Below are positions 1 through 64,000 of a DNA stretch of 64,000 nucleotides, in pieces. Position numbers and translations under genes: made by a program. This stretch comes from Rhizobium sp. PDO1-076 (lineage in GTDB: Bacteria > Pseudomonadota > Alphaproteobacteria > Rhizobiales > Rhizobiaceae): assembly GCF_000247475.1 (NCBI RefSeq), contig NZ_AHZC01000333.1:1-64000 (forward strand). Direction: 5' to 3'. The notes under the pieces are model-generated. The model was not told the origin of the DNA, did not search any database, and saw only the letters and a list, made by a program, of their open reading frames with translations. Position 1 is the stretch's first letter. Every line of letters begins with the position of its first letter.

Positions 1-318
1 CTTGATCTTGAGGTTGCGGATGGAGTGGCCACCCGCCTCGACGATCTTGCGCGCCTCCGGCGTCAGCCGGGAGAGAACGTCGTTGATCACGACTGCTTCC
101 GTGCCACCCAGGAGTTTCCCGGTGGTGTCGTCCCAGATCAGCTTATAGACCGCGCCATGGCGGAAATAGTTGATCTCTACCTCGGTGACACCATGCGCCT
201 TTGCGACGATGATTTCCCCGAGTTTGGAGCCGACGAGAAAGCGGGCAACGGCTTGCTGAACATCGACCGAGAGATCCCAGAACGAGTTCAGAAGAACTTT
301 GCTTTCGTGCATCGTCAT
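1..318 (-). CDS. Unknown small protein, C-terminus beyond window edge
   Basis: An open frame of 106 codons runs on the minus strand from an ATG at 318 (alternative ATG at 312) to the left edge without a stop. The visible protein begins MTMHESKVLLNSFWDLSVDV and contains neither a signal peptide nor a membrane segment. An AGGA element lies about 10 bases before the ATG. It starts 13 bases after the stop of the 68-residue gene, so it is probably the last visible member of the TonB receptor/ABC/Bfd-like operon. I do not recognise the family. The role is unknown, and any link to iron handling rests on position only. Confidence 0.55.
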   Translation of the reverse strand, partial: MTMHESKVLLNSFWDLSVDVQQAVARFLVGSKLGEIIVAKAHGVTEVEINYFRHGAVYKLIWDDTTGKLLGGTEAVVINDVLSRLTPEARKIVEAGGHSIRNLKIK

Positions 319-331
319 GATCTGGCCCGTC

Positions 332-538
332 CTAGTGCTTGTGAGCACCGAGTTCGACCTTGCTCTTGTCGATATCGATTTCACCCTTGCCGGCCAGTTC
401 CGCAACAACGGCCTGCAGCCGCTGCTGTGCCTGAGCGAAAGCATCGTCATGGCCGGTGGCCTCGACGAAGGCTTCAAGCTCCAGCTTGTCCCCATTGTCC
501 AGCATGTGGGCGATTTTGGTCTTGAACATCTGCTTCAT
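332..538 (-). CDS. Small unknown protein (68 aa) in iron operon
   Basis: The preferred start is the ATG at 538, because GAGGA lies 6 bases before it; an upstream in-frame ATG at 550 falls on that Shine-Dalgarno. The protein begins MKQMFKTKIAHMLDNGDK and is predicted soluble and mostly helical, with a middle rich in Ala, Gln and acidic residues and a His-containing C-terminus (ELGAHKH). Its first 65 bases overlap the 3' end of the Bfd-like gene in another frame, which suggests translational coupling. It ends 13 bases before the next small gene. No family is recognised. It is too short for a firm function, but codon phase, RBS and operon position support a real gene. Confidence 0.55.
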   Translation of the reverse strand: MKQMFKTKIAHMLDNGDKLELEAFVEATGHDDAFAQAQQRLQAVVAELAGKGEIDIDKSKVELGAHKH

Positions 539-773
539 ATGTATCCTCACTTTTTGAAGCTTGCAGTTTAGTCGCCACTAAAGCGACTGTTGTCTGTGCC
601 GAGTGATCAAACTCGCTCAGCACACTTCTCACCAGCGGAATGCAGTTGTTGCACTTGGGCATGCATCCGATGGATCTGAAGCAGGTCTTGACGTTGTGGG
701 CCCCGGCGCGGCAGGCGGCGCGGAAGGTCTCCTCGTCAATGTCGTGGCAGGTGCATCTTGTCCGGCAGGTCAC
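474..773 (-). CDS. Bfd-like [2Fe-2S] protein (bacterioferritin-associated ferredoxin family)
   Basis: Small iron-sulfur protein of the BFD-like family, whose best-known member (Bfd) donates electrons to bacterioferritin to release stored iron. Cysteines at residues 7, 9, 41 and 44 give C-x-C-x31-C-x2-C, exactly the Bfd ligand spacing, and the motif region reads CMPKCNNC. There are extra cysteines at 3, 21, 31 and 37. The GTG start at 773 overlaps the stop of the upstream ABC membrane gene (GTGA), indicating coupling. A tail of about 45 residues after the domain is unusual for Bfd (about 64 aa in E. coli) and overlaps the next gene. Electron transfer during iron or siderophore processing is an inference from family and context; no bacterioferritin gene is visible here. 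Confidence 0.8.
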   Translation of the reverse strand: MTCRTRCTCHDIDEETFRAACRAGAHNVKTCFRSIGCMPKCNNCIPLVRSVLSEFDHSAQTTVALVATKLQASKSEDTYEADVQDQNRPHAGQWGQAGA

Positions 774-1765
774 AGGGCGATCTCCTCTGCGCGGGTTTCA
801 TGCGGGCGAAGCGCGCGCCTGACCGATGGCCAGCATTCGCGGATCTTGTTGTGCATCTTGGTGACCGCGCTCAAGGGCTGGTTGAGCAGCTTCAAATTGA
901 CCAGGAAGACGCCGATCTGGACGGCCGACAGTTGCTCCGGCAGGAGTTTCCACAGGCCGCTGAGCGACATGATGAGCAGGAAAACCAGCGAAACCCAGAA
1001 GGCGAAGTCACTGATCGCCTCGCTGGCCTGTTTGTAGAGCTCGAAGCGGATGCGGTTCGAATAGAGCTTTTCCTGCTCGCGGTGGAGCTTCAGCCGGTCG
1101 CCATCGGCCACGGCGGAGCTGACGCTGCCGAACAGCACCAGCCCGGTATGGCTGAGCCGCTGGATCAGGGTGCCGAATGTCAGCGACGCGAGGAATGGCA
1201 CGAGCGCCGATACCAGCAATGCCGGCAGCAATTCGGGAGACAGGGTCGTTTGCCAGATCAGCACGGCCGGGACGCCGACCAGGACGACCCACATGTCCTT
1301 CTGTGCCAGGTCGAAGAGCTTGACGACGTTCTTGCAGTCATTGGTCGCCTTGGCGACATGGTTGCCCGGATCGCCATCGCCGCGGATTTCGAACCATCGG
1401 CGCTGGACGTCGATCAACAGGCGATCGTCATACATGCGGTTGGTCACCTTCTCGACGATATGCAGAAGCGAGAGGCCGAGAAAGATTGCGATGGCATAGG
1501 GGGTATAGGTCAGCAGTTCGACCAGGCTGAACAGCCTTTCCCCTTGCGAAATCTCAAGCAGGACTTCCTTGGCGAACCAGGCCTGTACCGGGGCGATGGC
1601 CGGCGTGACGATATTGGGAAGAACGGTCAGCGCCAGAAGCCATGGATGCGCCAGCATCATGGTGAGCAACTCCCAGATCAGCGCTGGAAGCGGCGCGCGA
1701 GGACAGTGGCTGCTGCCCGCTGTCGCTGCGATCTGTCCTTCTTTTTCCAGCACCTGCATGACCAT
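770..1765 (-). CDS. ABC exporter-type transmembrane protein lacking an ATPase domain
   Basis: The protein of 331 residues looks like the six-helix membrane half of a type IV ABC exporter. Hydrophobic segments fall near residues 40-60, 90-110, 155-200 and 255-290, and the C-terminal stretch with QIGVFLVNLKLLNQPLSA matches the last membrane helix and the start of the linker. The frame stops just where a nucleotide-binding domain normally begins, and no Walker A or LSGGQ motif follows in any frame before the Bfd-like gene. It lies 63 bases after the TonB receptor gene and overlaps the Bfd-like gene by 4 bases. It may work with a separately encoded ATPase, or it may be the stable remnant of a fused transporter. 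An ATG at 1759 is an alternative start. Confidence 0.7.
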   Translation of the reverse strand: MVMQVLEKEGQIAATAGSSHCPRAPLPALIWELLTMMLAHPWLLALTVLPNIVTPAIAPVQAWFAKEVLLEISQGERLFSLVELLTYTPYAIAIFLGLSLLHIVEKVTNRMYDDRLLIDVQRRWFEIRGDGDPGNHVAKATNDCKNVVKLFDLAQKDMWVVLVGVPAVLIWQTTLSPELLPALLVSALVPFLASLTFGTLIQRLSHTGLVLFGSVSSAVADGDRLKLHREQEKLYSNRIRFELYKQASEAISDFAFWVSLVFLLIMSLSGLWKLLPEQLSAVQIGVFLVNLKLLNQPLSAVTKMHNKIRECWPSVRRALRPHETRAEEIAL

Positions 1766-1790
1766 TCCAGACGGGAGTGATGTTGGCTTG

Positions 1791-1818
1791 CCCGGCCCGC
1801 CGGAGATGACGGGCCGGG
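1791..1818. other. Intergenic hairpin between TonB receptor and ABC membrane gene
   Basis: CCCGGCCCG at 1791-1799 pairs perfectly with CGGGCCGGG at 1810-1818 around a 10-base loop. There is no T-run after it, so it is more likely an mRNA-stabilising or attenuating element that lowers expression of the downstream genes relative to the receptor than a full terminator. Confidence 0.6.
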
Positions 1819-1828
1819 CTGAGTTGGG

Positions 1829-4003
1829 TTAGAATTTTGCGCGGATGCCGGCGAAATAGCTCTTCACGCCTTCCTGGATTTCCGTCGTGCCGTCCGCCTT
1901 GTGGCTGACACGCTCGGTTCCGGTGACGTTCTTGGCGAGTGCATAGAGTTCGAATGTCTCGGTGAGCTGGTAATTCATCGCAAGGTCGAGCGAGAGTTCC
2001 GCGTCGCGGGTTTCATTGGCGCTGTCACCGGCGGAATCGATCCGGGCGGTGTAGCCGAGGCCGGCGGACAGCGAGAGTCTGTCGCTCGGATCCGTCCATT
2101 CCAGCGCGACATCGGCGAAGAACGGCGCCTGTTCCTTGAATTCGCGTGTCGTGCCGTCAGCCTGGGTGACCTTGCTGCGGGCAAATGTCTGCGTTGCAAA
2201 TACGGAGAAGCCGCTGACGACAGGCACGTCCAGCGCCGAGAGGCTGATGCGCTGGCTGAGGATGATGCCATTGGTCCAGCCATTGCCGACGTTCTGGTAC
2301 TGGTAGACGCTGTCACCATCGCTGTTGAGCGTGCCGGTATCGACCGTTTCCATCAGGTCCTCGATCGCGCGGTGGAAAAGCCCGAAGGACAGTTCCATGT
2401 CGCTCGTCTCGTAGGTGACGCTTGCATCGAAAGCCCAGGCGCGCTCGGGGTCGAGATCGGGATTGCCGAGCAGCGTGTCGGAATTCTGCGGGATCAGGTT
2501 GTCGAATTTCGGCCGGTTGACCAGGCGCGCGACGCTGGCATCGACGGCCCATTCCTCGGTCGCCTGGAAATGCACTGGCAAGGACGGCAGGACGTCGAAG
2601 ACATTGCCGCCACCGGTCGTGCCATCGGCAATCGCGGCGTCGAGGTCGCTTGCTTCAAAACGCAGGCCCGGCGCGATGGTCAATCCGTTGTCGAAGGTGA
2701 TTTCATCGAGGACATAGCCGGCCCAGACCGTTTCATCGATCGCATAGACTTCCTTGGCATCCAGTGCCTGGACAACGCCACCGACCGTCTTCTGCTTTTC
2801 CTTGGTCCGGTCGCGGATACGGACCAGAGCGCCGGTCTTTACATCATGCTGCACGCCGCCAAGCTCGAACGGCAACAGCAGATCAACCTGGCTAAAGGTG
2901 ACGCGGTCGAGCTTGTCCTCGATTTCCGTCTCGTATTTGTTGGTCGTTTCAACGCCGGCAGCGTTGAAGATGCGCTTGCCCTTGTCCTTCTTTTCGGTGG
3001 TGCGGTAATTGCCCGCCAGCACCTCGACGCTCGCGCCGACCCAGGTGTCGAAATCGTGCCGCCAGGAGCCGCTCGCACCATAGGTCCGCTTTTCCTTCTG
3101 CTCGACTTCCGTCTCGCTTCCGTTGCCGGAGCCGTTGGCCTTGTATTTGTATTTGATCTTGTCCTTGTCTTCATCGAGTCCGAGAAGCAAAGGTTTCAAA
3201 TGGACGGCATTGGCATCGTTCTGCCACAGGATATCGGCGAGCGCGCCGAAGGTATTCATCGACTTGTTTTCGTCCTCGGCTTCGGAAAGAAGTCCGGTCG
3301 CGGTGAATTTTTCCTTGGTCTTGCTGTTGGAATTGCGCGCCCGTGTCAGGCCACCCTGGGCGCCGAAATTGTCGGAATACATGCCGCCGCCGATCGCGCC
3401 GAGATCAAACAGGGTCAAGCCGTCGGAACTGCCGCCGATCGCGTTGTGGACCTCATACCGCGGTGTTTCCGGGATTTCGGCCAGCTTGACCTCTATGCGT
3501 CCGGCAAGGCCATCGGCTTCCATGTCGGCGCGACGACCGCGGATCACCTCGACGGAGTCGACAAGCCCGGCCGGCAGGCTGTCGAGATTGAACTCGCGCT
3601 TTTCGCCGCCGTCCGGCAGCACGATGCCGTCGATCGAGGTGCGGGTATATTCCTTGTCCATGCCGAGAACGCGGGCATCCTTGTCTTCGCCCGGTGCGCC
3701 GCCGGTCATGACACCGGGAAGCCGCTTGACGAAATCCTGCGCCTGCGAGCCGCTTGGCAGGCGGTCGAGCTGATTGCGGTCGAATGTGTCGCCCGGCACG
3801 TTGCCGCGGGCAATGCCTTCGCCGACGCAGAGCGGACGTCTGTCACCCTCGACGCGTGTCTGTCCCGCCGGCAGGCACAGGCGGTCGCTCTTGCCTGAAA
3901 TCACGATTGGATTGAGAACCGTGTCGGCCTCCTGCGCATACACTGCCGCAGTGCCCACCATTCCCACGAGAACCGCAGCAAGCGGCCCGACAGTCGAACG
4001 CAT
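1829..4003 (-). CDS. TonB-dependent outer-membrane receptor
   Basis: Outer-membrane gated barrel of 724 residues that imports a scarce ligand using TonB energy. A signal peptide covers about residues 1-23 (cleavage near VYAQE), followed by a possible TonB box (TVLNPIVIS). A plug domain runs to about residue 170 with the usual S(I)DG and VEVIRG motifs, then the beta-barrel ends in phenylalanine, as outer-membrane assembly requires. An early loop carries a cysteine pair (LCLPAG and PLCVG). The gene leads an operon with an ABC membrane protein and a Bfd-like protein, so an iron-siderophore or heme-type substrate is the best guess. The start at 4003 follows GGGGGA with a 6-base spacer, and that RBS lies inside a perfect inverted repeat. 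Confidence 0.9.
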   Translation of the reverse strand: MRSTVGPLAAVLVGMVGTAAVYAQEADTVLNPIVISGKSDRLCLPAGQTRVEGDRRPLCVGEGIARGNVPGDTFDRNQLDRLPSGSQAQDFVKRLPGVMTGGAPGEDKDARVLGMDKEYTRTSIDGIVLPDGGEKREFNLDSLPAGLVDSVEVIRGRRADMEADGLAGRIEVKLAEIPETPRYEVHNAIGGSSDGLTLFDLGAIGGGMYSDNFGAQGGLTRARNSNSKTKEKFTATGLLSEAEDENKSMNTFGALADILWQNDANAVHLKPLLLGLDEDKDKIKYKYKANGSGNGSETEVEQKEKRTYGASGSWRHDFDTWVGASVEVLAGNYRTTEKKDKGKRIFNAAGVETTNKYETEIEDKLDRVTFSQVDLLLPFELGGVQHDVKTGALVRIRDRTKEKQKTVGGVVQALDAKEVYAIDETVWAGYVLDEITFDNGLTIAPGLRFEASDLDAAIADGTTGGGNVFDVLPSLPVHFQATEEWAVDASVARLVNRPKFDNLIPQNSDTLLGNPDLDPERAWAFDASVTYETSDMELSFGLFHRAIEDLMETVDTGTLNSDGDSVYQYQNVGNGWTNGIILSQRISLSALDVPVVSGFSVFATQTFARSKVTQADGTTREFKEQAPFFADVALEWTDPSDRLSLSAGLGYTARIDSAGDSANETRDAELSLDLAMNYQLTETFELYALAKNVTGTERVSHKADGTTEIQEGVKSYFAGIRAKF

Positions 4004-4007
4004 AACC

Positions 4008-4054
4008 TATCCCCCGGTTAACATGACTCAAAGAGTCATGTTAACCGGGGGATA
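4008..4054 (-). promoter_or_regulatory. Perfect 22-bp inverted repeat over the receptor RBS (candidate iron operator or RNA switch)
   Basis: Arms at 4008-4029 and 4033-4054 are perfectly complementary over 22 bp with an AAA/TTT loop. The proximal arm includes GGGGGA, the Shine-Dalgarno for the ATG at 4003, so as RNA the hairpin would hide it. The centre at 4024-4038 reads TGA-CTCAAAGAG-TCA, which fits the TGA-N9-TCA iron-responsive operator described for RirA in rhizobia. A TTGACA-like -35 lies upstream on the minus strand (4074-4069), but no good -10 at standard spacing is visible. Whether it acts as DNA operator, RNA structure or both cannot be told from sequence. Confidence 0.6.
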
Positions 4055-4400
4055 AATATGAGTAGGACTGTCAATATTTAGTTTGGCAAATATCTGGAAT
4101 TGTTCGACTTGCCATCCGGGCGAGATACCAAGTGTCGGTGGAGCCTACCGAACTGGGGCATTTCCGGCGAAAACCGGTTCACGCTTTTGCTGGAATCGCA
4201 AGCCCCGGACCTGACTTTCGGAACGGAAACGCGCTCGCTTGTGCTGCGGGTGTTGCACAGCCGGTGCAGGGGTGCTGGCATGGGTGCTGACGCTGCATTG
4301 AGATGCTATGGCGCATCGCGTTTTGTGTGCGACGTGCGAAATGTCTCAGGGGCGTCCAGCGCTACCGGGTCGAGATCTGCCGAGGACAGGGTGTTCGAAT
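4055..4400. other. Non-coding spacer upstream of TonB receptor
   Basis: This stretch of 346 bases lies between the receptor start and the rppH stop. No convincing coding frame is seen; a 118-codon plus-strand frame crossing it has no recognisable content and runs antisense into rppH. It presumably holds the receptor promoter. It also contains one copy (4159-4174) of a 16-base element found again at 9685-9700, and loosely repeated GGTGCTG/GGTGTTG words around 4250-4290. Confidence 0.5.
4159..4174 (+). repeat. Short dispersed repeat, copy 1
   Basis: CATTTCCGGCGAAAAC matches positions 9685-9700 (CATTTCCGGTGAAAAC) in 15 of 16 bases. Both copies are intergenic, so this may be part of a small dispersed repeat family; two copies are not enough to define one. 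Confidence 0.35.
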
Positions 4401-4928
4401 TCAGCCGGCCAGATGGGCGAATTCCGCCACGACCTGCTCATAAACACCGCGCTTGAACGGTACGATCAGTCCTGGCAGATCCTGCATCGGCTTCCATTCC
4501 CAGGCATCGAATTCGGCCTGGTGGCCGCCGGGGGGCGGGTTGATGGCGATCTCACTCTCGTCGCCTTCGAAGCGGAAGGCGAACCAGCGCTGGGTCTGGC
4601 CCCGGTATTTGCCACGCAAGCCGATGCCGATCAGTTCGGCGGGCAGGTCGTAGTTGATCCAGCGGCTGGCTTCGGCAAGCAGCGAGACGGTCTTCATGCC
4701 GGTTTCCTCGTATAGCTCGCGGATGGCGGCCGGCAGGGCATCCTCGCCGGCGTCGATGCCGCCCTGCGGCATCTGCCAGAGTTGCGGCGAGCCGTCATAT
4801 TCCGAATTGCCTTCGACCAAACGGCGGCCGGCCCAGACCAGGCCCTGGCCGTTCAGCACCATGATGCCGACGCAGGGACGGTAGGGCAGATCCTCGGCCT
4901 TGACCGATGGGGCGGGGGATTTTTTCAT
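4401..4928 (-). CDS. rppH: RNA pyrophosphohydrolase RppH
   Basis: Nudix hydrolase of 175 residues that removes pyrophosphate from 5'-triphosphate RNA and so starts mRNA decay. The Nudix box lies around residues 56-78, reading GGIDAGED...REL.EETGM, with the expected Glu residues. The preceding [11 protein letters not shown] and LWQMPQGG are typical of RppH rather than of generic Nudix enzymes. It is a little longer than E. coli RppH in its first residues only. GAGGAC sits close before the ATG at 4928. The gene follows the polysaccharide deacetylase gene by 7 bases, so the two are probably co-transcribed, as in other Rhizobiaceae. Confidence 0.93.
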
Positions 4929-4935
4929 GATGTCC

Positions 4936-6117
4936 TCAAGGCTTGTTGTCGGTGGTCAGGGCCGAGACGCCGACGATCTCGATGCCGCGGGCGACCGCCT
5001 CTTCGCGCCATTCGGCGACGGCTGAAATCGTCTCGTCGAAGGCTGAGCCGATACCGATCGCCTGGCCGTTGCGCTGGGCAATGCGTTCCAGTTCATCGAG
5101 CTTGGCGAGGATCGCCTTGCGATCCAACTGGGCGTCGATCATCACGTCGCCGAAGGCATGGGGAATGCCGATCGCCTTGGCGAAGTCGCCAGAAAGCGAG
5201 CGGGCGGTCGAGCCATCGTCGAGGAAAAGCAGGCCGCGATTGCCGATATCGCGCATGATCGGGTCCATGGCCTTCTCGTCGGAGAGGAAGCGGGCGCCCA
5301 TATAGTTCATGATGCCGGTGTAGTTGGTGATCTGGGCCATTGCCTGATGCAGGTTGGCGAGATTTGTGGCCTTGTTCTTTTCGGCCACCAGCGTGCCGCG
5401 ACCGGGATCGTTGTTGGGATAGTCGAAAGGCTCCATCGGCACCTGGAGCACGACTTCATGACCCTTGCGGCGGGCTTCCTGCATCCAGCGGGTGAGGCTG
5501 TTGCCGGTGGCGGCAAAGGCGAGCGTCACGTCGTCGGGCAGCTCGCGGATGGCCTTCTGGCTGCCGGTCTGGCTGAGCCCGATGCCGCCGATGACGATGG
5601 CGATGCGGTTGCCGCGGGCGCCGGACCAGGGGCGGGCGTAAAATTCGACCGGTTTCAAACCATCGGTACCAATGATCGGCAGACGGCCTTCAGGGCTGTC
5701 CTCGAGCAGATCGTCATTCGGCTGGCCGGCCAGGCGCGGATCCTGGATGTGCGATCCGATGATCACCGGGCCTTCGCCGTCGCGTGGCTTGGGCGTGTAT
5801 TTGGTCACGACGGAGCCGTCGTCGGTCACGGTGCGCTCGACGTTGGCGCCGTCCTGCGGTCGGCTGCGGCTGAGGCCCGAGCCTGCTTCGTCGAGGGCGG
5901 TCTTTTCTTCGGCGACGACAATCGGGGTTTCTTTGTCGGCGCCGGCCAGATTGATCGGCGGGGTGCCCTGAAGGGGAAGCGGGGATAGGGCGGTCAGAGC
6001 GGAAAAGCCGACAAGCGCCAGCACGGCTGCCGTGGAGCCCAATACCGAAAGGCGGAACCGTCGCTTGACGCGACTTCCGCCTTTTCGCTCCTGGCCGAGC
6101 GGTGCATGCAGATCCAT
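4936..6117 (-). CDS. Divergent polysaccharide deacetylase family protein (YibQ-like)
   Basis: The protein has 393 residues with one N-terminal membrane anchor (about residues 25-50) and a Pro/Glu-rich linker. The C-terminal domain of the divergent polysaccharide deacetylase family begins near [12 protein letters not shown]. The domain carries [14 protein letters not shown] and a later LFLDDGST, typical of the group, while the usual metal-binding NodB motif set is degenerate. It is therefore periplasmic and anchored, and may act on cell-wall or surface glycans; catalysis is unproven for the family. It lies between ctpA and rppH, a fixed order in Rhizobiaceae that suggests a link with envelope maintenance. 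A later start is possible because the first 15 residues are hydrophilic. Confidence 0.8.
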
Positions 6118-6195
6118 GCGGGAATTCCAACGGCTATCGACGGGTCAAAACCCAGGCGCCCGCGCCCGTTGGGGCGCAGGCGATGGCTTGTTCGA

Positions 6196-7515
6196 TTACT
6201 GCAGCGAGGCCTTTTGCGGATCGGCCGGGAAGGCCGGGTCCGTCTTGACGCCGCGCAGCAGGTCGAGGGCATAGTTCAGCTGGACGTCGTCCTTGGCTTC
6301 CGGCGGAACATAGGCGACAGAACCCGAACCTTCGTCGTTTTCGTTCTGGCCCTTGATGTGACCCGGCAGAGCCGATTCACCCTCGGAGCGCACCTTGCCC
6401 TGCAGTTCTTCCGGCAGCGGCTGTTCGACCTTGATGTCCGGCTCGATGCCGGTGCCCTGGATCGACTTGCCCGACGGCGTGTAATAGAGCGCCGTGGTCA
6501 GGCGCAGCGCACCCTTTTCGCCCATCGGGATGATGGTCTGGACGGAGCCCTTGCCGAAGGAGCGGGTGCCGAGAACGGTGGCGCGCTTCAGGTCCTGCAG
6601 GGCGCCGGCGACGATTTCAGACGCCGAGGCCGAGCCGCCGTTGACGAGAACGACCAGCGGCTTGCCGTCGGTGAGGTCGCCTGCGCTGGCGTTGAAGCGA
6701 CGGGTGTCTTCCGGATCGCGCGAACGGGTGGAAACCACTTCGCCACGCTCGAGGAAGGCGTCCGAGACATAGATCGCCTGATCGAGCAGACCGCCCGGAT
6801 TGAGACGCAGATCGAGAACGAAGCCCTTCAGCTTGTCGGCCGGAACGTCCTTCTTGATCTTCTCGATCGCAGCTTCCAGGTCGTCATAGGTCTTCTCGGT
6901 GAACGAGATGACGCGCAGATAACCGACGTCGCCTTCGACGCGCGACTTGACGGCGCGGATCGGGATGATTTCGCGCGTCACGCTGAGCTCAATCGGCTTG
7001 TCGGCACCCTTGCGCAGGATGGTCAGCTTGATCGCGGTGTTGACCGCGCCACGCATCTTCTCAACGGCTTCCTCAAGCTTGAGGCCGCGCACCGATTCGC
7101 CGTTGATCTCGGAGATGAAGTCGCCAGCGAGGATGCCGGCCTTGGAACCAGGCGTATCATCGATCGGGGTGATGACCTTGACCAGTTCCTCTTCCATCGT
7201 CACCTCGATGCCGATGCCGCCGAACTCGCCGCGGGTCTGGGTCTGCATGTCGGCCGCGTCCTTGGCGTTCATGTAGACGGAATGCGGGTCCAGCGAGGTG
7301 AGCATGCCGTTGATGGCGCTCTCAACCAGTTTTTCCTCATCCGGCGGCGTGACATACTGGGCGCGGATGCGCTCGAACACGTCGCCGAAAATCGACAGTT
7401 CCTTGTAGGTGGAAGGGCCAGCCGCCTGCGCGGGGACACCAGCCGAGTAAATGACGCTCATCGCGGTTGCGCCCATCAGTGCGCCGACGAGTAGAAGAGA
7501 AGCTCTACGAATCAT
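6196..7515 (-). CDS. ctpA: Carboxy-terminal processing protease CtpA (S41 family)
   Basis: Periplasmic serine protease of 439 residues that trims or degrades envelope proteins. It has an N-terminal signal or anchor (about 5-30), a PDZ domain (about 95-180) and an S41 catalytic domain. In NGGSASASE the second serine (about 297) and the lysine of SFGKGS (about 322) are 25 residues apart, the spacing of the Ser-Lys dyad in Prc/CtpA. The ATG at 7515 is chosen because GGAAAGG lies 6 bases before it; a longer frame back to 7563 lacks such support. The gene overlaps the 3' end of the EnvC-like gene by 11 bases. CtpA commonly acts together with murein hydrolases, in keeping with this pairing. Confidence 0.93.
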   Translation of the reverse strand: MIRRASLLLVGALMGATAMSVIYSAGVPAQAAGPSTYKELSIFGDVFERIRAQYVTPPDEEKLVESAINGMLTSLDPHSVYMNAKDAADMQTQTRGEFGGIGIEVTMEEELVKVITPIDDTPGSKAGILAGDFISEINGESVRGLKLEEAVEKMRGAVNTAIKLTILRKGADKPIELSVTREIIPIRAVKSRVEGDVGYLRVISFTEKTYDDLEAAIEKIKKDVPADKLKGFVLDLRLNPGGLLDQAIYVSDAFLERGEVVSTRSRDPEDTRRFNASAGDLTDGKPLVVLVNGGSASASEIVAGALQDLKRATVLGTRSFGKGSVQTIIPMGEKGALRLTTALYYTPSGKSIQGTGIEPDIKVEQPLPEELQGKVRSEGESALPGHIKGQNENDEGSGSVAYVPPEAKDDVQLNYALDLLRGVKTDPAFPADPQKASLQ

Positions 7516-8974
7516 TCTGTGCCTTTCCAGAATCGCCTCCGACCCACCAGGGGCGGGAATCAACCGGTTTTCCGTCTTTCCGAAGTTCTATGTAAAGTGT
7601 CGGGCGATCGGTTTCCAGCGCCAAAGCAGTGGCGCTTGCCACTCTTTTTTCCCCCATGGTCGCGAGGGGTTCACCGGAAAGCACGAACTTGCCCTGACTG
7701 GTGTTGATCCGGTCCATTCCGGACAGCACCATATGATAGCCGTCGCCCGTGTTCAGAATGATCATCTGACCGTAACTGCGGAAATTTCCTGCAAATACCA
7801 CCCATGCGTCTGCCGGTGCAGTGACCAGCGCTCCCGGCGACGAGGCAATGACCATGCCCTGCGCCTGATGGCCGGTTCCGTCCGGATCACCAAACTGCCG
7901 CAGGGTCTCGCCGGCGGCCGGCAATTCCAGTTTCTGCTGCAGTTCCGAGAAGGGATATGCTGGCGCAATACGGTTTTTATCGGGCAATCCGGACTGCGCG
8001 AGTTCGCGGGCGCGGGTCCTCTGTTCCTCGGTCATCTGGTCGCGTCTCGCCTCTTCGGCGCGGGCCATTTCGGCCGCCTGGCGCGATGAGAGGATCTCGT
8101 TTTCCAGTGACTGAATCAGCGCTTCCATGGTCGATGCGCGTTCGGCAAGTGCTTCTGATTGCTTGCGTTCCGCCTGCAGCTGCAGGGTGTTGGTGCGCGC
8201 CAGCCGATCGTTTTCGGCAAGCAGCAGATCCATGCGCCGTTCCTCCTCCTGGCGGCTGGATATGGCCGCAACGAGCTGGTCCATTTCCGTCTTGCCGGCC
8301 TGGCGAAGGTCGATCAACTCTTTGAGATCGGCGGCAAGCTTGTCGGTCTGCTGGCGCATGCCCGGAACCACCGAACCGAGCAGGATCGCGGTGCGCACGG
8401 AGGCCAGCGCATCCTCGGGGCTGACCAGCAGAGCGGGTGGCGGGTTGCGACCCATGCGCTGCAGGGCAGCCAGTACTTCGGCCAGGATCGCACGCCGCTC
8501 GCGGAACGAGGCGCGGATGGCATCCTCCTTGATGCCGATGCCGGCGAGCCGCTTTTCGCCGCTGGTGATCTGTTTCTCGATGTCCTTGCGACGGGTGGCG
8601 GACTCGATCAGCGCCGTCTTCAGGCTTTCGGTGGTCTTGGCCAGCGCGTCGATGCTTTTCTGCAGTTCGGCGGACTTGTCATTCGACAGGCGCATGCTCT
8701 GCGAGATTTCCTGCAGTTCACGGCCGATCTGGTCACGCTTTGTCCGCAGTTCGACTTCCGCATTTGTCGGCGCAGCGGCGGCTGACGGATTGCGCGCGCC
8801 GGTCTCTGCGGCCGGCGGGGTGGAGCCGGTGGTTGCCGCGGGCTCCTGCGCCCTGACGACGGACAGCGGCGTGGCGGACGAAAGGGCGAGCGTCAACACG
8901 GCGATGGTCGAAACGGTGACGCTGCAAACCATCGGCGGCCACGCGCGCGGCTTTCGGCGACGCGGTTCGCTCAT
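7505..8974 (-). CDS. EnvC-like murein hydrolase activator (coiled coil + M23/LytM domain)
   Basis: The protein has 489 residues from the ATG at 8974: a signal or anchor segment (about 18-42), a Pro/Ala-rich stretch, a long coiled coil (about 75-330, many Glu/Lys/Gln heptads) and a C-terminal LytM/M23 domain (about 370-480). The LytM domain lacks the intact His/Asp zinc ligands of active peptidases, since the region reads GDGYHMVLSG and ALETDRPTLYIELRKDG, which is the EnvC pattern of activating amidases at division. The frame also extends to a TTG at 9094 that overlaps the rlmH stop (TTGA), giving 529 residues; the RBS before 8974 is weak, so the start is uncertain. It is followed by ctpA with an overlap. 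Confidence 0.85.
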   Translation of the reverse strand: MSEPRRRKPRAWPPMVCSVTVSTIAVLTLALSSATPLSVVRAQEPAATTGSTPPAAETGARNPSAAAAPTNAEVELRTKRDQIGRELQEISQSMRLSNDKSAELQKSIDALAKTTESLKTALIESATRRKDIEKQITSGEKRLAGIGIKEDAIRASFRERRAILAEVLAALQRMGRNPPPALLVSPEDALASVRTAILLGSVVPGMRQQTDKLAADLKELIDLRQAGKTEMDQLVAAISSRQEEERRMDLLLAENDRLARTNTLQLQAERKQSEALAERASTMEALIQSLENEILSSRQAAEMARAEEARRDQMTEEQRTRARELAQSGLPDKNRIAPAYPFSELQQKLELPAAGETLRQFGDPDGTGHQAQGMVIASSPGALVTAPADAWVVFAGNFRSYGQMIILNTGDGYHMVLSGMDRINTSQGKFVLSGEPLATMGEKRVASATALALETDRPTLYIELRKDGKPVDSRPWWVGGDSGKAQNDS

Positions 8975-9090
8975 GCCAGTCTGGGCAGGCAGGGCAGTCT
9001 GGATGGTTTTCGCTGGCAAAGGATGATCCCGGTTCGGCGGGAAAATACGCTGATTTGCCGCGCAGGCAAAGCGGCATTGCGCCGGTGCCG

Positions 9091-9573
9091 TCAAACGCGG
9101 TGATAAGGGTGTCCGGTGAGGATGGTGACGGCGCGGTAGAGCTGTTCGGCCAGCAGGATGCGGACCAGCTGATGCGGCCAGGTCAGGCGGCCGAGATTGA
9201 GCACGAGCCTTGCCCGGTCGCGCAATTCGGGATCGACGCCATCGGCACCACCGATGATGAAGGCCATGTCGCGCTGGCCATTGTCGGCGGCATCGCCGAT
9301 GAATTTTGCGAATTCCGGGCTGTCAAAGGCCTTGCCGCGTTCGTCGAGCACGACGATCAGGGCACCGTCGGGCACATTGCGGGAAAGCTCGGCACCTTCC
9401 TCGCGCTTGCGGGTGTCGGCATTGCCGGCGCGACTTTCGTTGAGCTCGACGGAGCGGGTAAATTCCAGCCCGCAGGCGGGACCAGCCTTGGCGAAGCGGT
9501 CCAGATAACGGGATGCGAGTTCCTTCTCCGGTCCAGCCTTCAGCCGGCCCACGGCGTAAATGCCAATTTTCAT
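9091..9573 (-). CDS. rlmH: 23S rRNA pseudouridine(1915) methyltransferase RlmH
   Basis: SPOUT methyltransferase of 160 residues that methylates pseudouridine 1915 of 23S rRNA in the assembled ribosome. The C-terminal knot is recognisable: FIIGGADGVD (SAM loop) followed by LTWPHQLVRILLAEQLYRA and the terminal HPYHRV, which is highly conserved in RlmH. MKIGIYAVG at 9573 is taken as start because GAGGAA stands 9 bases before it; the frame extends 22 codons further without support. It lies downstream of rsfS and upstream of the EnvC-like gene, the usual alphaproteobacterial order. Confidence 0.95.
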   Translation of the reverse strand: MKIGIYAVGRLKAGPEKELASRYLDRFAKAGPACGLEFTRSVELNESRAGNADTRKREEGAELSRNVPDGALIVVLDERGKAFDSPEFAKFIGDAADNGQRDMAFIIGGADGVDPELRDRARLVLNLGRLTWPHQLVRILLAEQLYRAVTILTGHPYHRV

Positions 9574-9652
9574 GACGGCGTTCCTCGTCCTTGGGTCACA
9601 AAACCAACTGTCCGGCAAAGCAGGCGCTTGCCGCGTCACTCCGGCTTCGGGA

Positions 9653-9668
9653 CCGTCCAGAGGGACGG
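9653..9668. other. Small hairpin between rsfS and rlmH
   Basis: CCGTCC (9653-9658) pairs with GGACGG (9663-9668) around a 4-base loop in the 208-base gap between rsfS and rlmH. No T-run follows. A weak terminator or processing site is possible. Confidence 0.35.
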
Positions 9669-9684
9669 CTGGCCGTTGCTAGAA

Positions 9685-9700
9685 CATTTCCGGTGAAAAC
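9685..9700 (+). repeat. Short dispersed repeat, copy 2
   Basis: CATTTCCGGTGAAAAC differs by one base from 4159-4174. It is intergenic (rsfS-rlmH spacer). Confidence 0.35.
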
Positions 9701-9781
9701 AGCATCACCCGCAATGCTCCATCTGTGTTTTTGCACGCAATTCCGGCTGCAAAACCGCTGTGCAGTTCTGCTGGACTTGCG

Positions 9782-10186
9782 CTAGTGCAGGCGTCCTTCC
9801 TCGATGTCCGGAGCGGCCCACATTCTTTCGATATTGTAGAACTCGCGGATTTCGGGACGGAATACATGCACGATGATGTCTCCGATGTCGATCAGGACCC
9901 AATCGCCCACTTCCAGACCTTCGACGCGGGCATAACCCAGGCCTTCGTCCTTCATGTCGGAGATAAGGTGTTCGCTGATCGCCGTCACATGCCGGTTCGA
10001 CCGTCCGGATACGACCACCATGTAGTCGCCCAGTGCGGACTTGCCTGCGATGTTGATCGAGACGATGTCTTCTGCCTTTGAGTCCTCGAGGCTCGAGAGG
10101 ACCAGCTCAAGCGCGCGGGCTGCGGCATCGACGCCACGTTCCGGGCTTTTCGGGATCGCGCCATGCGCTCTTCCCTTGGTGTGCAC
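9782..10186 (-). CDS. rsfS: Ribosome silencing factor RsfS
   Basis: Small protein of 134 residues (Iojap/DUF143 family) that binds L14 and blocks subunit joining when nutrients are short. Typical signatures are visible: SKAEDIVSINIAGKSALGDY, VVVSGRSNRHV and the C-terminal DWVLIDIGDIIVHVF with YNIERMW. The start is taken as GTG at 10186. A purine-rich GGAAAGGAAGA lies about 15 bases before it, which would better fit an in-frame CTG at 10195, so the true N-terminus may be three residues longer. The gene sits downstream of nadD, an arrangement common across bacteria. Confidence 0.93.
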   Translation of the reverse strand: MHTKGRAHGAIPKSPERGVDAAARALELVLSSLEDSKAEDIVSINIAGKSALGDYMVVVSGRSNRHVTAISEHLISDMKDEGLGYARVEGLEVGDWVLIDIGDIIVHVFRPEIREFYNIERMWAAPDIEEGRLH

Positions 10187-10231
10187 TGTTGTCAGAGGTC
10201 TTCCTTTCCTTGGTATAACAGAACAGCACGT

Positions 10232-10259
10232 CTGTGATTCCCTGATGAGGAAATCACAG
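10232..10259. other. Imperfect hairpin between nadD and rsfS
   Basis: CTGTGATT at 10232-10239 pairs with AATCACAG at 10252-10259. The stem can extend to about 12 bp with one mismatch, closing on a 4-base loop. It lies in the 136-base gap between nadD and rsfS. There is no T-run on the minus strand, so it may be a stability or attenuation element. Confidence 0.4.
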
Positions 10260-10322
10260 TAAAAGGTGGCATCGATCCGTTAATCTTTCAAGACAGACAA
10301 ATGAATTGGAACAACCGTCCGC

Positions 10323-10946
10323 TCACGCTTCGGCTGCGGCGCGAAGGGCCGACGAACTGAGCGTCGAGCGCGGGCCGTGAATGAAGGTCCAGGCCGGCGC
10401 GGGCTTGCGCCAGAGCACGCCGGCATCATCCTCATCGATGCGGGCATAGTCGAAGGTGCGGGCCATTTTCGACGAGAGATAAGACAGCGTCGAGCCGGGC
10501 CTGTCGATCACGGCGATCGGGAAGGTGGTGGCGATCTTCTGCCAGCGCTGCCAGTGGTGGAAACCGGCGAGATTGTCGGCGCCCATGATCCAGACGAAAT
10601 GCACATGCGGATTGCGGCTGCGGATGAAATCCAGCGTGCGGGCGGTGTAGCTGGTGCCCAGCGCCTGCTCGAAAGCGGTGACCTTGATGCGCGGATCGGC
10701 GGCCATGGCCTCGCAGAGCGCCAGTCGCTGCGCGAGCGGCGCCAGCTCGCGGCGGCTCTTCAGCGGATTGCCGGGCGTGACCATCCACCACAGCTGGTCG
10801 AGGCCGAGGCGGCGCAGGGCGATCTCGGCCACGAGCACATGGCCCTGATGCGGCGGGTTGAACGAGCCGCCGAACAGGCCGACGACCATGCCCCGCTCGA
10901 CATGGGGCATGACGCGGTGGCGGTGGGCGACCTGTTCCTGTTCCAC
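10323..10946 (-). CDS. nadD: Nicotinate-nucleotide adenylyltransferase NadD
   Basis: Adenylates nicotinate mononucleotide in NAD synthesis. The nucleotidyltransferase signature GGSFNPPHQGH lies near residues 25-36, and the C-terminal STLSSSALR corresponds to the ISSTxIR motif. DNLAGFHHWQRW is a typical NadD substrate-pocket segment. The length, 207 residues from GTG at 10946, is normal for rhizobia; an ATG at 10910 (MPHVERGMVVG) is an alternative, and neither start has a clear RBS. It follows proA by 17 bases and leads to rsfS. Confidence 0.93.
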   Translation of the reverse strand: MEQEQVAHRHRVMPHVERGMVVGLFGGSFNPPHQGHVLVAEIALRRLGLDQLWWMVTPGNPLKSRRELAPLAQRLALCEAMAADPRIKVTAFEQALGTSYTARTLDFIRSRNPHVHFVWIMGADNLAGFHHWQRWQKIATTFPIAVIDRPGSTLSYLSSKMARTFDYARIDEDDAGVLWRKPAPAWTFIHGPRSTLSSSALRAAAEA

Positions 10947-10963
10947 GATGTTCGGGGCCGGGT

Positions 10964-12247
10964 TCAGGGCCGGACCTGGCCGGTGCCGCGCACCCGGTAT
11001 TTGAACGATGTCAGCTGTTCGACGCCGACGGGGCCGCGGGCATGCATCTTTCCGGTGGCAATGCCGATCTCGCCGCCCATGCCGAATTCGCCGCCATCGG
11101 CAAACTGGGTCGAGGCATTGTGGAGCAGAATGGCGGAATCGACCTCGTTGAAGAAACGTTCGACCACCTGCGGATCCTCGGCGATCACTGCCTCGGTGTG
11201 ATTGGACGAATAGCGCGCGATATGGTCGATGGCGCCGGAAACGCCGTCGACGATGGCAACCGCGATGATCGCATCGAGATATTCGGTGCGCCAGTCTTCC
11301 TCAGTTGCAGTCTTCAGACCGGGAAAAACGCGCAGGACCGTGGCCGAGGCGCGGATCTCGCAGCCGGCTTCGGTCAGTGCTTCCAGCAGTGGCTTGAGAT
11401 GCGTGGCGATCGCGCCGCTGTCGATGAGCAGCGTTTCGGCCGAGCCGCAGACGCCGGTGCGGCGCATCTTGGAATTGACGACGATCTTGGTCGCCATGTC
11501 GAGATCGGCGGACGCATCGACATAGACGTGGCAAAGACCTTCGAGATGGGCAAAGACCGGAACCCGGGCTTCCGACTGGACGCGGGCGACCAGGTTCTTG
11601 CCGCCGCGGGGCACGATGACATCGATCGCATTGTCGAGGCCGGACAGCATGGCGCCGACGGCGGCGCGATCGGTGGTCGGCACGAGCTGGATGGCATCGG
11701 CGGGCAGGCCGGCTGCGACCAGGCCCTTGACCAGGCAGGCATGGATGGCGCGCGAGGAATTGACCGAGTCCGAGCCGCCGCGCAGGATCACGGCATTGCC
11801 GGCCTTGAGGCACAGGGCGCCGGCATCGGCCGTCACATTCGGGCGGCTTTCATAGATGACGCCGATGACGCCAAGCGGCGTGCGCACGCGTTCGATATGC
11901 AGGCCGTTGGGGCGATCCCATTCGGCGATGATCGAGCCGACCGGATCGGGCAGCTCGGCGATTTCGCGCAAAGACTGTGCGATGCCGGCGATGCGCGATG
12001 CGTTCAGCGTCAAACGATCGATGAAGGAGGCGGCGACGCCGGTGTCGGCGGCGTTCTTCAGGTCGATGACATTGGCGGCGAGAATGTCGGCTTCGGCCGC
12101 GACAAGCGCATCGGCCATGGCGCGCAGCGCAGCATTCTTGGCGTCGGTCGATGTGTTGGCCAGTGGCCTGGCCGCGGCCCTGGCGCGCCGGCCGATATCC
12201 AGCATCAGGGCTTCGACGGAATTGCCATTGGCTGCGGTCTCAAGCAT
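10964..12247 (-). CDS. proA: Gamma-glutamyl phosphate reductase ProA
   Basis: Second step of proline synthesis, reducing gamma-glutamyl phosphate to glutamate semialdehyde with NADPH. It belongs to the aldehyde dehydrogenase superfamily. The catalytic cysteine lies in [11 protein letters not shown], and [20 protein letters not shown] and VPRGGKNLV are classic ProA motifs. The ATG at 12247 gives 427 residues, with GGAAAG about 9 bases upstream; earlier in-frame starts exist at 12256 and 12268. The gene overlaps the proB stop by 8 bases, so proB-proA expression is coupled. Confidence 0.95.
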
Positions 12248-13462
12248 GGGCTGCATCTTTCCTGTCATTCTCGGCCAGTTCCCTGTCCGCCAGCTTCTTG
12301 TCGGCCGGTTCCTTGGCCAGGGTGTCCTGGCGGCCGCCGAGTTCGGTCATGACGAGATCGTCCCGGTGGATCATGGCGGCACGGCCGGCATAACCGAGAA
12401 TGGCCTCGATTTCATTGGACTTGCGGCCACAGATGCGGCGCGCTTCCTCGGCATCGTAGCCCGCGAGCCCACGGGCAATTTCGCGACCTTCGACGCCGAT
12501 GACGGAGACGGTGTCTCCCCGATGGAACTGTCCGGCGACGGAGCGCATGCCGGCGGGCAGCAGGCTCTTGCCGGCCTTCAGGGCGCCTTGCGCACCCGCA
12601 TCGACATGCAGTTCGCCTGCCGGCTGGAGCTGGCCGGCGATCCAGGTCTTGCGGGCGGTGACCGGCGACTTCGAGGCGGAGAACCAGGAATGACGCGCGC
12701 CATTCTCGATGCCTGCCAGCGGGTTCATGGTCTTGCCCGAGGCGATGATCATGGCGCAACCGGCGCTGGTGGCGATCTTGCCGGCATCGATTTTGGTGCG
12801 CATACCGCCGCGCGACAGTTCGGAGGCGGCACCGCCGGCCATGGCCTCGATCTCCGGTGTGATGTCGTCGATCGTCTCGAGGAAACGCGCATTCGGGTCG
12901 AGATGCGGTGGGGCGGTATAAAGGCCGTCGATATCCGACAGCAGGATCAAGAGGTCGGCGCCCGCCATGGTGGCGACGCGGGCGGCCAGCCGGTCATTGT
13001 CGCCGTAGCGAATTTCGGTGGTGGCGACGGTGTCGTTCTCGTTGATGATCGGTATGGCGCCGATCTTCAGGAGTTGCTGGAGCGTGGCGCGGGCGTTGAG
13101 ATAACGCCGGCGCTCTTCCGTGTCGCCCAGGGTCAGCAGGATCTGGCCGGCCACGATCGACGCGCGCGACAGGCTTTCCGACCAGTGGCGGGCGAGCGCA
13201 ATCTGGCCAACGGCTGCTGCCGCCTGGCTTTCCTCGAGTTTGAGAGCGCCTTTCGGCAGATCGAGCACGGTGCGGCCAAGGGCGATGGCGCCCGAGGACA
13301 CGACCAGAACATCGGTACCGCGCGCCTTCAGGGCGGCGATATCGTCGCAGATGGCATCAAGCCAGGCCTTGTTCAGGCCGGACGCACGATCGACCAGCAG
13401 CGCCGAGCCGATCTTGATCACGATCCGCTTGCAGCGAGAGAGCGAGCGAAGCTTGGTGGCCA

Positions 13463-13463
<1 letters not shown>
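12240..13463 (-). CDS. proB: Glutamate 5-kinase ProB (kinase + PUA domain)
   Basis: First committed step of proline synthesis, phosphorylating glutamate; the family is feedback-inhibited by proline. The amino-acid kinase domain spans about residues 10-265 ([57 protein letters not shown]), followed by a PUA domain (about 285-365). At 407 residues it is longer than the E. coli enzyme (367) because of a charged C-terminal tail. The start ATG overlaps the obgE stop (TAATG). The obgE-proB-proA order is typical of Rhizobiales. Confidence 0.95.
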
Positions 13464-14629
<1,166 letters not shown>

Positions 14630-14641
14630 TCAAAGAGTATC

Positions 14642-15499
14642 GTGAAGTTCGTCAGCTACAACATCCAGTATGGCATTGGCCAGGATGGTCGTTTTGACCC
14701 GGAGCGCATTGCGCGCGCCGTCGATGGGGCTGACGTGATCGCGCTGCAGGAGGTGACGCGCGGATTTGTCCGCAATGGCCATGCCGATCTTGTCGAAACC
14801 TTCTCGTCGCTGTTTCCGGCGTATTTCGCGTCCTTCGGCGCGGCCAGCGACGTGCTGGTCGATCATGCGATGGTCGAGGGCCGGCTGCGCGAACGGCGTT
14901 TCCAGTTCGGCAATATGGTGCTGTCGCGCTTTCCTGTTCTGGCTGCGCGCAATCTTCTGCTGCCTCGAGCGCGCACCTTCGACAAGCTCAACCTGCAGCG
15001 TGGCGCGCAGGAGGCGGTGATCGATGCGCCGGGCGGGGCGTTGCGTGTCTATTCGGTTCATCTCGACCATGTCTCTCCCGACGAGCGCATGGCCCAGATC
15101 GCCTATCTGAAGGCGCGGGCCAACGGCTTTGTCGACGAAGGCGGCGCGCTGACCGGCGCCAGCGAGTTCGCCGTGCCGGATCCGGCGCTGCCCGCCGACT
15201 ACCTGCTGATGGGCGATTTCAACATGGAGCCGGAGGGGCCGGAATGTATCGCGATGGTCGGCCGGGACGATGCTTTCTATGGCCGTGTGGCACGCGCCGA
15301 CCGGCCGATCGACGCGGCCGCGCATCTGAAGGCGCGGACGGCGGACGGCTATAGCTGGATCAGTCCCGACGGTGCGGTGCGCAAACATCTCGACTACTGT
15401 TTCGTCAGCGGCGGCCTGGTTTCACGATTGAAGACCGCCTTTGTGGATAATGAGACGACCGCCTCCGACCATTACCCGGTCTGGGTGGAGCTCGCCTGA
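14642..15499 (+). CDS. Endonuclease/exonuclease/phosphatase (EEP) family hydrolase
   Basis: Mg-dependent hydrolase fold of about 285 residues with the family motifs in order: FVSYNIQYGIG, IALQEV, VYSVHLDH, LMGDFNMEP and SDHYPVW at the end. The family includes phosphodiesterases, phosphatases, sphingomyelinases and DNases, and substrate cannot be assigned; no signal peptide is present, so it is cytosolic. The start is taken as GTG at 14642 after GGCGGAGG; the frame opens at a TTG at 14618, eight codons earlier. It is transcribed divergently from obgE and ends 38 bases before a converging acetyltransferase gene. Confidence 0.8.
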   Translation: MKFVSYNIQYGIGQDGRFDPERIARAVDGADVIALQEVTRGFVRNGHADLVETFSSLFPAYFASFGAASDVLVDHAMVEGRLRERRFQFGNMVLSRFPVLAARNLLLPRARTFDKLNLQRGAQEAVIDAPGGALRVYSVHLDHVSPDERMAQIAYLKARANGFVDEGGALTGASEFAVPDPALPADYLLMGDFNMEPEGPECIAMVGRDDAFYGRVARADRPIDAAAHLKARTADGYSWISPDGAVRKHLDYCFVSGGLVSRLKTAFVDNETTASDHYPVWVELA

Positions 15500-15506
15500 G
15501 GTTTGC

Positions 15507-15526
15507 CCGGGCGGCGAACCGCCCGG
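15507..15526. terminator. Hairpin between convergent genes
   Basis: CCGGGCGG (15507-15514) and CCGCCCGG (15519-15526) form a perfect 8-bp stem with a CGAA loop between the converging EEP and GNAT stops. No T-run is present, so termination strength is uncertain. Confidence 0.5.
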
Positions 15527-15537
15527 ATATCGGTGGA

Positions 15538-16140
15538 CTAGCGGTCCCGGTTGCGGCTTTGAAAGCCGGACTGGGTTATCCGCATGTCGATCATCGGTGC
15601 CATGGCGCTGCGCGACAGGGAATAGACGTCGCTGACCCCGACAATCGTGCAGCCGAGCTTTTCCAGCACCTTGAACGAGGCCGGATTGTCGGCAAAGGCG
15701 CCGGCGGCGATTTCGGCCTGCGGCATGCGGCGGAAGACATGATCGAGCACGGCTTGCGTCGCCTCGCTCATCAGCCCCTTGCCCCAGTAGAAACGGTTCA
15801 GCCAGTAGCCGAGATGCCAGAGGCCATGGCGCAACTCGACCGACACCGTGCCGATATGCACGTCATCGGCCATGGTAATGGCAAAGAACCAGTCCGGCTT
15901 CAGGCCGGATGTCACCGTGTTCAGCCAGTCGAGCGCATCCTGCCGGTCATAGGGGACCGGCACACGCGTCAGCATGCGGGCGACGGCAAAATCCCCCAGA
16001 GAAGCTGCGATCGGATCGGCATCGCCGATCTTGTGCGGGCGCAGGGCGAGGCGATCCGTCTCGATGACCGGGCAGGGGCCGGGCATCGGCATGTCGGTCC
16101 GCTGCGTCCGGCTGCGGGGCTTGCTCAACAGCGCGCTCAT
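15538..16140 (-). CDS. GNAT family N-acetyltransferase (RimJ/RimL-like)
   Basis: Acetyltransferase of 200 residues in the RimJ/RimL-like GNAT group. ETDRLALRPHKIGDAD at the N-terminus and GYWLNRFYWGKGLMSEA (acetyl-CoA loop), then NPASFKVLEKLGC, are the hallmark strings. The start is the ATG at 16140, which overlaps the stop of the upstream GNAT gene (ATGA); the frame continues 56 codons upstream only because it shadows that gene. The substrate is unknown: ribosomal protein, aminoglycoside or small amine are all possible in this family. Confidence 0.85.
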   Translation of the reverse strand: MSALLSKPRSRTQRTDMPMPGPCPVIETDRLALRPHKIGDADPIAASLGDFAVARMLTRVPVPYDRQDALDWLNTVTSGLKPDWFFAITMADDVHIGTVSVELRHGLWHLGYWLNRFYWGKGLMSEATQAVLDHVFRRMPQAEIAAGAFADNPASFKVLEKLGCTIVGVSDVYSLSRSAMAPMIDMRITQSGFQSRNRDR

Positions 16141-16772
16141 CGCATTTCCCCCCAGCTCTTCAGGGACAGCCAGGTCTTGCGATCGAGCCTGTACCATTCG
16201 ACCGGCACCATGCCGCCCATGGCCAGGTTGCCGACCATGCCGGAGCCCTGGAACTGGAAGCCGCATTTCTGGATGACCCGGCGCGAGGCGATGTTGGTCA
16301 CCCGGCATCGCGCATCGATGCGGGCGATGTCACGGGTGCGGAAGGCCATGTCGATCAGGGCATGGGCCGCTTCCGTGGCATAACCGCGGTTCCAATAGGG
16401 TTCGCCCAGCCAGTAGCCCATTTCCAGCGTGTCTTCATCCGCCGCATGCGGCTCCAGCGCGCAGCAACCGAGGAATTCGCCGTTTTCGGCTTTGGTGATG
16501 GCGTAGACGCACTTGCCAATCTCGCCAATATTCGTGCGTCGCACAAAATCGGCGGCGTCTTTTGCCGTGTAGGGATGCGGCATGCGCGAGACCATGGTGG
16601 CGATCGCGGCATTGTTGGCGAGATGGGCAAGGGCGTCGATGTCTTCTACGTGCGGGCTGCGCAAAACGAGCCGTTGCGATAACAAGACGGGGCAATCGGT
16701 TCTCGACCGATCGGGCCTTGGCCGATCTTCGGGCGACCGCGATTGGTCGTCCCTTAACAGTAAGCTGTCCAT
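16137..16772 (-). CDS. GNAT family N-acetyltransferase
   Basis: Second GNAT protein (211 residues) in tandem with the previous one and about the same length. LSQRLVLRSPHVEDIDAL, GYWLGEPYWNRGYATEA (acetyl-CoA binding) and NIASRRVIQKCGF identify the RimJ/RimL-type fold. The first 25 residues are charged and probably disordered. The pair is likely a duplication followed by divergence and is translationally coupled by a 4-base overlap. A strong terminator separates it from the upstream rpmA. Confidence 0.85.
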   Translation of the reverse strand: MDSLLLRDDQSRSPEDRPRPDRSRTDCPVLLSQRLVLRSPHVEDIDALAHLANNAAIATMVSRMPHPYTAKDAADFVRRTNIGEIGKCVYAITKAENGEFLGCCALEPHAADEDTLEMGYWLGEPYWNRGYATEAAHALIDMAFRTRDIARIDARCRVTNIASRRVIQKCGFQFQGSGMVGNLAMGGMVPVEWYRLDRKTWLSLKSWGEMR

Positions 16773-16804
16773 GGTTCAGTCTCCTTCTGGTTGAAAAAAG
16801 GCAT

Positions 16805-16842
16805 AAAAAAGAGGGGAGATGGCGCCCCATCTCCCCTTTTTT
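16805..16842. terminator. Bidirectional Rho-independent terminator after rplU-rpmA
   Basis: GGGGAGATGG (16813-16822) pairs perfectly with CCATCTCCCC (16827-16836) around a CGCC loop. A run of six A (16805-16810) flanks one side and six T (16837-16842) the other. On the minus strand this gives a textbook stem plus U-run just after rpmA. Confidence 0.92.
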
Positions 16843-16909
16843 CTAGACTGAACCTGGTACGGCCAGCCGGGTCGATGAGACGCCGGCTGGTTTAAAACGC
16901 TACCGGCTT

Positions 16910-17182
16910 TTATTCTGCTGCTTCGGCCGCTTTCGGCATCACAGACACGTATACGCGGCCATTGGCCTTCGTACGGTAGGCGACGTTGCCGGCGGTCAGA
17001 GCAAAAATGGTGTGATCCTTGCCGAGGCCGACATTGGCGCCCGGATGCCACTGCGTGCCACGCTGGCGCAGGATGATGTTGCCTGGAATGACGACTTCGC
17101 CGCCGAACTTCTTCACGCCAAGGCGCTTGGAGTTGGAATCGCGACCGTTGCGCGATGAACCGCCAGCTTTTTTATGTGCCAT
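16910..17182 (-). CDS. rpmA: 50S ribosomal protein L27
   Basis: Ribosomal protein of 90 residues whose N-terminus reaches the peptidyl-transferase centre. [16 protein letters not shown] and [11 protein letters not shown] with [10 protein letters not shown] are invariant L27 motifs. The C-terminus ends in an Ala/Glu tail typical of alphaproteobacteria. It is downstream of rplU by 36 bases and is followed by a strong terminator, so rplU-rpmA form one short transcript. Confidence 0.98.
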
Positions 17183-17218
17183 GGGATTTCTCCTTTAAAC
17201 CGTGTTTCTCGTTGACCG

Positions 17219-17533
17219 TTAGGCTGCCACGATGTCCGTGATACGGACGACCGTGTGATGCTGGCGATGACCGCGCGTGCGCTTGGAATTCTGGCGACGG
17301 CGCTTCTTGAACGCGATGACCTTCTTGCCACGGTTGTGTTCGACAACTTCTGCCTTGACGGACGCGCCAGCAACGAAGGGTGCGCCAAACGTGGCATCAG
17401 CACCTTCGCCGACAACGAGAACTTCGGTGAATTCGATGGTTGCACCAGCTTCGGCTTCCAGCTTTTCGATGGTCAGCACGTCGTTGGCGTTCACGCGGTA
17501 CTGCTTACCGCCGGTCTTGATGACTGCGAACAT
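17219..17533 (-). CDS. rplU: 50S ribosomal protein L21
   Basis: Ribosomal protein of 104 residues that binds 23S r[17 protein letters not shown] at the start and [20 protein letters not shown] near the end are diagnostic. The start ATG at 17533 follows GAAAGGAT. It heads the rplU-rpmA transcript, with a sigma-70-type promoter about 160-190 bases upstream. Confidence 0.98.
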
Positions 17534-17691
17534 TTTTTATCCTTTCATGTTCGTTCCGGCTCTGCCCTTGGGGTGGCCGTCTTTTTGTCAGTCGGATGGC
17601 AGGACGACGCATGCGCCTTTGTCCTGCCGGTGGGGCTCCGCCTGTGGCGAAGAACGAAAGGCGCAGGTATCCCACGCTTCAAGTCACGGGT

Positions 17692-17720
17692 CGCATACGT
17701 GAGGGCCCCAACGCTGTCAA
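17692..17720 (-). promoter_or_regulatory. Sigma-70 promoter for rplU-rpmA
   Basis: On the minus strand, TTGACA (17720-17715) is followed after 17 bases by TATGCG (17697-17692). The -35 is perfect and the -10 fair, at ideal spacing. This leaves a leader of about 150 bases before rplU. Confidence 0.7.
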
Positions 17721-17816
17721 GATAAAAGCTTTTGAAACCGTCACATTCGCTCTTGCATGGGGGGTGAACTGTCGCTAAGAGACAGCCCGCGCACAACTTG
17801 CGCCGACCAGCAAAGC

Positions 17817-17906
17817 GGAGAGGTGGCTGAGTGGTCGAAAGCACCGCACTCGAAATGCGGCATACGGGCAACCGTATCGTGGGTTCGAATCCCACCCTCT
17901 CCGCCA
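17817..17906 (+). tRNA. tRNA-Ser (anticodon CGA)
   Basis: The gene is 90 bases long with a genome-encoded CCA. The acceptor stem is GGAGAGG/CCTCTCC, the anticodon stem CCGCA/TGCGG encloses a CTCGAAA loop with CGA at 17851-17853, a long variable arm (ACGGGCAACCGT) is typical of class II serine tRNA, and the T-arm has GGTTCGAATC. It decodes UCG. No integrase or attachment-site duplication is seen beside it. Confidence 0.97.
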
Positions 17907-18445
17907 TAACTTCATTTGTCCATACCGTAGACATAGGTACCAGTTTGTGCCTAAGGCATGGGTGACAACCTCGCGCCGAACGGGTTGTCGATGGTTTGCA
18001 AGGTTCTCCGTTCAAGATCGATCTATCCGGGATCAATGGGTGCGACGCGTAAAAGCTGAATGCCGTCGTCGACCTCCTTTTGCGCGTTTCGGCCTGGTCA
18101 GAACGGTCGAGATATTGATTGCCTTTCGATAGGTGCAAGCCCGTCCGCGGTTGGTGACGAGGACGTCCGGGTCACGGAAGGCATCGTTGATTGGGGCGCG
18201 CGCTCGGGCCGCGCAGCCTCTGTGGGTATTTCACTTGACTTTTGTCTGCAGGATCGAGAGCCGGCCGAATTTTTGCGGCTATGGCGGGGCTTCGGCATGT
18301 CGACATGATCCATGTTTTACATCTTCTGGCTGAGGTCGGGGAGGGCTCCCTGGCCCGAGGGACCTGAAAGGTCCGGCGTGCGGTTTCTGCGCCGTTGATC
18401 TTTTGGAAAGGGTCTTTTCGGCATCGCGCAGGCAGCATCGAGGGC
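17907..18445. other. Non-coding spacer between tRNA-Ser and the GntR operon
   Basis: This is about 540 bases with no supported gene. Short frames exist on both strands (for example 82 codons plus, 88 codons minus), but none has a good RBS, recognisable motifs or coding-like composition. No direct repeat of the tRNA 3' end, which would mark an integration event, was noticed. Confidence 0.5.
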
Positions 18446-18491
18446 TTGACGGGTTTCGTGCAATTTGCATTATTGATCAGATGTCAGACCA
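18446..18491 (+). promoter_or_regulatory. Promoter and GntR/FadR-type operator for the gntR-ABC operon
   Basis: TTGACG (18446-18451) and CATTAT (18468-18473) are separated by 16 bases. Directly downstream, ATGTCAGACCA (18481-18491) fits the FadR-subfamily operator pattern TNGTNNNACNA at every fixed base except the first. Placed over the likely transcription start, it would allow autorepression by the GntR protein encoded 25 bases later. Confidence 0.6.
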
Positions 18492-18515
18492 ATTTAACCG
18501 GAAGACACGGCGCTG

Positions 18516-19238
18516 ATGAGCAGGCAAAGGGACGATAGGGCGGTATTGTCGCCACTGCCTCCGGTCGATCGGGTTCAGCAGGTCACGGCGGCTCTGGCGG
18601 ACTATATCAAGGGTTCCAACCTTGTGCCGGGCGACCGTTTGCCGGCGGAGCGCGAACTGATGATGGCGCTGGCGGTCGGTCGTTCGACCATCCGCGAGGT
18701 TATCCGGCATTTCCAGGCGCTCGGTGTCGTCGAGGCGCGCAAGGGCAGCGGCACCTATCTGCTCAAGCCGATTTCCGGCACCACCATCCATATGCCGCTG
18801 TCGCTGGACACGACGCATCTGCGCGACGTGCTTTTGAAGACGCTCGAGGTTCGTCGCGGGATCGAGGCGGAGGCCGGTATGGTGGCCGCCCGCAAACGCA
18901 CCGCCGAGGACCTGAAGGATATCGAGCTGAAGCTCAACGAGATGGAACGGGTGCATCTGTCCAAGGGCACGTCCGGGCCCGAGGACCTGCAATTCCACCT
19001 CGCCATCTATGATGCGACCCACAATCCGCTGTTTCGTCAGCTGCTGGAACAGATGCGCGACGCCTTCGAGCGCTTCTGGGACAAGCCGTTCGACCGGCCG
19101 GATTTTGCCCGTCGGTCCTTTCCGTTTCACCGCACCCTGTTCAACGCGATCGCAGACCAGGATCCCGAGGCTGCCCGCGCCGAGACACTGAAGATCCTCG
19201 ACATCGTCGAGCAAGACATCAAGGAAATGTCCCAATGA
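18516..19238 (+). CDS. GntR family regulator (FadR subfamily, FCD domain)
   Basis: Transcription factor of 240 residues. The winged helix-turn-helix lies at about 20-85 (GDRLPAERELMMALAVGRST, then VEARKGSGTYL). An all-helical FCD ligand domain follows (about 105-230), with the Arg/Asp/His residues that typically hold a metal and an organic acid (FHLAIYDATHN, FPFHRTLFNAI). It leads an operon with a PLP enzyme and a CUT1 importer, so its inducer is probably the imported compound or a breakdown product. The stop overlaps the next start (ATGA). A matching operator sits at the predicted promoter. Confidence 0.9.
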   Translation: MSRQRDDRAVLSPLPPVDRVQQVTAALADYIKGSNLVPGDRLPAERELMMALAVGRSTIREVIRHFQALGVVEARKGSGTYLLKPISGTTIHMPLSLDTTHLRDVLLKTLEVRRGIEAEAGMVAARKRTAEDLKDIELKLNEMERVHLSKGTSGPEDLQFHLAIYDATHNPLFRQLLEQMRDAFERFWDKPFDRPDFARRSFPFHRTLFNAIADQDPEAARAETLKILDIVEQDIKEMSQ

Positions 19239-20407
19239 GCAACGGCTTTGATCCGTTCGAGAATGCCTCCCTCATCGTCGCTCATGACGAGGGAAATGCC
19301 TATGACGCGGTTGTTCCGCCGATCGTGCAGACCTCGCTTTTCACCTTCACCGACTATGACGACATGGTTTCGTCCTATCGCGGCGAGAAGGTCCGGCCGA
19401 TCTACACGCGCGGTCTCAATCCGACCGTGCGCATGTTCGAGGAGATGCTGGCGAAACTTGAGGGTGCGGAAGACGCGATCGGCTTTGCCAGCGGCATGTC
19501 GGCAATCTCCTCCACCGTCCTGTCGTTCGTCGAACCGGGTGACCGTATCGTTGCGGTCAAGCATCTCTATCCCGATGCCTTCCGGCTGTTCGGCACGCTG
19601 TTGAAGCGGATGAAGATCGAGGTCACCTATGTCGACGGGCGCGACGAGGAAGAGGTGGCCAAAGCGCTGCCGGGCGCCAAGCTCTTCTACATGGAAAGCC
19701 CGACCAGCTGGGTGATGCAGACCCATGATGTCAGGGCGCTGGCGGCTTTAGCCAGAAGCCATGGGGTGATCAGCACGATCGACAACAGCTGGGCGAGCCC
19801 GATCTTCCAGCAGCCGATCGCGCTGGGTGTCGATCTGGTCATCCATTCGGCCTCGAAATATCTCGGTGGCCATAGCGACGTTGTCGCGGGTGTCGTTGCC
19901 GGTTCGAAGGAGCTGATCGGCCGGATCCGGGCAGAAGCCTATCCCTATCTCGGCGGCAAGCTGTCGCCGTTCGACGCCTGGCTTCTGATCCGCGGGATGC
20001 GCACCCTGCCGATCCGGATGCGGGCGCACGAGACCTCGACGATTGCGATTGCCCAGCGGCTGCAGGGGCATGATGCGGTGGAAACCGTCTGCTATCCGGG
20101 GCTCGCCAACCAGCTGCCGCCCGGCCTGTCCGGCACGTCCGGCCTGTTTTCCTTCATCTTCAAGGAGGGTGTCAATGCCCGCACCTTTGCCGACCATCTC
20201 AGGCTGTTCAAGCTGGGTGTGAGCTGGGGCGGCCATGAAAGCCTGATCGTGCCGGGCGAAGTCGTCCTGTCACAAAAAGCACAACCCAATTCCGCGGAAG
20301 CCTTCGGCATCAGCCCGCGGTCGGTACGGCTCCATGTCGGCCTGGAGGGAACGGAGGCCCTCTGGAGCGATCTCGATGCGGCGATCACTGCCGCCTCGTC
20401 TGGCTGA
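19235..20407 (+). CDS. Cys/Met-metabolism PLP-dependent lyase (cystathionine beta/gamma-lyase-like)
   Basis: Fold-type I PLP enzyme of 390 residues. The PLP lysine is in SASKYLGGHSD, the phosphate-binding region reads FASGMSAISST, and TIDNSWASPIFQQP carries the aspartate that contacts the pyridine ring. Family members break or form C-S bonds (cystathionine lyases, methionine gamma-lyase, O-acyl-homoserine sulfhydrylases), and the exact reaction cannot be read from motifs. Its position between a GntR regulator (4-base overlap) and a sugar-type ABC importer is unusual and suggests it degrades an imported sulfur- or amino-containing compound. That substrate idea is inference. Confidence 0.88.
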   Translation: MSNGFDPFENASLIVAHDEGNAYDAVVPPIVQTSLFTFTDYDDMVSSYRGEKVRPIYTRGLNPTVRMFEEMLAKLEGAEDAIGFASGMSAISSTVLSFVEPGDRIVAVKHLYPDAFRLFGTLLKRMKIEVTYVDGRDEEEVAKALPGAKLFYMESPTSWVMQTHDVRALAALARSHGVISTIDNSWASPIFQQPIALGVDLVIHSASKYLGGHSDVVAGVVAGSKELIGRIRAEAYPYLGGKLSPFDAWLLIRGMRTLPIRMRAHETSTIAIAQRLQGHDAVETVCYPGLANQLPPGLSGTSGLFSFIFKEGVNARTFADHLRLFKLGVSWGGHESLIVPGEVVLSQKAQPNSAEAFGISPRSVRLHVGLEGTEALWSDLDAAITAASSG

Positions 20408-20446
20408 CACCACGACAAGCAACATCAAAACAGAGGGGAATAAACA

Positions 20447-21706
20447 ATGAAAAAACTGATTACGGCGACATTGTTCGCCACCATGATGGCGGGAACCGCC
20501 ATGGCCGATACGACGCTGAAGCTGGTCGAAGTGATCACCAGCCCGGAGCGCACCGAAACGCTGAAATCGATCGTCGGCAAGTTCGAAGCCGAAAATCCCG
20601 GCACCAAGGTCGAGATCATCTCGCTGCCCTGGGGCGAAGCCTTCCAGAAGTTCGCCACCATGGTTTCTGCCGGCGAAATTCCCGACGTCATGGAAATGCC
20701 GGACACCTGGCTGTCGCTCTATGCCAACAATGGCATGCTGGAAAGCCTCGAGCCCTATCTGAAGGATTGGGAACACACGGCCGGCATGACGGACCGCGCG
20801 CTGGAACTTGGCCGTGACGTCAAGGACACCGCCTATATGCTGCCTTACGGCTTCTATCTGCGCGCCATGTTCTACAACAAGAAGATCTTCGCCGAAGCCG
20901 GCGTCGACGGCCCGCCGAAGACGATGGACGAGTTCGTCGCAGCATCGGAGAAGATCTCGAAGCTGCCCGGCAAATACGGCTACTGCCTGCGCGGCGGCCC
21001 GGGCGGCCTGAACGGCTGGATGATGTTTGCCGCCACGATGGCCGGCAACAACGAGTTCTTCAATGCCGACGGCACCTCGAAATTCAGCGAGCCGGACTGG
21101 GTCAAGGGCATCGAATGGGTCGTCGACCTCTACAAGAAGGGCTATGCGCCGAAGGACAGCGTCAACTGGGGCTTCAACGAGATCGTCGCCGGCTTCTATA
21201 CCGGGACTTGCGCCATGCTCGACCAGGACCCGGATGCGCTGATCGCCATCAGCGAGCGCATGGATGCCGCCGACTACGCGGTTGTGCCGATGCCCAAGGG
21301 TCCGGCTGGCAAGTCGTTCCCGACTATCGGTTATGCCGGCTGGTCGATGATGTCGGCCAGCGCCAACAAGGATCTGTCCTGGAAGCTGATCGCGACGCTT
21401 GAAGGTCCGGAAGGCAATATCGAGTGGAACAAGCGGATCGGCGCACTTCCGGCGCTGAAGGCGGCGGAGAAGGATCCCTTCTATGCCGGCGAACAGTTCA
21501 AGGGCTGGTTCGACGAACTGGCTGACAAGGATGCCGTTCCGACCGTCATGCCGACCTATCTGGAAGAATTTGCCTTCTTCAAGGATTCGCTGGCGATCAA
21601 GACCACGCAGGAAGCCCTGCTCGGCGACATCACGCCGGAAGAGTTGGCCAAGCAGTGGGCCGAATATCTGACGGCCGCCCAGCAGAAGTTCCTGGCGAGC
21701 AAATAA
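20447..21706 (+). CDS. CUT1-family sugar ABC transporter substrate-binding protein
   Basis: Periplasmic binding protein of 419 residues with a clear signal peptide (MKKLITATLFATMMAGTAMA). It has the extracellular solute-binding family 1 fold: KFEAENPGTKVEIISLPWGE, MPDTWLSLYANNGMLE, NWGFNEIVAGFYTG and a C-terminal helix ending QKFLASK. Preference for oligosaccharide-type ligands is typical of the family, but ligand identity is open. AGAGGGG lies 8-9 bases before the ATG. A very strong hairpin follows its stop. Confidence 0.92.
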   Translation: MKKLITATLFATMMAGTAMADTTLKLVEVITSPERTETLKSIVGKFEAENPGTKVEIISLPWGEAFQKFATMVSAGEIPDVMEMPDTWLSLYANNGMLESLEPYLKDWEHTAGMTDRALELGRDVKDTAYMLPYGFYLRAMFYNKKIFAEAGVDGPPKTMDEFVAASEKISKLPGKYGYCLRGGPGGLNGWMMFAATMAGNNEFFNADGTSKFSEPDWVKGIEWVVDLYKKGYAPKDSVNWGFNEIVAGFYTGTCAMLDQDPDALIAISERMDAADYAVVPMPKGPAGKSFPTIGYAGWSMMSASANKDLSWKLIATLEGPEGNIEWNKRIGALPALKAAEKDPFYAGEQFKGWFDELADKDAVPTVMPTYLEEFAFFKDSLAIKTTQEALLGDITPEELAKQWAEYLTAAQQKFLASK

Positions 21707-21722
21707 GTCTCGCCATTGACGA

Positions 21723-21758
21723 CCGGCAGGCGGCGGCCTCGAACCCGCCGCCTGCCGG
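21723..21758 (+). other. 14-bp perfect hairpin after binding-protein gene
   Basis: CCGGCAGGCGGCGG (21723-21736) pairs perfectly with CCGCCGCCTGCCGG (21745-21758) around an 8-base loop, with no T-run. Such elements protect the 3' end of binding-protein mRNA and lower downstream expression. Confidence 0.75.
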
Positions 21759-21819
21759 CTCCTTCCCGACTGGAAACACGGCCCGCCAATCGGCCCGCCG
21801 CGAAACGGATATCCTGACG

Positions 21820-22758
21820 ATGGCTTCACTTGCAGCCCGTGGCAGCGGCTCACAACGAGACCAGCGGCCGCTGAAGAAGCGCCTGGCGGATGCCTCCGCG
21901 CCCTATCTCTACAGCGCACCGGCGCTGATCCTGATCGTGACCGTGATGCTGGTGCCGCTGGTTCTGGGCATTTCTTATGCCTTCCGCGATATCCAGCTGC
22001 TCAAGCCGTTTTCCGGCGGCTTCATCGGCCTCGATCATTTTGCCGCACTGGCAAAGGACCAGAATTTCTACCGCGCGCTGAGAAACACGCTGTGGTGGAC
22101 GGGCTGGTCAGTCGTTTTGCAGTTTGCCTTCGGACTGACGCTGGCGCTGCTGCTCGACAAGCCGTTCTATGGCCGCGGTCTCGTCCAGGCGCTGGTCTTT
22201 CTGCCCTGGGCTGTGCCGAGCTTCCTCGCCGGCCTCAACTGGGCGTGGCTGTTCAATCCGCTTGTCGGCCCTCTGCCGCATTGGCTGTTTGCGCTTGGCC
22301 TGATGAGCGAACCGGCCAATATCCTCGCCGACCCGCAATTGTCGATGTGGGGACCGATCATTGCCAATGTCTGGTGGGGCATTCCATTCTTTGCCATCAC
22401 GCTGCTGGCAGCGCTGCAGGCGATCCCGCGGGATCTTTACGAGGCAGCCAGCATCGACGGCGCCGGTCCGGTTCAGCGTTTCCTGTCGATCACGCTGCCG
22501 TTTCTTGCGCCGACCATTGCCATCACGGTTCTTCTGCGCACGGTGTGGATCTCCAATTTCGCCGACCTGATCATCGTCATGACCAATGGCGGGCCGGCCG
22601 ATCGCAGCCAGATCGTTGCCAGCTATATCTTCACCCAGGCGTTCAAGCGGCTGGATTTCGGTTACGCCTCGGCCATCGCACTGGTGCTGCTGGTCTTGCT
22701 GATCACCTATTCGATGCTGATCGTCGTGTTGCGGCAATGGCTGTTGAGCAAGGACTGA
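21820..22758 (+). CDS. CUT1 sugar ABC transporter permease (MalF/UgpA type)
   Basis: Inner-membrane protein of 312 residues with six or more membrane spans (first at about 30-52). The coupling-helix EAA motif reads DLYEAASIDGAGP in the C-terminal third. The start ATG at 21820 is chosen; the frame runs 55 codons further upstream through the hairpin and the end of the binding-protein gene and is not a real extension. It pairs with the next gene to form the channel. Confidence 0.9.
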   Translation: MASLAARGSGSQRDQRPLKKRLADASAPYLYSAPALILIVTVMLVPLVLGISYAFRDIQLLKPFSGGFIGLDHFAALAKDQNFYRALRNTLWWTGWSVVLQFAFGLTLALLLDKPFYGRGLVQALVFLPWAVPSFLAGLNWAWLFNPLVGPLPHWLFALGLMSEPANILADPQLSMWGPIIANVWWGIPFFAITLLAALQAIPRDLYEAASIDGAGPVQRFLSITLPFLAPTIAITVLLRTVWISNFADLIIVMTNGGPADRSQIVASYIFTQAFKRLDFGYASAIALVLLVLLITYSMLIVVLRQWLLSKD

Positions 22759-22762
22759 GACC

Positions 22763-23596
22763 ATGACCGGCAAACGCGTAATTTCCATACTCGCCCATAG
22801 GGTCGCCATCCTTGTCTATGTGGTGTTCGCGCTCTTCCCGCTTTACTGGCTGCTCAAGGTCTCGGTGACGCCCAACAAGCTGCTCTATTCCGAGGGCATT
22901 CGCATGTGGCCGTCGCGGACCACGTTCGAGCATTTCGAATTTGTCCTGCGCCACAGCGACTTTCCGATCTTCTTCAAGAACAGCCTGATCGTTTCCGGGT
23001 CGACGGCGATCATCGTCACGGTGCTTGCCTCGCTTGCCGGCTATGCGATGTCGCGGTTCACCTTTCGCGGCAAATACTGGATCGTGACGCTGATGCTGCT
23101 GACCCAGATGTTCCCGCTGGTGATGCTGGTCGCGCCGATCTTCAAGATGCTGTCGCCGCTCGGCTTGACCAACAGCCTGACCGGCCTCGTCATCGTCTAC
23201 ACCGCGTTCAATGTGCCGTTTGCCACGTTCCTGATGCAGTCGTTCTTCGATGGCATTCCGAAGGATCTCGAAGAGGCGGCGATGATCGACGGGGCGACGC
23301 AGTTCGTGGCGTTTCGCCAGATCATCCTGCCGCTGACGCTGCCCGGCATCGCGGCAACACTCGGTTTCGTGTTTACCGCCGCCTGGAGCGAGCTGCTGTT
23401 TTCGCTGATGCTGATTTCCGGCAATGCCGCCGCCACATTCCCGGTCGGCCTGTTGTCCTTCGTCTCGAAATTCTCGGTCGACTTCGGACAGATGATGGCG
23501 GCGGGCGTCATGGCGCTCGTTCCCGCCTGCCTGTTCTTCCTGTTGATCCAACGTTATCTCGTGCAGGGCCTGACGGCCGGCGCCGTGAAAGGCTGA
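22763..23596 (+). CDS. CUT1 sugar ABC transporter permease (MalG/UgpE type)
   Basis: Second channel subunit, 277 residues, with six predicted membrane spans and the EAA motif [14 protein letters not shown]. The C-terminal [11 protein letters not shown] is the usual MalG-family ending. It begins 4 bases after the first permease stop and ends 4 bases before the ATPase gene, a tightly packed operon. Confidence 0.92.
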
Positions 23597-23600
23597 TCCC

Positions 23601-24671
23601 ATGGCATCCATCGATATTGCCGACGTCCGCAAGTCCTACGGCATCCATCCGGTGCTGCATGGCATCGACCTCAAGATCAAGGATGGCGAATTCGTCGTTC
23701 TGGTTGGTCCTTCCGGCTGCGGCAAGTCCACGCTGCTGCGGATGATCGCCGGCCTCGAAGGCGTCACCGATGGCGAGATCCGCATCGACGGCAAGCGGGT
23801 CAACGATCTCGCCCCGAAGGATCGCGACATCGCCATGGTCTTCCAGTCCTACGCGCTCTACCCGCATATGAGCGTTGCCAGCAACATGAGCTACAGCCTG
23901 CGCCTGCGGAAGATCGCCAAGGAGAAGATCGCCTCCGTGGTTGCCAATGCCGCCGGCAAGCTTGGGCTCGATCCGCTGATGGAGCGGCGGCCCAAGGCGC
24001 TGTCCGGTGGCCAGCGCCAGCGTGTCGCCATGGGGCGCGCGATCGTGCGCGAACCGAAGGCCTTCCTGTTCGACGAACCGCTGTCCAATCTTGACGCCCG
24101 CCTGCGCGAGCAGATGCGCGCCGAGATCAAGAAGCTGCACAAGGACCTGGGTGCCACCTCGATCTACGTCACGCATGACCAGATCGAGGCGATGACGCTG
24201 GCCGACCGGATCGTCGCCATGCATGGCGGCGTGATCCAGCAGGTCGGCAGCCCGCTCGAACTCTATGACCGTCCGGCCAATCTGTTCGTTGCCGGTTTCA
24301 TCGGATCGCCGGGCATGAATTTTTTCGAGGGCCGCTACAAGACCAGCGGCGATGGCGCGGCATTCACTCTCGATGGTGGCGTTGTCCTGCCGCTCGGCGC
24401 CCGGGCCAACCTGCCGGACGGCAGTGCGGCGACGCTCGGCATCCGGCCGGAGCATGTGGCTCTCGGTGCGGAAGGGCCTGATGTGTTCAAGGCAACTGTC
24501 GATCTCGTCGAGCCGACCGGCTTCGGCATCATCGTGCATCTCAAGCTTGGCCCGGTTGCCTTCAAGGCGTTTACGCTCGACCGGCGTTTCCTCGGCATGC
24601 AGGGCGAGGTCTCGGTCGGACTGCCGGTGGCCAATCTGCATTTCTTCAACGAGGCCGGCGACAAGGTGTAG
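23601..24671 (+). CDS. CUT1 sugar ABC transporter ATPase (UgpC/MsmX type)
   Basis: ATPase of 356 residues. Walker A is GPSGCGKST (about 38-46), signature LSGGQRQR, Walker [13 protein letters not shown] and switch histidine YVTHDQ. A C-terminal OB-fold regulatory domain (about 240-356) is typical of MalK/UgpC. It completes a full importer with the two permeases and the binding protein. The frame ends 16 bases before the converging epimerase gene; no obvious terminator is seen. Confidence 0.95.
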
Positions 24672-24687
24672 CCGCGGAGGGCCCGCG

Positions 24688-25722
24688 TCAGGCGGGTTTC
24701 CCGATCCTGTAGAAATCACGGTACCAGTCGACAAAGCGACGAACGCCCTCATCGACGGAAACGGTCGGCCGGTATCCGAGCTCATGAACGAGATCGCTGA
24801 CATCGGCATAGGTGTCGAGTGCGTCGCCCGGCTGGCGCGGCAGCATTTCCCGGATTGCCGTCTGTCCCAAAGCCTCTTCAAGGGCTTCGATATAGGCCAT
24901 CAGCTTCACCGGCGCGCTGTTGCCGATATTGTAGAGGCGAAAGGGCGCCAAACTGGAGGCCGGATCCTGCCGGCTTCCGTCCCATTCCGGGTTCGACTGC
25001 GCGATCGCGTCGCTGGCGCGGATAACGCCCTCGACGATGTCGTCGATATAGGTGAAGTCACGGGTGTGATTGCCGTTGTTGTAGACAGTGATCGGTTGGC
25101 CTTCGAGAATGTTCCTGGTGAACTTGAACAGTGCCATATCCGGCCGGCCCCAGGGACCGTAGACGGTGAAGAAGCGCAGGCCGGTGGTCGGCATGGCAAA
25201 CAGATGCGAATAGCTATGTGCCATCAGTTCGTTTGCGCGCTTGGTTGCGGCGTAGAACTGCAGCGGATGATCCGCCATATCATGCTCGCTGAACGGCATC
25301 TTTGTGTTCGCACCATAGACGCTCGACGTGGAAGCATAGGTCAGGTGGGGGACCTGTGCATGGCGGCAGGCCTCGAGAATGTTGGTGAAGCTGATCAGGT
25401 TGCTTTCGACATAAGAATGCGGGTTTTCCAGGCTGTAGCGTATGCCAGCCTGGGCGGCCAGATGGATGACCCGGTCGAAGTCATGCTCGGCAAAGCAGGT
25501 TTCGACGGCTGTGCGATCGGCCAAATTGGCGCGGATGAAGCTGTAGCGACCGCCCTGCCTGCCTGCCGCTTCCTCAAGCAGTGCCAGACGCGCTTCCTTC
25601 AAGGCGGTATCGTAATAGTCGTTGACGACGTCAAAGCCGACCACCTCGTCACCGCGTTCGATCAGCCGTTTGGTAACGTGATAGCCAATGAAGCCGGCAT
25701 TGCCGGTGACGAGGACTTTCAT
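24688..25722 (-). CDS. lpsL: UDP-glucuronate 4-epimerase (LpsL-like)
   Basis: NAD-dependent epimerase of 344 residues making UDP-galacturonate for lipopolysaccharide and other surface glycans. The Rossmann motif TGNAGFIG lies at 6-13, followed by FDVVNDYYD, characteristic of UDP-GlcA epimerases; the catalytic YxxxK is [10 protein letters not shown], with the preceding serine pair in YASTSSVYG. The ATG at 25722 overlaps the stop of the upstream UDP-glucose dehydrogenase gene (ATGA); the longer frame to 25899 only shadows that gene. Pairing of rkpK and lpsL is known in Sinorhizobium meliloti, and together they turn UDP-glucose into UDP-glucuronate and then UDP-galacturonate. Confidence 0.9.
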
Positions 25723-27086
25723 TGCGCCTGCTCCACGGCGCGTGGTCGCGGCAAGGCGGTGGCACGGCCGATGCTCAGATAGGTCCAACCGTCGTCCCGA
25801 AGCCTCTCGGGGGCAAACAGGTTGCGGCCGTCGAAGATGGTCTTCGTCGTCATGCGCAAGGCCATTTCGCCAAAATCGGGCGCGCGGAACTGCTGCCATT
25901 CGGTGCAGACGGCCAGCGCATCGGCACCATCGAGCGCCGAATATTTGTCACCGACCAATGTCAGGTGCGAATGTGTGCCATAGATCCGGGCCGCTTCTTC
26001 GCCGGCTACCGGATCGAAGGCCCTGACCCTGGCGCCGGCAGACCAGAGCGCTTCCATCAATACGCGGCTGGAGGCTTCGCGCATGTCGTCGGTATTGGGC
26101 TTGAACGACAGGCCCCAGATGGCAATCGTCTTGCCGGCCAGATTGCGCTCTCCGCCGAAGTGATTGGAGATCTTGTCGAAAAGCCGATGTTTTTGGCGGT
26201 TGTTGACGGCTTCGACCGCCTCGATCAGATGGGCGTCATAGCCGACTTCCCGTGCCGTCCGGGCGAGTGCCTGCACGTCCTTCGGAAAGCAGCTGCCGCC
26301 ATAGCCGATGCCGGGATAGATGAAATGATAGCCTATGCGCGGATCGGCTCCGATGCCGCGGCGGACATGCTCAATGTCGGCGCCCAGCTTCTCGGCCAGA
26401 TTGGCGATCTCGTTGATGAAGGAGATCTTCGTCGCCAGCATGGCATTGGCGGCATATTTGGTCAGTTCGGACGAGCGCCGGTCCATGTAGATCGTGCGCT
26501 CGTGATTGCGGTTGAACGGTTCATACAGCTCTGCCATCATCGCGCGGGCTCTTGCCGAATCCGTGCCAACGATGATGCGATCGGGCTTGAGGAAGTCCGA
26601 GACCGCGGCACCTTCCTTCAAAAACTCCGGATTGGACACGACCTCGAAAGCGGGAGCATTGCTGCGTGCCCCCAGCACGGCCTTCAGGCGCTCGGCGACC
26701 TTGTCGCAGGTGCCGACGGGCACCGTCGACTTGACCACGACGAGCTTGAAGCCGGCCATGGCTTTGCCGATTGTCTCGGCGACAGCGAGGACATATTGCA
26801 GGTCGGCGGCCCCGGTTTCGTCGGGAGGCGTGCCGACCGCCACGAACTGCATGTCCGCATGCGACACGGCCTTGGCAGCATCCGTGGTGAAGACGAGCGT
26901 GCCATCCTTGATGTTGCGCTCGACGATCGCCTGCAGGCCCGGCTCGTAGATCGGGATCTCGCCCTTGTTCAGCCGGTCGATCTTGCCCTGGTCGATGTCC
27001 ATGCACATGACATTGTGGCCGACATCGGCGAGGCACGCGCCCGTGACCAAACCGACATAGCCTGTTCCAAAGATCGTAACGTTCAC
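25719..27086 (-). CDS. rkpK: UDP-glucose 6-dehydrogenase (RkpK-like)
   Basis: Oxidises UDP-glucose to UDP-glucuronate with 2 NAD. The protein has 455 residues. N-terminal Rossmann fold [20 protein letters not shown], catalytic cysteine in [12 protein letters not shown], conserved [14 protein letters not shown], and a C-terminal UDP-binding domain starting near [16 protein letters not shown]. It is coupled to lpsL by a 4-base overlap. Its promoter region is the 270-base gap shared with the divergent kdp operon. Confidence 0.94.
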
Positions 27087-27257
27087 TGACGGGTTCCTTG
27101 CCTTGGCTCAAAGCGCGCAATCAAAGCGTGATGCAAATGCCTGCCGGTCGTAGGCCATGTGCCGCGGGATGGCAAGATTTCTACTTGGCGCAGCGCGCCT
27201 GTCGATCGCTTTGAGCCGGGGTGTAAAAATATCGCCATGATAGCCCGTGTCGAAGAC

Positions 27258-27276
27258 ATCCTTATGAAATCCTTAT
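27258..27276 (+). promoter_or_regulatory. Direct repeat upstream of kdp, candidate KdpE site
   Basis: ATCCTTAT occurs at 27258-27265 and again at 27269-27276, an 11-base period, about 80 bases before the first kdp peptide. OmpR-family response regulators such as KdpE bind direct half-sites one helical turn apart, and KdpE is encoded in this operon. The rest of the gap between rkpK and kdp shows no gene. Confidence 0.5.
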
Positions 27277-27357
27277 ACCCGCAAGCCCGATTCCCTATCG
27301 AGATTTAATGCGCATCGGCGCGATGGTGCAGGCTGAATTCAACAGCAGGAGTCCATC

Positions 27358-27441
27358 GTGACCGATCTTTTGTTCATTGCGCTCGGCCTTGGCAGTTTCG
27401 CTGCTCTCGCCGTCTATGCGCGCCTTCTCGGCCGTCTGTGA
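27358..27441 (+). CDS. 27-residue membrane peptide at the head of kdp
   Basis: From GTG at 27358 the frame encodes 27 residues, VTDLLFIALGLGSFAALAV followed by YARLLGRL, then TGA. AGGAG sits 6 bases before the start. It is a single hydrophobic helix with a basic C-terminus, much like KdpF in size and layout but different in sequence. It ends 8 bases before kdpF and is probably translated as the first kdp cistron. I cannot assign a role; a second KdpF-like stabilising peptide or a leader peptide are the obvious options. Confidence 0.65.
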   Translation: MTDLLFIALGLGSFAALAVYARLLGRL

Positions 27442-27449
27442 GGTTTGCC

Positions 27450-27536
27450 ATGTTTGAGCCTCTCCTTGGCCTCGCCGCCGCAATTTTCATCTCCGTCTAT
27501 CTCGTCGTGACACTCATCCGTCCCGAGCGTTTCTAG
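27450..27536 (+). CDS. kdpF: Potassium-transporting ATPase small subunit KdpF
   Basis: Peptide of 28 residues, beginning MFEPLLGLAAAIFISV and ending LIRPERF. One membrane helix followed by the conserved RPERF end is typical of KdpF, which stabilises the KdpABC complex in the membrane. It stands 21 bases ahead of kdpA, in the standard kdpFABC order. Confidence 0.9.
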   Translation: MFEPLLGLAAAIFISVYLVVTLIRPERF

Positions 27537-27557
27537 ACCTCACATCCGGAGCACATC

Positions 27558-29267
27558 ATGTCTTCCAACGGTTGGCTGCAAATCGGCCTGCTGCTCATCC
27601 TCGCGCTCGTCACCATCAAGCCGCTCGGCCTCTATCTGGCGCGCGTCTTCGAGGGTGAGCGCACATTTCTGTCCCCTGTTCTGGGGCCTGTCGAACGCGG
27701 CATGCTCTGGGCCTCCGGCGTCGATCCGCGCCGCGAGCAGGGCTGGCTTGCCTATACGCTCGCCATGCTCGCCTTCAATGCCATGGGCTTCCTGGCGCTT
27801 TATGCGATCCTGCGCCTGCAGGCGTATCTGCCCTATAACCAGCAGGGCTTTGCCGGCATGGCGCCGGATCTCGCCTTCAACACGGCGATCAGCTTCGTCA
27901 CCAATACCAACTGGCAATCCTATGGTGGCGAGACGACCGTCAGCAATTTCTCGCAGATGGCCGGACTTGCCGTGCAGAACTTTCTTTCGGCTGCCACCGG
28001 TATCGCCATTGCCCTGGCTGTTACCCGCGCATTCGCCCGCTCGGCTGGCAATACGCTCGGTAATTTCTGGGTCGATATGACCCGCGCTACGCTGTATGTG
28101 CTGCTGCCGCTGTCGATCGTTCTCGCCCTCGTCTTCATCTGGCTCGGCCTGCCGCAGACGATGGATGCATCGGTGACGGCGACCACATTGGAAGGTGCAC
28201 AGCAGGCTATCGGTCTCGGCCCTGTCGCCAGCCAGGAGGCAATCAAGCAGCTGGGCACCAATGGTGGCGGCTTCTTCAACGTCAACGCGGCCCATCCGTT
28301 CGAAAACCCGTCGGCGATCAGCAACTATTTCAATATCCTGGCCATGCTGTCGATCACCACGGCGCTGATCTATGCCTTCGGCAAGATGGTCGGCGATGTT
28401 CGCCAGGGCTGGGCGCTGATTGCCAGCGTCGCCATCCTGCTGGTTGCCGGTATTGCTGCGGTCTATGTCGCCGAAACTTATGGCAATCCGATCCATCTTG
28501 CGCTGGGCCTCGATCCCTCCTTCGGCAATATGGAAGGCAAGGAAGTGCGCTTCGGCCAGGCGATGAGTGCCGCCTATGTGGCGATCACCACCGGCATTTC
28601 GAATGGCGGCGTCAATGCCATGCACGGCTCGCTGACGGCGCTGGGCGGCCTGGTGCCGATGTTTCTGATCCAGCTTGGCGAGATCCTGCCCGGCGGTGTC
28701 GGCTCCGGTCTCTACGGCCTGATCATCTTCTGCGTGCTGACCGTTTTCGTTGCCGGCCTGATGGTCGGCCGCACACCGGAATTCCTCGGCAAGAAGATCG
28801 AGGGCCGCGAGATGAAGTATGCGATGCTGGCAGTGCTTGTCCTGCCGTTTGCCATTCTCGGCTTTTCGGCGATTGCAGCCGTGCTGCCGGTGGCGATCGC
28901 CTCGCTCGGCAATGCCGGTCCGCATGGCCTGTCCGAGATCCTCTATGCCTATACGTCCGCTGCCGGCAACAACGGCTCTGCTTTCGGCGGTCTCTCGGCG
29001 AACACGCCCTGGTACAATACGACGCTCGGCATCGCCATGGCGCTTGGCCGCTTCGCCTATGCCGTTCCGGTTCTCGCCATCGCCGGTTCGCTGGTTGGCA
29101 AGACCCGCGGCACGCCGTCGGCCGGTACCTTCCCGACCCACACACCGCTCTTCGTCGGTCTGCTTGTTGCGATCATCCTGATCCTTGGCGGCTTGCAGTA
29201 TTTCCCGGCGCTGGCGCTTGGTCCCATTGCCGAGCATGTCAGCATGCTCGCCGGCAAAACCTTTTGA
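27558..29267 (+). CDS. kdpA: Potassium-transporting ATPase KdpA (channel-like subunit)
   Basis: Membrane subunit of 569 residues that binds and selects K+; about ten membrane spans in four pseudo-repeats. The selectivity loops can be recognised: [41 protein letters not shown] and [12 protein letters not shown]. Length and motif order match the family. It acts with KdpB in high-affinity ATP-driven K+ uptake when external K+ is low. Confidence 0.97.
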
Positions 29268-29281
29268 AAGAGGCTGTCATC

Positions 29282-31336
29282 ATGACACCGTCCCATTCCA
29301 CTTCCGACTCCAAACAGGGCCAAAGGTTGTTTGAGCCCAAGATCATCAAGGGTGCGCTGAAGGATGCCGTGCTCAAGCTCGATCCGCGCCAGATGATCCG
29401 CAATCCGGTGATGTTCGTCACTGAAATCGTCGCCGTGGTCGTGACGATCCTGTTCCTGCGGGATCTGACATCCGGCATGCCGGCCAGTTTCTCCGGTCAG
29501 ATCGCCGCATGGCTGTGGTTCACCGTGCTGTTTGCCACATTCGCCGAAGCCGTTGCCGAAGGGCGCGGCAAGGCGCAGGCCGACAGCCTGCGCCGGACCA
29601 AGAGCGAACTTTCCGCCCGAAAGGTCACCGGTAATGGCCGCGACATCACCACCATCCCAGCCACGTCGCTGAAGATCGGCGATGTGGTGGTGGTCGCCGC
29701 CGGCGAACTTATTCCCGGTGATGGCGAAGTGATCGAAGGCGTGGCCTCGGTCAACGAAAGCGCGATCACGGGTGAATCCGCCCCGGTCATCCGTGAAGCC
29801 GGTGGCGACCGTTCGGCGGTCACTGGCGGCACGCAGGTCCTGTCTGACGAGATCCGCATCCGGATTACAGTTGCCCCGGGATCTTCCTTCGTCGATCGCA
29901 TGATCGCGCTGATCGAAGGCGCCGAACGGCAGAAGACGCCGAACGAGATCGCCCTGTCGATCCTGTTGTCGGGCCTGACGCTGATCTTCGTGATCGCCGT
30001 CGTGACGCTGTTCGGGCTCGCCAGCTATTCCGGCGTTCTGCTGTCGGTCACTGTGCTCGCCGCACTTCTCGTGACGCTCATTCCGACGACGATCGGTGGC
30101 CTGCTGTCGGCGATCGGCATTGCCGGCATGGACCGTCTGGTGCGGTTCAACGTGATTGCGACCTCCGGTCGTGCGGTCGAGGCCGCAGGCGACGTGGATA
30201 CGCTGCTGCTCGACAAAACCGGGACGATCACCTTCGGCAACCGCATGGCAAGCGACTTCCTGGCCGTTCCGGGCATTTCGCCGGCGGAACTGGCCAAGGC
30301 GGCACTGCTCGCCAGCCAATCCGACGAGACGCCGGAAGGGCGTTCGATCGTGGCACTTGCCACCGGCGAGTATGGCCAGGTCCAGCCGAAAACCGCGCCG
30401 GATGCCGTTATTCCGTTCACTGCCGAAACGCGGCTTTCGGGCGTCGACATGGGCGGCCAGCGTCTGCGCAAGGGGGCCGTCGATTCGGTGCTGAAATTTG
30501 CCGGCCTCGACGAGGCGTCCGCGCCAAAGGCGTTCAACGATGCCGTCGCCCGGATCGCGCAATCGGGTGGTACGCCGCTTGCCGTTGCCGACGGCACACA
30601 TTTGCTGGGTGTCATTCATCTGAAGGATGTGATCAAGCCGGGGATCAAGGAGCGCTTCTCGGCGCTGCGTGCGATGGGTATTCGCACCGTCATGGTGACG
30701 GGCGACAATCCGGTGACGGCTGCTGCCATCGCCTCTGAGGCCGGTGTCGACGACTTCCTTGCCCAGGCGACGCCGGAAGACAAGCTTGCCTATATCCGCA
30801 GGGCGCAGGAAGGCGGCCGGCTGATCGCCATGTGCGGCGATGGCACCAATGATGCGCCCGCGCTGGCCCAGGCCGATGTCGGTGTCGCCATGCAGACCGG
30901 CACGCAGGCAGCCCGGGAGGCGGCGAACATGGTCGATCTCGACTCCAGCCCGACCAAGCTGATCGAGATCGTCGAGATCGGCAAGCAGTTGCTGATGACG
31001 CGCGGGTCGCTGACGACCTTCTCGATCGCCAATGACGTGGCCAAATATTTCGCCATCATCCCGGCTCTGTTCATCTCGGCTTATCCGGGGCTGGCGGCGC
31101 TCAACGTCATGGGGCTCGCCTCGCCGCAATCGGCAATCCTATCCGCGGTCATCTTCAACGCGCTGATCATCGTCGCGCTGATCCCGCTGGCGCTGAAAGG
31201 CGTTGCCTATCGCCCGGTCGGTGCCGCCGCCCTGCTGCGGCGCAACCTCTTCGTCTACGGCCTTGGCGGCCTTGTCCTGCCGTTCATCGGCATCAAGGCT
31301 GTCGATATCGCCATCACCACGCTTCAATGGGTGTAA
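29282..31336 (+). CDS. kdpB: Potassium-transporting ATPase KdpB (P-type ATPase)
   Basis: Catalytic subunit of 684 residues from the ATG at 29282, preceded by AGAGG; a TTG at 29264 overlapping the kdpA stop would add six residues. The phosphorylated aspartate is D311 in DKTGTITF, the actuator loop has ITGES (162-166), and the hinge [18 protein letters not shown] is present. The serine after TGE is the position used for inhibitory phosphorylation in E. coli KdpB. ATP hydrolysis here drives K+ movement through KdpA. Confidence 0.97.
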
Positions 31337-31338
31337 CC

Positions 31339-31914
31339 ATGCTGTCTTATCTTCGTCCCGCCATTTCCATGGTGGTCATCTTCACCGGTCTCTGCGGTCT
31401 CGCCTATCCCCTGGCGATGACAGGTGCCGCGCAGGCGCTGATGCCGGCCCAGGCCAATGGCAGCCTCGTTCGTCAAGGCGACACGGTCATCGGTTCGGCA
31501 CTGATCGGCCAGGCCTTCACCGCCGATCGCTATTTCTGGCCGCGTCCTTCGGCGACCGGCGGTTCTACCTACAACGGCCTTGCCTCGAGCGGCACCAATC
31601 TCGCGCCGACGTCGCAGAAGCTGCGTGACCAGATGGCTGCCGCGGTCGAGGCCTGGCGGGCCGCTGGTGGTGCGGTTCCGGTTCCGGCCGATGCGGTAAC
31701 CTCGTCCGGTTCGGGTCTTGATCCCGATATTTCGCCGGACAATGCGATGAGCCAGATCGGCCGCGTCGCCGGGGCTCGCGGCATGCCGGTGGCGGATGTC
31801 ACATCCATCGTCGAAACCCAGGTTCAGCAGCCTCTGTTCGGGCTGATCGGCGAGCCGAGGGTCAACGTCCTTCAACTGAACATGGCGCTCGATTCAGGCG
31901 GGGCGCCAAGATAA
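31339..31914 (+). CDS. kdpC: Potassium-transporting ATPase KdpC
   Basis: Subunit of 191 residues with one N-terminal membrane helix (about 8-30) and a periplasmic domain. FTADRYFWPRPSATGG, YNGLASSGTNLAPTS and DPDISPDNAMSQ are KdpC signatures, and the end reads VNVLQLNMALD. The ATG at 31339 lies 2 bases after the kdpB stop; an in-frame ATG at 31327 overlaps kdpB and is an alternative. The subunit stabilises the complex and may raise ATP affinity. Confidence 0.95.
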   Translation: MLSYLRPAISMVVIFTGLCGLAYPLAMTGAAQALMPAQANGSLVRQGDTVIGSALIGQAFTADRYFWPRPSATGGSTYNGLASSGTNLAPTSQKLRDQMAAAVEAWRAAGGAVPVPADAVTSSGSGLDPDISPDNAMSQIGRVAGARGMPVADVTSIVETQVQQPLFGLIGEPRVNVLQLNMALDSGGAPR

Positions 31915-31923
31915 GGTTGTCGC

Positions 31924-34632
31924 ATGCCCGACGATTCCAGAAACAACCTGAACCGGCCCGACCCCGATGCCCTTCTCGGGCTTGCCAATCGGGCCGGGCG
32001 CGGCAAGCTCACCATCTTTCTCGGCGCCGCCCCCGGCGTCGGGAAAACCTTCGCCATGTTGTCGCGCGCCCGCATTCGCAAGAATGCGGGCGCCGATGTC
32101 GTTGTCGGCCTGGTGGAAACCCATGGTCGGGCCGAGACGGAGGCGCTGGTCGAAAATCTCGAGTTCCTGCCGCGTAAGCAGATCGACTACAAGGGACGCA
32201 AGGTCGACGCGTTCGACATCGATGCGGCGCTCGTCCGGCGCCCGGCGATCCTGATCGTCGATGAACTGGCGCACACGAACGCGCCGGAAAGCCGGCACCC
32301 CAAACGGTACCAGGATATCGAGGAACTGATCGCGGCCGGGATCGACGTCTGGACGGCGCTCAATATCCAGCATCTCGAAAGCCTGTCGGAAATCGTCGCC
32401 CAGATCACCGGCGTGCAGGTGCGCGAGACCGTTCCGGACCGGGTGCTGAAGCAGGCCGACGAAGTGATCCTGATCGATCTGGCGCCGGAGGAACTGATCA
32501 ACCGGCTGAAAGAGGGAAAGGTCTATCTGCCCGACAATGCACGGCGGGCGGCCGACAGCTTCTTTCGCCTCGGCAATCTGACCGCCCTGCGAGAGCTTGC
32601 GCTCAGGCGAACCGCCGACCGCGTCGATGACCAGATGGTCGATTTCCTCAAGCAGAATGCGATCGAGGGGCCGTGGCGGACGAGCGAAAGGCTTCTGGTC
32701 TGCGTCGGCCCGGACACGCTCTCCGAAAAGGTCGTGCGGACTGCAAGCAATCTTGCCTCCGGCATGAACGCCCACTGGATCGTCGTGTCGCTGGAGCAGT
32801 CGGACATGGTTGACGACGATCCATCGCGGCAGATGCGGATCGATGCGCTTTTCCGGTTGGCGGAGCGATTGGGTGGCGAGACGAGGCGCGTGCAGGGGCG
32901 CGATTTCGTCCAGGAAATCCTGCGGATCGCCAAGCGCGAGCATGTGACGCAGATCGTTCTCGGGGCGCCGCAACGGTCCTTGTGGCAGCGGCTCCTGCGA
33001 AAGTCGCTGACCGATGCGCTGCTGGAAGAGCTGTCCGGGATCAGCATTCATCTAATCACCACGGAAGACCAGCCGACCCATGACTGGTTCGCCCCACTGA
33101 AGCGAAGATTGGCCGCCAATCGGCTGAAGGTCCGGCCAAAAGACGTGGTGACGGCGCTGGCCACTACAGCGGTTGCGACACTCGGCGGCCGGGCGATGGT
33201 CGAAATCGTGTCACTGCCGAACGTGTCGATGCTGTTTTTGCTGGCCGTGCTGGTTTCGGCCTTGCGTGGCGGCTATTTCGCAGCGGTTCTCGCCTCCGTG
33301 CTGTCGGCGGTCGCCTATAATTTCTTCTTCATTTCGCCGGTCGGCACGCTGACCATCGCCGCGCCGCACGAGGTGTTCGCCTTTATCATATTCATTGCCG
33401 CGGCGCTGATTGCCGGCGGCATCGCATCCCGGATCCGGGAGCAGGGGAAAATTGCGGCCCGCCGCGCGGCGCAAACCCAGATCCTCTACGACATCTCGTC
33501 GAAACTTGCCGGAACCGTGGACCAGGATGCCATCGTGTGGACAGCCGTCAGCCAGCTCAACGGGACGATCCAGAGACCGGTTGCATTGCTGTCGCCGATC
33601 GACGGGGTCCTGTCATTGCGCTCCTGCTGGCCACCCGATACCGAGCTTGGCGTGGCCGAGATGGCGGCTGCCAGGTTTGCCTATGAGAAGGGCGAGGCGG
33701 CGGGGGCCGGCACCGGAACGCTGCCCAATTCGACCCTGCAGTTTCGGCCGCTGCGCGGTCCGGTCGGGACGCTTGCCGTATGCGGCTACGGCATGGACGG
33801 ACATGCGCTCGACCCTGTCGAGGAACGGGCGCTCGGGGCCATTCTCGACCAGGTCACCATCGCATTCGATCGTGCCATGCTGACGACGCGCAGCGTCGAG
33901 GACAAGGCGCGACTGGAACGGGAACGTTTCCAGTCGACGCTTCTGTCTTCGATTTCCCACGACCTGCGCACGCCGCTTGCGACGATTACCGGAGCGGTGA
34001 CCAGTCTCAAGGAGTTCGGCGACCGCATGCCGGCGGAAAGCCGTCGCGACCTGCTGCTGTCGATCGAGGAGGAAGGTGAAAGACTGTCTCGTTTCGTCGG
34101 CAATCTTCTCGACATGACCCGCATCGAGGCGGGCGCGCTCGAACCGGTTCGCGACTGGGTCGATCTCGGCGATGTCATTCTCGACAGCGTTGCCCGTGTG
34201 CGTCGGATCTGGCCGGATCTCGACATATCCACCAGCATTGCCCCTGATCTGCCGCTGGTTCGGGCTGACAGCGTTCTGCTGGGCCAGGTGCTGTTCAACC
34301 TGCTCGACAATGCTTTCAAACATGGCGGCGGCGAGCCGGTAACGCTCTATGCCAAATTCGACGCTCGATCTGTGTCATTGTCGATCACCGATCTTGGTCG
34401 TGGCATTGCGGAGAAGGATATCGACCGGATCTTCGAGAAGTTCTATCGTCGCGGCAAGAAGGCGGATGGCCGCAAGCCTGGGACCGGCCTGGGACTGGCG
34501 ATTGCGAAGGGATTTGTCGAGGCGATGGGCGGAACGATCACGGTCGAGAGCCCGGCCGTCAAACGACGCGGTACGCGGTTCACGCTGCGCTTCCCGATCG
34601 AGGACGCACTCAAGGACAGGCGGGAACCATGA
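31924..34632 (+). CDS. kdpD: Sensor histidine kinase KdpD
   Basis: Membrane sensor of 902 residues. The N-terminal KdpD domain (about 20-235) includes a Walker A motif GAAPGVGKT and the RRPAILIVDELAHTNAP segment. A universal-stress-like domain follows (about 250-375), then four close membrane helices (about 405-500), a GAF-like region, the HisKA box with H679 in SSISHDLRTPL, and an HATPase domain with NLLDNAFKH and GTGLGLAIAKG. It senses K+ limitation and turgor-related cues and phosphorylates KdpE. The kdpE start overlaps its stop (ATGA). Confidence 0.97.
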   Translation: MPDDSRNNLNRPDPDALLGLANRAGRGKLTIFLGAAPGVGKTFAMLSRARIRKNAGADVVVGLVETHGRAETEALVENLEFLPRKQIDYKGRKVDAFDIDAALVRRPAILIVDELAHTNAPESRHPKRYQDIEELIAAGIDVWTALNIQHLESLSEIVAQITGVQVRETVPDRVLKQADEVILIDLAPEELINRLKEGKVYLPDNARRAADSFFRLGNLTALRELALRRTADRVDDQMVDFLKQNAIEGPWRTSERLLVCVGPDTLSEKVVRTASNLASGMNAHWIVVSLEQSDMVDDDPSRQMRIDALFRLAERLGGETRRVQGRDFVQEILRIAKREHVTQIVLGAPQRSLWQRLLRKSLTDALLEELSGISIHLITTEDQPTHDWFAPLKRRLAANRLKVRPKDVVTALATTAVATLGGRAMVEIVSLPNVSMLFLLAVLVSALRGGYFAAVLASVLSAVAYNFFFISPVGTLTIAAPHEVFAFIIFIAAALIAGGIASRIREQGKIAARRAAQTQILYDISSKLAGTVDQDAIVWTAVSQLNGTIQRPVALLSPIDGVLSLRSCWPPDTELGVAEMAAARFAYEKGEAAGAGTGTLPNSTLQFRPLRGPVGTLAVCGYGMDGHALDPVEERALGAILDQVTIAFDRAMLTTRSVEDKARLERERFQSTLLSSISHDLRTPLATITGAVTSLKEFGDRMPAESRRDLLLSIEEEGERLSRFVGNLLDMTRIEAGALEPVRDWVDLGDVILDSVARVRRIWPDLDISTSIAPDLPLVRADSVLLGQVLFNLLDNAFKHGGGEPVTLYAKFDARSVSLSITDLGRGIAEKDIDRIFEKFYRRGKKADGRKPGTGLGLAIAKGFVEAMGGTITVESPAVKRRGTRFTLRFPIEDALKDRREP

Positions 34633-35315
34633 AGGGCCAGCGCATCGTCGTGGTCGATGACGAACCGCAGATCCTGCGTTTTCTACGCCCGGCGCTGACC
34701 GCTGCCGGCTATGATGTGGTGGAGGCCGAGACGGGCAAGCAGGCGCTGGCGCTGGTGGCGACAGTCGCCCCGGACCTGCTGATCCTCGATCTGGGCCTGC
34801 CGGACATGGACGGCAAGGATGTGATTGCGCAGCTGCGCAGCTGGAACACGATTCCGATCATCGTCCTGTCGGCCCGCGACCGCGAAACGGAAAAGATCGC
34901 GGCGCTTGATCTCGGTGCCGACGACTACCTGGAAAAGCCGTTCGGCATCGGCGAACTCACGGCGCGCATTCGGGTCGCGCTGCGTCACAAGACGCATTCC
35001 GAGCCTGCACCCTCGACCATCCGCAGCGGCGATCTCGTCATCGATGTCGAGCACCGGCTGGTCAGCAAGGCAGAGCGGACGGTTAAACTGACGCCGAAGG
35101 AATACGACCTGCTGTTGCTGCTGGCATCCCATGCCGGTCGCGTGCTGACGCATGGCGCTTTGCTGAAACAGGTCTGGGGACCGGCGCATGAACATGATTT
35201 GCAGTATCTGCGGGTATTCATTCGCCAGATCCGGGCGAAGATCGAGACAAACGAGGCGGAGCCGGCGATCATCCTGACCGAACCGGGTGTCGGCTATCGT
35301 TTCGTGACGACCTGA
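34629..35315 (+). CDS. kdpE: Response regulator KdpE (OmpR family)
   Basis: Protein of 228 residues with a receiver domain (phospho-acceptor D54 in LILDLGLPDMDG, acidic pair near 10-12, K in LEKPFG) and a winged-helix DNA-binding domain (LTPKEYDLLLLLASHAGRVL, YLRVFIRQIRAKIE, TEPGVGYRF). It activates kdp on K+ limitation. A direct repeat at 27258-27276 is a candidate target. It converges on the iclR gene with only a 3-base gap, and no terminator is visible. Confidence 0.97.
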   Translation: MKGQRIVVVDDEPQILRFLRPALTAAGYDVVEAETGKQALALVATVAPDLLILDLGLPDMDGKDVIAQLRSWNTIPIIVLSARDRETEKIAALDLGADDYLEKPFGIGELTARIRVALRHKTHSEPAPSTIRSGDLVIDVEHRLVSKAERTVKLTPKEYDLLLLLASHAGRVLTHGALLKQVWGPAHEHDLQYLRVFIRQIRAKIETNEAEPAIILTEPGVGYRFVTT

Positions 35316-35318
35316 CTT

Positions 35319-36113
35319 TCAGTTCCTGGGCGGCTGATAGCCGAGGGCCTGGGACGCCGTCATGCCGGCTGTGGTGAGAAGGTCGATATAGTCGGGCTTG
35401 CGCGCTTCATCGAACCGGAACAGCGGGAAGGCGATCGACACTGCAGCAATCGGCTTGCCCATATAGTTGAAGATCGGTGCGGCCATGCAGCGTACGCCTG
35501 CCTCGCTCTCTTCCACTTCTTCCGAGTAGCCACGGCTGCGGGTCAATCGCAGTTGTTCGAACAGGGCATCCGGCTCGGTGATGGTTCGGGGGGCGAGTTT
35601 GACCATGTCCATCCTGCCGATCCGCTCGTGGATTTCATCCTCGTCGCGCCAGGCGAGCAACGCCTTGCCGAGCGAGGTGCTGTGCAACGGGTTGCGCAGG
35701 CCAAGGGTCGATTTCATCGACAGGCTGAAGGCGGAATCGTATTTGTGGATGTAGACGACCTTCTGGTCCCGCTCATCGAGAATGCCGAGATTGATCGATT
35801 CGCCGGTTGCCCGTGAGAGCTTGCCCATCGCCGGATCGGCCACGCGCAGCAGGTCGGCCTGTTCGGTGAGCGAGCGTGCGCCGAGACTGAAAAGCTTGAG
35901 TGTGAGGCCGTATTTTTCGGTTTCCGGGTCCTGCTCGACATAGCCGAGCTCGACCATGGTCTGGAGCAGCCGGTGGGCGGTGGTCTTCGAGGTCATGGCC
36001 CGCTGAGCGAGATCGGCGAGGCTGACCCGCTTGTCTTCGACAAGTGCCTCGACCACCGCAAAGACCTTGAGGACGGCAGCAACGTTTTCGGTCTTGGTCT
36101 GGGAATCTAACAT
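35319..36113 (-). CDS. IclR family transcriptional regulator
   Basis: Regulator of 264 residues: winged HTH at about 15-75 (RVSLADLAQRAMTSKTTAHR) and an IclR effector domain (about 90-255) with SINLGILDERDQKVVYIHK, STSLGKALLA and EEVEESEAGVRCMAAPI. It is divergent from the GH105-importer-oxidoreductase operon and is probably its local repressor, responding to an uronate-type breakdown product, as KdgR does for pectin genes. The effector is an inference from neighbours. Palindromes in the shared promoter are described separately. Confidence 0.9.
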   Translation of the reverse strand: MLDSQTKTENVAAVLKVFAVVEALVEDKRVSLADLAQRAMTSKTTAHRLLQTMVELGYVEQDPETEKYGLTLKLFSLGARSLTEQADLLRVADPAMGKLSRATGESINLGILDERDQKVVYIHKYDSAFSLSMKSTLGLRNPLHSTSLGKALLAWRDEDEIHERIGRMDMVKLAPRTITEPDALFEQLRLTRSRGYSEEVEESEAGVRCMAAPIFNYMGKPIAAVSIAFPLFRFDEARKPDYIDLLTTAGMTASQALGYQPPRN

Positions 36114-36133
36114 CTTTGCCGTTCTGTTTTTTT

Positions 36134-36152
36134 TGGAATTCCATTCTGGAAT
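36134..36152. promoter_or_regulatory. Palindromic sites in the iclR/GH105 divergent promoter
   Basis: TGGAATTCCA (36134-36143) is a perfect 10-bp palindrome and overlaps a second dyad, ATTCCA-TTC-TGGAAT (36138-36152), 21-39 bases before the IclR start codon. A related GGAA-N5-TTCC dyad occurs at 36279-36291, 32 bases before the GH105 start. Matching dyads near both divergent genes suggest one IclR operator type; this is unproven. Confidence 0.5.
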
Positions 36153-36322
36153 TTGAGGCCGATTGTGTCAAGATGGGAATGGCCGAGCAATCCCGTCTTT
36201 TGACCAATATGATATTTCCAACTCTGCGCGCAAAAAACAGCGTTGAAAAGTGGACAGGAGTGTGATTTCTTAAAATCCGGAATTATGTTCCGAAAAATTT
36301 TCAGCCTGGGAGGAGTTGAAAC

Positions 36323-37441
36323 ATGCATTCGCTGCTGAAGCAGAAGGACCATTTTATTCAGCGCAGCGATGTGTGCGGGCTGATCGACCGGCTGACGGAC
36401 AATCTGATCCATATCGAGGACAAGACAGGCGAGTTCCTGCTGCGTCTCGATGACGGGCGGGTCATCGACACCAAGGGCTGGGCCGGGTGGGAATGGACTC
36501 ACGGCATCGCGCTTTATGGCCTTTTGAAATACTGGCAGCAGACCGGCAATGCCATGGCGATGGAGATCATCACTTGCTGGTTCGAGGCGCGCCTTTCGGA
36601 AGGCACGCCGACCAAGAACATCAACACCGTTGCGCCGTTTCTCACGCTTGCGCATCTTCACGAACTGAAGCCGGATCCGCGTTGGCTGCCCTATCTGGAA
36701 ACCTGGGCCGAATGGGTCATGTACGAGATGCCGCGCACCCGCGAAGGCGGACTGCAGCACATTACCTATAACAGCGTCAACGACCAGCAGTTGTGGGACG
36801 ATACGCTGATGATGAGCGTGTTGCCGCTGGCGAAGATCGGGCTCATCCTCAATCGTCCGGAATTCGTCGAGGAAGCGAAGTACCAGTTTCTGGCCCATGC
36901 CCAGTATCTCTGCGATACTGAGACGGGCCTCTGGTTCCACGGCTGGACCTTCGACGGCAACCATAATTTTGCCAGGGCGCGCTGGGCGCGTGGCAATAGC
37001 TGGCTAACGATCGCCATTCCGGAGTTCATCGAACTGGTCGACATGAAGGATGGCGATCCCGTTCGCCGGCATCTCGTTTCGCTGCTCGGGCGGCAGGCAG
37101 CCGCGCTGAAGGCATGCCAGGATCCTTCGGGCCTGTGGCACACGTTGCTCGACGATCCGCAAAGCTATCTGGAGGCATCCGCCACGGCGGGCTTCGCCTA
37201 TGGCCTGATGAAGGGCGTGCGCAAGCGTTATCTCGGACCCGAATATCTGGAAACGGCGGAACGGGCGATGAGGGGCGTCGTTGACAATATCAGCCCCGAA
37301 GGCGAGTTGCAGCAGGTGTCCTTCGGCACGGCGATGGGCAGCGATCTTGATTTTTACCGGCAGATCAAGCGGACCTCGATGCCCTATGGGCAGGCAATGG
37401 CGATGCTCTGCCTGACGGAGCTTTTGCGCAGTCACATCTGA
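36323..37441 (+). CDS. GH105/GH88-type unsaturated glucuronyl/rhamnogalacturonyl hydrolase
   Basis: Alpha/alpha-barrel enzyme of 372 residues resembling YteR/YesR. WEWTHGIALYGLLKYW, QLWDDTLMM (likely catalytic Asp), FARARWARGNSW and LEASATAGFAYGLMKG are family motifs. The family removes the 4,5-unsaturated uronic acid left by polysaccharide lyases, releasing 5-keto-4-deoxyuronate and the next sugar. There is no signal peptide, so it works in the cytosol on oligosaccharides brought in by the adjoining importer. GGGAGGAG precedes the ATG closely. It is the first gene of the plus-strand operon controlled from the IclR intergenic region. Confidence 0.88.
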   Translation: MHSLLKQKDHFIQRSDVCGLIDRLTDNLIHIEDKTGEFLLRLDDGRVIDTKGWAGWEWTHGIALYGLLKYWQQTGNAMAMEIITCWFEARLSEGTPTKNINTVAPFLTLAHLHELKPDPRWLPYLETWAEWVMYEMPRTREGGLQHITYNSVNDQQLWDDTLMMSVLPLAKIGLILNRPEFVEEAKYQFLAHAQYLCDTETGLWFHGWTFDGNHNFARARWARGNSWLTIAIPEFIELVDMKDGDPVRRHLVSLLGRQAAALKACQDPSGLWHTLLDDPQSYLEASATAGFAYGLMKGVRKRYLGPEYLETAERAMRGVVDNISPEGELQQVSFGTAMGSDLDFYRQIKRTSMPYGQAMAMLCLTELLRSHI

Positions 37442-37566
37442 GAGATTGCGCTGGAGAACAGGCGGCATGGGTCCGGTCAGGAGGAGACGGATTGCATGGT
37501 GCGGGACATGGTGAGGCAAAAGGGGGCGTCAGGAGATGACGCTCGTGTTCCTTGGAGGAGGATGCA

Positions 37567-38850
37567 ATGACCAAACTGACAAGACGAAGCATGCTGGGCG
37601 CGATGGGTGCGGCGGCTGCCGCATCGGCGTTTTCGGCCATTCCGGCATGGGCTGCCGACCGGTCGATCCGGCATTTCTGGTGGGGTAATCCGGAGCGTGA
37701 CAAACGCACCTTTGCCGTGATCGACGTGTTCCAGAAGGCCAATCCCGCTATCGAGGTTTCCGGCGAGACGATCGGCTGGGGCGACTACTGGACCAAGATG
37801 GCAACCCAGACCGCCGGCCGCAACATGGCCGATCTGGTTCAGATGGATTACCGCTTCCTGTTCGAATATGTGCGCCGTGGCGCGCTGTTGCCGCTCGACG
37901 AGCATATCGGCAAGAGCTTGATGATCGCCGACTTTGACCAGGGACCGCTGGAAGGCGGTAAGGTCGACGGCAAGCTCTATGCATTGAACATCGGCTCTAA
38001 CAGCCAGGTGATGGTGCACAACACGCGGGTGTTCCAGGAGGCCGGTATCGATGCCGACCTGATCAACTGGACATGGGATGATTTCGCCAAGGCCTGTGAA
38101 ACCATTACCGCCAAGACCAATGGCGCGGTCAAGGGATCGGACGACCTGTCGCTGATGATCGAGACGTTCGAGTCCTGGGTGCGCCAAAACGGCCGTGAAT
38201 TCTATGATGCAGACGGCAAGGTGACTGCGACCGTCGACGACGTCGCCAGCTATTGGCAGTTCTGGGCCGATCTGCGCGAGAAGGGTGCGGTCAGAGATGC
38301 GGACAAGACCGTCATCCTCGATCCGCCGATTGCCGAATCCGGCATTGCCGTCGGCGATACCGCGATGTCGCATTACTGGTCGAACCAGCTGGTCGGCATC
38401 CAGGCGGTTGCCAAGGACAAGATCGGCGCCGCCATGGTGCCGCACAAGGCGGGCGGCAAGCCGGGCCAGTTCATCAAGCCATCGATGTTCATGTCGCTCA
38501 GCCGCGATGCCAAGGATACGGATGCTGCGATGGCCTACATGAATGCCTGGGTCAACGATCCGGAAACCACCGCGATCCTCGGATTGGAACGCGGCATTCC
38601 CTGCTCGCCGAAGGTGCGTGCAGCCTTGGCGCCCAATCTGACCGAGGTCGAGAAGATGTCGGTCGATTACTTCGAGGCGATCCAGAGCAGGGTCGGACCA
38701 CTGCCGCTGCCGGCTCCCAAGGGCGCCGGCGAAGTGCGCGACGCCTTCATGCGGGTCGGCACCGATGTGGTGCTTGGCAATGCGCAGGCGGCCGATGCAG
38801 CCACCGCGTTTATCGAAGAGGCGCAGTCGATCGTCGAGCGCGCCCAGTAA
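37567..38850 (+). CDS. CUT1 sugar-binding protein with Tat-like signal
   Basis: Binding protein of 427 residues. The N-terminus reads MTKLTRRSMLGAMGAAAAAS with AWA-AD cleavage, a twin-arginine-type signal. The mature part has the family 1 solute-binding fold (FWWGNPERDKRTFAVIDVF, MADLVQMDYRFLFEYVRRG, GIPCSPKVRAAL). The start is the ATG at 37567 after GGAGGAGGA; the in-frame 37552 start lies on the RBS. Probable ligand: unsaturated or pectin-derived di- or oligosaccharide, inferred from GH105. Confidence 0.9.
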   Translation: MTKLTRRSMLGAMGAAAAASAFSAIPAWAADRSIRHFWWGNPERDKRTFAVIDVFQKANPAIEVSGETIGWGDYWTKMATQTAGRNMADLVQMDYRFLFEYVRRGALLPLDEHIGKSLMIADFDQGPLEGGKVDGKLYALNIGSNSQVMVHNTRVFQEAGIDADLINWTWDDFAKACETITAKTNGAVKGSDDLSLMIETFESWVRQNGREFYDADGKVTATVDDVASYWQFWADLREKGAVRDADKTVILDPPIAESGIAVGDTAMSHYWSNQLVGIQAVAKDKIGAAMVPHKAGGKPGQFIKPSMFMSLSRDAKDTDAAMAYMNAWVNDPETTAILGLERGIPCSPKVRAALAPNLTEVEKMSVDYFEAIQSRVGPLPLPAPKGAGEVRDAFMRVGTDVVLGNAQAADAATAFIEEAQSIVERAQ

Positions 38851-38870
38851 GACGTCCTGCGCCAATGGTT

Positions 38871-38892
38871 CCGGGCGGCTTCTACCGCCCGG
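38871..38892 (+). other. Hairpin after binding-protein gene
   Basis: CCGGGCGG (38871-38878) pairs with CCGCCCGG (38885-38892) around 6 bases, between the binding-protein and permease genes. There is no T-run. The layout is the same as at 21723-21758. Confidence 0.65.
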
Positions 38893-38920
38893 GCCGACCA
38901 CCGAGAACAAGGTCGTTTCC

Positions 38921-39814
38921 ATGAGACGTTTCTTCGCCCGCAATGCGCCGGCCTATGTGTTCCTTCTGCCTTGGCTGATTGGGTTCTTCCTGCTCGCGCT
39001 TGGGCCGATCCTGGCGTCGCTCTATCTGTCGTTCACCCGCTACGACATGGTCAACGTTCCGGAATGGGTCGGTCTCGACAATTACGTCTACATGTTCACC
39101 CGCGACCGGCGCTTCTGGAAGGCGCTCGACGTGACCTTCACCTATGTCGCGCTGGCCGTGCCGGCTCGGCTGATCATGGCGCTCGGCGTTGCCATGCTGC
39201 TCGACAAGGGTCTGCGCACGATCGGGCTTTACCGGGCGATCTTCTACCTGCCCTCGCTGCTGGGCGCGTCGATCGCGATCGCTATCCTGTGGCGTCAACT
39301 GTTTGCCGCAGACGGCGTGGTCAACCAGATCATGGCGACCTTCGGTATTCAGGGCGCATCGTGGATCACCAATCCAAATACCTCGCTCTATACGCTGGTG
39401 ATCCTTGCCATGTGGCAGTTCGGCTCGCCCATGCTGATCTTTCTCGCCGGTCTCAGGGGTATTCCGCGCGACCTCTACGAGGCGGCGGAAATCGACGGGA
39501 CGCCGCGCTGGCGCCAGTTCACCCGGATCACCCTGCCGCTGCTGGCTCCGGTGATCTTCTTCAATCTGGTGCTGCAGACCATCGACGCCTTCAAGACGTT
39601 TTCCAGCGCCTTCATCATCTCAAACGGAACAGGTGCGCCGGCCGACAGCCTGCTGTTCTACACGGTTTACCTGTTCAACGAGGCGTTCAAGTTCTTCCGC
39701 ATGGGCTATGCCTCGGCGCTGGCTTGGGTGCTGCTGATCATCATCGCGGTCTTCACGGCGGTGGCCTTCTTCACCTCGAAATATTGGGTGCATTATGAAA
39801 ACGAGCGCGACTGA
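38921..39814 (+). CDS. CUT1 sugar ABC transporter permease
   Basis: Inner-membrane subunit of 297 residues; it begins MRRFFARNAPAYVFLLPWLI and has six membrane spans. The EAA motif is DLYEAAEIDGTPR. The frame extends 52 codons upstream across the hairpin and the binding-protein 3' end, but the ATG at 38921 is the natural start. It overlaps the second permease gene by 20 bases. Confidence 0.9.
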   Translation: MRRFFARNAPAYVFLLPWLIGFFLLALGPILASLYLSFTRYDMVNVPEWVGLDNYVYMFTRDRRFWKALDVTFTYVALAVPARLIMALGVAMLLDKGLRTIGLYRAIFYLPSLLGASIAIAILWRQLFAADGVVNQIMATFGIQGASWITNPNTSLYTLVILAMWQFGSPMLIFLAGLRGIPRDLYEAAEIDGTPRWRQFTRITLPLLAPVIFFNLVLQTIDAFKTFSSAFIISNGTGAPADSLLFYTVYLFNEAFKFFRMGYASALAWVLLIIIAVFTAVAFFTSKYWVHYENERD

Positions 39815-40712
39815 TCTCGACCTCGCGATCCAGGTGGACGAGGCGGCAAGGGTCGCCCACGCGCTGAAGCTGCGGCGTGACCGGCGCGAGCGCAATGGCC
39901 GCATCCTGAAGCATGTCTTCCTGATCGGCGTGTCCTGCGTGATGCTCTATCCGCTGTTCTGGCTGCTCGCCTCGTCGTTCAAGCCGGAGAACGAGATCTT
40001 CGGCAGCCTGACACTCTGGCCGTCCGAATTCCGCTTCGACAACTATACCGAGGGCTGGAACGCGCTGCCGAAGTCATTCACGGTCTTCTATGTCAATTCG
40101 GCGATCGTCACCGGCCTTTCGGTGATCGGCAACCTGGTGTCCTGTTCGTTTGCGGCTTACGCCTTTGCCCGGCTGCAATTTACCGGGCGCAGCTTCTTCT
40201 TCGCCCTGATGATGATGACCCTGATGATCCCGTATCATGTCGTTCTCATCCCGCAATATGTGCAGTTCTTGAGGCTCGGCTGGGTCGACACCTATCTGCC
40301 GCTGGTAGTGCCGCGCTTCCTCGCGTCGGACGCCTTCTTCATCTTCCTGATGGTGCAGTTCTTCCGGCAATTGCCACGCGAACTCGACGAGGCGGCGATG
40401 ATCGACGGCTGCTCGCCCTTCAAGATCTACTGGGCGATCATCCTGCCCTTGTCGCTGCCGGCAATGGGGACGGCGGCGATCTTCTCGCTGATCTGGGTGT
40501 GGGAGGACTTCCTCGCGCCGCTGATCTATCTCAATGACATCAAGAGCTACACCGTGCCGCTGGCGCTTCGCCTCTTCCTCGATCAGGAAGGCAAGTCCGC
40601 CTATGGCCAGATGTTCGCGATGTCGGTGCTTTCGCTGGTTCCGGTCGTGATCTTCTTCGTCCTGTTCCAGAAAATGATCGTTCGTGGCATCGCCACCTCC
40701 GGAATGAAGTAG
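39795..40712 (+). CDS. CUT1 sugar ABC transporter permease
   Basis: Second channel subunit, 305 residues, with a longer hydrophilic N-terminus (about 40 residues) before the first helix. The EAA motif is ELDEAAMIDGCSP, and the end reads VRGIATSGMK as in the MalG group. The 20-base overlap with the preceding permease implies coupled translation. The ATPase gene follows after 11 bases. Confidence 0.92.
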   Translation: MKTSATDLDLAIQVDEAARVAHALKLRRDRRERNGRILKHVFLIGVSCVMLYPLFWLLASSFKPENEIFGSLTLWPSEFRFDNYTEGWNALPKSFTVFYVNSAIVTGLSVIGNLVSCSFAAYAFARLQFTGRSFFFALMMMTLMIPYHVVLIPQYVQFLRLGWVDTYLPLVVPRFLASDAFFIFLMVQFFRQLPRELDEAAMIDGCSPFKIYWAIILPLSLPAMGTAAIFSLIWVWEDFLAPLIYLNDIKSYTVPLALRLFLDQEGKSAYGQMFAMSVLSLVPVVIFFVLFQKMIVRGIATSGMK

Positions 40713-40723
40713 GGAACAGACGC

Positions 40724-41818
40724 ATGGCAGGATTGACGCTTCGAAACGTCGGAAAGCGCTATGGAGCGCTCTCCATCATCCAGGGGCTCAACCTGGATAT
40801 CCACGACGGCGAGTTCCTTGTGCTCGTCGGGCCCTCCGGCTGCGGCAAGTCGACATTGCTGCGCATGATCGCCGGTCTCGAGGAGATCTCCGAGGGAACG
40901 GTGTCTATCGGCAGCAAGGTGGTCAACGACCTGCCGGCTTCCAAGCGCGAGCTGTCGATGGTGTTCCAGTCCTATGCACTCTATCCGCATATGAGCGTAC
41001 GAAAGAACCTCGCCTTCGGTCTGCAGAATTTCAAGATGGCGCGGAACGAGGTCGAGCGTCGGGTGGCGGAGGCGGCCCGTATCCTGCAGATCGAACATCT
41101 GATGGAGCGCAAGCCACGCCAGCTGTCCGGCGGGCAGAAGCAACGCGTGGCGATCGGGCGGGCCATCGTGCGCGAGCCGCAGCTCTTCCTGTTCGATGAG
41201 CCGCTGTCCAACCTTGATGCCGAACTGCGCGTCCAGATGCGCGCCGAACTGGCCTCGCTTTATGCAAGGCTCGGCACGACGATGATCTATGTGACGCATG
41301 ATCAAGTGGAAGCGATGACCATGGCGACCCGGATCGTCGTGCTCCGGGGCGGCAAGATCGAGCAGGTCGGCACGCCGCAGGAACTCTATACAAGGCCGCA
41401 GAACCTTTTCGTTGCCGGCTTCATCGGTTCGCCGAAGATCAACATGCTGCAGGCCACCATCGCCCATAGCAATGGTGTTGCGACGGCGAGAATTGCCGGT
41501 ATGCCGGCGTTCGTGATCCCCGACCTGCCGACCGCCGATCCGGCGCTGACGCTCTGCGTGCGCCCGGCATCGGTGCAGGTCGGCGGCGGTGAGGTGACTG
41601 CGGAAGGCACGATCAAGCTGGTCGAATATCTCGGCAGCGAAACATTGCTGCATATCGCCCTGTCCTCCGGCCAGACGCTGCTGGTCAGCGACAACGGCCG
41701 CACGGCCTATCGCATGGGCGATCCGGTGACGATCGGCTTCAACCTTTCAGACCTCCATTATTTCGACAGCAACGGCCAGCGCGTCGAAGCCGTCCAGCAC
41801 GAGAGCCAGGCCCAGTGA
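40724..41818 (+). CDS. CUT1 sugar ABC transporter ATPase
   Basis: MalK/UgpC-type ATPase of 364 residues: Walker [10 protein letters not shown], signature LSGGQKQR, Walker [19 protein letters not shown] switch, and a regulatory domain from about 235. Its stop overlaps the GTG start of the first oxidoreductase gene, so transport and metabolism genes are co-translated. Confidence 0.95.
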
Positions 41819-43110
41819 AGATCGCGATTGTAGGATGCGGTTCGCGGCACAAGATGTTTCGCGATTCCGTCGTTGAGGATTATGCCGACAGGCATGAGAT
41901 CGTCGCCGTCTGCGACAGCAATGTCCATCGCCTGAACGAGGCCGCCAAGGCTGCGTCAAAACCCGGTACGAATGGTGTCGCAACCTATCTCGCCGGTGAT
42001 TTCGACCGGCTGCTCACCGAGCAGAGGCCGGACACGGTCGTCGTGGCCACACCTGATTTCCTGCACGCGGACTATATCGTGCGGGCATTCGAGGCCGGTT
42101 GCGACGTGATCTGCGAAAAGCCGCTGACGATAGATCTTACCCGGCTGAAGATGATCGTCGATGCGCAAAAGCGCACCGGGCGCCAGGTCAAGGTCACCTT
42201 CAACTATCGCTATTCGCCGGCGCGCACGCAGATCAAGGAACTGATCGCGTCGGGGGCGATCGGAACCGTGACGGCGGTCGATTTTCGCTGGCATCTCGAC
42301 CGGGTGCACGGGGCGGACTATTTCCGCCGCTGGCACCGGCAGAAGGAGAATTCCGGCGGGCTCCTGGTGCACAAGTCGACCCATCATTTCGACCTGCTCA
42401 ACTGGTGGCTGGGCACGGTGCCGATCGAGGTTCTGGCGTCCGGCCGCCGTGCCTTCTATCGGCCGGAGACAGCCGTCGATCTGGGGCTTTCGGGACGCGG
42501 GCCGCGCTGCCATCTCTGTCCGGTGGCGGACAGATGCGATTTCGAACTCGATCTGGCGGCGGATCCGAGCCTGAAGGAACTCTATCTGGATGCCGAGGGT
42601 GAGGACGGCTATTTCCGCGATCTTTGCGTCTTCGACGAGGAGATCGGGATCGAGGACACGATGCAGGCCCATATCCGCTACGCGTCCGGCGTCACCGCAA
42701 ACTATACGCTGACGGCCTATTCGCCTTGGGAGGGACTGGAGATCAAGTTCCAGGGTACCAAGGGCGACATCACCCATCGGCATGTGGAAGTGCATGGCGT
42801 GTTCGGCGGCGAACGAGCGCATGCCGACGAGGATGCGATCACGACGGAACTGCATCTGGCAGGAGAAGCGCCGCGGCTGGTCGAGGTGCCCAAGGCCAAG
42901 GGCCATCATGGCGGCGCCGACCCGGTCATGCTCGGTTATATCTTCGATCCGGACGGCATGGAGCTGGATCGCTTTGATCGCGCTTCCGACCATATCGGCG
43001 GCGCCTGGTCGATCCTGACTGGTATTGCGGCCAATGCGTCGATCGAGACCGGCTCGGTGGTCAACATTCAATCGATGCTACGCGCCCGCGGCATCAAACT
43101 GGAGCGGTAG
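41815..43110 (+). CDS. Gfo/Idh/MocA family oxidoreductase with a Cys cluster
   Basis: NAD(P)-dependent sugar oxidoreductase of 431 residues. The Rossmann fold starts [20 protein letters not shown] carries the conserved EKP, and KVTFNYRYSP follows. The middle has RCHLCPVADRCDF (C-x2-C-x5-C), which is not part of the basic fold and may bind metal or an iron-sulfur centre. At 431 residues it is longer than typical members (about 340). The GTG start overlaps the ATPase stop by 4 bases. The substrate is probably an uronic or deoxy-sugar derivative; unresolved. Confidence 0.88.
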   Translation: MKIAIVGCGSRHKMFRDSVVEDYADRHEIVAVCDSNVHRLNEAAKAASKPGTNGVATYLAGDFDRLLTEQRPDTVVVATPDFLHADYIVRAFEAGCDVICEKPLTIDLTRLKMIVDAQKRTGRQVKVTFNYRYSPARTQIKELIASGAIGTVTAVDFRWHLDRVHGADYFRRWHRQKENSGGLLVHKSTHHFDLLNWWLGTVPIEVLASGRRAFYRPETAVDLGLSGRGPRCHLCPVADRCDFELDLAADPSLKELYLDAEGEDGYFRDLCVFDEEIGIEDTMQAHIRYASGVTANYTLTAYSPWEGLEIKFQGTKGDITHRHVEVHGVFGGERAHADEDAITTELHLAGEAPRLVEVPKAKGHHGGADPVMLGYIFDPDGMELDRFDRASDHIGGAWSILTGIAANASIETGSVVNIQSMLRARGIKLER

Positions 43111-43115
43111 AACAG

Positions 43116-44138
43116 ATGGCTTTCGCGATACGCATCGGGGTGATCGGCATTGATCACAACCATATCTACGGCATGCTGAACGGAATGCTGAACGTCGGTG
43201 GGGTCGTTGTCGGTTGGTCCACCGGTGGAGAAACGCCGGAGACCCTGCGGCACGTTTTTCGCCAGTCCTATCCCGGCGTGCCGGAAATGTCGGTCGAGGC
43301 GATCCTTGAGGACGAGAGCATCAATCTCGTTCTCTGCGCCGGGATCAACAGCGAACGCGCGGGCACCGCGATGGATGCGATGAGGCATGGCAAGGATGTG
43401 CTCGTCGACAAGCCGGGTTGCACCTCGCAGCAGCAATTGGCGGATATCCGAAAGACGGTTGCCGAGACCGGACGGCGGTGGACGGTGTGTTTCTCCGAAA
43501 GGTTGCTGGTGCAGAGCGTGACCGTTGCGGACCAAATAATCGCCGAGGGGCGGATCGGCAAGGTGGTGCAGACCGTCGGGCTCGGCCCGCACCGGCTGAA
43601 TGCGCATCTGCGGCAGCCGTGGTTCTGGGACAGGGGCCGCTTCGGTGGGATCCTCACCGATATCTGCGCGCATCAGTTCGACCAGTTCCTGCACTTTACC
43701 GGATCCACGCAGGCCAATGTGGTAACGGCGCATATCGGCAATGTCGCCAATCCCGATCGACCGGATTTTCAGGACTTTGGCGAAGTCATTCTGGCCGGGA
43801 ATGGCGGACGTGGCTATGCGCGTGTCGACTGGTTGACACCGGATGGCCTGCCGACCTGGGGCGACGGGCGGATGACCATCGTGGGCACCGAAGGTTATAT
43901 CGAGCTTCGCAAATATATCGACATTGCCGGCCAGCCTGGGACCGATCATGTCTTCGTGGTCGACAAGGCGGGGGTCTCTCGCGTCGATGCGGCGGGTGCC
44001 GGAACACCATTCTTCGGGCGGCTGGCACGCGATCTCGAGCAGGGTACGGAAACCGCCATGCCCCAGGCCCACGCATTTCTGGCAACGGATCTGGCGCTTC
44101 AGGCGCAAAGAATGGCGGAAACGGGAGCAGGCCAATGA
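43116..44138 (+). CDS. Gfo/Idh/MocA family oxidoreductase
   Basis: Protein of 340 residues starting IRIGVIGIDHNHIYGML; this DHNH opening and LVDKPGCTS (instead of EKP) mark a different subfamily from the preceding gene. A GGILTDICAHQFDQFLHFTG segment fits the substrate-domain helix with the catalytic histidine region. It begins 5 bases after the first oxidoreductase gene, and its stop overlaps the third (ATGA). It is likely one of successive redox steps on the imported sugar. Confidence 0.88.
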   Translation: MAFAIRIGVIGIDHNHIYGMLNGMLNVGGVVVGWSTGGETPETLRHVFRQSYPGVPEMSVEAILEDESINLVLCAGINSERAGTAMDAMRHGKDVLVDKPGCTSQQQLADIRKTVAETGRRWTVCFSERLLVQSVTVADQIIAEGRIGKVVQTVGLGPHRLNAHLRQPWFWDRGRFGGILTDICAHQFDQFLHFTGSTQANVVTAHIGNVANPDRPDFQDFGEVILAGNGGRGYARVDWLTPDGLPTWGDGRMTIVGTEGYIELRKYIDIAGQPGTDHVFVVDKAGVSRVDAAGAGTPFFGRLARDLEQGTETAMPQAHAFLATDLALQAQRMAETGAGQ

Positions 44139-45223
44139 GAAAACGCATTCGAGTGGCGGTCGTCGGCGCGGGGATCGGCAAGGATCATTTGACCGGCTAT
44201 GCCGCATTGCCCGACCTTTTCGAGGTTCGCTATGTCTGCGATCTCAACGCTGCCCGCGCGCAGGAAGGATCAGCGCAGGCGCCCGGCAGCCGTCCGGTCA
44301 CCGACATAGAGGAGGTTTTCGCCGATCCGGAAGTGGATATCGTGGATATCTGCCTGCCACCATTGCTGCACGCGCCGATGACGCTTGCCGCGCTGAAGGC
44401 TGGCAAACACGTGGTCTGCGAGAAGCCGTTGTCCGGGTCCTTGTCGGATGTGCGCCGGATCGTCGAATTGGCCGCACAGGTGGGGCGGCAGGTGTTCCCG
44501 GTGTTCCAGTACCGATACGGTGCAGGTTACCGCGCGGCACATGAACTGAAGATGCGCGGGCTGCTGGGCCGGCCCTATGTTCTTGCGCTGGAGACCCACT
44601 GGCAGCGCGGGCCGGACTATTATGCCGAGCGCTGGCGCGGCACGTGGACAGGCGAGTTGGGCGGCGCGATCGTCAGTCATGCCTGTCATGCGCATAACCT
44701 GGTATGCCATTTGGTTGGCAATATCGTGCAGGTGGCGGCATTTCTCGACACACGGGTCAACCCGATCGAAACGGAGGATTGTGCGGCGATCAGCATGCGC
44801 ACTGCCGAAGGCGCGCTTGTGACGTCGTCGATCACCTTGGGGGCTGCTGGAAATGCTTCGCGTTTCAGGGCCACGTTCGAACATGTGACCCTGACATCGA
44901 GCACCAATCCCTATCAGATCGGTGCTGGACCCTGGACGTTCGAGGCAAGCGATCCGGCGCGGCAGGCCGTGATCGATGCCGTTGTGGCGTCCGTTGCAGA
45001 AATACCGCATCGGTTTGCCGGTCAGTTCAGCGACATGCATGCCCGCCTCACCGGAGGAGCCGATCTCTATCTGCCGTCGCTGGAGGAGGGATATCACTCT
45101 GTCGAACTGATGACCGCGATCTATGCATCGGCACGGAACGGGCAGGTGGTTTCTCTGCCGCTTCGTGCCGATCACCCTTTGTCCGACGGCTGGCTTCTGG
45201 CCGGGGCGGAGGTCGGCGGATGA
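44135..45223 (+). CDS. Gfo/Idh/MocA family oxidoreductase
   Basis: Third member, 362 residues, beginning MRKRIRVAVVGAGIGKDH, with VVCEKPLSGSL and FPVFQYRYGAGY. The start ATG at 44135 overlaps the previous stop; a frame open back to 43418 reads antiparallel content of the second gene out of frame and should not be used. Together with the two upstream genes it forms a coupled oxidoreductase triplet; NAD-linked oxidation and reduction (epimerisation or glycoside cleavage by transient oxidation) is one possibility in this superfamily. Confidence 0.88.
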   Translation: MRKRIRVAVVGAGIGKDHLTGYAALPDLFEVRYVCDLNAARAQEGSAQAPGSRPVTDIEEVFADPEVDIVDICLPPLLHAPMTLAALKAGKHVVCEKPLSGSLSDVRRIVELAAQVGRQVFPVFQYRYGAGYRAAHELKMRGLLGRPYVLALETHWQRGPDYYAERWRGTWTGELGGAIVSHACHAHNLVCHLVGNIVQVAAFLDTRVNPIETEDCAAISMRTAEGALVTSSITLGAAGNASRFRATFEHVTLTSSTNPYQIGAGPWTFEASDPARQAVIDAVVASVAEIPHRFAGQFSDMHARLTGGADLYLPSLEEGYHSVELMTAIYASARNGQVVSLPLRADHPLSDGWLLAGAEVGG

Positions 45224-45242
45224 TGGGCGGGCGCTTGGTCGC

Positions 45243-46145
45243 TCAGGCGCCACCCCAGTTTTCCCGGATATAGGCCTCGAAGAAGTCCGAGAAGGTCGCG
45301 ACCCTCAGCGGCAGGTGTTCATAGGGCGGATAGTAGAGAGTGAGCCAGATTTCCGGTGTCGACCAGCCCTCGAGGACCTGGACGAGCCTGCCCGTGTCAA
45401 GGAATTCCTCGACGATGAAATGCGGCAGCAGGGCAATGCCTTCGCCGGCGACCGCGAGCTGGGTGAGAAAATCGCCATTGTTGACGGTAAAGCGGCCGCG
45501 CGCCTCGATGCTGCGCGTGGTGCCGGCCCGGCTCAACTCCCAGATTTCGCTCATCGAATGCTCCTGGTAACTGAGGCATTCGAGCTTGACCAGATCTTCG
45601 GGGACCTGCGGCGTGCCATGGGTCTCGAGGAACTGCTTCGAAGCGACCAGAAGACGCGGCACAGGGCAGATCTTGCGCCAGATCGTCGACTTGTCGCTAG
45701 GTGGTCCCGAAATGCGGATCGCCAGATCGTAATCGTCCTCGACGATATCGACGAAGCGGTCGGAAAGGTCGATTGCGACCTGGGTCTGCGGGTGAATGAT
45801 GCCGAACTGGCCAAGAACGGCGGGCAGGACTTTCATCCCGAGTGACATCGGTGCCGAAATCTTCAGCGATCCGGCCGTCACCTTCTGCAGGTCCTTGGTC
45901 TCTTCGGTGGCGCGCGCCAGCCCTTCGGCCAAGGGTGCCACGCGGGCGGCATAAGCGGCACCTGCAGACGTCAGCGAGACCTTCCGGGTCGTGCGCAAAA
46001 GCAGCTGGATGCCGAGCCGGTCTTCGAGTGCTGCGACCGTGCGGGTGATCGATGCAGGCGTGCTGTTGAGCAGCCGTGCCGCTGCGCTGAAGCTGCGTTC
46101 TTCGGCAACCGTCAGGAAGGTGCGGATGGATTCCAGTTCGCCCAC
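45243..46145 (-). CDS. LysR family transcriptional regulator
   Basis: Regulator of 300 residues: N-terminal HTH (ERSFSAAARLLNSTPASITR at about 16-36) and a two-lobed effector domain. It is divergent from the ring-cleavage dioxygenase/hydrolase pair, with a 124-base AT-rich gap between the start codons, so it probably controls that pair and itself. It converges with the third oxidoreductase gene, 19 bases apart, without a visible terminator. Confidence 0.92.
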   Translation of the reverse strand: MGELESIRTFLTVAEERSFSAAARLLNSTPASITRTVAALEDRLGIQLLLRTTRKVSLTSAGAAYAARVAPLAEGLARATEETKDLQKVTAGSLKISAPMSLGMKVLPAVLGQFGIIHPQTQVAIDLSDRFVDIVEDDYDLAIRISGPPSDKSTIWRKICPVPRLLVASKQFLETHGTPQVPEDLVKLECLSYQEHSMSEIWELSRAGTTRSIEARGRFTVNNGDFLTQLAVAGEGIALLPHFIVEEFLDTGRLVQVLEGWSTPEIWLTLYYPPYEHLPLRVATFSDFFEAYIRENWGGA

Positions 46146-46269
46146 GAGACAACCTTTACGTAAATCGCAATAGTCTTTGCCGAATTATGCCTATTCTATG
46201 AAAATTATCCATCCCCCATATTCGCTTCAACACTGAACACGAACCGTTTGGACGGGAAGGATCAAAACC

Positions 46270-47202
46270 ATGATTACCCAGATCAAAGGACTGCATCACG
46301 TCACCTCGATGGCCGCCGATGCCCAGACCAACAATGACTTCTTCACCAAGACGCTTGGCCTTCGCCGCGTCAAGAAGACGGTCAACTTCGATTCACCGGA
46401 TGTCTATCACCTCTATTACGGTGATGAAGTCGGCAATGCCGGCTCGGTGATGACCTATTTCCCCTTCGCCAACATGGGTGCTGGCAAGCGCGGCAGCGGC
46501 GAAGTCGCCGATACCGTCTTCTCCGTTCCGAAGGGCACGCTGCCTTTCTGGCAGGAGCGCCTGAGCAGCCAGGGCGTGGCTGAACTGGCGCCTTACACCC
46601 TGTTTGGCGAAAACCGCCTGCGCTTTGCCGGTCCGGATGGCGATGGTTTCTCGCTGGCGGAAGTTGATGGCGATCAGCGCATTCCGTTTGATCGTGGCCC
46701 GGTGGCTTCGTCCGAAGGCATCCATGGCTTTCGCGGCGTCACCATGCGGCTGCGTGACGAAGGTGCGACCGGTGAACTGCTGAAGTTCATGGGTTACCAG
46801 GAGATCGACAAGCAGGGCGAGATGGTGCGCTACGCCATTCCGGGCGGCAACGGGGCCGACTATGTCGACCTGGAAGTGCTGCCGGGTGCCAAGCATGCTC
46901 AGTCCGGTGCCGGTTCGGTCCACCACGTTGCCTTTGCCGTGGATGACCGTGCAGCCCAGCTCGAAGTGCGCAAGGCGCTGCTTGATACGGGCTATCAGGT
47001 CACGCCGGTGATCGACCGCGACTACTTCTGGGCGATCTATTTCCGCACACTAGGTGGTGTGCTGTTCGAAATCGCCACGAACGAGCCAGGCTTCAACCGT
47101 GACGAGGATACCGCGCATCTTGGCGAGGCCTTGAAGCTGCCTACCCGCTACACCCAGTATCGCTCGCAGATCGAGGCTCATCTGCCACCGATCAAGGATT
47201 GA
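46270..47202 (+). CDS. VOC-family ring-cleaving dioxygenase-like protein (MhqO/LinE-like)
   Basis: Glyoxalase/bleomycin-fold protein of 310 residues with two tandem VOC modules (about 5-135 and 150-290). Metal-ligand motifs are GLHHVTS near the N-terminus, SVHHVAF at the start of the second module and VLFEIATNEPGF near the end. The closest families are hydroquinone-type dioxygenases (MhqO, LinE, PcpA). GGAAGGATC precedes the ATG. It is followed by an alpha/beta hydrolase, a pairing seen in the Bacillus mhq quinone-response genes. Detoxification of quinones or hydroquinones is an inference. Confidence 0.85.
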   Translation: MITQIKGLHHVTSMAADAQTNNDFFTKTLGLRRVKKTVNFDSPDVYHLYYGDEVGNAGSVMTYFPFANMGAGKRGSGEVADTVFSVPKGTLPFWQERLSSQGVAELAPYTLFGENRLRFAGPDGDGFSLAEVDGDQRIPFDRGPVASSEGIHGFRGVTMRLRDEGATGELLKFMGYQEIDKQGEMVRYAIPGGNGADYVDLEVLPGAKHAQSGAGSVHHVAFAVDDRAAQLEVRKALLDTGYQVTPVIDRDYFWAIYFRTLGGVLFEIATNEPGFNRDEDTAHLGEALKLPTRYTQYRSQIEAHLPPIKD

Positions 47203-47210
47203 TTTGCCTT

Positions 47211-47233
47211 TGCCGGCCCGACCAGGGCCGGCA
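47211..47233 (+). other. Hairpin between dioxygenase and hydrolase genes
   Basis: TGCCGGCCC (47211-47219) and GGGCCGGCA (47225-47233) form a perfect 9-bp stem with a 5-base loop. It is probably a processing or attenuation element inside the two-gene operon. Confidence 0.55.
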
Positions 47234-47271
47234 CCAAAACGTCCACCATTTCTCCAGCACGAGGATCTTCC

Positions 47272-47877
47272 ATGTCCATCGATAGCTATGAACATCTTCA
47301 TCAGGCGCCCGAGGGCGATGCCCCGGTGGTCTTTACCTTTCATGGCACGGGTGGCGACGAGCACCAGTTTCCGGGCTTGATCGCTCGCATCCAGCCGAAG
47401 GCCGGGATTATCTCGCCACGCGGCGATGTTTCCGAATATGGCGCCAATCGCTTCTTTCGTCGCACCGGCGAGGGCGTCTATGACATGCCCGATCTCGCCA
47501 AGCGCACCGATGCAATGATCGCCTTTGTCGCGGCATACAAGGAACGGTATCCGGACCGTGCGTTCCAGGCGCTTGGTTATTCCAACGGTGCCAACATCCT
47601 GGCTTCGGTGATGTTTAAGGCGCCTGATCTGTTTGATCGGGCCGTGCTGATGCATCCGCTGATCCCGTGGACGCCGGCCGCGCAGCCAGGCCTTGCCGGC
47701 CGCAATGTTCTGATCACGGCGGGCCAGCGGGATCCGATCTGCCCGCTGCCGCTGACGGAAGCGCTTGCCGCTTATCTTGAGGGGCAGGGCGCCATCGTCC
47801 AGACCGTGCTGCATCCGGGCGGACACGAGATCTCGCAGGGCGAGATCGAGGCCATCAGCACTTTCCTTCGGGCATAA
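47272..47877 (+). CDS. Alpha/beta hydrolase (phospholipase/carboxylesterase, MhqD-like)
   Basis: Serine hydrolase of 201 residues. TFHGTGGDEHQF forms the oxyanion region, the nucleophile is in GYSNGA (about residue 103), an aspartate lies in GQRDPICPLP, and the histidine is in HPGGHEIS. Length and motifs match the carboxylesterase/MhqD group. It follows the VOC dioxygenase gene by 69 bases and is followed by a terminator, closing the LysR-controlled unit. Confidence 0.88.
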   Translation: MSIDSYEHLHQAPEGDAPVVFTFHGTGGDEHQFPGLIARIQPKAGIISPRGDVSEYGANRFFRRTGEGVYDMPDLAKRTDAMIAFVAAYKERYPDRAFQALGYSNGANILASVMFKAPDLFDRAVLMHPLIPWTPAAQPGLAGRNVLITAGQRDPICPLPLTEALAAYLEGQGAIVQTVLHPGGHEISQGEIEAISTFLRA

Positions 47878-47885
47878 AACGAAAA

Positions 47886-47916
47886 GGCGGTACCGGTTTC
47901 TCCGGTGCCGCCTATT
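47886..47916 (+). terminator. Terminator-like hairpin after hydrolase gene
   Basis: GGCGGTACCGG (47886-47896) pairs with CCGGTGCCGCC (47902-47912), with one imperfect position, and is followed by TATTTT. It also lies after the converging Zn-dehydrogenase stop and may serve both. Confidence 0.7.
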
Positions 47917-47937
47917 TTGCAGGTGGTTTTGTCTGTT

Positions 47938-48972
47938 CTAGCCGTTGCCGATGCGGATGATTGCCTTGATCAGCCCCGTCTTTTCCTTCGCCCAACGCGG
48001 CAGATCGACTGAGACCTTGTCGAGCGTCGTGCGGTGGGTAATCAATTGGTCGATCGGCACCAGACCCTTGGCGATTGAATCCCGGACATGATCGAAATCG
48101 ATCCTGGTCGCGTTGCGACTGCCGATCAGGGTCATTTCACGCTTGTGGAATTCCGGGTCGGAAAAACTGATCTCTTCCTTCACGACGCTGACGAAAACCA
48201 GGCTGCCGCCATGGGCGACGTAGGCGAAGGCTTTTTCCATCGAACCGCGATAGCCGGTGGCGTCATAGACGACATCGAAGCCGTCACCCTGCGTCTCTGC
48301 GGCAACCGCGGCGCTGGCGCCATCGCCGGCAAGGATGCCCGAGTTGAAGCCCAGACGTTCGGCGGCCATGGACAGCCGTTCGGGGCTGGTGTCGAGCAAG
48401 GTCACCTCCTGGCCGGCGATGCGGGCAAAGATTGCCGTGCCAAGGCCAATAGGGCCGGCACCGATTACCAGTGCGCGGATCGGCTCAGATCCAGGGGCCG
48501 GCATCGCCGCGCGGCGTACAGCATGCGCGCCGATGGCGAGAAACTCGACTGTTGCTGCAGCCTCAAGGGAGAGATCGCCTGCCGGATACAGATTGCCCGC
48601 AGGCACGATGATTTCTTCGCACATGGCGCCGTCGGAGTGCACGCCAAGCACACTGATGGCCGTGCAGCAATTCGGCTTTCCCTTGCGGCAGGCAATGCAG
48701 GTGCCGCAGGCGATGTAGGGGTTGACGATGACGGCTGTGCCCGGCGCCAGATCGACGCCCGCGCCGGCTTCGACGACGGTTGCCGAAATTTCGTGCCCCA
48801 TGACGCGGGGATAGGCGAGGAAGGGGTGTTTGCCCTCGTAAATGTGGTAGTCGGTGCCGCAGATGCCGACATGGCTGACCGCAAGGCGGGCAAAGCCCGG
48901 AGCTGGCGTCTGCGGCGACGGCCGATCAACGATTTCGAGGCGACCCGGTTCGAGGCAGAGCGCGGCTTTCAT
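47938..48972 (-). CDS. Zinc-dependent alcohol dehydrogenase (MDR family)
   Basis: Medium-chain dehydrogenase of 344 residues. Catalytic zinc ligands lie in GICGTDYHIYEG and GHEISATVVE, the structural-zinc cysteines in ACGTCIACRKGKPNCC, and the NAD fold in VIGAGPIGLGTA. The start is the ATG at 48972 after GGAAGG; 18 upstream codons of the frame are unlikely. It is the last gene of the minus-strand fucose-type operon and probably oxidises a pathway sugar acid or alcohol. Relatives act on L-galactonate, L-idonate and sorbitol, so the exact substrate is open. Confidence 0.85.
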   Translation of the reverse strand: MKAALCLEPGRLEIVDRPSPQTPAPGFARLAVSHVGICGTDYHIYEGKHPFLAYPRVMGHEISATVVEAGAGVDLAPGTAVIVNPYIACGTCIACRKGKPNCCTAISVLGVHSDGAMCEEIIVPAGNLYPAGDLSLEAAATVEFLAIGAHAVRRAAMPAPGSEPIRALVIGAGPIGLGTAIFARIAGQEVTLLDTSPERLSMAAERLGFNSGILAGDGASAAVAAETQGDGFDVVYDATGYRGSMEKAFAYVAHGGSLVFVSVVKEEISFSDPEFHKREMTLIGSRNATRIDFDHVRDSIAKGLVPIDQLITHRTTLDKVSVDLPRWAKEKTGLIKAIIRIGNG

Positions 48973-49047
48973 GGCATGTCCTTCCGGAAGACCCGGGATG
49001 TTGGTCAGAAACGAGAGCGGGGACACCCGCTCCCGGGCGTATGGCGA

Positions 49048-50019
49048 TCAGCGACTGCCGCGGCGGCGCAACTGGTCGAAATAGACGATCAGGATGATCA
49101 GGGCACCGGTGATGATGCGCTGCCAGAACGAGTTGACGTTCAGCAGGTTGGCGCCGTTGTTGATGGTTGCCAGAATGAAGGCGCCGAGCAGCGGACCCTG
49201 GACCGAACCAACCGCGCCGAACAGGCTGGTGCCGCCGATGACCGATGAGGCGATGGCCTGCAGTTCCCAGCCTTCGGCCTGGGTGGCGTTGCCGATGCCG
49301 ATGCGCGAGGCAAGTAGAATCCCGACGAAGGCAGCACAGGTGGAAGACAGGATATAGGCGAGATAGATCGTTCGGTTGACGTTGACGCCGGACAGTCGGG
49401 CAGCCTCCCTGTTGGAGCCGACGGCGAACAGATAGCGGCCCCAGCGGCTTAGATGCAGGAAGACATAGGCCGGGATGGCAACCACGATCACCATCCAGAA
49501 CAGGCTTGGCACGCCGAGGAAATCGGCGCGGGCAAAATTGGTGAAAGCGTCGTTCGAGATCGAGATGGTCGAGCCATTGGTGATCAGCAGGCCGATGCCA
49601 CGCAGCGAGGTCAGTGTCGCCAGCGTGATGATGAAGGGCGGAAGGCCCATGCGCACGATGCCGAAAGCATGGAACATGCCGATCGCCACGCCGACGAGCA
49701 GAGTGATGCCCATGGCGATCCAGAGCGGTACCCCGGCGGCGAGCAGCCAGGCCAGAATGACGCTGGCGAAACCGACCACTGCACCGACCGAGAGGTCGAT
49801 GCCGGCGGTGATGATGACGAAGGTCTGGCCCACGGCGAGAATCGCCGTCATTGCGCCTTGGCGCAGCAGGTTGCTGATGTTGTTGGGTGTCCAGAAGCTG
49901 TTGGTCGAGAAAGCCAGCAGCAACCAGAGGAACAACAGGAGGCCGAGCAAGGTCAGACTGAACAGGATGCTCATGCCCCTTTTCGGCGCAACCTTCGTTT
50001 CGGTGGTGTCCAGGCTCAT
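49048..50019 (-). CDS. CUT2 sugar ABC transporter permease (RbsC type)
   Basis: Membrane subunit of 323 residues with eight to ten helices. VGQTFVIITAGIDLSVGAVV and the later ASSVIGGTSLFGAVG are RbsC-family hallmarks. The single permease forms a homodimer in this family. GGGAGAA precedes the ATG at 50019. It lies between the ATPase gene and the Zn-dehydrogenase gene. Confidence 0.94.
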   Translation of the reverse strand: MSLDTTETKVAPKRGMSILFSLTLLGLLLFLWLLLAFSTNSFWTPNNISNLLRQGAMTAILAVGQTFVIITAGIDLSVGAVVGFASVILAWLLAAGVPLWIAMGITLLVGVAIGMFHAFGIVRMGLPPFIITLATLTSLRGIGLLITNGSTISISNDAFTNFARADFLGVPSLFWMVIVVAIPAYVFLHLSRWGRYLFAVGSNREAARLSGVNVNRTIYLAYILSSTCAAFVGILLASRIGIGNATQAEGWELQAIASSVIGGTSLFGAVGSVQGPLLGAFILATINNGANLLNVNSFWQRIITGALIILIVYFDQLRRRGSR

Positions 50020-50081
50020 TGTCGTTCTCCCTGTCGTCTTTTTTGATGTCGTTCGTCTGGCAATGCCGGATGGAAAGCGGT

Positions 50082-51635
50082 TTACACGCCGATCGCTTCG
50101 GTCAGCACGTCCTCATGCGAGGCGGCCCGGTAATCATGGCTGGCGACCAGCCTGCCCTGCCTGAAGACATGCAGGCGGTCGGCGAGTTCATAGACTTCCG
50201 GCAGGTAGGAGGAGATCAGGATGATGCCCGCCCCCTGTTTCAGGAGTTCCGCGAAAAGGCGGTAGATCTCCGCCTTGGTGCCGACGTCGACGCCGACGGT
50301 TGGCTCGTCGAAGATGAACAGGCGGGCGCCGTGGCTCAGCCATTTGCCTATGACGATCTTCTGCTGGTTGCCGCCGGACATGGCGGACGCGAGGACCGCA
50401 CGGGTCGGCGTCTTGATCTTCAGGTCGTTGATCTGCTTGTCGGCATTGGTGGTCTCGAGCTTGCGACTGATGGTCAGGCCGCGGCTCAGGCGCTTGAAGA
50501 CCGGCAGGTTGATATTCAGGCCGATCGGCAGATTGAGGCAGAGCCCCTGGTCACGGCGGCTTTCCGGGGCAAGCGCGATGCCGAGATCCATGGCCTTGCG
50601 TTCGCTGTTGATGGTAACCTTGTTGCCGTCCCAATAGACTTCCCCGCCCGTACAGGGATGGCGACCGTAGAGGCCAAGGGCAAATTCGCTGCGGCCAGCA
50701 CCGATCAGGCCATAGAGACCGACGATCTCGCCTGCGCGCACCGTAATCGACACATCGTTGAAACCGGGACCGCTGAGGTTTTTCGTTTCCAGGATGGTCG
50801 CGCCGATCGGCAGCTTTTCCTTGTGGTAGATCTGCTCGATCGTGCGGTTGATCATCAGGGAAATCAGTTCGGCGTCATTTGTCTCGCCAATCAGGCGGGT
50901 GCCGACATGGGTGCCGTCGCGCAGGACCGAGACGCGGTCTGCGAGTTCGAAGACTTCTTCCATGCGGTGGCTGATATAGACGATGGTGACGCCTTCGGAT
51001 TGCAGGCGGCGGATGAGGCGGAAGAGCTGGGCCGATTCCTGGCGGGTCAGGTAGGCCGTCGGCTCGTCGAAGATGAGGAAGCGGATACCGCGCATGGCGG
51101 CACGGGCGGTGGCGACCAGCTGCTGCTGGCCGATGGTGAGATTGGCGAGCGTTTCACCGGCCGGCAGGTTGAAGCCGAGGTCGTCCAGGACATTCTGGGC
51201 TGCCGTGGTCATGGCGCCCTTGCGCATCAGGCCGCCGGACGACATCTCGTCGCCGAGAAACATGTTGGCAGCGACGGACAGGTGGGGGCAGAGCACGACT
51301 TCCTGATGCACGGCATTGATGCCACGCTGGATCGCCTCGTTGGGATCGGCGAGCGGCACGGGCTTGCCGCACCAGCGGATCTCGCCGGACGTGCGGGGGA
51401 TGACGCCGGTCAGAAGCTTGATAAGGGTGGATTTTCCGGCGCCGTTTTCACCGACGATGGCGTGGATCTCGCCTGCCAGGAAGGTGATGGTCGCGGGTTT
51501 CAGGGCTTCGACGGCGCCGTATTTCTTCTGCAGGCCGACAAGCTCGAGGATCGGCGTTCCCGGTGGAATCCGGTCAGTCTCCAGAAGCTCCGGCGTGTCG
51601 TCGTGCCTGTGGCTGAGATCGTGCAGTCCCGTCAT
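50082..51635 (-). CDS. CUT2 sugar ABC transporter double ATPase (RbsA type)
   Basis: Protein of 517 residues with two ATPase halves. The first has a canonical Walker A (GENGAGKST) and FLIFDEPTAYLT. The second has a degenerate P-loop (GLIGAGRSEFA), normal for RbsA, then MSGGNQQKIVIGKWL and FIFDEPTVGVDVG. The ATG at 51635 is preceded by GGGAGGAAA; the frame extends ten further codons without an RBS. Confidence 0.94.
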   Translation of the reverse strand: MTGLHDLSHRHDDTPELLETDRIPPGTPILELVGLQKKYGAVEALKPATITFLAGEIHAIVGENGAGKSTLIKLLTGVIPRTSGEIRWCGKPVPLADPNEAIQRGINAVHQEVVLCPHLSVAANMFLGDEMSSGGLMRKGAMTTAAQNVLDDLGFNLPAGETLANLTIGQQQLVATARAAMRGIRFLIFDEPTAYLTRQESAQLFRLIRRLQSEGVTIVYISHRMEEVFELADRVSVLRDGTHVGTRLIGETNDAELISLMINRTIEQIYHKEKLPIGATILETKNLSGPGFNDVSITVRAGEIVGLYGLIGAGRSEFALGLYGRHPCTGGEVYWDGNKVTINSERKAMDLGIALAPESRRDQGLCLNLPIGLNINLPVFKRLSRGLTISRKLETTNADKQINDLKIKTPTRAVLASAMSGGNQQKIVIGKWLSHGARLFIFDEPTVGVDVGTKAEIYRLFAELLKQGAGIILISSYLPEVYELADRLHVFRQGRLVASHDYRAASHEDVLTEAIGV

Positions 51636-51710
51636 CGTTTCCTCCCGCGATCGCGGTTGTCTCAAGGGCAGGCTGACCTTCTCCCAAAGCCTTGCCGTCC
51701 CTGCATGAAA

Positions 51711-51738
51711 GTCACGCGCGGCTAGAGCCGCGCGTGAC
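51711..51738 (-). other. 12-bp perfect hairpin after binding-protein gene
   Basis: GTCACGCGCGGC (51711-51722) and GCCGCGCGTGAC (51727-51738) form a perfect stem with a TAGA loop just after the binding-protein stop on the minus strand. There is no U-run. The layout is the same as after the two other binding-protein genes. Confidence 0.75.
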
Positions 51739-51749
51739 GGACGTTCGGA

Positions 51750-52736
51750 TCAGTTGACCTTCGGGTTCAGAAGGGCGTCGATCTTCGGCTCGGCCATGTT
51801 GGCCTTGGTCACCAGATTGGCGCCGGTGTCGACGAAGGTTTCGACCTTCTCGCCCTTGGAGACGGCAAGCGCGGTCTTCACGCCATCGTAGCCCATCCGG
51901 TAGGGATCCTGCACGACGAGGCCTGCGAGCACGCCTTCCTTGAGGAAACCGACCGTCTTTTCGTCCGAGTCGAAGCCGATCACCTTGATCTTGTCGCCGA
52001 GCTTGTTTTCAGCGATCGCCTGGCCAACGCCCTGCGCCATGATCAGGTTGGAGGCGAAGACGCCGACAAGGTTCGGGTTGGCGGTGATCAGGTCGGTCAT
52101 CATGTTGAGACCGGTGGTTGCCTGGCCGTCGGCATATTTGTCGGCAACGACCGTCAGGCCCGGATATTTGGCCTTGAGCTGCTCCATGAAACCATCATGG
52201 CGCTGGTCGAGCGAACCGACGCCCGGCAGGCTGGTGATGACGGCGATTTCGCCTTCTTCCTTGCCTGTGGCTTCCTTGATAGCCGCGGCAAGACCGTCGG
52301 CGGCAATGCGGCCGCCCTGGACGTTGTCGGTGGTCAAGAAGGAGGTGAATGCCTTGGAGTCGGCGCTGGAGTCGATGCCGATGATCGGAACGGACTTGGC
52401 GGCTTCATCGATCGGCTTGCCGAGCGCCTTGAATTCGGTCGGCGAAATGACGACGGCAGCCGGCTTGCCGGCGACGGCGTTTTCAAGAATGCTGATCTGG
52501 CCGTTGATGTCGGATTCCGACTGCGCGCCGAGTTCCGGAACGGTGACGCCGAGATCCTTGCCAGCGGCGCGAGCGCCGGCAAGCACGATCTGCCAGTAGA
52601 AGGATGTGGTGTCCTTGACGATGATCGGGATGGTAACGTCCTGCGCGAAGGACGCGGCCGGCATTGCCGATACCATCATTGCAGCACCGGCGACCCCGAT
52701 CAGGGCGCGGCGCGTCATGCTCTTCAGAATAGACAT
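51750..52736 (-). CDS. CUT2 sugar ABC transporter substrate-binding protein
   Basis: Protein of 328 residues with a signal peptide (first 31 residues, cleaved near SFAQD) and an RbsB-type periplasmic fold: IPIIVKDTTSFYWQIVLAGA, VISPTEFKALGKPID, GIDSSADSKAFTSFLTTDN, GFDSDEKTVGFLKEGVLAG. A monosaccharide ligand is expected for the family; L-fucose or a stereochemically similar sugar is suggested by the adjacent fucU. GGAGAA precedes the ATG at 52736. A palindrome about 70-85 bases upstream is a likely operator. Confidence 0.93.
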   Translation of the reverse strand: MSILKSMTRRALIGVAGAAMMVSAMPAASFAQDVTIPIIVKDTTSFYWQIVLAGARAAGKDLGVTVPELGAQSESDINGQISILENAVAGKPAAVVISPTEFKALGKPIDEAAKSVPIIGIDSSADSKAFTSFLTTDNVQGGRIAADGLAAAIKEATGKEEGEIAVITSLPGVGSLDQRHDGFMEQLKAKYPGLTVVADKYADGQATTGLNMMTDLITANPNLVGVFASNLIMAQGVGQAIAENKLGDKIKVIGFDSDEKTVGFLKEGVLAGLVVQDPYRMGYDGVKTALAVSKGEKVETFVDTGANLVTKANMAEPKIDALLNPKVN

Positions 52737-52804
52737 GTGGTTCTCCTCTCAATTTGCGTCCTGTTCCTCCAGTGAGATCGTCCCGCAGAACGCGACCGAG
52801 ACGA

Positions 52805-52820
52805 TCTTTTATCGATAAAA
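52805..52820 (-). promoter_or_regulatory. Candidate operator in fucU/binding-protein gap
   Basis: TTTTATCGATAAAA (52807-52820) is a perfect 14-bp palindrome. With the two preceding bases it contains TCTTTTATC, shared with the sites at 56005 and 57241. It lies upstream of the binding-protein gene inside a 210-base gap, suggesting a secondary regulated promoter. Confidence 0.6.
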
Positions 52821-52946
52821 AACATTTTACCGAGGCACGCTACTCCAGCATTCTGGAGAAATCAAGCAGGCAGAAAACACACGCTCCCTTTGCGTCAAAT
52901 GCCTTGTTTTGCAGGCGTTCGGGCAGGTGCCCGCGCAAGCCTGCGG

Positions 52947-53393
52947 CTAGACCCGGTGGATTTCCTCCGGATAGACGACGCCCTTTTTCAGGATGATATT
53001 GCCATAGATCCTGAGTTCCGTCGTAGCGACGATGAAGGCCGCATTGGCGGCGCGCTCATAAAAGGCGAAGCGCTCGAGCGACGTCAGCTTGAAGTCGCCG
53101 CTGAGACGTTTGACCATGTCGTCAAACTCCTGGCAGATTTCCGGTACGGTGACCGGATCGCCGACGATTTGCATGTACCAGGCTGCCTCATCGACGAACT
53201 GGTCGAGCGGCATATGCGCGAGGATGGCCTCAAGGACCGCCACGGCGCCTAGGCCATCGGCCCGTACAACGGGCGGTCCGATCGTGCTTGCGGGGAAATT
53301 GCCATCGGCGATGACGATTTCGTCGCCATGGCCCATGGTGGCTATTGCGTGAAGCAGTTCCGGTCCAAGCAGAGGATGAATTCCCTTCAGCAT
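52947..53393 (-). CDS. fucU: L-fucose mutarotase FucU (RbsD/FucU family)
   Basis: Interconverts the alpha and beta anomers of L-fucose so that the beta form can be used. The protein has 148 residues and is closely similar to E. coli FucU in layout: MLKGIHPLLGPELLHAIATM, catalytic H22 in MGHGDEIVIAD with D30, VVRADGL, RFAFYERA and the terminal YGNIILKKGVV. It begins 9 bases after the aldo/keto reductase stop, in the same operon. It is the strongest single clue to the sugar handled by this locus; FucU proteins also accept D-ribose and related pyranoses. Confidence 0.92.
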   Translation of the reverse strand: MLKGIHPLLGPELLHAIATMGHGDEIVIADGNFPASTIGPPVVRADGLGAVAVLEAILAHMPLDQFVDEAAWYMQIVGDPVTVPEICQEFDDMVKRLSGDFKLTSLERFAFYERAANAAFIVATTELRIYGNIILKKGVVYPEEIHRV

Positions 53394-53402
53394 GGCATAC
53401 TC

Positions 53403-54422
53403 CTATTCGCGGACCGGCGCATCGCCGAGCGGCGGGGCGACCAGGGTGTGAGGCTCGAAGGGCGCGAAGGCGGAAGCGGGCAGTTCTTCCTCGGTCAGCG
53501 CCATGTTGCGGTTCAGGCTTTCCGGTTTCGCGGTCCCGATGATGACGGAGGCGACGGCCGCGTGATGCAGCGGGAACTGGAGCGCATACTGCGCGAGCGG
53601 CTTGCCTGCGGCTTTCGCCACCTCTTCCATGGCGCTGACCTTGGTGAGGATCTCCTCGGTCGCCGGCGCGTAGTCGAAATGGGCGCCGGCGACAGCACCG
53701 GTCGCCAGGATGCCGGAATTGAAGACGCCGCCTGCGGTGATCGAGGTGCCGCGTTTCTCGCAGAGCGGCAGCAGTTCCTCGACAGCCGAGCGGTCGAGCA
53801 GCGAGTAGCGGCCGGCCATCAGGATGACGTCGATATCGATATCGGCCATCATATCCAGGCAGGACGGCACTTCGTTGACGCCAAGGCCGAAGGCCTTGAT
53901 GGCGCCGGAGGATTTGAGTGCGTCGAGCGCCTTATAGCCGCCGTCGCGCAGCTGCTTCACATAACGGTCGTTGACCTCGCGGCCGTGGGTGTAGACGCCG
54001 ATGTCGTGGACATAGAGCATGTCGATGCGGTTGAGGCCGAGCCGTGCATAGCTGAAATCGACCGATCGCATGATGCCGTCATAGCTGTAGTCATAGACCA
54101 GCTTGAACGGCAGCGCGTCGACGAAGCCGACATTGGGCACCTGGTCGCGGGGCACTGGCGCTAGAAGGCGCCCGACCTTGGTGGAGAGTACATAGCTGTC
54201 CTCCGGCTTGTCGCGCAGGAAATCGCCGACATAACGTTCGGCCTGGCCGAAGCCGTAATGCGGTGCGGTGTCGAAGTAGCGGATGCCGTGGTCCCATGCT
54301 GCCTGGAGCGTAGCCAGGCCAGCTTCGCGCGGGCAAGGGCGATATAGGCCGCCGAGCGGCGCCGTCCCGAAACTGTATTCGGTGACCTCCAGGGTCGTTT
54401 TGCCGATGCGTCTGGTCTTCAT
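53403..54422 (-). CDS. Aldo/keto reductase, probable L-fucose (D-threo-aldose) 1-dehydrogenase
   Basis: AKR barrel of 339 residues. The catalytic tetrad is visible as Asp and Tyr in YFDTAPHYGFGQAE, Lys in STKVGRLL and His in MLYVHDIGVYTHG. The string FSFGTAPLGGLY-like opening (SFGTAPLGGLYRP) and NVGFVDALPFKLVYDYS resemble D-threo-aldose 1-dehydrogenases, which oxidise L-fucose to its lactone. With fucU next door this is the likely first oxidation. The start is ATG 54422; a longer open frame upstream shadows the dehydratase gene. GGAAGAG precedes the start. Confidence 0.85.
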   Translation of the reverse strand: MKTRRIGKTTLEVTEYSFGTAPLGGLYRPCPREAGLATLQAAWDHGIRYFDTAPHYGFGQAERYVGDFLRDKPEDSYVLSTKVGRLLAPVPRDQVPNVGFVDALPFKLVYDYSYDGIMRSVDFSYARLGLNRIDMLYVHDIGVYTHGREVNDRYVKQLRDGGYKALDALKSSGAIKAFGLGVNEVPSCLDMMADIDIDVILMAGRYSLLDRSAVEELLPLCEKRGTSITAGGVFNSGILATGAVAGAHFDYAPATEEILTKVSAMEEVAKAAGKPLAQYALQFPLHHAAVASVIIGTAKPESLNRNMALTEEELPASAFAPFEPHTLVAPPLGDAPVRE

Positions 54423-54451
54423 GCTTCTCTTCCGGGTTTCTGTTTTACAAA

Positions 54452-55957
54452 TCAGAGCGTGGCGCCGAGATGCCAGGGCACGAATTCGTTGTCGCCGTAC
54501 CCGAACAGCTCGCTCTTGGTCTTCTGGCCCGAGGCGGTGTCGATGATCAGGTCGAAGATCTCGCGGCCGAGGCCGGATACCGAGCCCTCGCCGGTGGCGA
54601 TGACGCCGCAGTCGATGTCCATGTCCTCTTCCATCGCACGGTAGAGTGCTGTGTTGCTGGTCAGCTTGATCGACGGCACGGGTCGGCTGCCGAAACAGCT
54701 GCCGCGGCCGGTGGTGAAGGCGATGACATTGGCCCCGCCGGCAACCTGGCCTGTCGCCGATACCGGATCGTAGCCGGGCGTGTCCATGAAGACGAGGCCG
54801 TGTTCGGTGACGCGTTCGGCGTAGTTGTAGACGGCGGTCAGCGGCGAGCGGCCGCCCTTGGCCACGGCACCGAGCGACTTTTCCAGAATGGTGGTCAGGC
54901 CGCCCTTCTTGTTGCCGGGCGAAGGGTTGTTGTCGAGCGAAGCGCCGTGCTGGGCGACATAGGCCTCCCACCAGGAAATCAGTCCATCGAGCTTGACGGC
55001 GACGGCGTCATTCACCGCGCGGCTGCGCAGCAGATGCTCGGCCCCGTAGATTTCCGAGGTTTCCGACAGGATGGCCGTGCCACCCGCACCGGCGAGCAGA
55101 TCAACCGCGACGCCCAGCGCCGGGTTGGCCGTGATCCCGGACAGGCCGTCCGAGCCGCCGCATTGCAAGCCGACGATGATCTCGCTGACCGAAATCGGCT
55201 CGCGGCGGGCGGTGCCGACTTCGGCGGCAATCTCGCGCAGGATGCCCAGCGCATTTTCCACCGCGCGGCGCGAACCGCCAGCATCCTGGATGTTGAAATG
55301 GCGTTTTCCTGCGCCTGCGCCGCTCTGGCCATAGAGCGTGAGTTGGTTGACCTCGCAACCGAGGCCGACCATCAGCACGCCGGCGAAATTCACATGGCGG
55401 GTGTAGCCTGCCAGCGTGCGATGAAGCGTGCGCATGCCGTCGCCGGTCGAACTCATGCCGCAGCCTTGGTCATGGACGATCGGCACGAACCCGTCGATGC
55501 CGTCGTAATGCGGCAGGATGGTGCGATTGGCCGCTTCGGCAATGGCCCGACAGACGGTGGTGGAACAGTTGACGCTGGCGATGATGCCGACGAAATTGCG
55601 GGTCGCGGCGCGACCATCGGCGCGGCGGTAGCCCATGAAGGTGCGGGCTTTGTCGGCCGGGGTTGCGGCCTCGGGCTGGGCAAGGCCGGTGACCGACAGT
55701 CGGTCCTCGTCAAATGCAAGGTTGTGGGAGTGGACATGATCGCCGGCGGCGATATCGATGGTCGCGCGGCCGATGGCCTGGGCGTATTTCACCACGGGCT
55801 CACCCTTGCGAATGGCGCGGACAGCAACCTTGTGGCCGGGGTCGATCCTGATGTGCGCCACCGCGCCGCCGGGAAGCACTTCGCCGGCTTCGATTGCGAT
55901 TGTCGTGACAGCGACATTGTCGTCTGCAGACAGCAGAATGCAGGCAGTCTTGCTCAC
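54452..55957 (-). CDS. UxaA-family (altronate/galactarate-type) dehydratase
   Basis: Protein of 501 residues containing both parts of the family: an N-terminal SAF domain (about 1-85, fused) and the large catalytic domain. Motifs are NCSTTVCRAIA, VHDQGCGMS, VGLGCEVNQ, GLQCGGSDGLSG, and TTGRGSCFG, giving conserved cysteines for a metal site. Known relatives remove water from D-altronate or galactarate. In this locus it is the only dehydratase, so it may act on L-fuconate or a similar aldonate, replacing the enolase-superfamily fuconate dehydratase; this is inference. It starts at GTG 55957 after GGGAGAGAG. Confidence 0.87.
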   Translation of the reverse strand: MSKTACILLSADDNVAVTTIAIEAGEVLPGGAVAHIRIDPGHKVAVRAIRKGEPVVKYAQAIGRATIDIAAGDHVHSHNLAFDEDRLSVTGLAQPEAATPADKARTFMGYRRADGRAATRNFVGIIASVNCSTTVCRAIAEAANRTILPHYDGIDGFVPIVHDQGCGMSSTGDGMRTLHRTLAGYTRHVNFAGVLMVGLGCEVNQLTLYGQSGAGAGKRHFNIQDAGGSRRAVENALGILREIAAEVGTARREPISVSEIIVGLQCGGSDGLSGITANPALGVAVDLLAGAGGTAILSETSEIYGAEHLLRSRAVNDAVAVKLDGLISWWEAYVAQHGASLDNNPSPGNKKGGLTTILEKSLGAVAKGGRSPLTAVYNYAERVTEHGLVFMDTPGYDPVSATGQVAGGANVIAFTTGRGSCFGSRPVPSIKLTSNTALYRAMEEDMDIDCGVIATGEGSVSGLGREIFDLIIDTASGQKTKSELFGYGDNEFVPWHLGATL

Positions 55958-56004
55958 CCGTTCTCTCTCCCTAAAGCCCGACCTTCAAGTCGGATCATTG
56001 CTTT

Positions 56005-56026
56005 TGTCTTTTATCTACAATAGACA
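56005..56026. promoter_or_regulatory. Candidate operator between dehydratase and gntR genes
   Basis: TGTCTTTTATC (56005-56015) is identical to 57241-57251. It is followed by TACAATAGACA, so outer TGTCT/AGACA ends make a loose 22-bp dyad. It lies about 50-70 bases before the dehydratase start. Confidence 0.6.
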
Positions 56027-56226
56027 GATTGACGTCAATGGCCATGATGCGGACAAAGCAGAAAACCGCACCGGCGAGGCAACGGGAGATGATCGAAATT
56101 TCGGGAAGTTCAGAATTTTCAAGCCTTTGCGCTTGATGGTTCTCTTTGGTGCCGATCAAGGGTAGATCGGGGCAGGGGCCCCGGATACGGATTCGGCGGT
56201 ACAACCAACCCAGATACGGCAGACAG

Positions 56227-57114
56227 ATGGCCAAGCAAAATACCGTCTTCAAGGATGCGTATAACCGCACACTGAAACTGATCGAGGAGACTGACTCCCT
56301 GCCGTCCGAACCGGAACTCGGCGGCGCTCTCGGTGTCAGTCGGACAACCGTGCGCGCCGTGCTGACGCGGCTTGGCGAAACAGGCCTGATCGTCTGGGAC
56401 AAGCGGGCGAAAACGGTTTTGCGGCGGCCGAGTAAGAGCGATTATTTTCCGTCGGAGGAAACGGATTCCTTGTCGGAAATCATCGAGCGCAGCTTCATGC
56501 GCCGCATTCTTGCCGGCGGCGCGCAACCTGGCATGCAGATCAACGAGCTGGAACTGGCACGCGAGATCGGCACGGGGACGACGAGCGTTCGCGAGTTCCT
56601 GATCCGCTTCAGCCGCTTCGGGCTGATCGAGAAACGGCCGAACAGCCACTGGGTGCTGAAGGGGTTTACCCGCGAATTTGCGTTGGAGCTGACGGAAGTC
56701 CGCGAGATGTTCGAACTGCGCTCGGCGGCGCGATTTGGCCATCTGGCTGAGGATCATCCTGCCTGGGCCGAGTTGAAAGAGGTCGAGGCCCAGCATCGCG
56801 AACTGCTGGCGGATATCGACAAACGCTATTCCGAATTCTCCGAACTCGACGAGCGTTTCCATCTGCTGGTGCAAAAAGCGTCGAGCAATCGGTTCATCAT
56901 CGATTTCTACGACATCATTTCGATCGTCTTCCATTACCATTACCAGTGGAACAAGACCAATGCGCGAGCCCGCAACGCACGGGCTCTGGAAGAGCATACC
57001 GACTATATCGACGCGCTGTTTTCACGGGATGCAAAGAAGATTGAGGAGGCTTGCCGGCGGCATCTGAAGTCGGCTCGCGAGACGCTGCTGCAATCGATCC
57101 AGGACGCGGAATGA
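56227..57114 (+). CDS. GntR-family regulator with two winged-helix regions and an FCD domain
   Basis: Regulator of 295 residues. A first wHTH lies at about 20-68 (DSLPSEPELGGALGVSRTTV). A second wHTH-like region follows at about 88-150 (GMQINELELAREIGTGTTSV, then FGLIEKRPNSHWVLKG), and then an FCD-type helical domain (about 155-290). Two DNA-binding modules in one GntR protein are uncommon. The start is ATG 56227; the frame opens earlier at 56146, but those residues are Arg/Pro-rich without motifs. It is divergent from the dehydratase operon and probably controls it through the shared TCTTTTATC sites. Confidence 0.85.
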   Translation: MAKQNTVFKDAYNRTLKLIEETDSLPSEPELGGALGVSRTTVRAVLTRLGETGLIVWDKRAKTVLRRPSKSDYFPSEETDSLSEIIERSFMRRILAGGAQPGMQINELELAREIGTGTTSVREFLIRFSRFGLIEKRPNSHWVLKGFTREFALELTEVREMFELRSAARFGHLAEDHPAWAELKEVEAQHRELLADIDKRYSEFSELDERFHLLVQKASSNRFIIDFYDIISIVFHYHYQWNKTNARARNARALEEHTDYIDALFSRDAKKIEEACRRHLKSARETLLQSIQDAE

Positions 57115-57240
57115 GGGGCGAACCGTTGTGCTGCTCGTCGCGGCGGCGCGGAACTTGGCTATTGCCATGCAAACCCGCCTTGTCCTAACTCCTGCGGTCG
57201 GTGCAATCGCCTGTGGTCAGATGCCAAGCGAGTTGCCGCT

Positions 57241-57253
57241 TGTCTTTTATCGA
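57241..57253 (+). promoter_or_regulatory. Candidate operator before the second aldo/keto reductase
   Basis: TGTCTTTTATCGA sits 18-30 bases before the start codon of the reductase gene. Its first 11 bases equal 56005-56015, and TTTTATCGA equals part of the palindrome at 52807-52820. The position next to the RBS would suit repression. Confidence 0.6.
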
Positions 57254-57270
57254 AATGGAGTTCGCTGCTG

Positions 57271-58164
57271 ATGGAACGCGTTGCCCTTAATCCTGATCTG
57301 TCATTGAGCAGGATCGTCTATGGCATGTGGCGGCTTGGCGAGGACCAGGACACCTCGATGGCTCATGTCCAGGCCAAGGTCGAGAGCTGTCTTGCGCAGG
57401 GAATCACGACAATGGATCACGCCGATATCTATGGCGGCTATACCATCGAGGCGATCTTTGGCGCGGCACTGAAGGCTGCGCCGCAGCTGCGTGACCAGAT
57501 CGAGATCGTCACCAAATGCGGTATTGTTGCCCCGGCGGGGCGGCATGCAAGCGCCAGGGTCAAACATTACGATACGACCACTGCCCACATCAACGCTTCG
57601 GTCGAGGCCTCGCTGCGCGACATGGCGACCGACCATATCGACCTTCTGCTGATCCACCGGCCGGACCCGCTGCTCGACCCGGACGAAACCGGTTCGGCGC
57701 TGGATGCCTTGGTGGAATCGGGCAAGGTCAGGGCCGTTGGGGTTTCGAATTTCAGGCCATGGGACTATGCGCTGCTTCAGTCCTCGATGGAATCGACGCT
57801 GGTGACAAACCAGATCGAGATCAGCCTGATGGAGCCGCAGGCGTTTACCAATGGCGATCTAGCCTATCTGCAGGAGCGGATGATCCCCCCGATGGCGTGG
57901 TCGCCACTCGGCGGCGGCTCGCTGTTTGACGGATCGAAGCCGGAGCTGCTCGCACTGTTGAAGCGGATTGCCGGCGAGCAGGGTGTGGATGAACCGGCCG
58001 TCGCGATTGCCTGGCTGCTGCGTCATCCGGCGAAGATCATGCCGGTGATGGGAACTAATTCTCTGGCCCGGATCGCCCGGATCGGCGATGCCATGAAGGT
58101 GGAGCTTGATCGGCAGAGCTGGTTCGAGCTCTACTCGTTGGCTAAGGGGCATGAGGTTCCCTGA
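57271..58164 (+). CDS. Aldo/keto reductase (YdhF-like)
   Basis: AKR of 297 residues: SRIVYGMWRLGED at the start, Asp/Tyr of the active site in MDHADIYGGYTIE, Lys in IVTKCGI, His in LLLIHRPDPL, and VRAVGVSNFRPWD. It resembles the YdhF group of NADPH-dependent reductases. It has its own promoter region with the TGTCTTTTATCGA motif, so it probably belongs to the fucose-locus regulon. A role such as reducing lactaldehyde released from the pathway is possible but unproven. Confidence 0.88.
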   Translation: MERVALNPDLSLSRIVYGMWRLGEDQDTSMAHVQAKVESCLAQGITTMDHADIYGGYTIEAIFGAALKAAPQLRDQIEIVTKCGIVAPAGRHASARVKHYDTTTAHINASVEASLRDMATDHIDLLLIHRPDPLLDPDETGSALDALVESGKVRAVGVSNFRPWDYALLQSSMESTLVTNQIEISLMEPQAFTNGDLAYLQERMIPPMAWSPLGGGSLFDGSKPELLALLKRIAGEQGVDEPAVAIAWLLRHPAKIMPVMGTNSLARIARIGDAMKVELDRQSWFELYSLAKGHEVP

Positions 58165-58205
58165 CGACGGCCGCCACGGAATTTCATTCGCCGGCGGTCT
58201 CCGGA

Positions 58206-59129
58206 TCACGTCGGCGCGCCGCCCTTGGAGCGCATGCGCTTGCGGAACGCGGTCGGTTTTTCGTTGAAGCGATCGCTAAAGGCTTCATAGAAGCGCGAAA
58301 CCGAACCGAAGCCGGATTCGAAGGAGACATCGGTGATCGACAGGTCGGTTGCGATCAGCAGCGACTGGGCCGTATCGAGACGATGGCGGATGATCGCCTG
58401 GTTGATCGTCAGACCGACGGCACGCTTGAAGACGGACATCGCATAATTGGGATGCAGGCCGGCATCGCGGCCGACGTCTTCAGCCGAGATTTCATCCAGC
58501 GCATGCTCGGCAATATAGCGCAGCATGCGTTCGACATTCTCCACCCGTTCGCTGTCGCTATGGCCGAGGCTGGCAATCGCCGAGCCTTCCTCGCGCAGGT
58601 CGCGCCAACCATCGCGCTCGATGCGCAACACGCGGGCGGTCAGTTCGTTGCGGACAATTTCGCTGAGGCCCTCGTCGGCAGAGAGCAACTCCTCGCGCCA
58701 GCGCAGGAAGATGTCTCGGTCATAGGGACGAAGTTCTGTCGCCTCGATCATCGCGCCACGAAATACGGCGTCGCGAAACCGGGTGAGGTTGGCGAGGCCG
58801 AGGAAGAAGGACATCGGCACATAGAGGCATATGAAGCGAGTTCCCTCGGCGCGATCGATCACTTGGTGCGGGATCATGCCCCAGAACAGGCATAGACGGC
58901 CTTTGCCGACGGTCAGTTCGCGGCCGTCGAACCAGTAGGTCATATGGCCGTCCAGGACAAAATTGAGTTCGATCTGGCTGTGCATATGCGGCCCCGCCAT
59001 GCGCTGGACGAAAAGGGCTTCGCCTGCACAAAAGCGATGGTCGCCGAAGATCACCAGCGGATGGCGCGGGTCGTGGTCGGGATGGACCGGGACAGATTCG
59101 TCCTGAACAACGGATTGCAGAGGCATCAT
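58206..59129 (-). CDS. AraC family transcriptional regulator
   Basis: Regulator of 307 residues: an N-terminal cupin-type sugar-sensing domain (PHMHSQIELNFVLDGHMTYW, LFWGMIPHQVI) and a C-terminal double HTH (EDVGRDAGLHPNYAMSVFKR and ITDVSFESGFGSVSRFYEAF). It is divergent from the alpha-galactoside operon, 151 bases between starts, so it is probably the activator of that operon in response to melibiose- or raffinose-type sugars. ATG at 59129 or 59126 are equivalent starts; the RBS is weak. Confidence 0.92.
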   Translation of the reverse strand: MMPLQSVVQDESVPVHPDHDPRHPLVIFGDHRFCAGEALFVQRMAGPHMHSQIELNFVLDGHMTYWFDGRELTVGKGRLCLFWGMIPHQVIDRAEGTRFICLYVPMSFFLGLANLTRFRDAVFRGAMIEATELRPYDRDIFLRWREELLSADEGLSEIVRNELTARVLRIERDGWRDLREEGSAIASLGHSDSERVENVERMLRYIAEHALDEISAEDVGRDAGLHPNYAMSVFKRAVGLTINQAIIRHRLDTAQSLLIATDLSITDVSFESGFGSVSRFYEAFSDRFNEKPTAFRKRMRSKGGAPT

Positions 59130-59280
59130 GCTTAGGATCCCGGAGAAGTTACGCAAAAAGTCGGTAGATTATTACGGCTTTGCGGCTGATGATCAAGGTG
59201 AGCTGACTTGCATGTCCGGTGGGATCCGGATCGCACCAGCTCTGCCATATGCGATGCATACCGGTCATAGGGAGGAAAAC

Positions 59281-60513
59281 ATGACCCTTTTCAAGAGCCT
59301 GAGCGGGCTCGCGCTCTCCGTAGCGCTGTTCTCGACTGCCGCATTTGCCGGCGAAATCACCATCAATTCCGACCATTCCGATCCGGTGCCGAAGAAGGCG
59401 ATGGAAGAGTTGATCGCAGACTTCCAGAAGGCCAATCCGGATGTGACGGTCAAGTGGAACAATTTCGACCACGAAGGCTACAAGTCCGCGATCCGCAACT
59501 TCCTGACGGCCGACGCGCCGGATGTGGTTGCCTGGTATGCCGGCAATCGCATGGAGCCGTTCGTCAAGGCTGGCCTGTTCGAGGACGTCACCGATGTCTG
59601 GACGGCCAATGGCCTCGACGAGCAGCTGAAGTCGTCGGCGCCGTCGATGACGATCGACGGCAAGAAATGGGGCATGCCCTATACCTATTACCAGTGGGGC
59701 ATCTACTACCGTAAGGACATCTTCGCCGAGCAGGGCATCACCCCGCCGAAGACCTGGGCCGAGCTGCTGGCGGCTTCGGAAAAACTGAAAGCTGCCGGCA
59801 TCACGCCGTTCACCATCGGCACCAAGGCCCTGTGGCCGACCGGCGGCTGGTTCGATTATCTGAACCTGCGCGTCAACGGCTACGAGTTCCACATGGAGCT
59901 GACTTCGGGCAAGGTTCCCTACACCGATCCGCGCGTGAAGGCTGTGTTCGAAAAGTGGGGCGAGCTGGTCAAGGCGGACTACTTCATCGCGAACCATGCT
60001 GCCATCGACTGGCAGGATGCCGTGCCGCAGCTGGTGCAGGGCAAGGCTGCCATGTATCTGATGGGCAATTTCGCGGTCGCCACTTTCAAGGAGGGCGGAC
60101 TGAAGGAAGAGCAGATCGGCTTCCTGCAGTTCCCGGAAATCACCCCCGGCATTCCGGTGGCTGAAGAGGCTCCGACCGATACGTTCCACATCCCATCGGG
60201 TGCGAAGAACAAGGAAGACGCCAGGAAATTCCTAGCCTATCTCGCGTCTCCGGCGGCTCAGACCAAGATGAACGCGACGCTCGGCCAGTTGCCGGTGAAC
60301 AATACCGCCGAAAAGCCGAACGATGTGTTCCTCGACGCCGGCTTCACCATGCTGTCGAATGCCCATGCGCTGGCACAGTTCTATGACCGTGACGCCCAGG
60401 CCGAAATGGCCAAGGCCGGCATGGAAGGCTTCCAGGAATTCATGGTCAAGCCCGACAATCTCGACCGCATTCTTGAGCGGCTCGAAAAGGTCCGCGCCCG
60501 CGTCTACAAATAA
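59281..60513 (+). CDS. CUT1 sugar-binding protein (probable alpha-galactoside)
   Basis: Protein of 410 residues with a signal peptide (MTLFKSLSGLALSVALFSTA, cleavage after AFA). The mature family 1 solute-binding fold shows ADFQKANPDVTVKWNNFDHE, APDVVAWYAGNRMEPFVKAG and PTGGWFDYLNLRVNGYEFH. The ATG at 59281 directly follows AGGGAGGAAAAC; the frame opens 51 codons earlier in the promoter region. The probable ligand is an alpha-galactoside, because an alpha-galactosidase gene closes the operon. Confidence 0.92.
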   Translation: MTLFKSLSGLALSVALFSTAAFAGEITINSDHSDPVPKKAMEELIADFQKANPDVTVKWNNFDHEGYKSAIRNFLTADAPDVVAWYAGNRMEPFVKAGLFEDVTDVWTANGLDEQLKSSAPSMTIDGKKWGMPYTYYQWGIYYRKDIFAEQGITPPKTWAELLAASEKLKAAGITPFTIGTKALWPTGGWFDYLNLRVNGYEFHMELTSGKVPYTDPRVKAVFEKWGELVKADYFIANHAAIDWQDAVPQLVQGKAAMYLMGNFAVATFKEGGLKEEQIGFLQFPEITPGIPVAEEAPTDTFHIPSGAKNKEDARKFLAYLASPAAQTKMNATLGQLPVNNTAEKPNDVFLDAGFTMLSNAHALAQFYDRDAQAEMAKAGMEGFQEFMVKPDNLDRILERLEKVRARVYK

Positions 60514-60602
60514 GGACCAAGGTCCTCCCGCGCCGGGTGCCGTCGACCTCGTTGTTTTCGGCATCCGGCTGCTATTCCCTTCCCGTTTCCAAAGGTGCCG
60601 CC

Positions 60603-61511
60603 GTGAGCAACGCCGTCTCCCCCTCATCCAGCTTCTGGAAGAAGAACCAGCAGAAGCTTGCGCCCTGGCTGTTTCTCGCGCCGGGCATGCTGATGTTCGT
60701 GATCTATGTCCTGGTGCCGATCTTCCAGTCCATCTGGATCAGCTTCCACGATTGGGACGGGCTGGGTGAACAGGTCTGGATCGGGTTCGACAACTATGTC
60801 GAACTGCTCGACGACGACACGTTCTATGTCGCCCTGAAGAACAACCTGATCTGGCTGGTGCTCTATCTGCTGTCGATCCCGGCGGGTCTTGCGGCCGCGC
60901 TGTTCCTCAACCAGACGGTCACCGGTATCCGGCTCTACAAGTCACTGTTCTTCTTTCCCTTCGTGATCAGCCAGGTCGTCGTCGGCCTGATGTTCACCTG
61001 GTTCTATGCGCCGGATTTCGGTCTGTTCTCCAAGCTGACGGAATGGCTGACGGGCGAGCAAATCGCCGTGCTCGCCGACGAGCGATTCGTCACCTACGGC
61101 ATCATCGTTGCCGGTCTCTGGCCGCAGACGGCCTATTGCATGATCCTCTATCTGACGGGTCTCAACAACATCAATCCCGAGCAGGTGGAAGCCGCCCGCA
61201 TGGACGGGGCCAAGGGCGTCAAGCTTTTGTGGAACATCATCCTGCCGCAGCTCGGACCGGCAACCTTCATCGCCATGGTGGTGACCGTGATCGGCTCGCT
61301 GCGTTCCTTCGACCTCGTCTCGGTCATGACTGCCGGCGGTCCCTACGGTTCCAGCCAGGTGCTGTCCTATTTCATGTATGAGCAGGCGCTGTCGGAATAC
61401 GGTTTCCGCATGGGCTATGGCGCGGCAATCGCCGTCGTCCTGTTCCTGATCATGATGATCTTCATCTCGCTGTTCATCGTGCGCATGCTGCGCCAGGAAA
61501 GGAACGCCTGA
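60603..61511 (+). CDS. CUT1 sugar ABC transporter permease
   Basis: Channel subunit of 302 residues from GTG 60603; first helix at about 20-42 (LAPWLFLAPGMLMFVIYVL). The EAA-loop motif reads QVEAARMDGAKG. An in-frame start at 60537 lacks an RBS. Its stop overlaps the next start by 1 base (TGATG). Confidence 0.9.
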   Translation: MSNAVSPSSSFWKKNQQKLAPWLFLAPGMLMFVIYVLVPIFQSIWISFHDWDGLGEQVWIGFDNYVELLDDDTFYVALKNNLIWLVLYLLSIPAGLAAALFLNQTVTGIRLYKSLFFFPFVISQVVVGLMFTWFYAPDFGLFSKLTEWLTGEQIAVLADERFVTYGIIVAGLWPQTAYCMILYLTGLNNINPEQVEAARMDGAKGVKLLWNIILPQLGPATFIAMVVTVIGSLRSFDLVSVMTAGGPYGSSQVLSYFMYEQALSEYGFRMGYGAAIAVVLFLIMMIFISLFIVRMLRQERNA

Positions 61512-62362
61512 TGTTCCCGACACCCATCGAAAAAGCCTCGCGCTTCGTCCAGACCGGCTACAAGATCCTGCTGCCGGTGGCGCTCTTTCTCTGGCTGCTG
61601 CCGCTGATCGGGGTGGCGATCACCTCGGTGCGCCCGGCGGGCGACCTGGCGGCCGGCAATTATTTCGGCATTCCGTCGGCCTTTGCCGGGGTCGAGAACT
61701 ATACCGCCGTATTCCGCGATTCACCGATCGGCTGGTACATCCTGAATTCGTTCAAGGTGACGATCCCGACCGTGATCGGCGCGGTGGCGCTGTCGTGCCT
61801 GACCGGCTTTGCGCTGGCGGTCTACAGGTTCAAGAGCAACCTCGTGCTGTTCTTCCTGTTCGTCGCCGGCAATTTCATTCCGTTCCAGATTCTGATGGTC
61901 CCGGTGCGCGATATGACGCTCAGGGCCGGCCTTTACGACACGACGATGGGCCTCGTGCTCTTTCATGTCGCCTTCCAGACCGGTTTCTGCACGCTGTTCA
62001 TGCGCAATTTCATCAAGGGTCTGCCGTTCGCGCTGATCGAATCGGCGCGCGTCGAGGGCGTGTCGGAATGGCGGATCTTCCGTCATATCGTGCTGCCGCT
62101 GATGCGGCCGGCAATCGCGGCGCTTTCGGTTCTGGTCTTCACTTTCGTGTGGAACGACTACTTCTGGGCCACCGTGCTGGTCCAAGGCCAGCATGCGATG
62201 CCGGTGACTGCGGGTCTTTATTCGCTGAACGGACAGTGGGTCGCAGCCTGGCATCTGGTTTCCGCCGGCTCGATTGTCGCGGCGCTGCCACCGGTCGCCA
62301 TGTTCTTCCTGATGCAACGGCATTTCATTGCCGGCCTGACGCTTGGAGCCACCAAGGGATGA
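61511..62362 (+). CDS. CUT1 sugar ABC transporter permease
   Basis: Second channel subunit, 283 residues, with six helices. The EAA-loop motif is ALIESARVEGVSE, and the end reads FIAGLTLGATKG. It is coupled on both sides: TGATG with the first permease and ATGA with the alpha-galactosidase gene. No ATPase gene lies in the visible part of this operon. Confidence 0.92.
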   Translation: MFPTPIEKASRFVQTGYKILLPVALFLWLLPLIGVAITSVRPAGDLAAGNYFGIPSAFAGVENYTAVFRDSPIGWYILNSFKVTIPTVIGAVALSCLTGFALAVYRFKSNLVLFFLFVAGNFIPFQILMVPVRDMTLRAGLYDTTMGLVLFHVAFQTGFCTLFMRNFIKGLPFALIESARVEGVSEWRIFRHIVLPLMRPAIAALSVLVFTFVWNDYFWATVLVQGQHAMPVTAGLYSLNGQWVAAWHLVSAGSIVAALPPVAMFFLMQRHFIAGLTLGATKG

Positions 62363-64000
62363 GTGAAATCGTAACCGTCGATGAAATTGTCACAGTTGAC
62401 TCTGGCCAGCTTGCGCTCAGCCTGCGCCTGCCTGATCTTGGCATGCCGGAAATCCTATCCTTCGGCACGGTCCCGGTCGAGGTCGATCCGCTGTTCGACA
62501 TCGAACGTTCCAGCCGCGTGAACGGTATGGATATCGCCGTGCCGACATCGGTTTTGCTGCCAACCGGCGGCATGGGCTTCTTCGGCTGGCCAGCAATTTC
62601 AGGGCATCGGGCAGGGCGCGATTTCGTCGCGCAGTTCGGCGGCTGGTCGGTCGAGCGCGACGGCAACCGCACCGTTTTGAACGGCGCCGACATGGTGGCA
62701 AAGCTCGGCATCACCATTGCGCTCTCCGCCCATGCGTCCGGCCTGATCTCGATGGCGACGGAACTGACCAATCTGGGCGATGGCGATTACCAGCTCGACC
62801 GCTGCATGGCCGCGACCTTCCTTGCGCCCGCCGGCGATGTGCAGTTGATGAGCTTTACCGGCATCTGGGGCCGCGAGTTCCAGACGCGCCGCGAATTGCT
62901 CGGCAATGGCACCTGGATCCAGGAAAGCCGGCGCGGCCGGACCTCGCATGACCGTTTCCCGATGCTGTTTATCGAGAGCGAAACCCAGGTCTTCGGCGTG
63001 ACGCTCGGCTGGAGCGGCAATCACCAGATGGTCATCGATCGCACCGACGACGGCCAGCGGCTGGTGCATCTGGGTGAATTGTTCGAGCCGGGCGAGATCG
63101 TTTTGCAACCGGGCGAGAGCTACAAGAGCCCGATTGCCTATGCGGGTGCCGACAGCCAGGATTTCCACGCCTTCGTTCGTGACGAGCTGACCCAATGGCC
63201 AGGCGGCAGGATGAGTCCGCGTCCGGTGACGCTGAACACCTGGGAAGGCAATTATTTCGACCACCAGATGGGTTCGCTGAAGGCCCAGGCGACGGCCGCG
63301 GCCGAGCTTGGCATCGAGCGTTTCGTGCTCGACGACGGCTGGTTCGGCAAGCGCGACAATGACACGACCAGTCTCGGCGACTGGGACATCGATGCGCGCA
63401 AGTATCCCGATGGCTTGAAGCCGCTGGTCGATCATGTGACGGGTCTCGGCATGCAGTTCGGCATCTGGTTTGAGCCGGAAATGGTCAACCCGGTGTCCGA
63501 ACTCTACAAGGCGCATCCGGACTGGGCGCTGCAGATCGAGGGGCGTCCGCTGCTTGAATCGCGCACCCAGCTGGTGCTCGACCTGACGCGGCCGGAAGTG
63601 TCGGACTACCTGTTCGGCAAGATCGATGCGGTTCTGGCCCATCATGCCGTATCCTATGTGAAGTGGGACATGAACCGGGACCTCACCCATGCGGGCGGGC
63701 GTGATGGCAAGGCGAAGATCGCCGCGCAGACGCGTGCCGTCTATGCGTTGATGGACCGGGTCCGCACGGCACATCCGAATGTCGAGATCGAAAGCTGTGC
63801 GTCCGGTGGCGGCCGTATCGATTATGGCGCGCTGGCGCGCACCCACCGCGTCTGGACCTCGGATTGCACCGATGCGCTGGAGCGGCTGGAAATCCAGCGC
63901 GGCGCCTCGGTTTTCGTGCCGCCGGAAATCCTCGGAAGCCATATCTCGGCCTCGCCGAACCACCAGACTGGGCGGCGCCATACGCTGTCTTTCCGCGCGC
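62359..64000 (+). CDS. Alpha-galactosidase, GH36 (3' end beyond window)
   Basis: Open frame of 547 complete codons with no stop, running off the right edge; GH36 enzymes are usually about 700 or more residues. An N-terminal beta-sandwich is followed by the catalytic barrel: FVLDDGWFGKRDND, GIWFEPEMVNP, nucleophile aspartate about D437 in YVKWDMNRD, ESCASGGGRID, and the acid/base about D502 in SDCTDALERL. It hydrolyses terminal alpha-galactosyl residues (melibiose, raffinose type). There is no signal peptide, so it is cytosolic and fed by the importer. The ATG at 62359 overlaps the permease stop. Confidence 0.95.
   Translation, partial: MSEIVTVDEIVTVDSGQLALSLRLPDLGMPEILSFGTVPVEVDPLFDIERSSRVNGMDIAVPTSVLLPTGGMGFFGWPAISGHRAGRDFVAQFGGWSVERDGNRTVLNGADMVAKLGITIALSAHASGLISMATELTNLGDGDYQLDRCMAATFLAPAGDVQLMSFTGIWGREFQTRRELLGNGTWIQESRRGRTSHDRFPMLFIESETQVFGVTLGWSGNHQMVIDRTDDGQRLVHLGELFEPGEIVLQPGESYKSPIAYAGADSQDFHAFVRDELTQWPGGRMSPRPVTLNTWEGNYFDHQMGSLKAQATAAAELGIERFVLDDGWFGKRDNDTTSLGDWDIDARKYPDGLKPLVDHVTGLGMQFGIWFEPEMVNPVSELYKAHPDWALQIEGRPLLESRTQLVLDLTRPEVSDYLFGKIDAVLAHHAVSYVKWDMNRDLTHAGGRDGKAKIAAQTRAVYALMDRVRTAHPNVEIESCASGGGRIDYGALARTHRVWTSDCTDALERLEIQRGASVFVPPEILGSHISASPNHQTGRRHTLSFRA

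Follow-up and report, generated by a model that had tools for sequence, protein, structure and literature searches.

Tandem putative iron boxes upstream of a Rhizobium TonB-dependent receptor gene, one of them probably extended into a perfect hairpin by template switching

We analyzed a window of 64,000 nucleotides (the whole stretch of DNA under study) and found two TGA-N9-TCA iron boxes in tandem upstream of a TonB-dependent receptor gene, with the second box at the center of a long perfect inverted repeat. From the sequence comparisons it appears probable that the tandem boxes are IRO operators that control the receptor gene, and that box 2 grew into a perfect hairpin through a lineage-specific template switch rather than having evolved as a double lock. 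The features on which this reading is built are the following.

4008-4054, no strand assigned: perfect inverted repeat with 22-bp arms (4008-4029 and 4033-4054) and an AAA spacer
4020-4042, no strand assigned: inner palindrome, AACATGACTC-N3-GAGTCATGTT, whose arms are identical in the closest ortholog L022
4024-4038, no strand assigned: core of iron box 2, TGA-N9-TCA, reading TGACTCTTTGAGTCA on the minus strand, at the center of the palindrome
4008-4019, minus strand: outer segment of the gene-proximal arm, AACCGGGGGATA, which holds GGGGGA; proposed template-switch donor
4043-4054, minus strand: outer segment of the upstream arm, TATCCCCCGGTT, unique to the window; proposed template-switch recipient
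4059-4073, no strand assigned: iron box 1, TGA-N9-TCA, reading TGACAGTCCTACTCA on the minus strand, absent from the original prediction
4069-4074, minus strand: TTGACA, candidate -35 element overlapping box 1
1829-4003, minus strand: TonB-dependent receptor of 724 amino acids (PF00593, 1.4e-32; PF07715, 3.9e-10)
770-1765, minus strand: 331-amino acid protein, family unknown, encoded downstream of the receptor gene
474-773, minus strand: possible BFD-like [2Fe-2S] protein (PF04324, E 2e-4; 22.1 bits, under the 26-bit cut-off)

The palindrome sits directly 5' of the ATG of the receptor gene (4003-1829, minus strand). As had been predicted, its 22-nt arms are 100% complementary and are separated by only 3 nt. 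No longer perfect arm exists in the 64-kb window with loops of up to 10, and shuffling the whole window eight times with dinucleotides preserved gave longest arms of 9-12 bp. As also proposed, GGGGGA in the gene-proximal arm (4015-4010, minus strand) is the likely Shine-Dalgarno sequence, with the minus strand reading GGGGG-ATAGGTT-ATG and the start codon at 4003. It is highly improbable that this element lacks regulatory meaning and represents a terminator, the end of a mobile element or an assembly artefact. Such an origin could be suspected because the draft assembly comprises 441 contigs and a perfect palindrome is unusual. However, we rejected an intrinsic terminator at 4008-4054, as no T-run lies beside the repeat on either strand and the sole terminator-like call within 3900-4450 is located at 4302-4317. 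We rejected a mobile repeat as well, as the 22-mer occurs in the 5.5-Mb assembly only as its two palindrome copies, with up to 3 mismatches allowed. The core and its surroundings are moreover conserved in L022 at a dS of ~0.9. An Rfam RNA was discarded since the three matches, mir-2766 (E 2.6e-6), mir-3146 and TtnuHACA21, are eukaryotic models under their gathering scores, and a viral origin since a search of viral contigs returned no relative. Separately, a dispersed repeat of ~42 bp is located at 4158-4199 (query 302-343), with 80-96% matches at many sites in the genus, several copies in the own genome (C424, C431, C420) and some copies close together, for example at G007:C5 184106-184313. 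We take it to resemble a REP/BIME-type intergenic element.

Over the longer term, purifying selection has acted on the receptor gene, with a dN/dS of 0.06 and a dS of 0.93 against L022. At E 1e-3, neither Pfam nor NCBIfam yielded a match for the 331-amino acid protein encoded downstream. The receptor is followed by similar proteins in L022 and L061 and, judged by eye, also in L062. The protein itself looks, by eye, like a multi-span membrane protein. The possible BFD-like protein in the receptor block may be a further hint of iron. PepSY_TM and 2Fe-2S/NAD-binding proteins come after the receptor in L023, and PepSY_TM does so in L057, which fits with iron handling. The ligand of the receptor presumably carries iron. 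The rppH gene lies upstream of the receptor on the same strand. The neighborhood of the receptor block differs between genomes, with a GGDEF/EAL-like gene upstream in L022 (by eye) and rppH beside the block in the window and in G075.

We compared the upstream regions of six sequences, the window and five orthologs of 90-43% amino acid identity with readable upstream DNA: L022 (90%), L061 (76%, genome G993), L062 (53%, G1020), L057 (49%, G800) and L023 (43%, a Pseudotabrizicola MAG). L022 belongs to genome G080, because locus L027 falls inside L022. The receptor is distributed patchily among the genomes searched, with matches at E <=1e-30 (own genome counted) in 4 of 385 genomes of the class draw, 5 of 397 of the order draw and 5 of 394 of the family draw. 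Matches outside G000, G800, G993 and G1020 were 23-29% identical and were excluded. Loci L054-L056, L058-L060, L063 and L064 were left out of the ortholog comparison as different genes in that identity range, as were weak matches; among these, L064 has TGACAAAAGAACTCA upstream, and L063 likewise by eye. Further searches at E <=1e-60 yielded no additional ortholog (1/20, 1/6 and 2/394, all of them already known). Within the genus, 35 other genomes and a few more were covered by protein, and all 63 genomes, own included, by DNA of the 5' region.

In the sister genome G075, the block is found at the same place beside rppH, with 94.5% DNA identity over window positions 1-3865. Its receptor (L101, G075:C1:489500-497500, 1747-3737) is broken: the match is spread over three frames, and both the promoter region and the first 46 residues are missing. 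The upstream neighbor in G075 is a cyclase-like gene (by eye), of which the window retains only an end. G006 holds just a 143-bp remnant of the block in a 6-kb stretch beside rppH, and a protein search of this genome with the receptor gave no match. The upstream comparison is consequently limited to the six sequences. G075 came to our attention only late, so that other relatives with an altered 5' end may have been missed. We dropped as unproven the idea that the receptor block had moved, with a border at 4082, given that the G075 block occupies the same place beside rppH; this idea is also weakened by the fact that unconstrained DNA may fail to align at the divergence of L022.

All six upstream regions contain TGA-N9-TCA within 150 nt of the gene, twice in the window, L022 and L061 and once each in L057, L023 and L062. 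In the window, the two boxes are 35 bp apart from center to center, and box 1 overlaps TTGACA (4074-4069). Box 1 is found at the same place in L022 and L061, and L062 has TTGACTCCTTATATCA. The box 2 sequence of the window is AACATGACTCTTTGAGTCATGTT; its counterparts are AACATGACTCTTCGAGTCATGTT (L022), AACATGACTGCAAGAATCATGTT (L061), AACATGACACTAAAACTCATATT (L057) and TGACCCAAAGGGTCA (L023), and in these four orthologs the motif near the start lies 10-30 nt ahead of it. L062 contains only TGACTCCTTATATCA, 81 nt ahead of its mechanically assigned start, which is perhaps the counterpart of box 1. Counterparts of the inner palindrome read AACATGA-N9-TCATGTT in L061 and AACATGA-N9-TCATATT in L057. 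The probability of at least one motif in shuffled sequence is 0.01-0.08 per locus, and the product of 1.6e-9 overstates the case because the closest three sequences are related. TGA-N9-TCA by itself is a weak motif, with 27 occurrences in the 64-kb window. The stricter HATGA-N9-TCATD has 45 sites in the genome versus 1 for a backward control, and inspection of a minority of the 45 related 2 of them to receptor genes.

We asked which regulator would act on these boxes. TGA-N9-TCA is the predicted RirA motif, is present in 5 of 10 RirA ChIP peaks, and RirA targets include outer-membrane receptor genes (PMC8822346). The operator DNA of fhuA is described as bound by [4Fe-4S] RirA and not by apo-RirA (PMC5863699). 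The present genome encodes RirA (L067, NF008886, 285 bits versus a cut-off of 193). Ten Plug matches were found in it: L097, which is the window receptor; six that gave 250 readable upstream bases; and three that gave no upstream region for the count, namely L098, L099 and, at the edge of a contig, L090. TGA-N9-TCA is present at four of the six (L091, L094, L095 and L096), and L092 and L093 lack it in their 250 readable bases. Starts were taken mechanically; for L093 and L096 this was the earliest possible start, and the upstream regions used for these two may be misplaced. L094 (G000:C60) carries tandem TGA-N9-TCA boxes of its own, CATGATAAAAAGAATCATG and TTGACATAAACAATCATG, with starts 27 bp apart; one box of the pair has the form CATGA-N9-TCATG, and the other overlaps TTGACA.

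These findings together support, at the level of sequence, the RirA-like operator core that had been predicted as a putative RirA-binding site, with the motif upstream of all six orthologs and at four of six other receptors in a RirA-encoding genome. It is unlikely that the dyads are operators of a different regulator, be it another Rrf2 protein, Irr or another repressor. Six Rrf2 proteins score above the cut-off in this genome, and the flanking AACATGA/TCATGTT exceeds the published TGA-N9-TCA in specificity, both of which would suit such a protein. Yet RirA is present, and the motif recurs with its published spacing at other TonB receptors. The site thus shares with the IRO box and RirA regulon of Rhizobiales (fhuA of Rhizobium leguminosarum; fecI, tonB, exbBD and foxA of Sinorhizobium fredii) the TGA-N9-TCA dyad upstream of a TonB-dependent receptor gene in a RirA-encoding genome. 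It differs in its two boxes, in half-sites that are longer (AACATGA/TCATGTT) and in the 22-bp perfect palindrome that encloses one box. A search of one open literature collection found no report that combines RirA, a hairpin and a TonB-dependent receptor.

We next examined whether the palindrome is kept whole in relatives. The alignment shows that the TGA-N9-TCA core is kept but the 22-bp arm pairing is not. Of the inner 10 pairs, L022 keeps 10, L061 8, L023 7, L057 6 and L062 5, and the perfect stem of L022, the closest intact ortholog, is thus limited to these 10 bp. At the outer 12 positions, the window has 12 Watson-Crick pairs, L022 5, L061, L057 and L062 3 each, and L023 2, with 3 expected by chance. 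When G-U pairs are counted, the values are 9 for L061, 7 for L022, 6 for L057 and L062, and 2 for L023, against ~4.5 expected at even composition. L022 and L061 align with each other free of gaps over the stretch that leads from box 1, across the upstream arm, into box 2; there the window alone departs: from the TCA of box 1 to the TGA of box 2 inclusive, it has 26 nt versus 24 in L022 and L061. The outer part of its gene-proximal arm is identical to that of L022 (AAATGGGGGATA) at 10 of 12 positions, and its 12 outer upstream bases are the exact complement of its own gene-proximal outer arm. This one-sided departure, together with the 10/12 agreement on the other side, indicates an old gene-proximal arm and a new upstream arm.

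The length of the palindrome is thus better explained by template switching than by an RNA lock. The alignment of the window with L022 and L061 has the pattern expected of such an event, in which one arm is conserved and the other becomes its exact reverse complement in a single lineage. A single quasipalindrome switch primed by the 10-bp inner stem would account for both the old and the new arm, whereas separate mutations would need a 2-nt length change plus seven more matching pairs. On the other side, 5 of the 12 outer pairs pre-exist in L022, which we count against template switching. The probable polarity of the change relies on L022 and L061 as two close outgroups to a single derived sequence; a perfect hairpin lost from L022 as well as from L061 would be a less simple history, though a possible one. 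Quasipalindromes become perfect through template switching in Escherichia coli (PMC7202029), and template switching has been proposed to create RNA hairpins (PMC8794818). As in these E. coli lacZ reporters and RNA-gene switches, an imperfect dyad would here have become a perfect inverted repeat by copying of one arm; in contrast to them, the event is here postulated from how natural genomes differ at an operator beside a ribosome site. Among the best-matching titles of one open literature collection, none described template switching at a natural bacterial operator.

Box 1 overlaps a TTGAC element that may serve as -35, and TTGAC is found by inspection in all six ortholog upstream regions. If TTGACA is the -35 element, transcription would start near 4039, inside the palindrome, and box 2 lies just downstream of the element, where a start would be expected. 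A scan of 3900-4450 for the TTGACA-N16/18-TATAAT consensus called no promoter. Compared by eye with the Sinorhizobium consensus CTTGAC-N17-CTATAT (PMC2573895, PMC2873474), the orthologs reveal no consistent -10 element, and the position of the transcript start is thus provisional. Seventeen bases past TTGACA the window reads CCCCCG, which makes no convincing -10. The switch may thus have harmed the promoter, unless the promoter is located elsewhere. In the mechanism that we propose, [4Fe-4S] RirA would bind the boxes and block transcription when iron is sufficient, and would lose its cluster and release them when iron is limiting. During replication in this lineage, the natural dyad of box 2 would have folded back, and the polymerase would have copied the gene-proximal arm with its Shine-Dalgarno sequence onto the upstream side, by which 12 more base pairs would have become an exact reverse complement.

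Hairpins in 5' untranslated regions that sequester the Shine-Dalgarno sequence exist, as in RNA thermometers and similar elements, and the palindrome shares with them a likely Shine-Dalgarno sequence in its gene-proximal arm. The original prediction suggested a possible double lock, in which a repressor site is at the same time an mRNA hairpin that hides the Shine-Dalgarno sequence; such an element would be kept by selection. The comparisons do not support this reading, which we regard as quite unlikely. Were the whole element transcribed, the predicted hairpin would be highly stable (86 nt at -53.6 kcal/mol, z -11.0, with GGGGGA paired), and since rppH lies upstream on the same strand, read-through could carry it in full. 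Imperfect pairing, which had gone unmentioned before, also continues beyond the 47 nt, between TTGACAGTC of box 1 and GACTGTCGG of codons 3-6. When the flanks were shuffled, 0 of 1000 shuffles were as stable in the window (outside the 47-nt repeat) and 36 in L022 (outside the inner 23 nt), a pairing that stands out in the former and marginally in the latter. In L061, L023 and L057 it is, however, unremarkable (107, 128 and 718 per 1000, respectively). L061 is predicted to fold into a different hairpin, and by eye no outer pair has been preserved through changes on both sides. Long arm pairing is thus neither conserved nor compensated in the relatives, with some doubt arising from the 9 of 12 pairs, G-U included, in L061 and from the marginal extra pairing in L022. 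A start inside the palindrome, probable if TTGAC is the -35 element, would yield a transcript missing the outer upstream arm, so that the complete RNA hairpin could not form; this would again set the element apart from known sequestering hairpins. In the predicted fold of an RNA from 4042, GGGGGA is unpaired, and a short neighboring stem reaches the A of AUG.

A reading that joins both processes seems a long shot: one switch would have made, in a single step, an operator and a Shine-Dalgarno-hiding hairpin that blocks translation of read-through or upstream-initiated transcripts. Here the pairing over codons 1-6, weak in L022, would suggest a palindrome growing by repeated switching.

We favor tandem IRO operators with box 2 lengthened by a template switch. 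The locus would then illustrate in nature, with relatives to compare, how one replication slip may turn an ordinary dyad operator into a long perfect hairpin. It also cautions against taking every perfect palindrome that covers a ribosome site for an evolved RNA switch. The receptor gene, with its tandem iron boxes, joins the likely RirA regulon of this genome.
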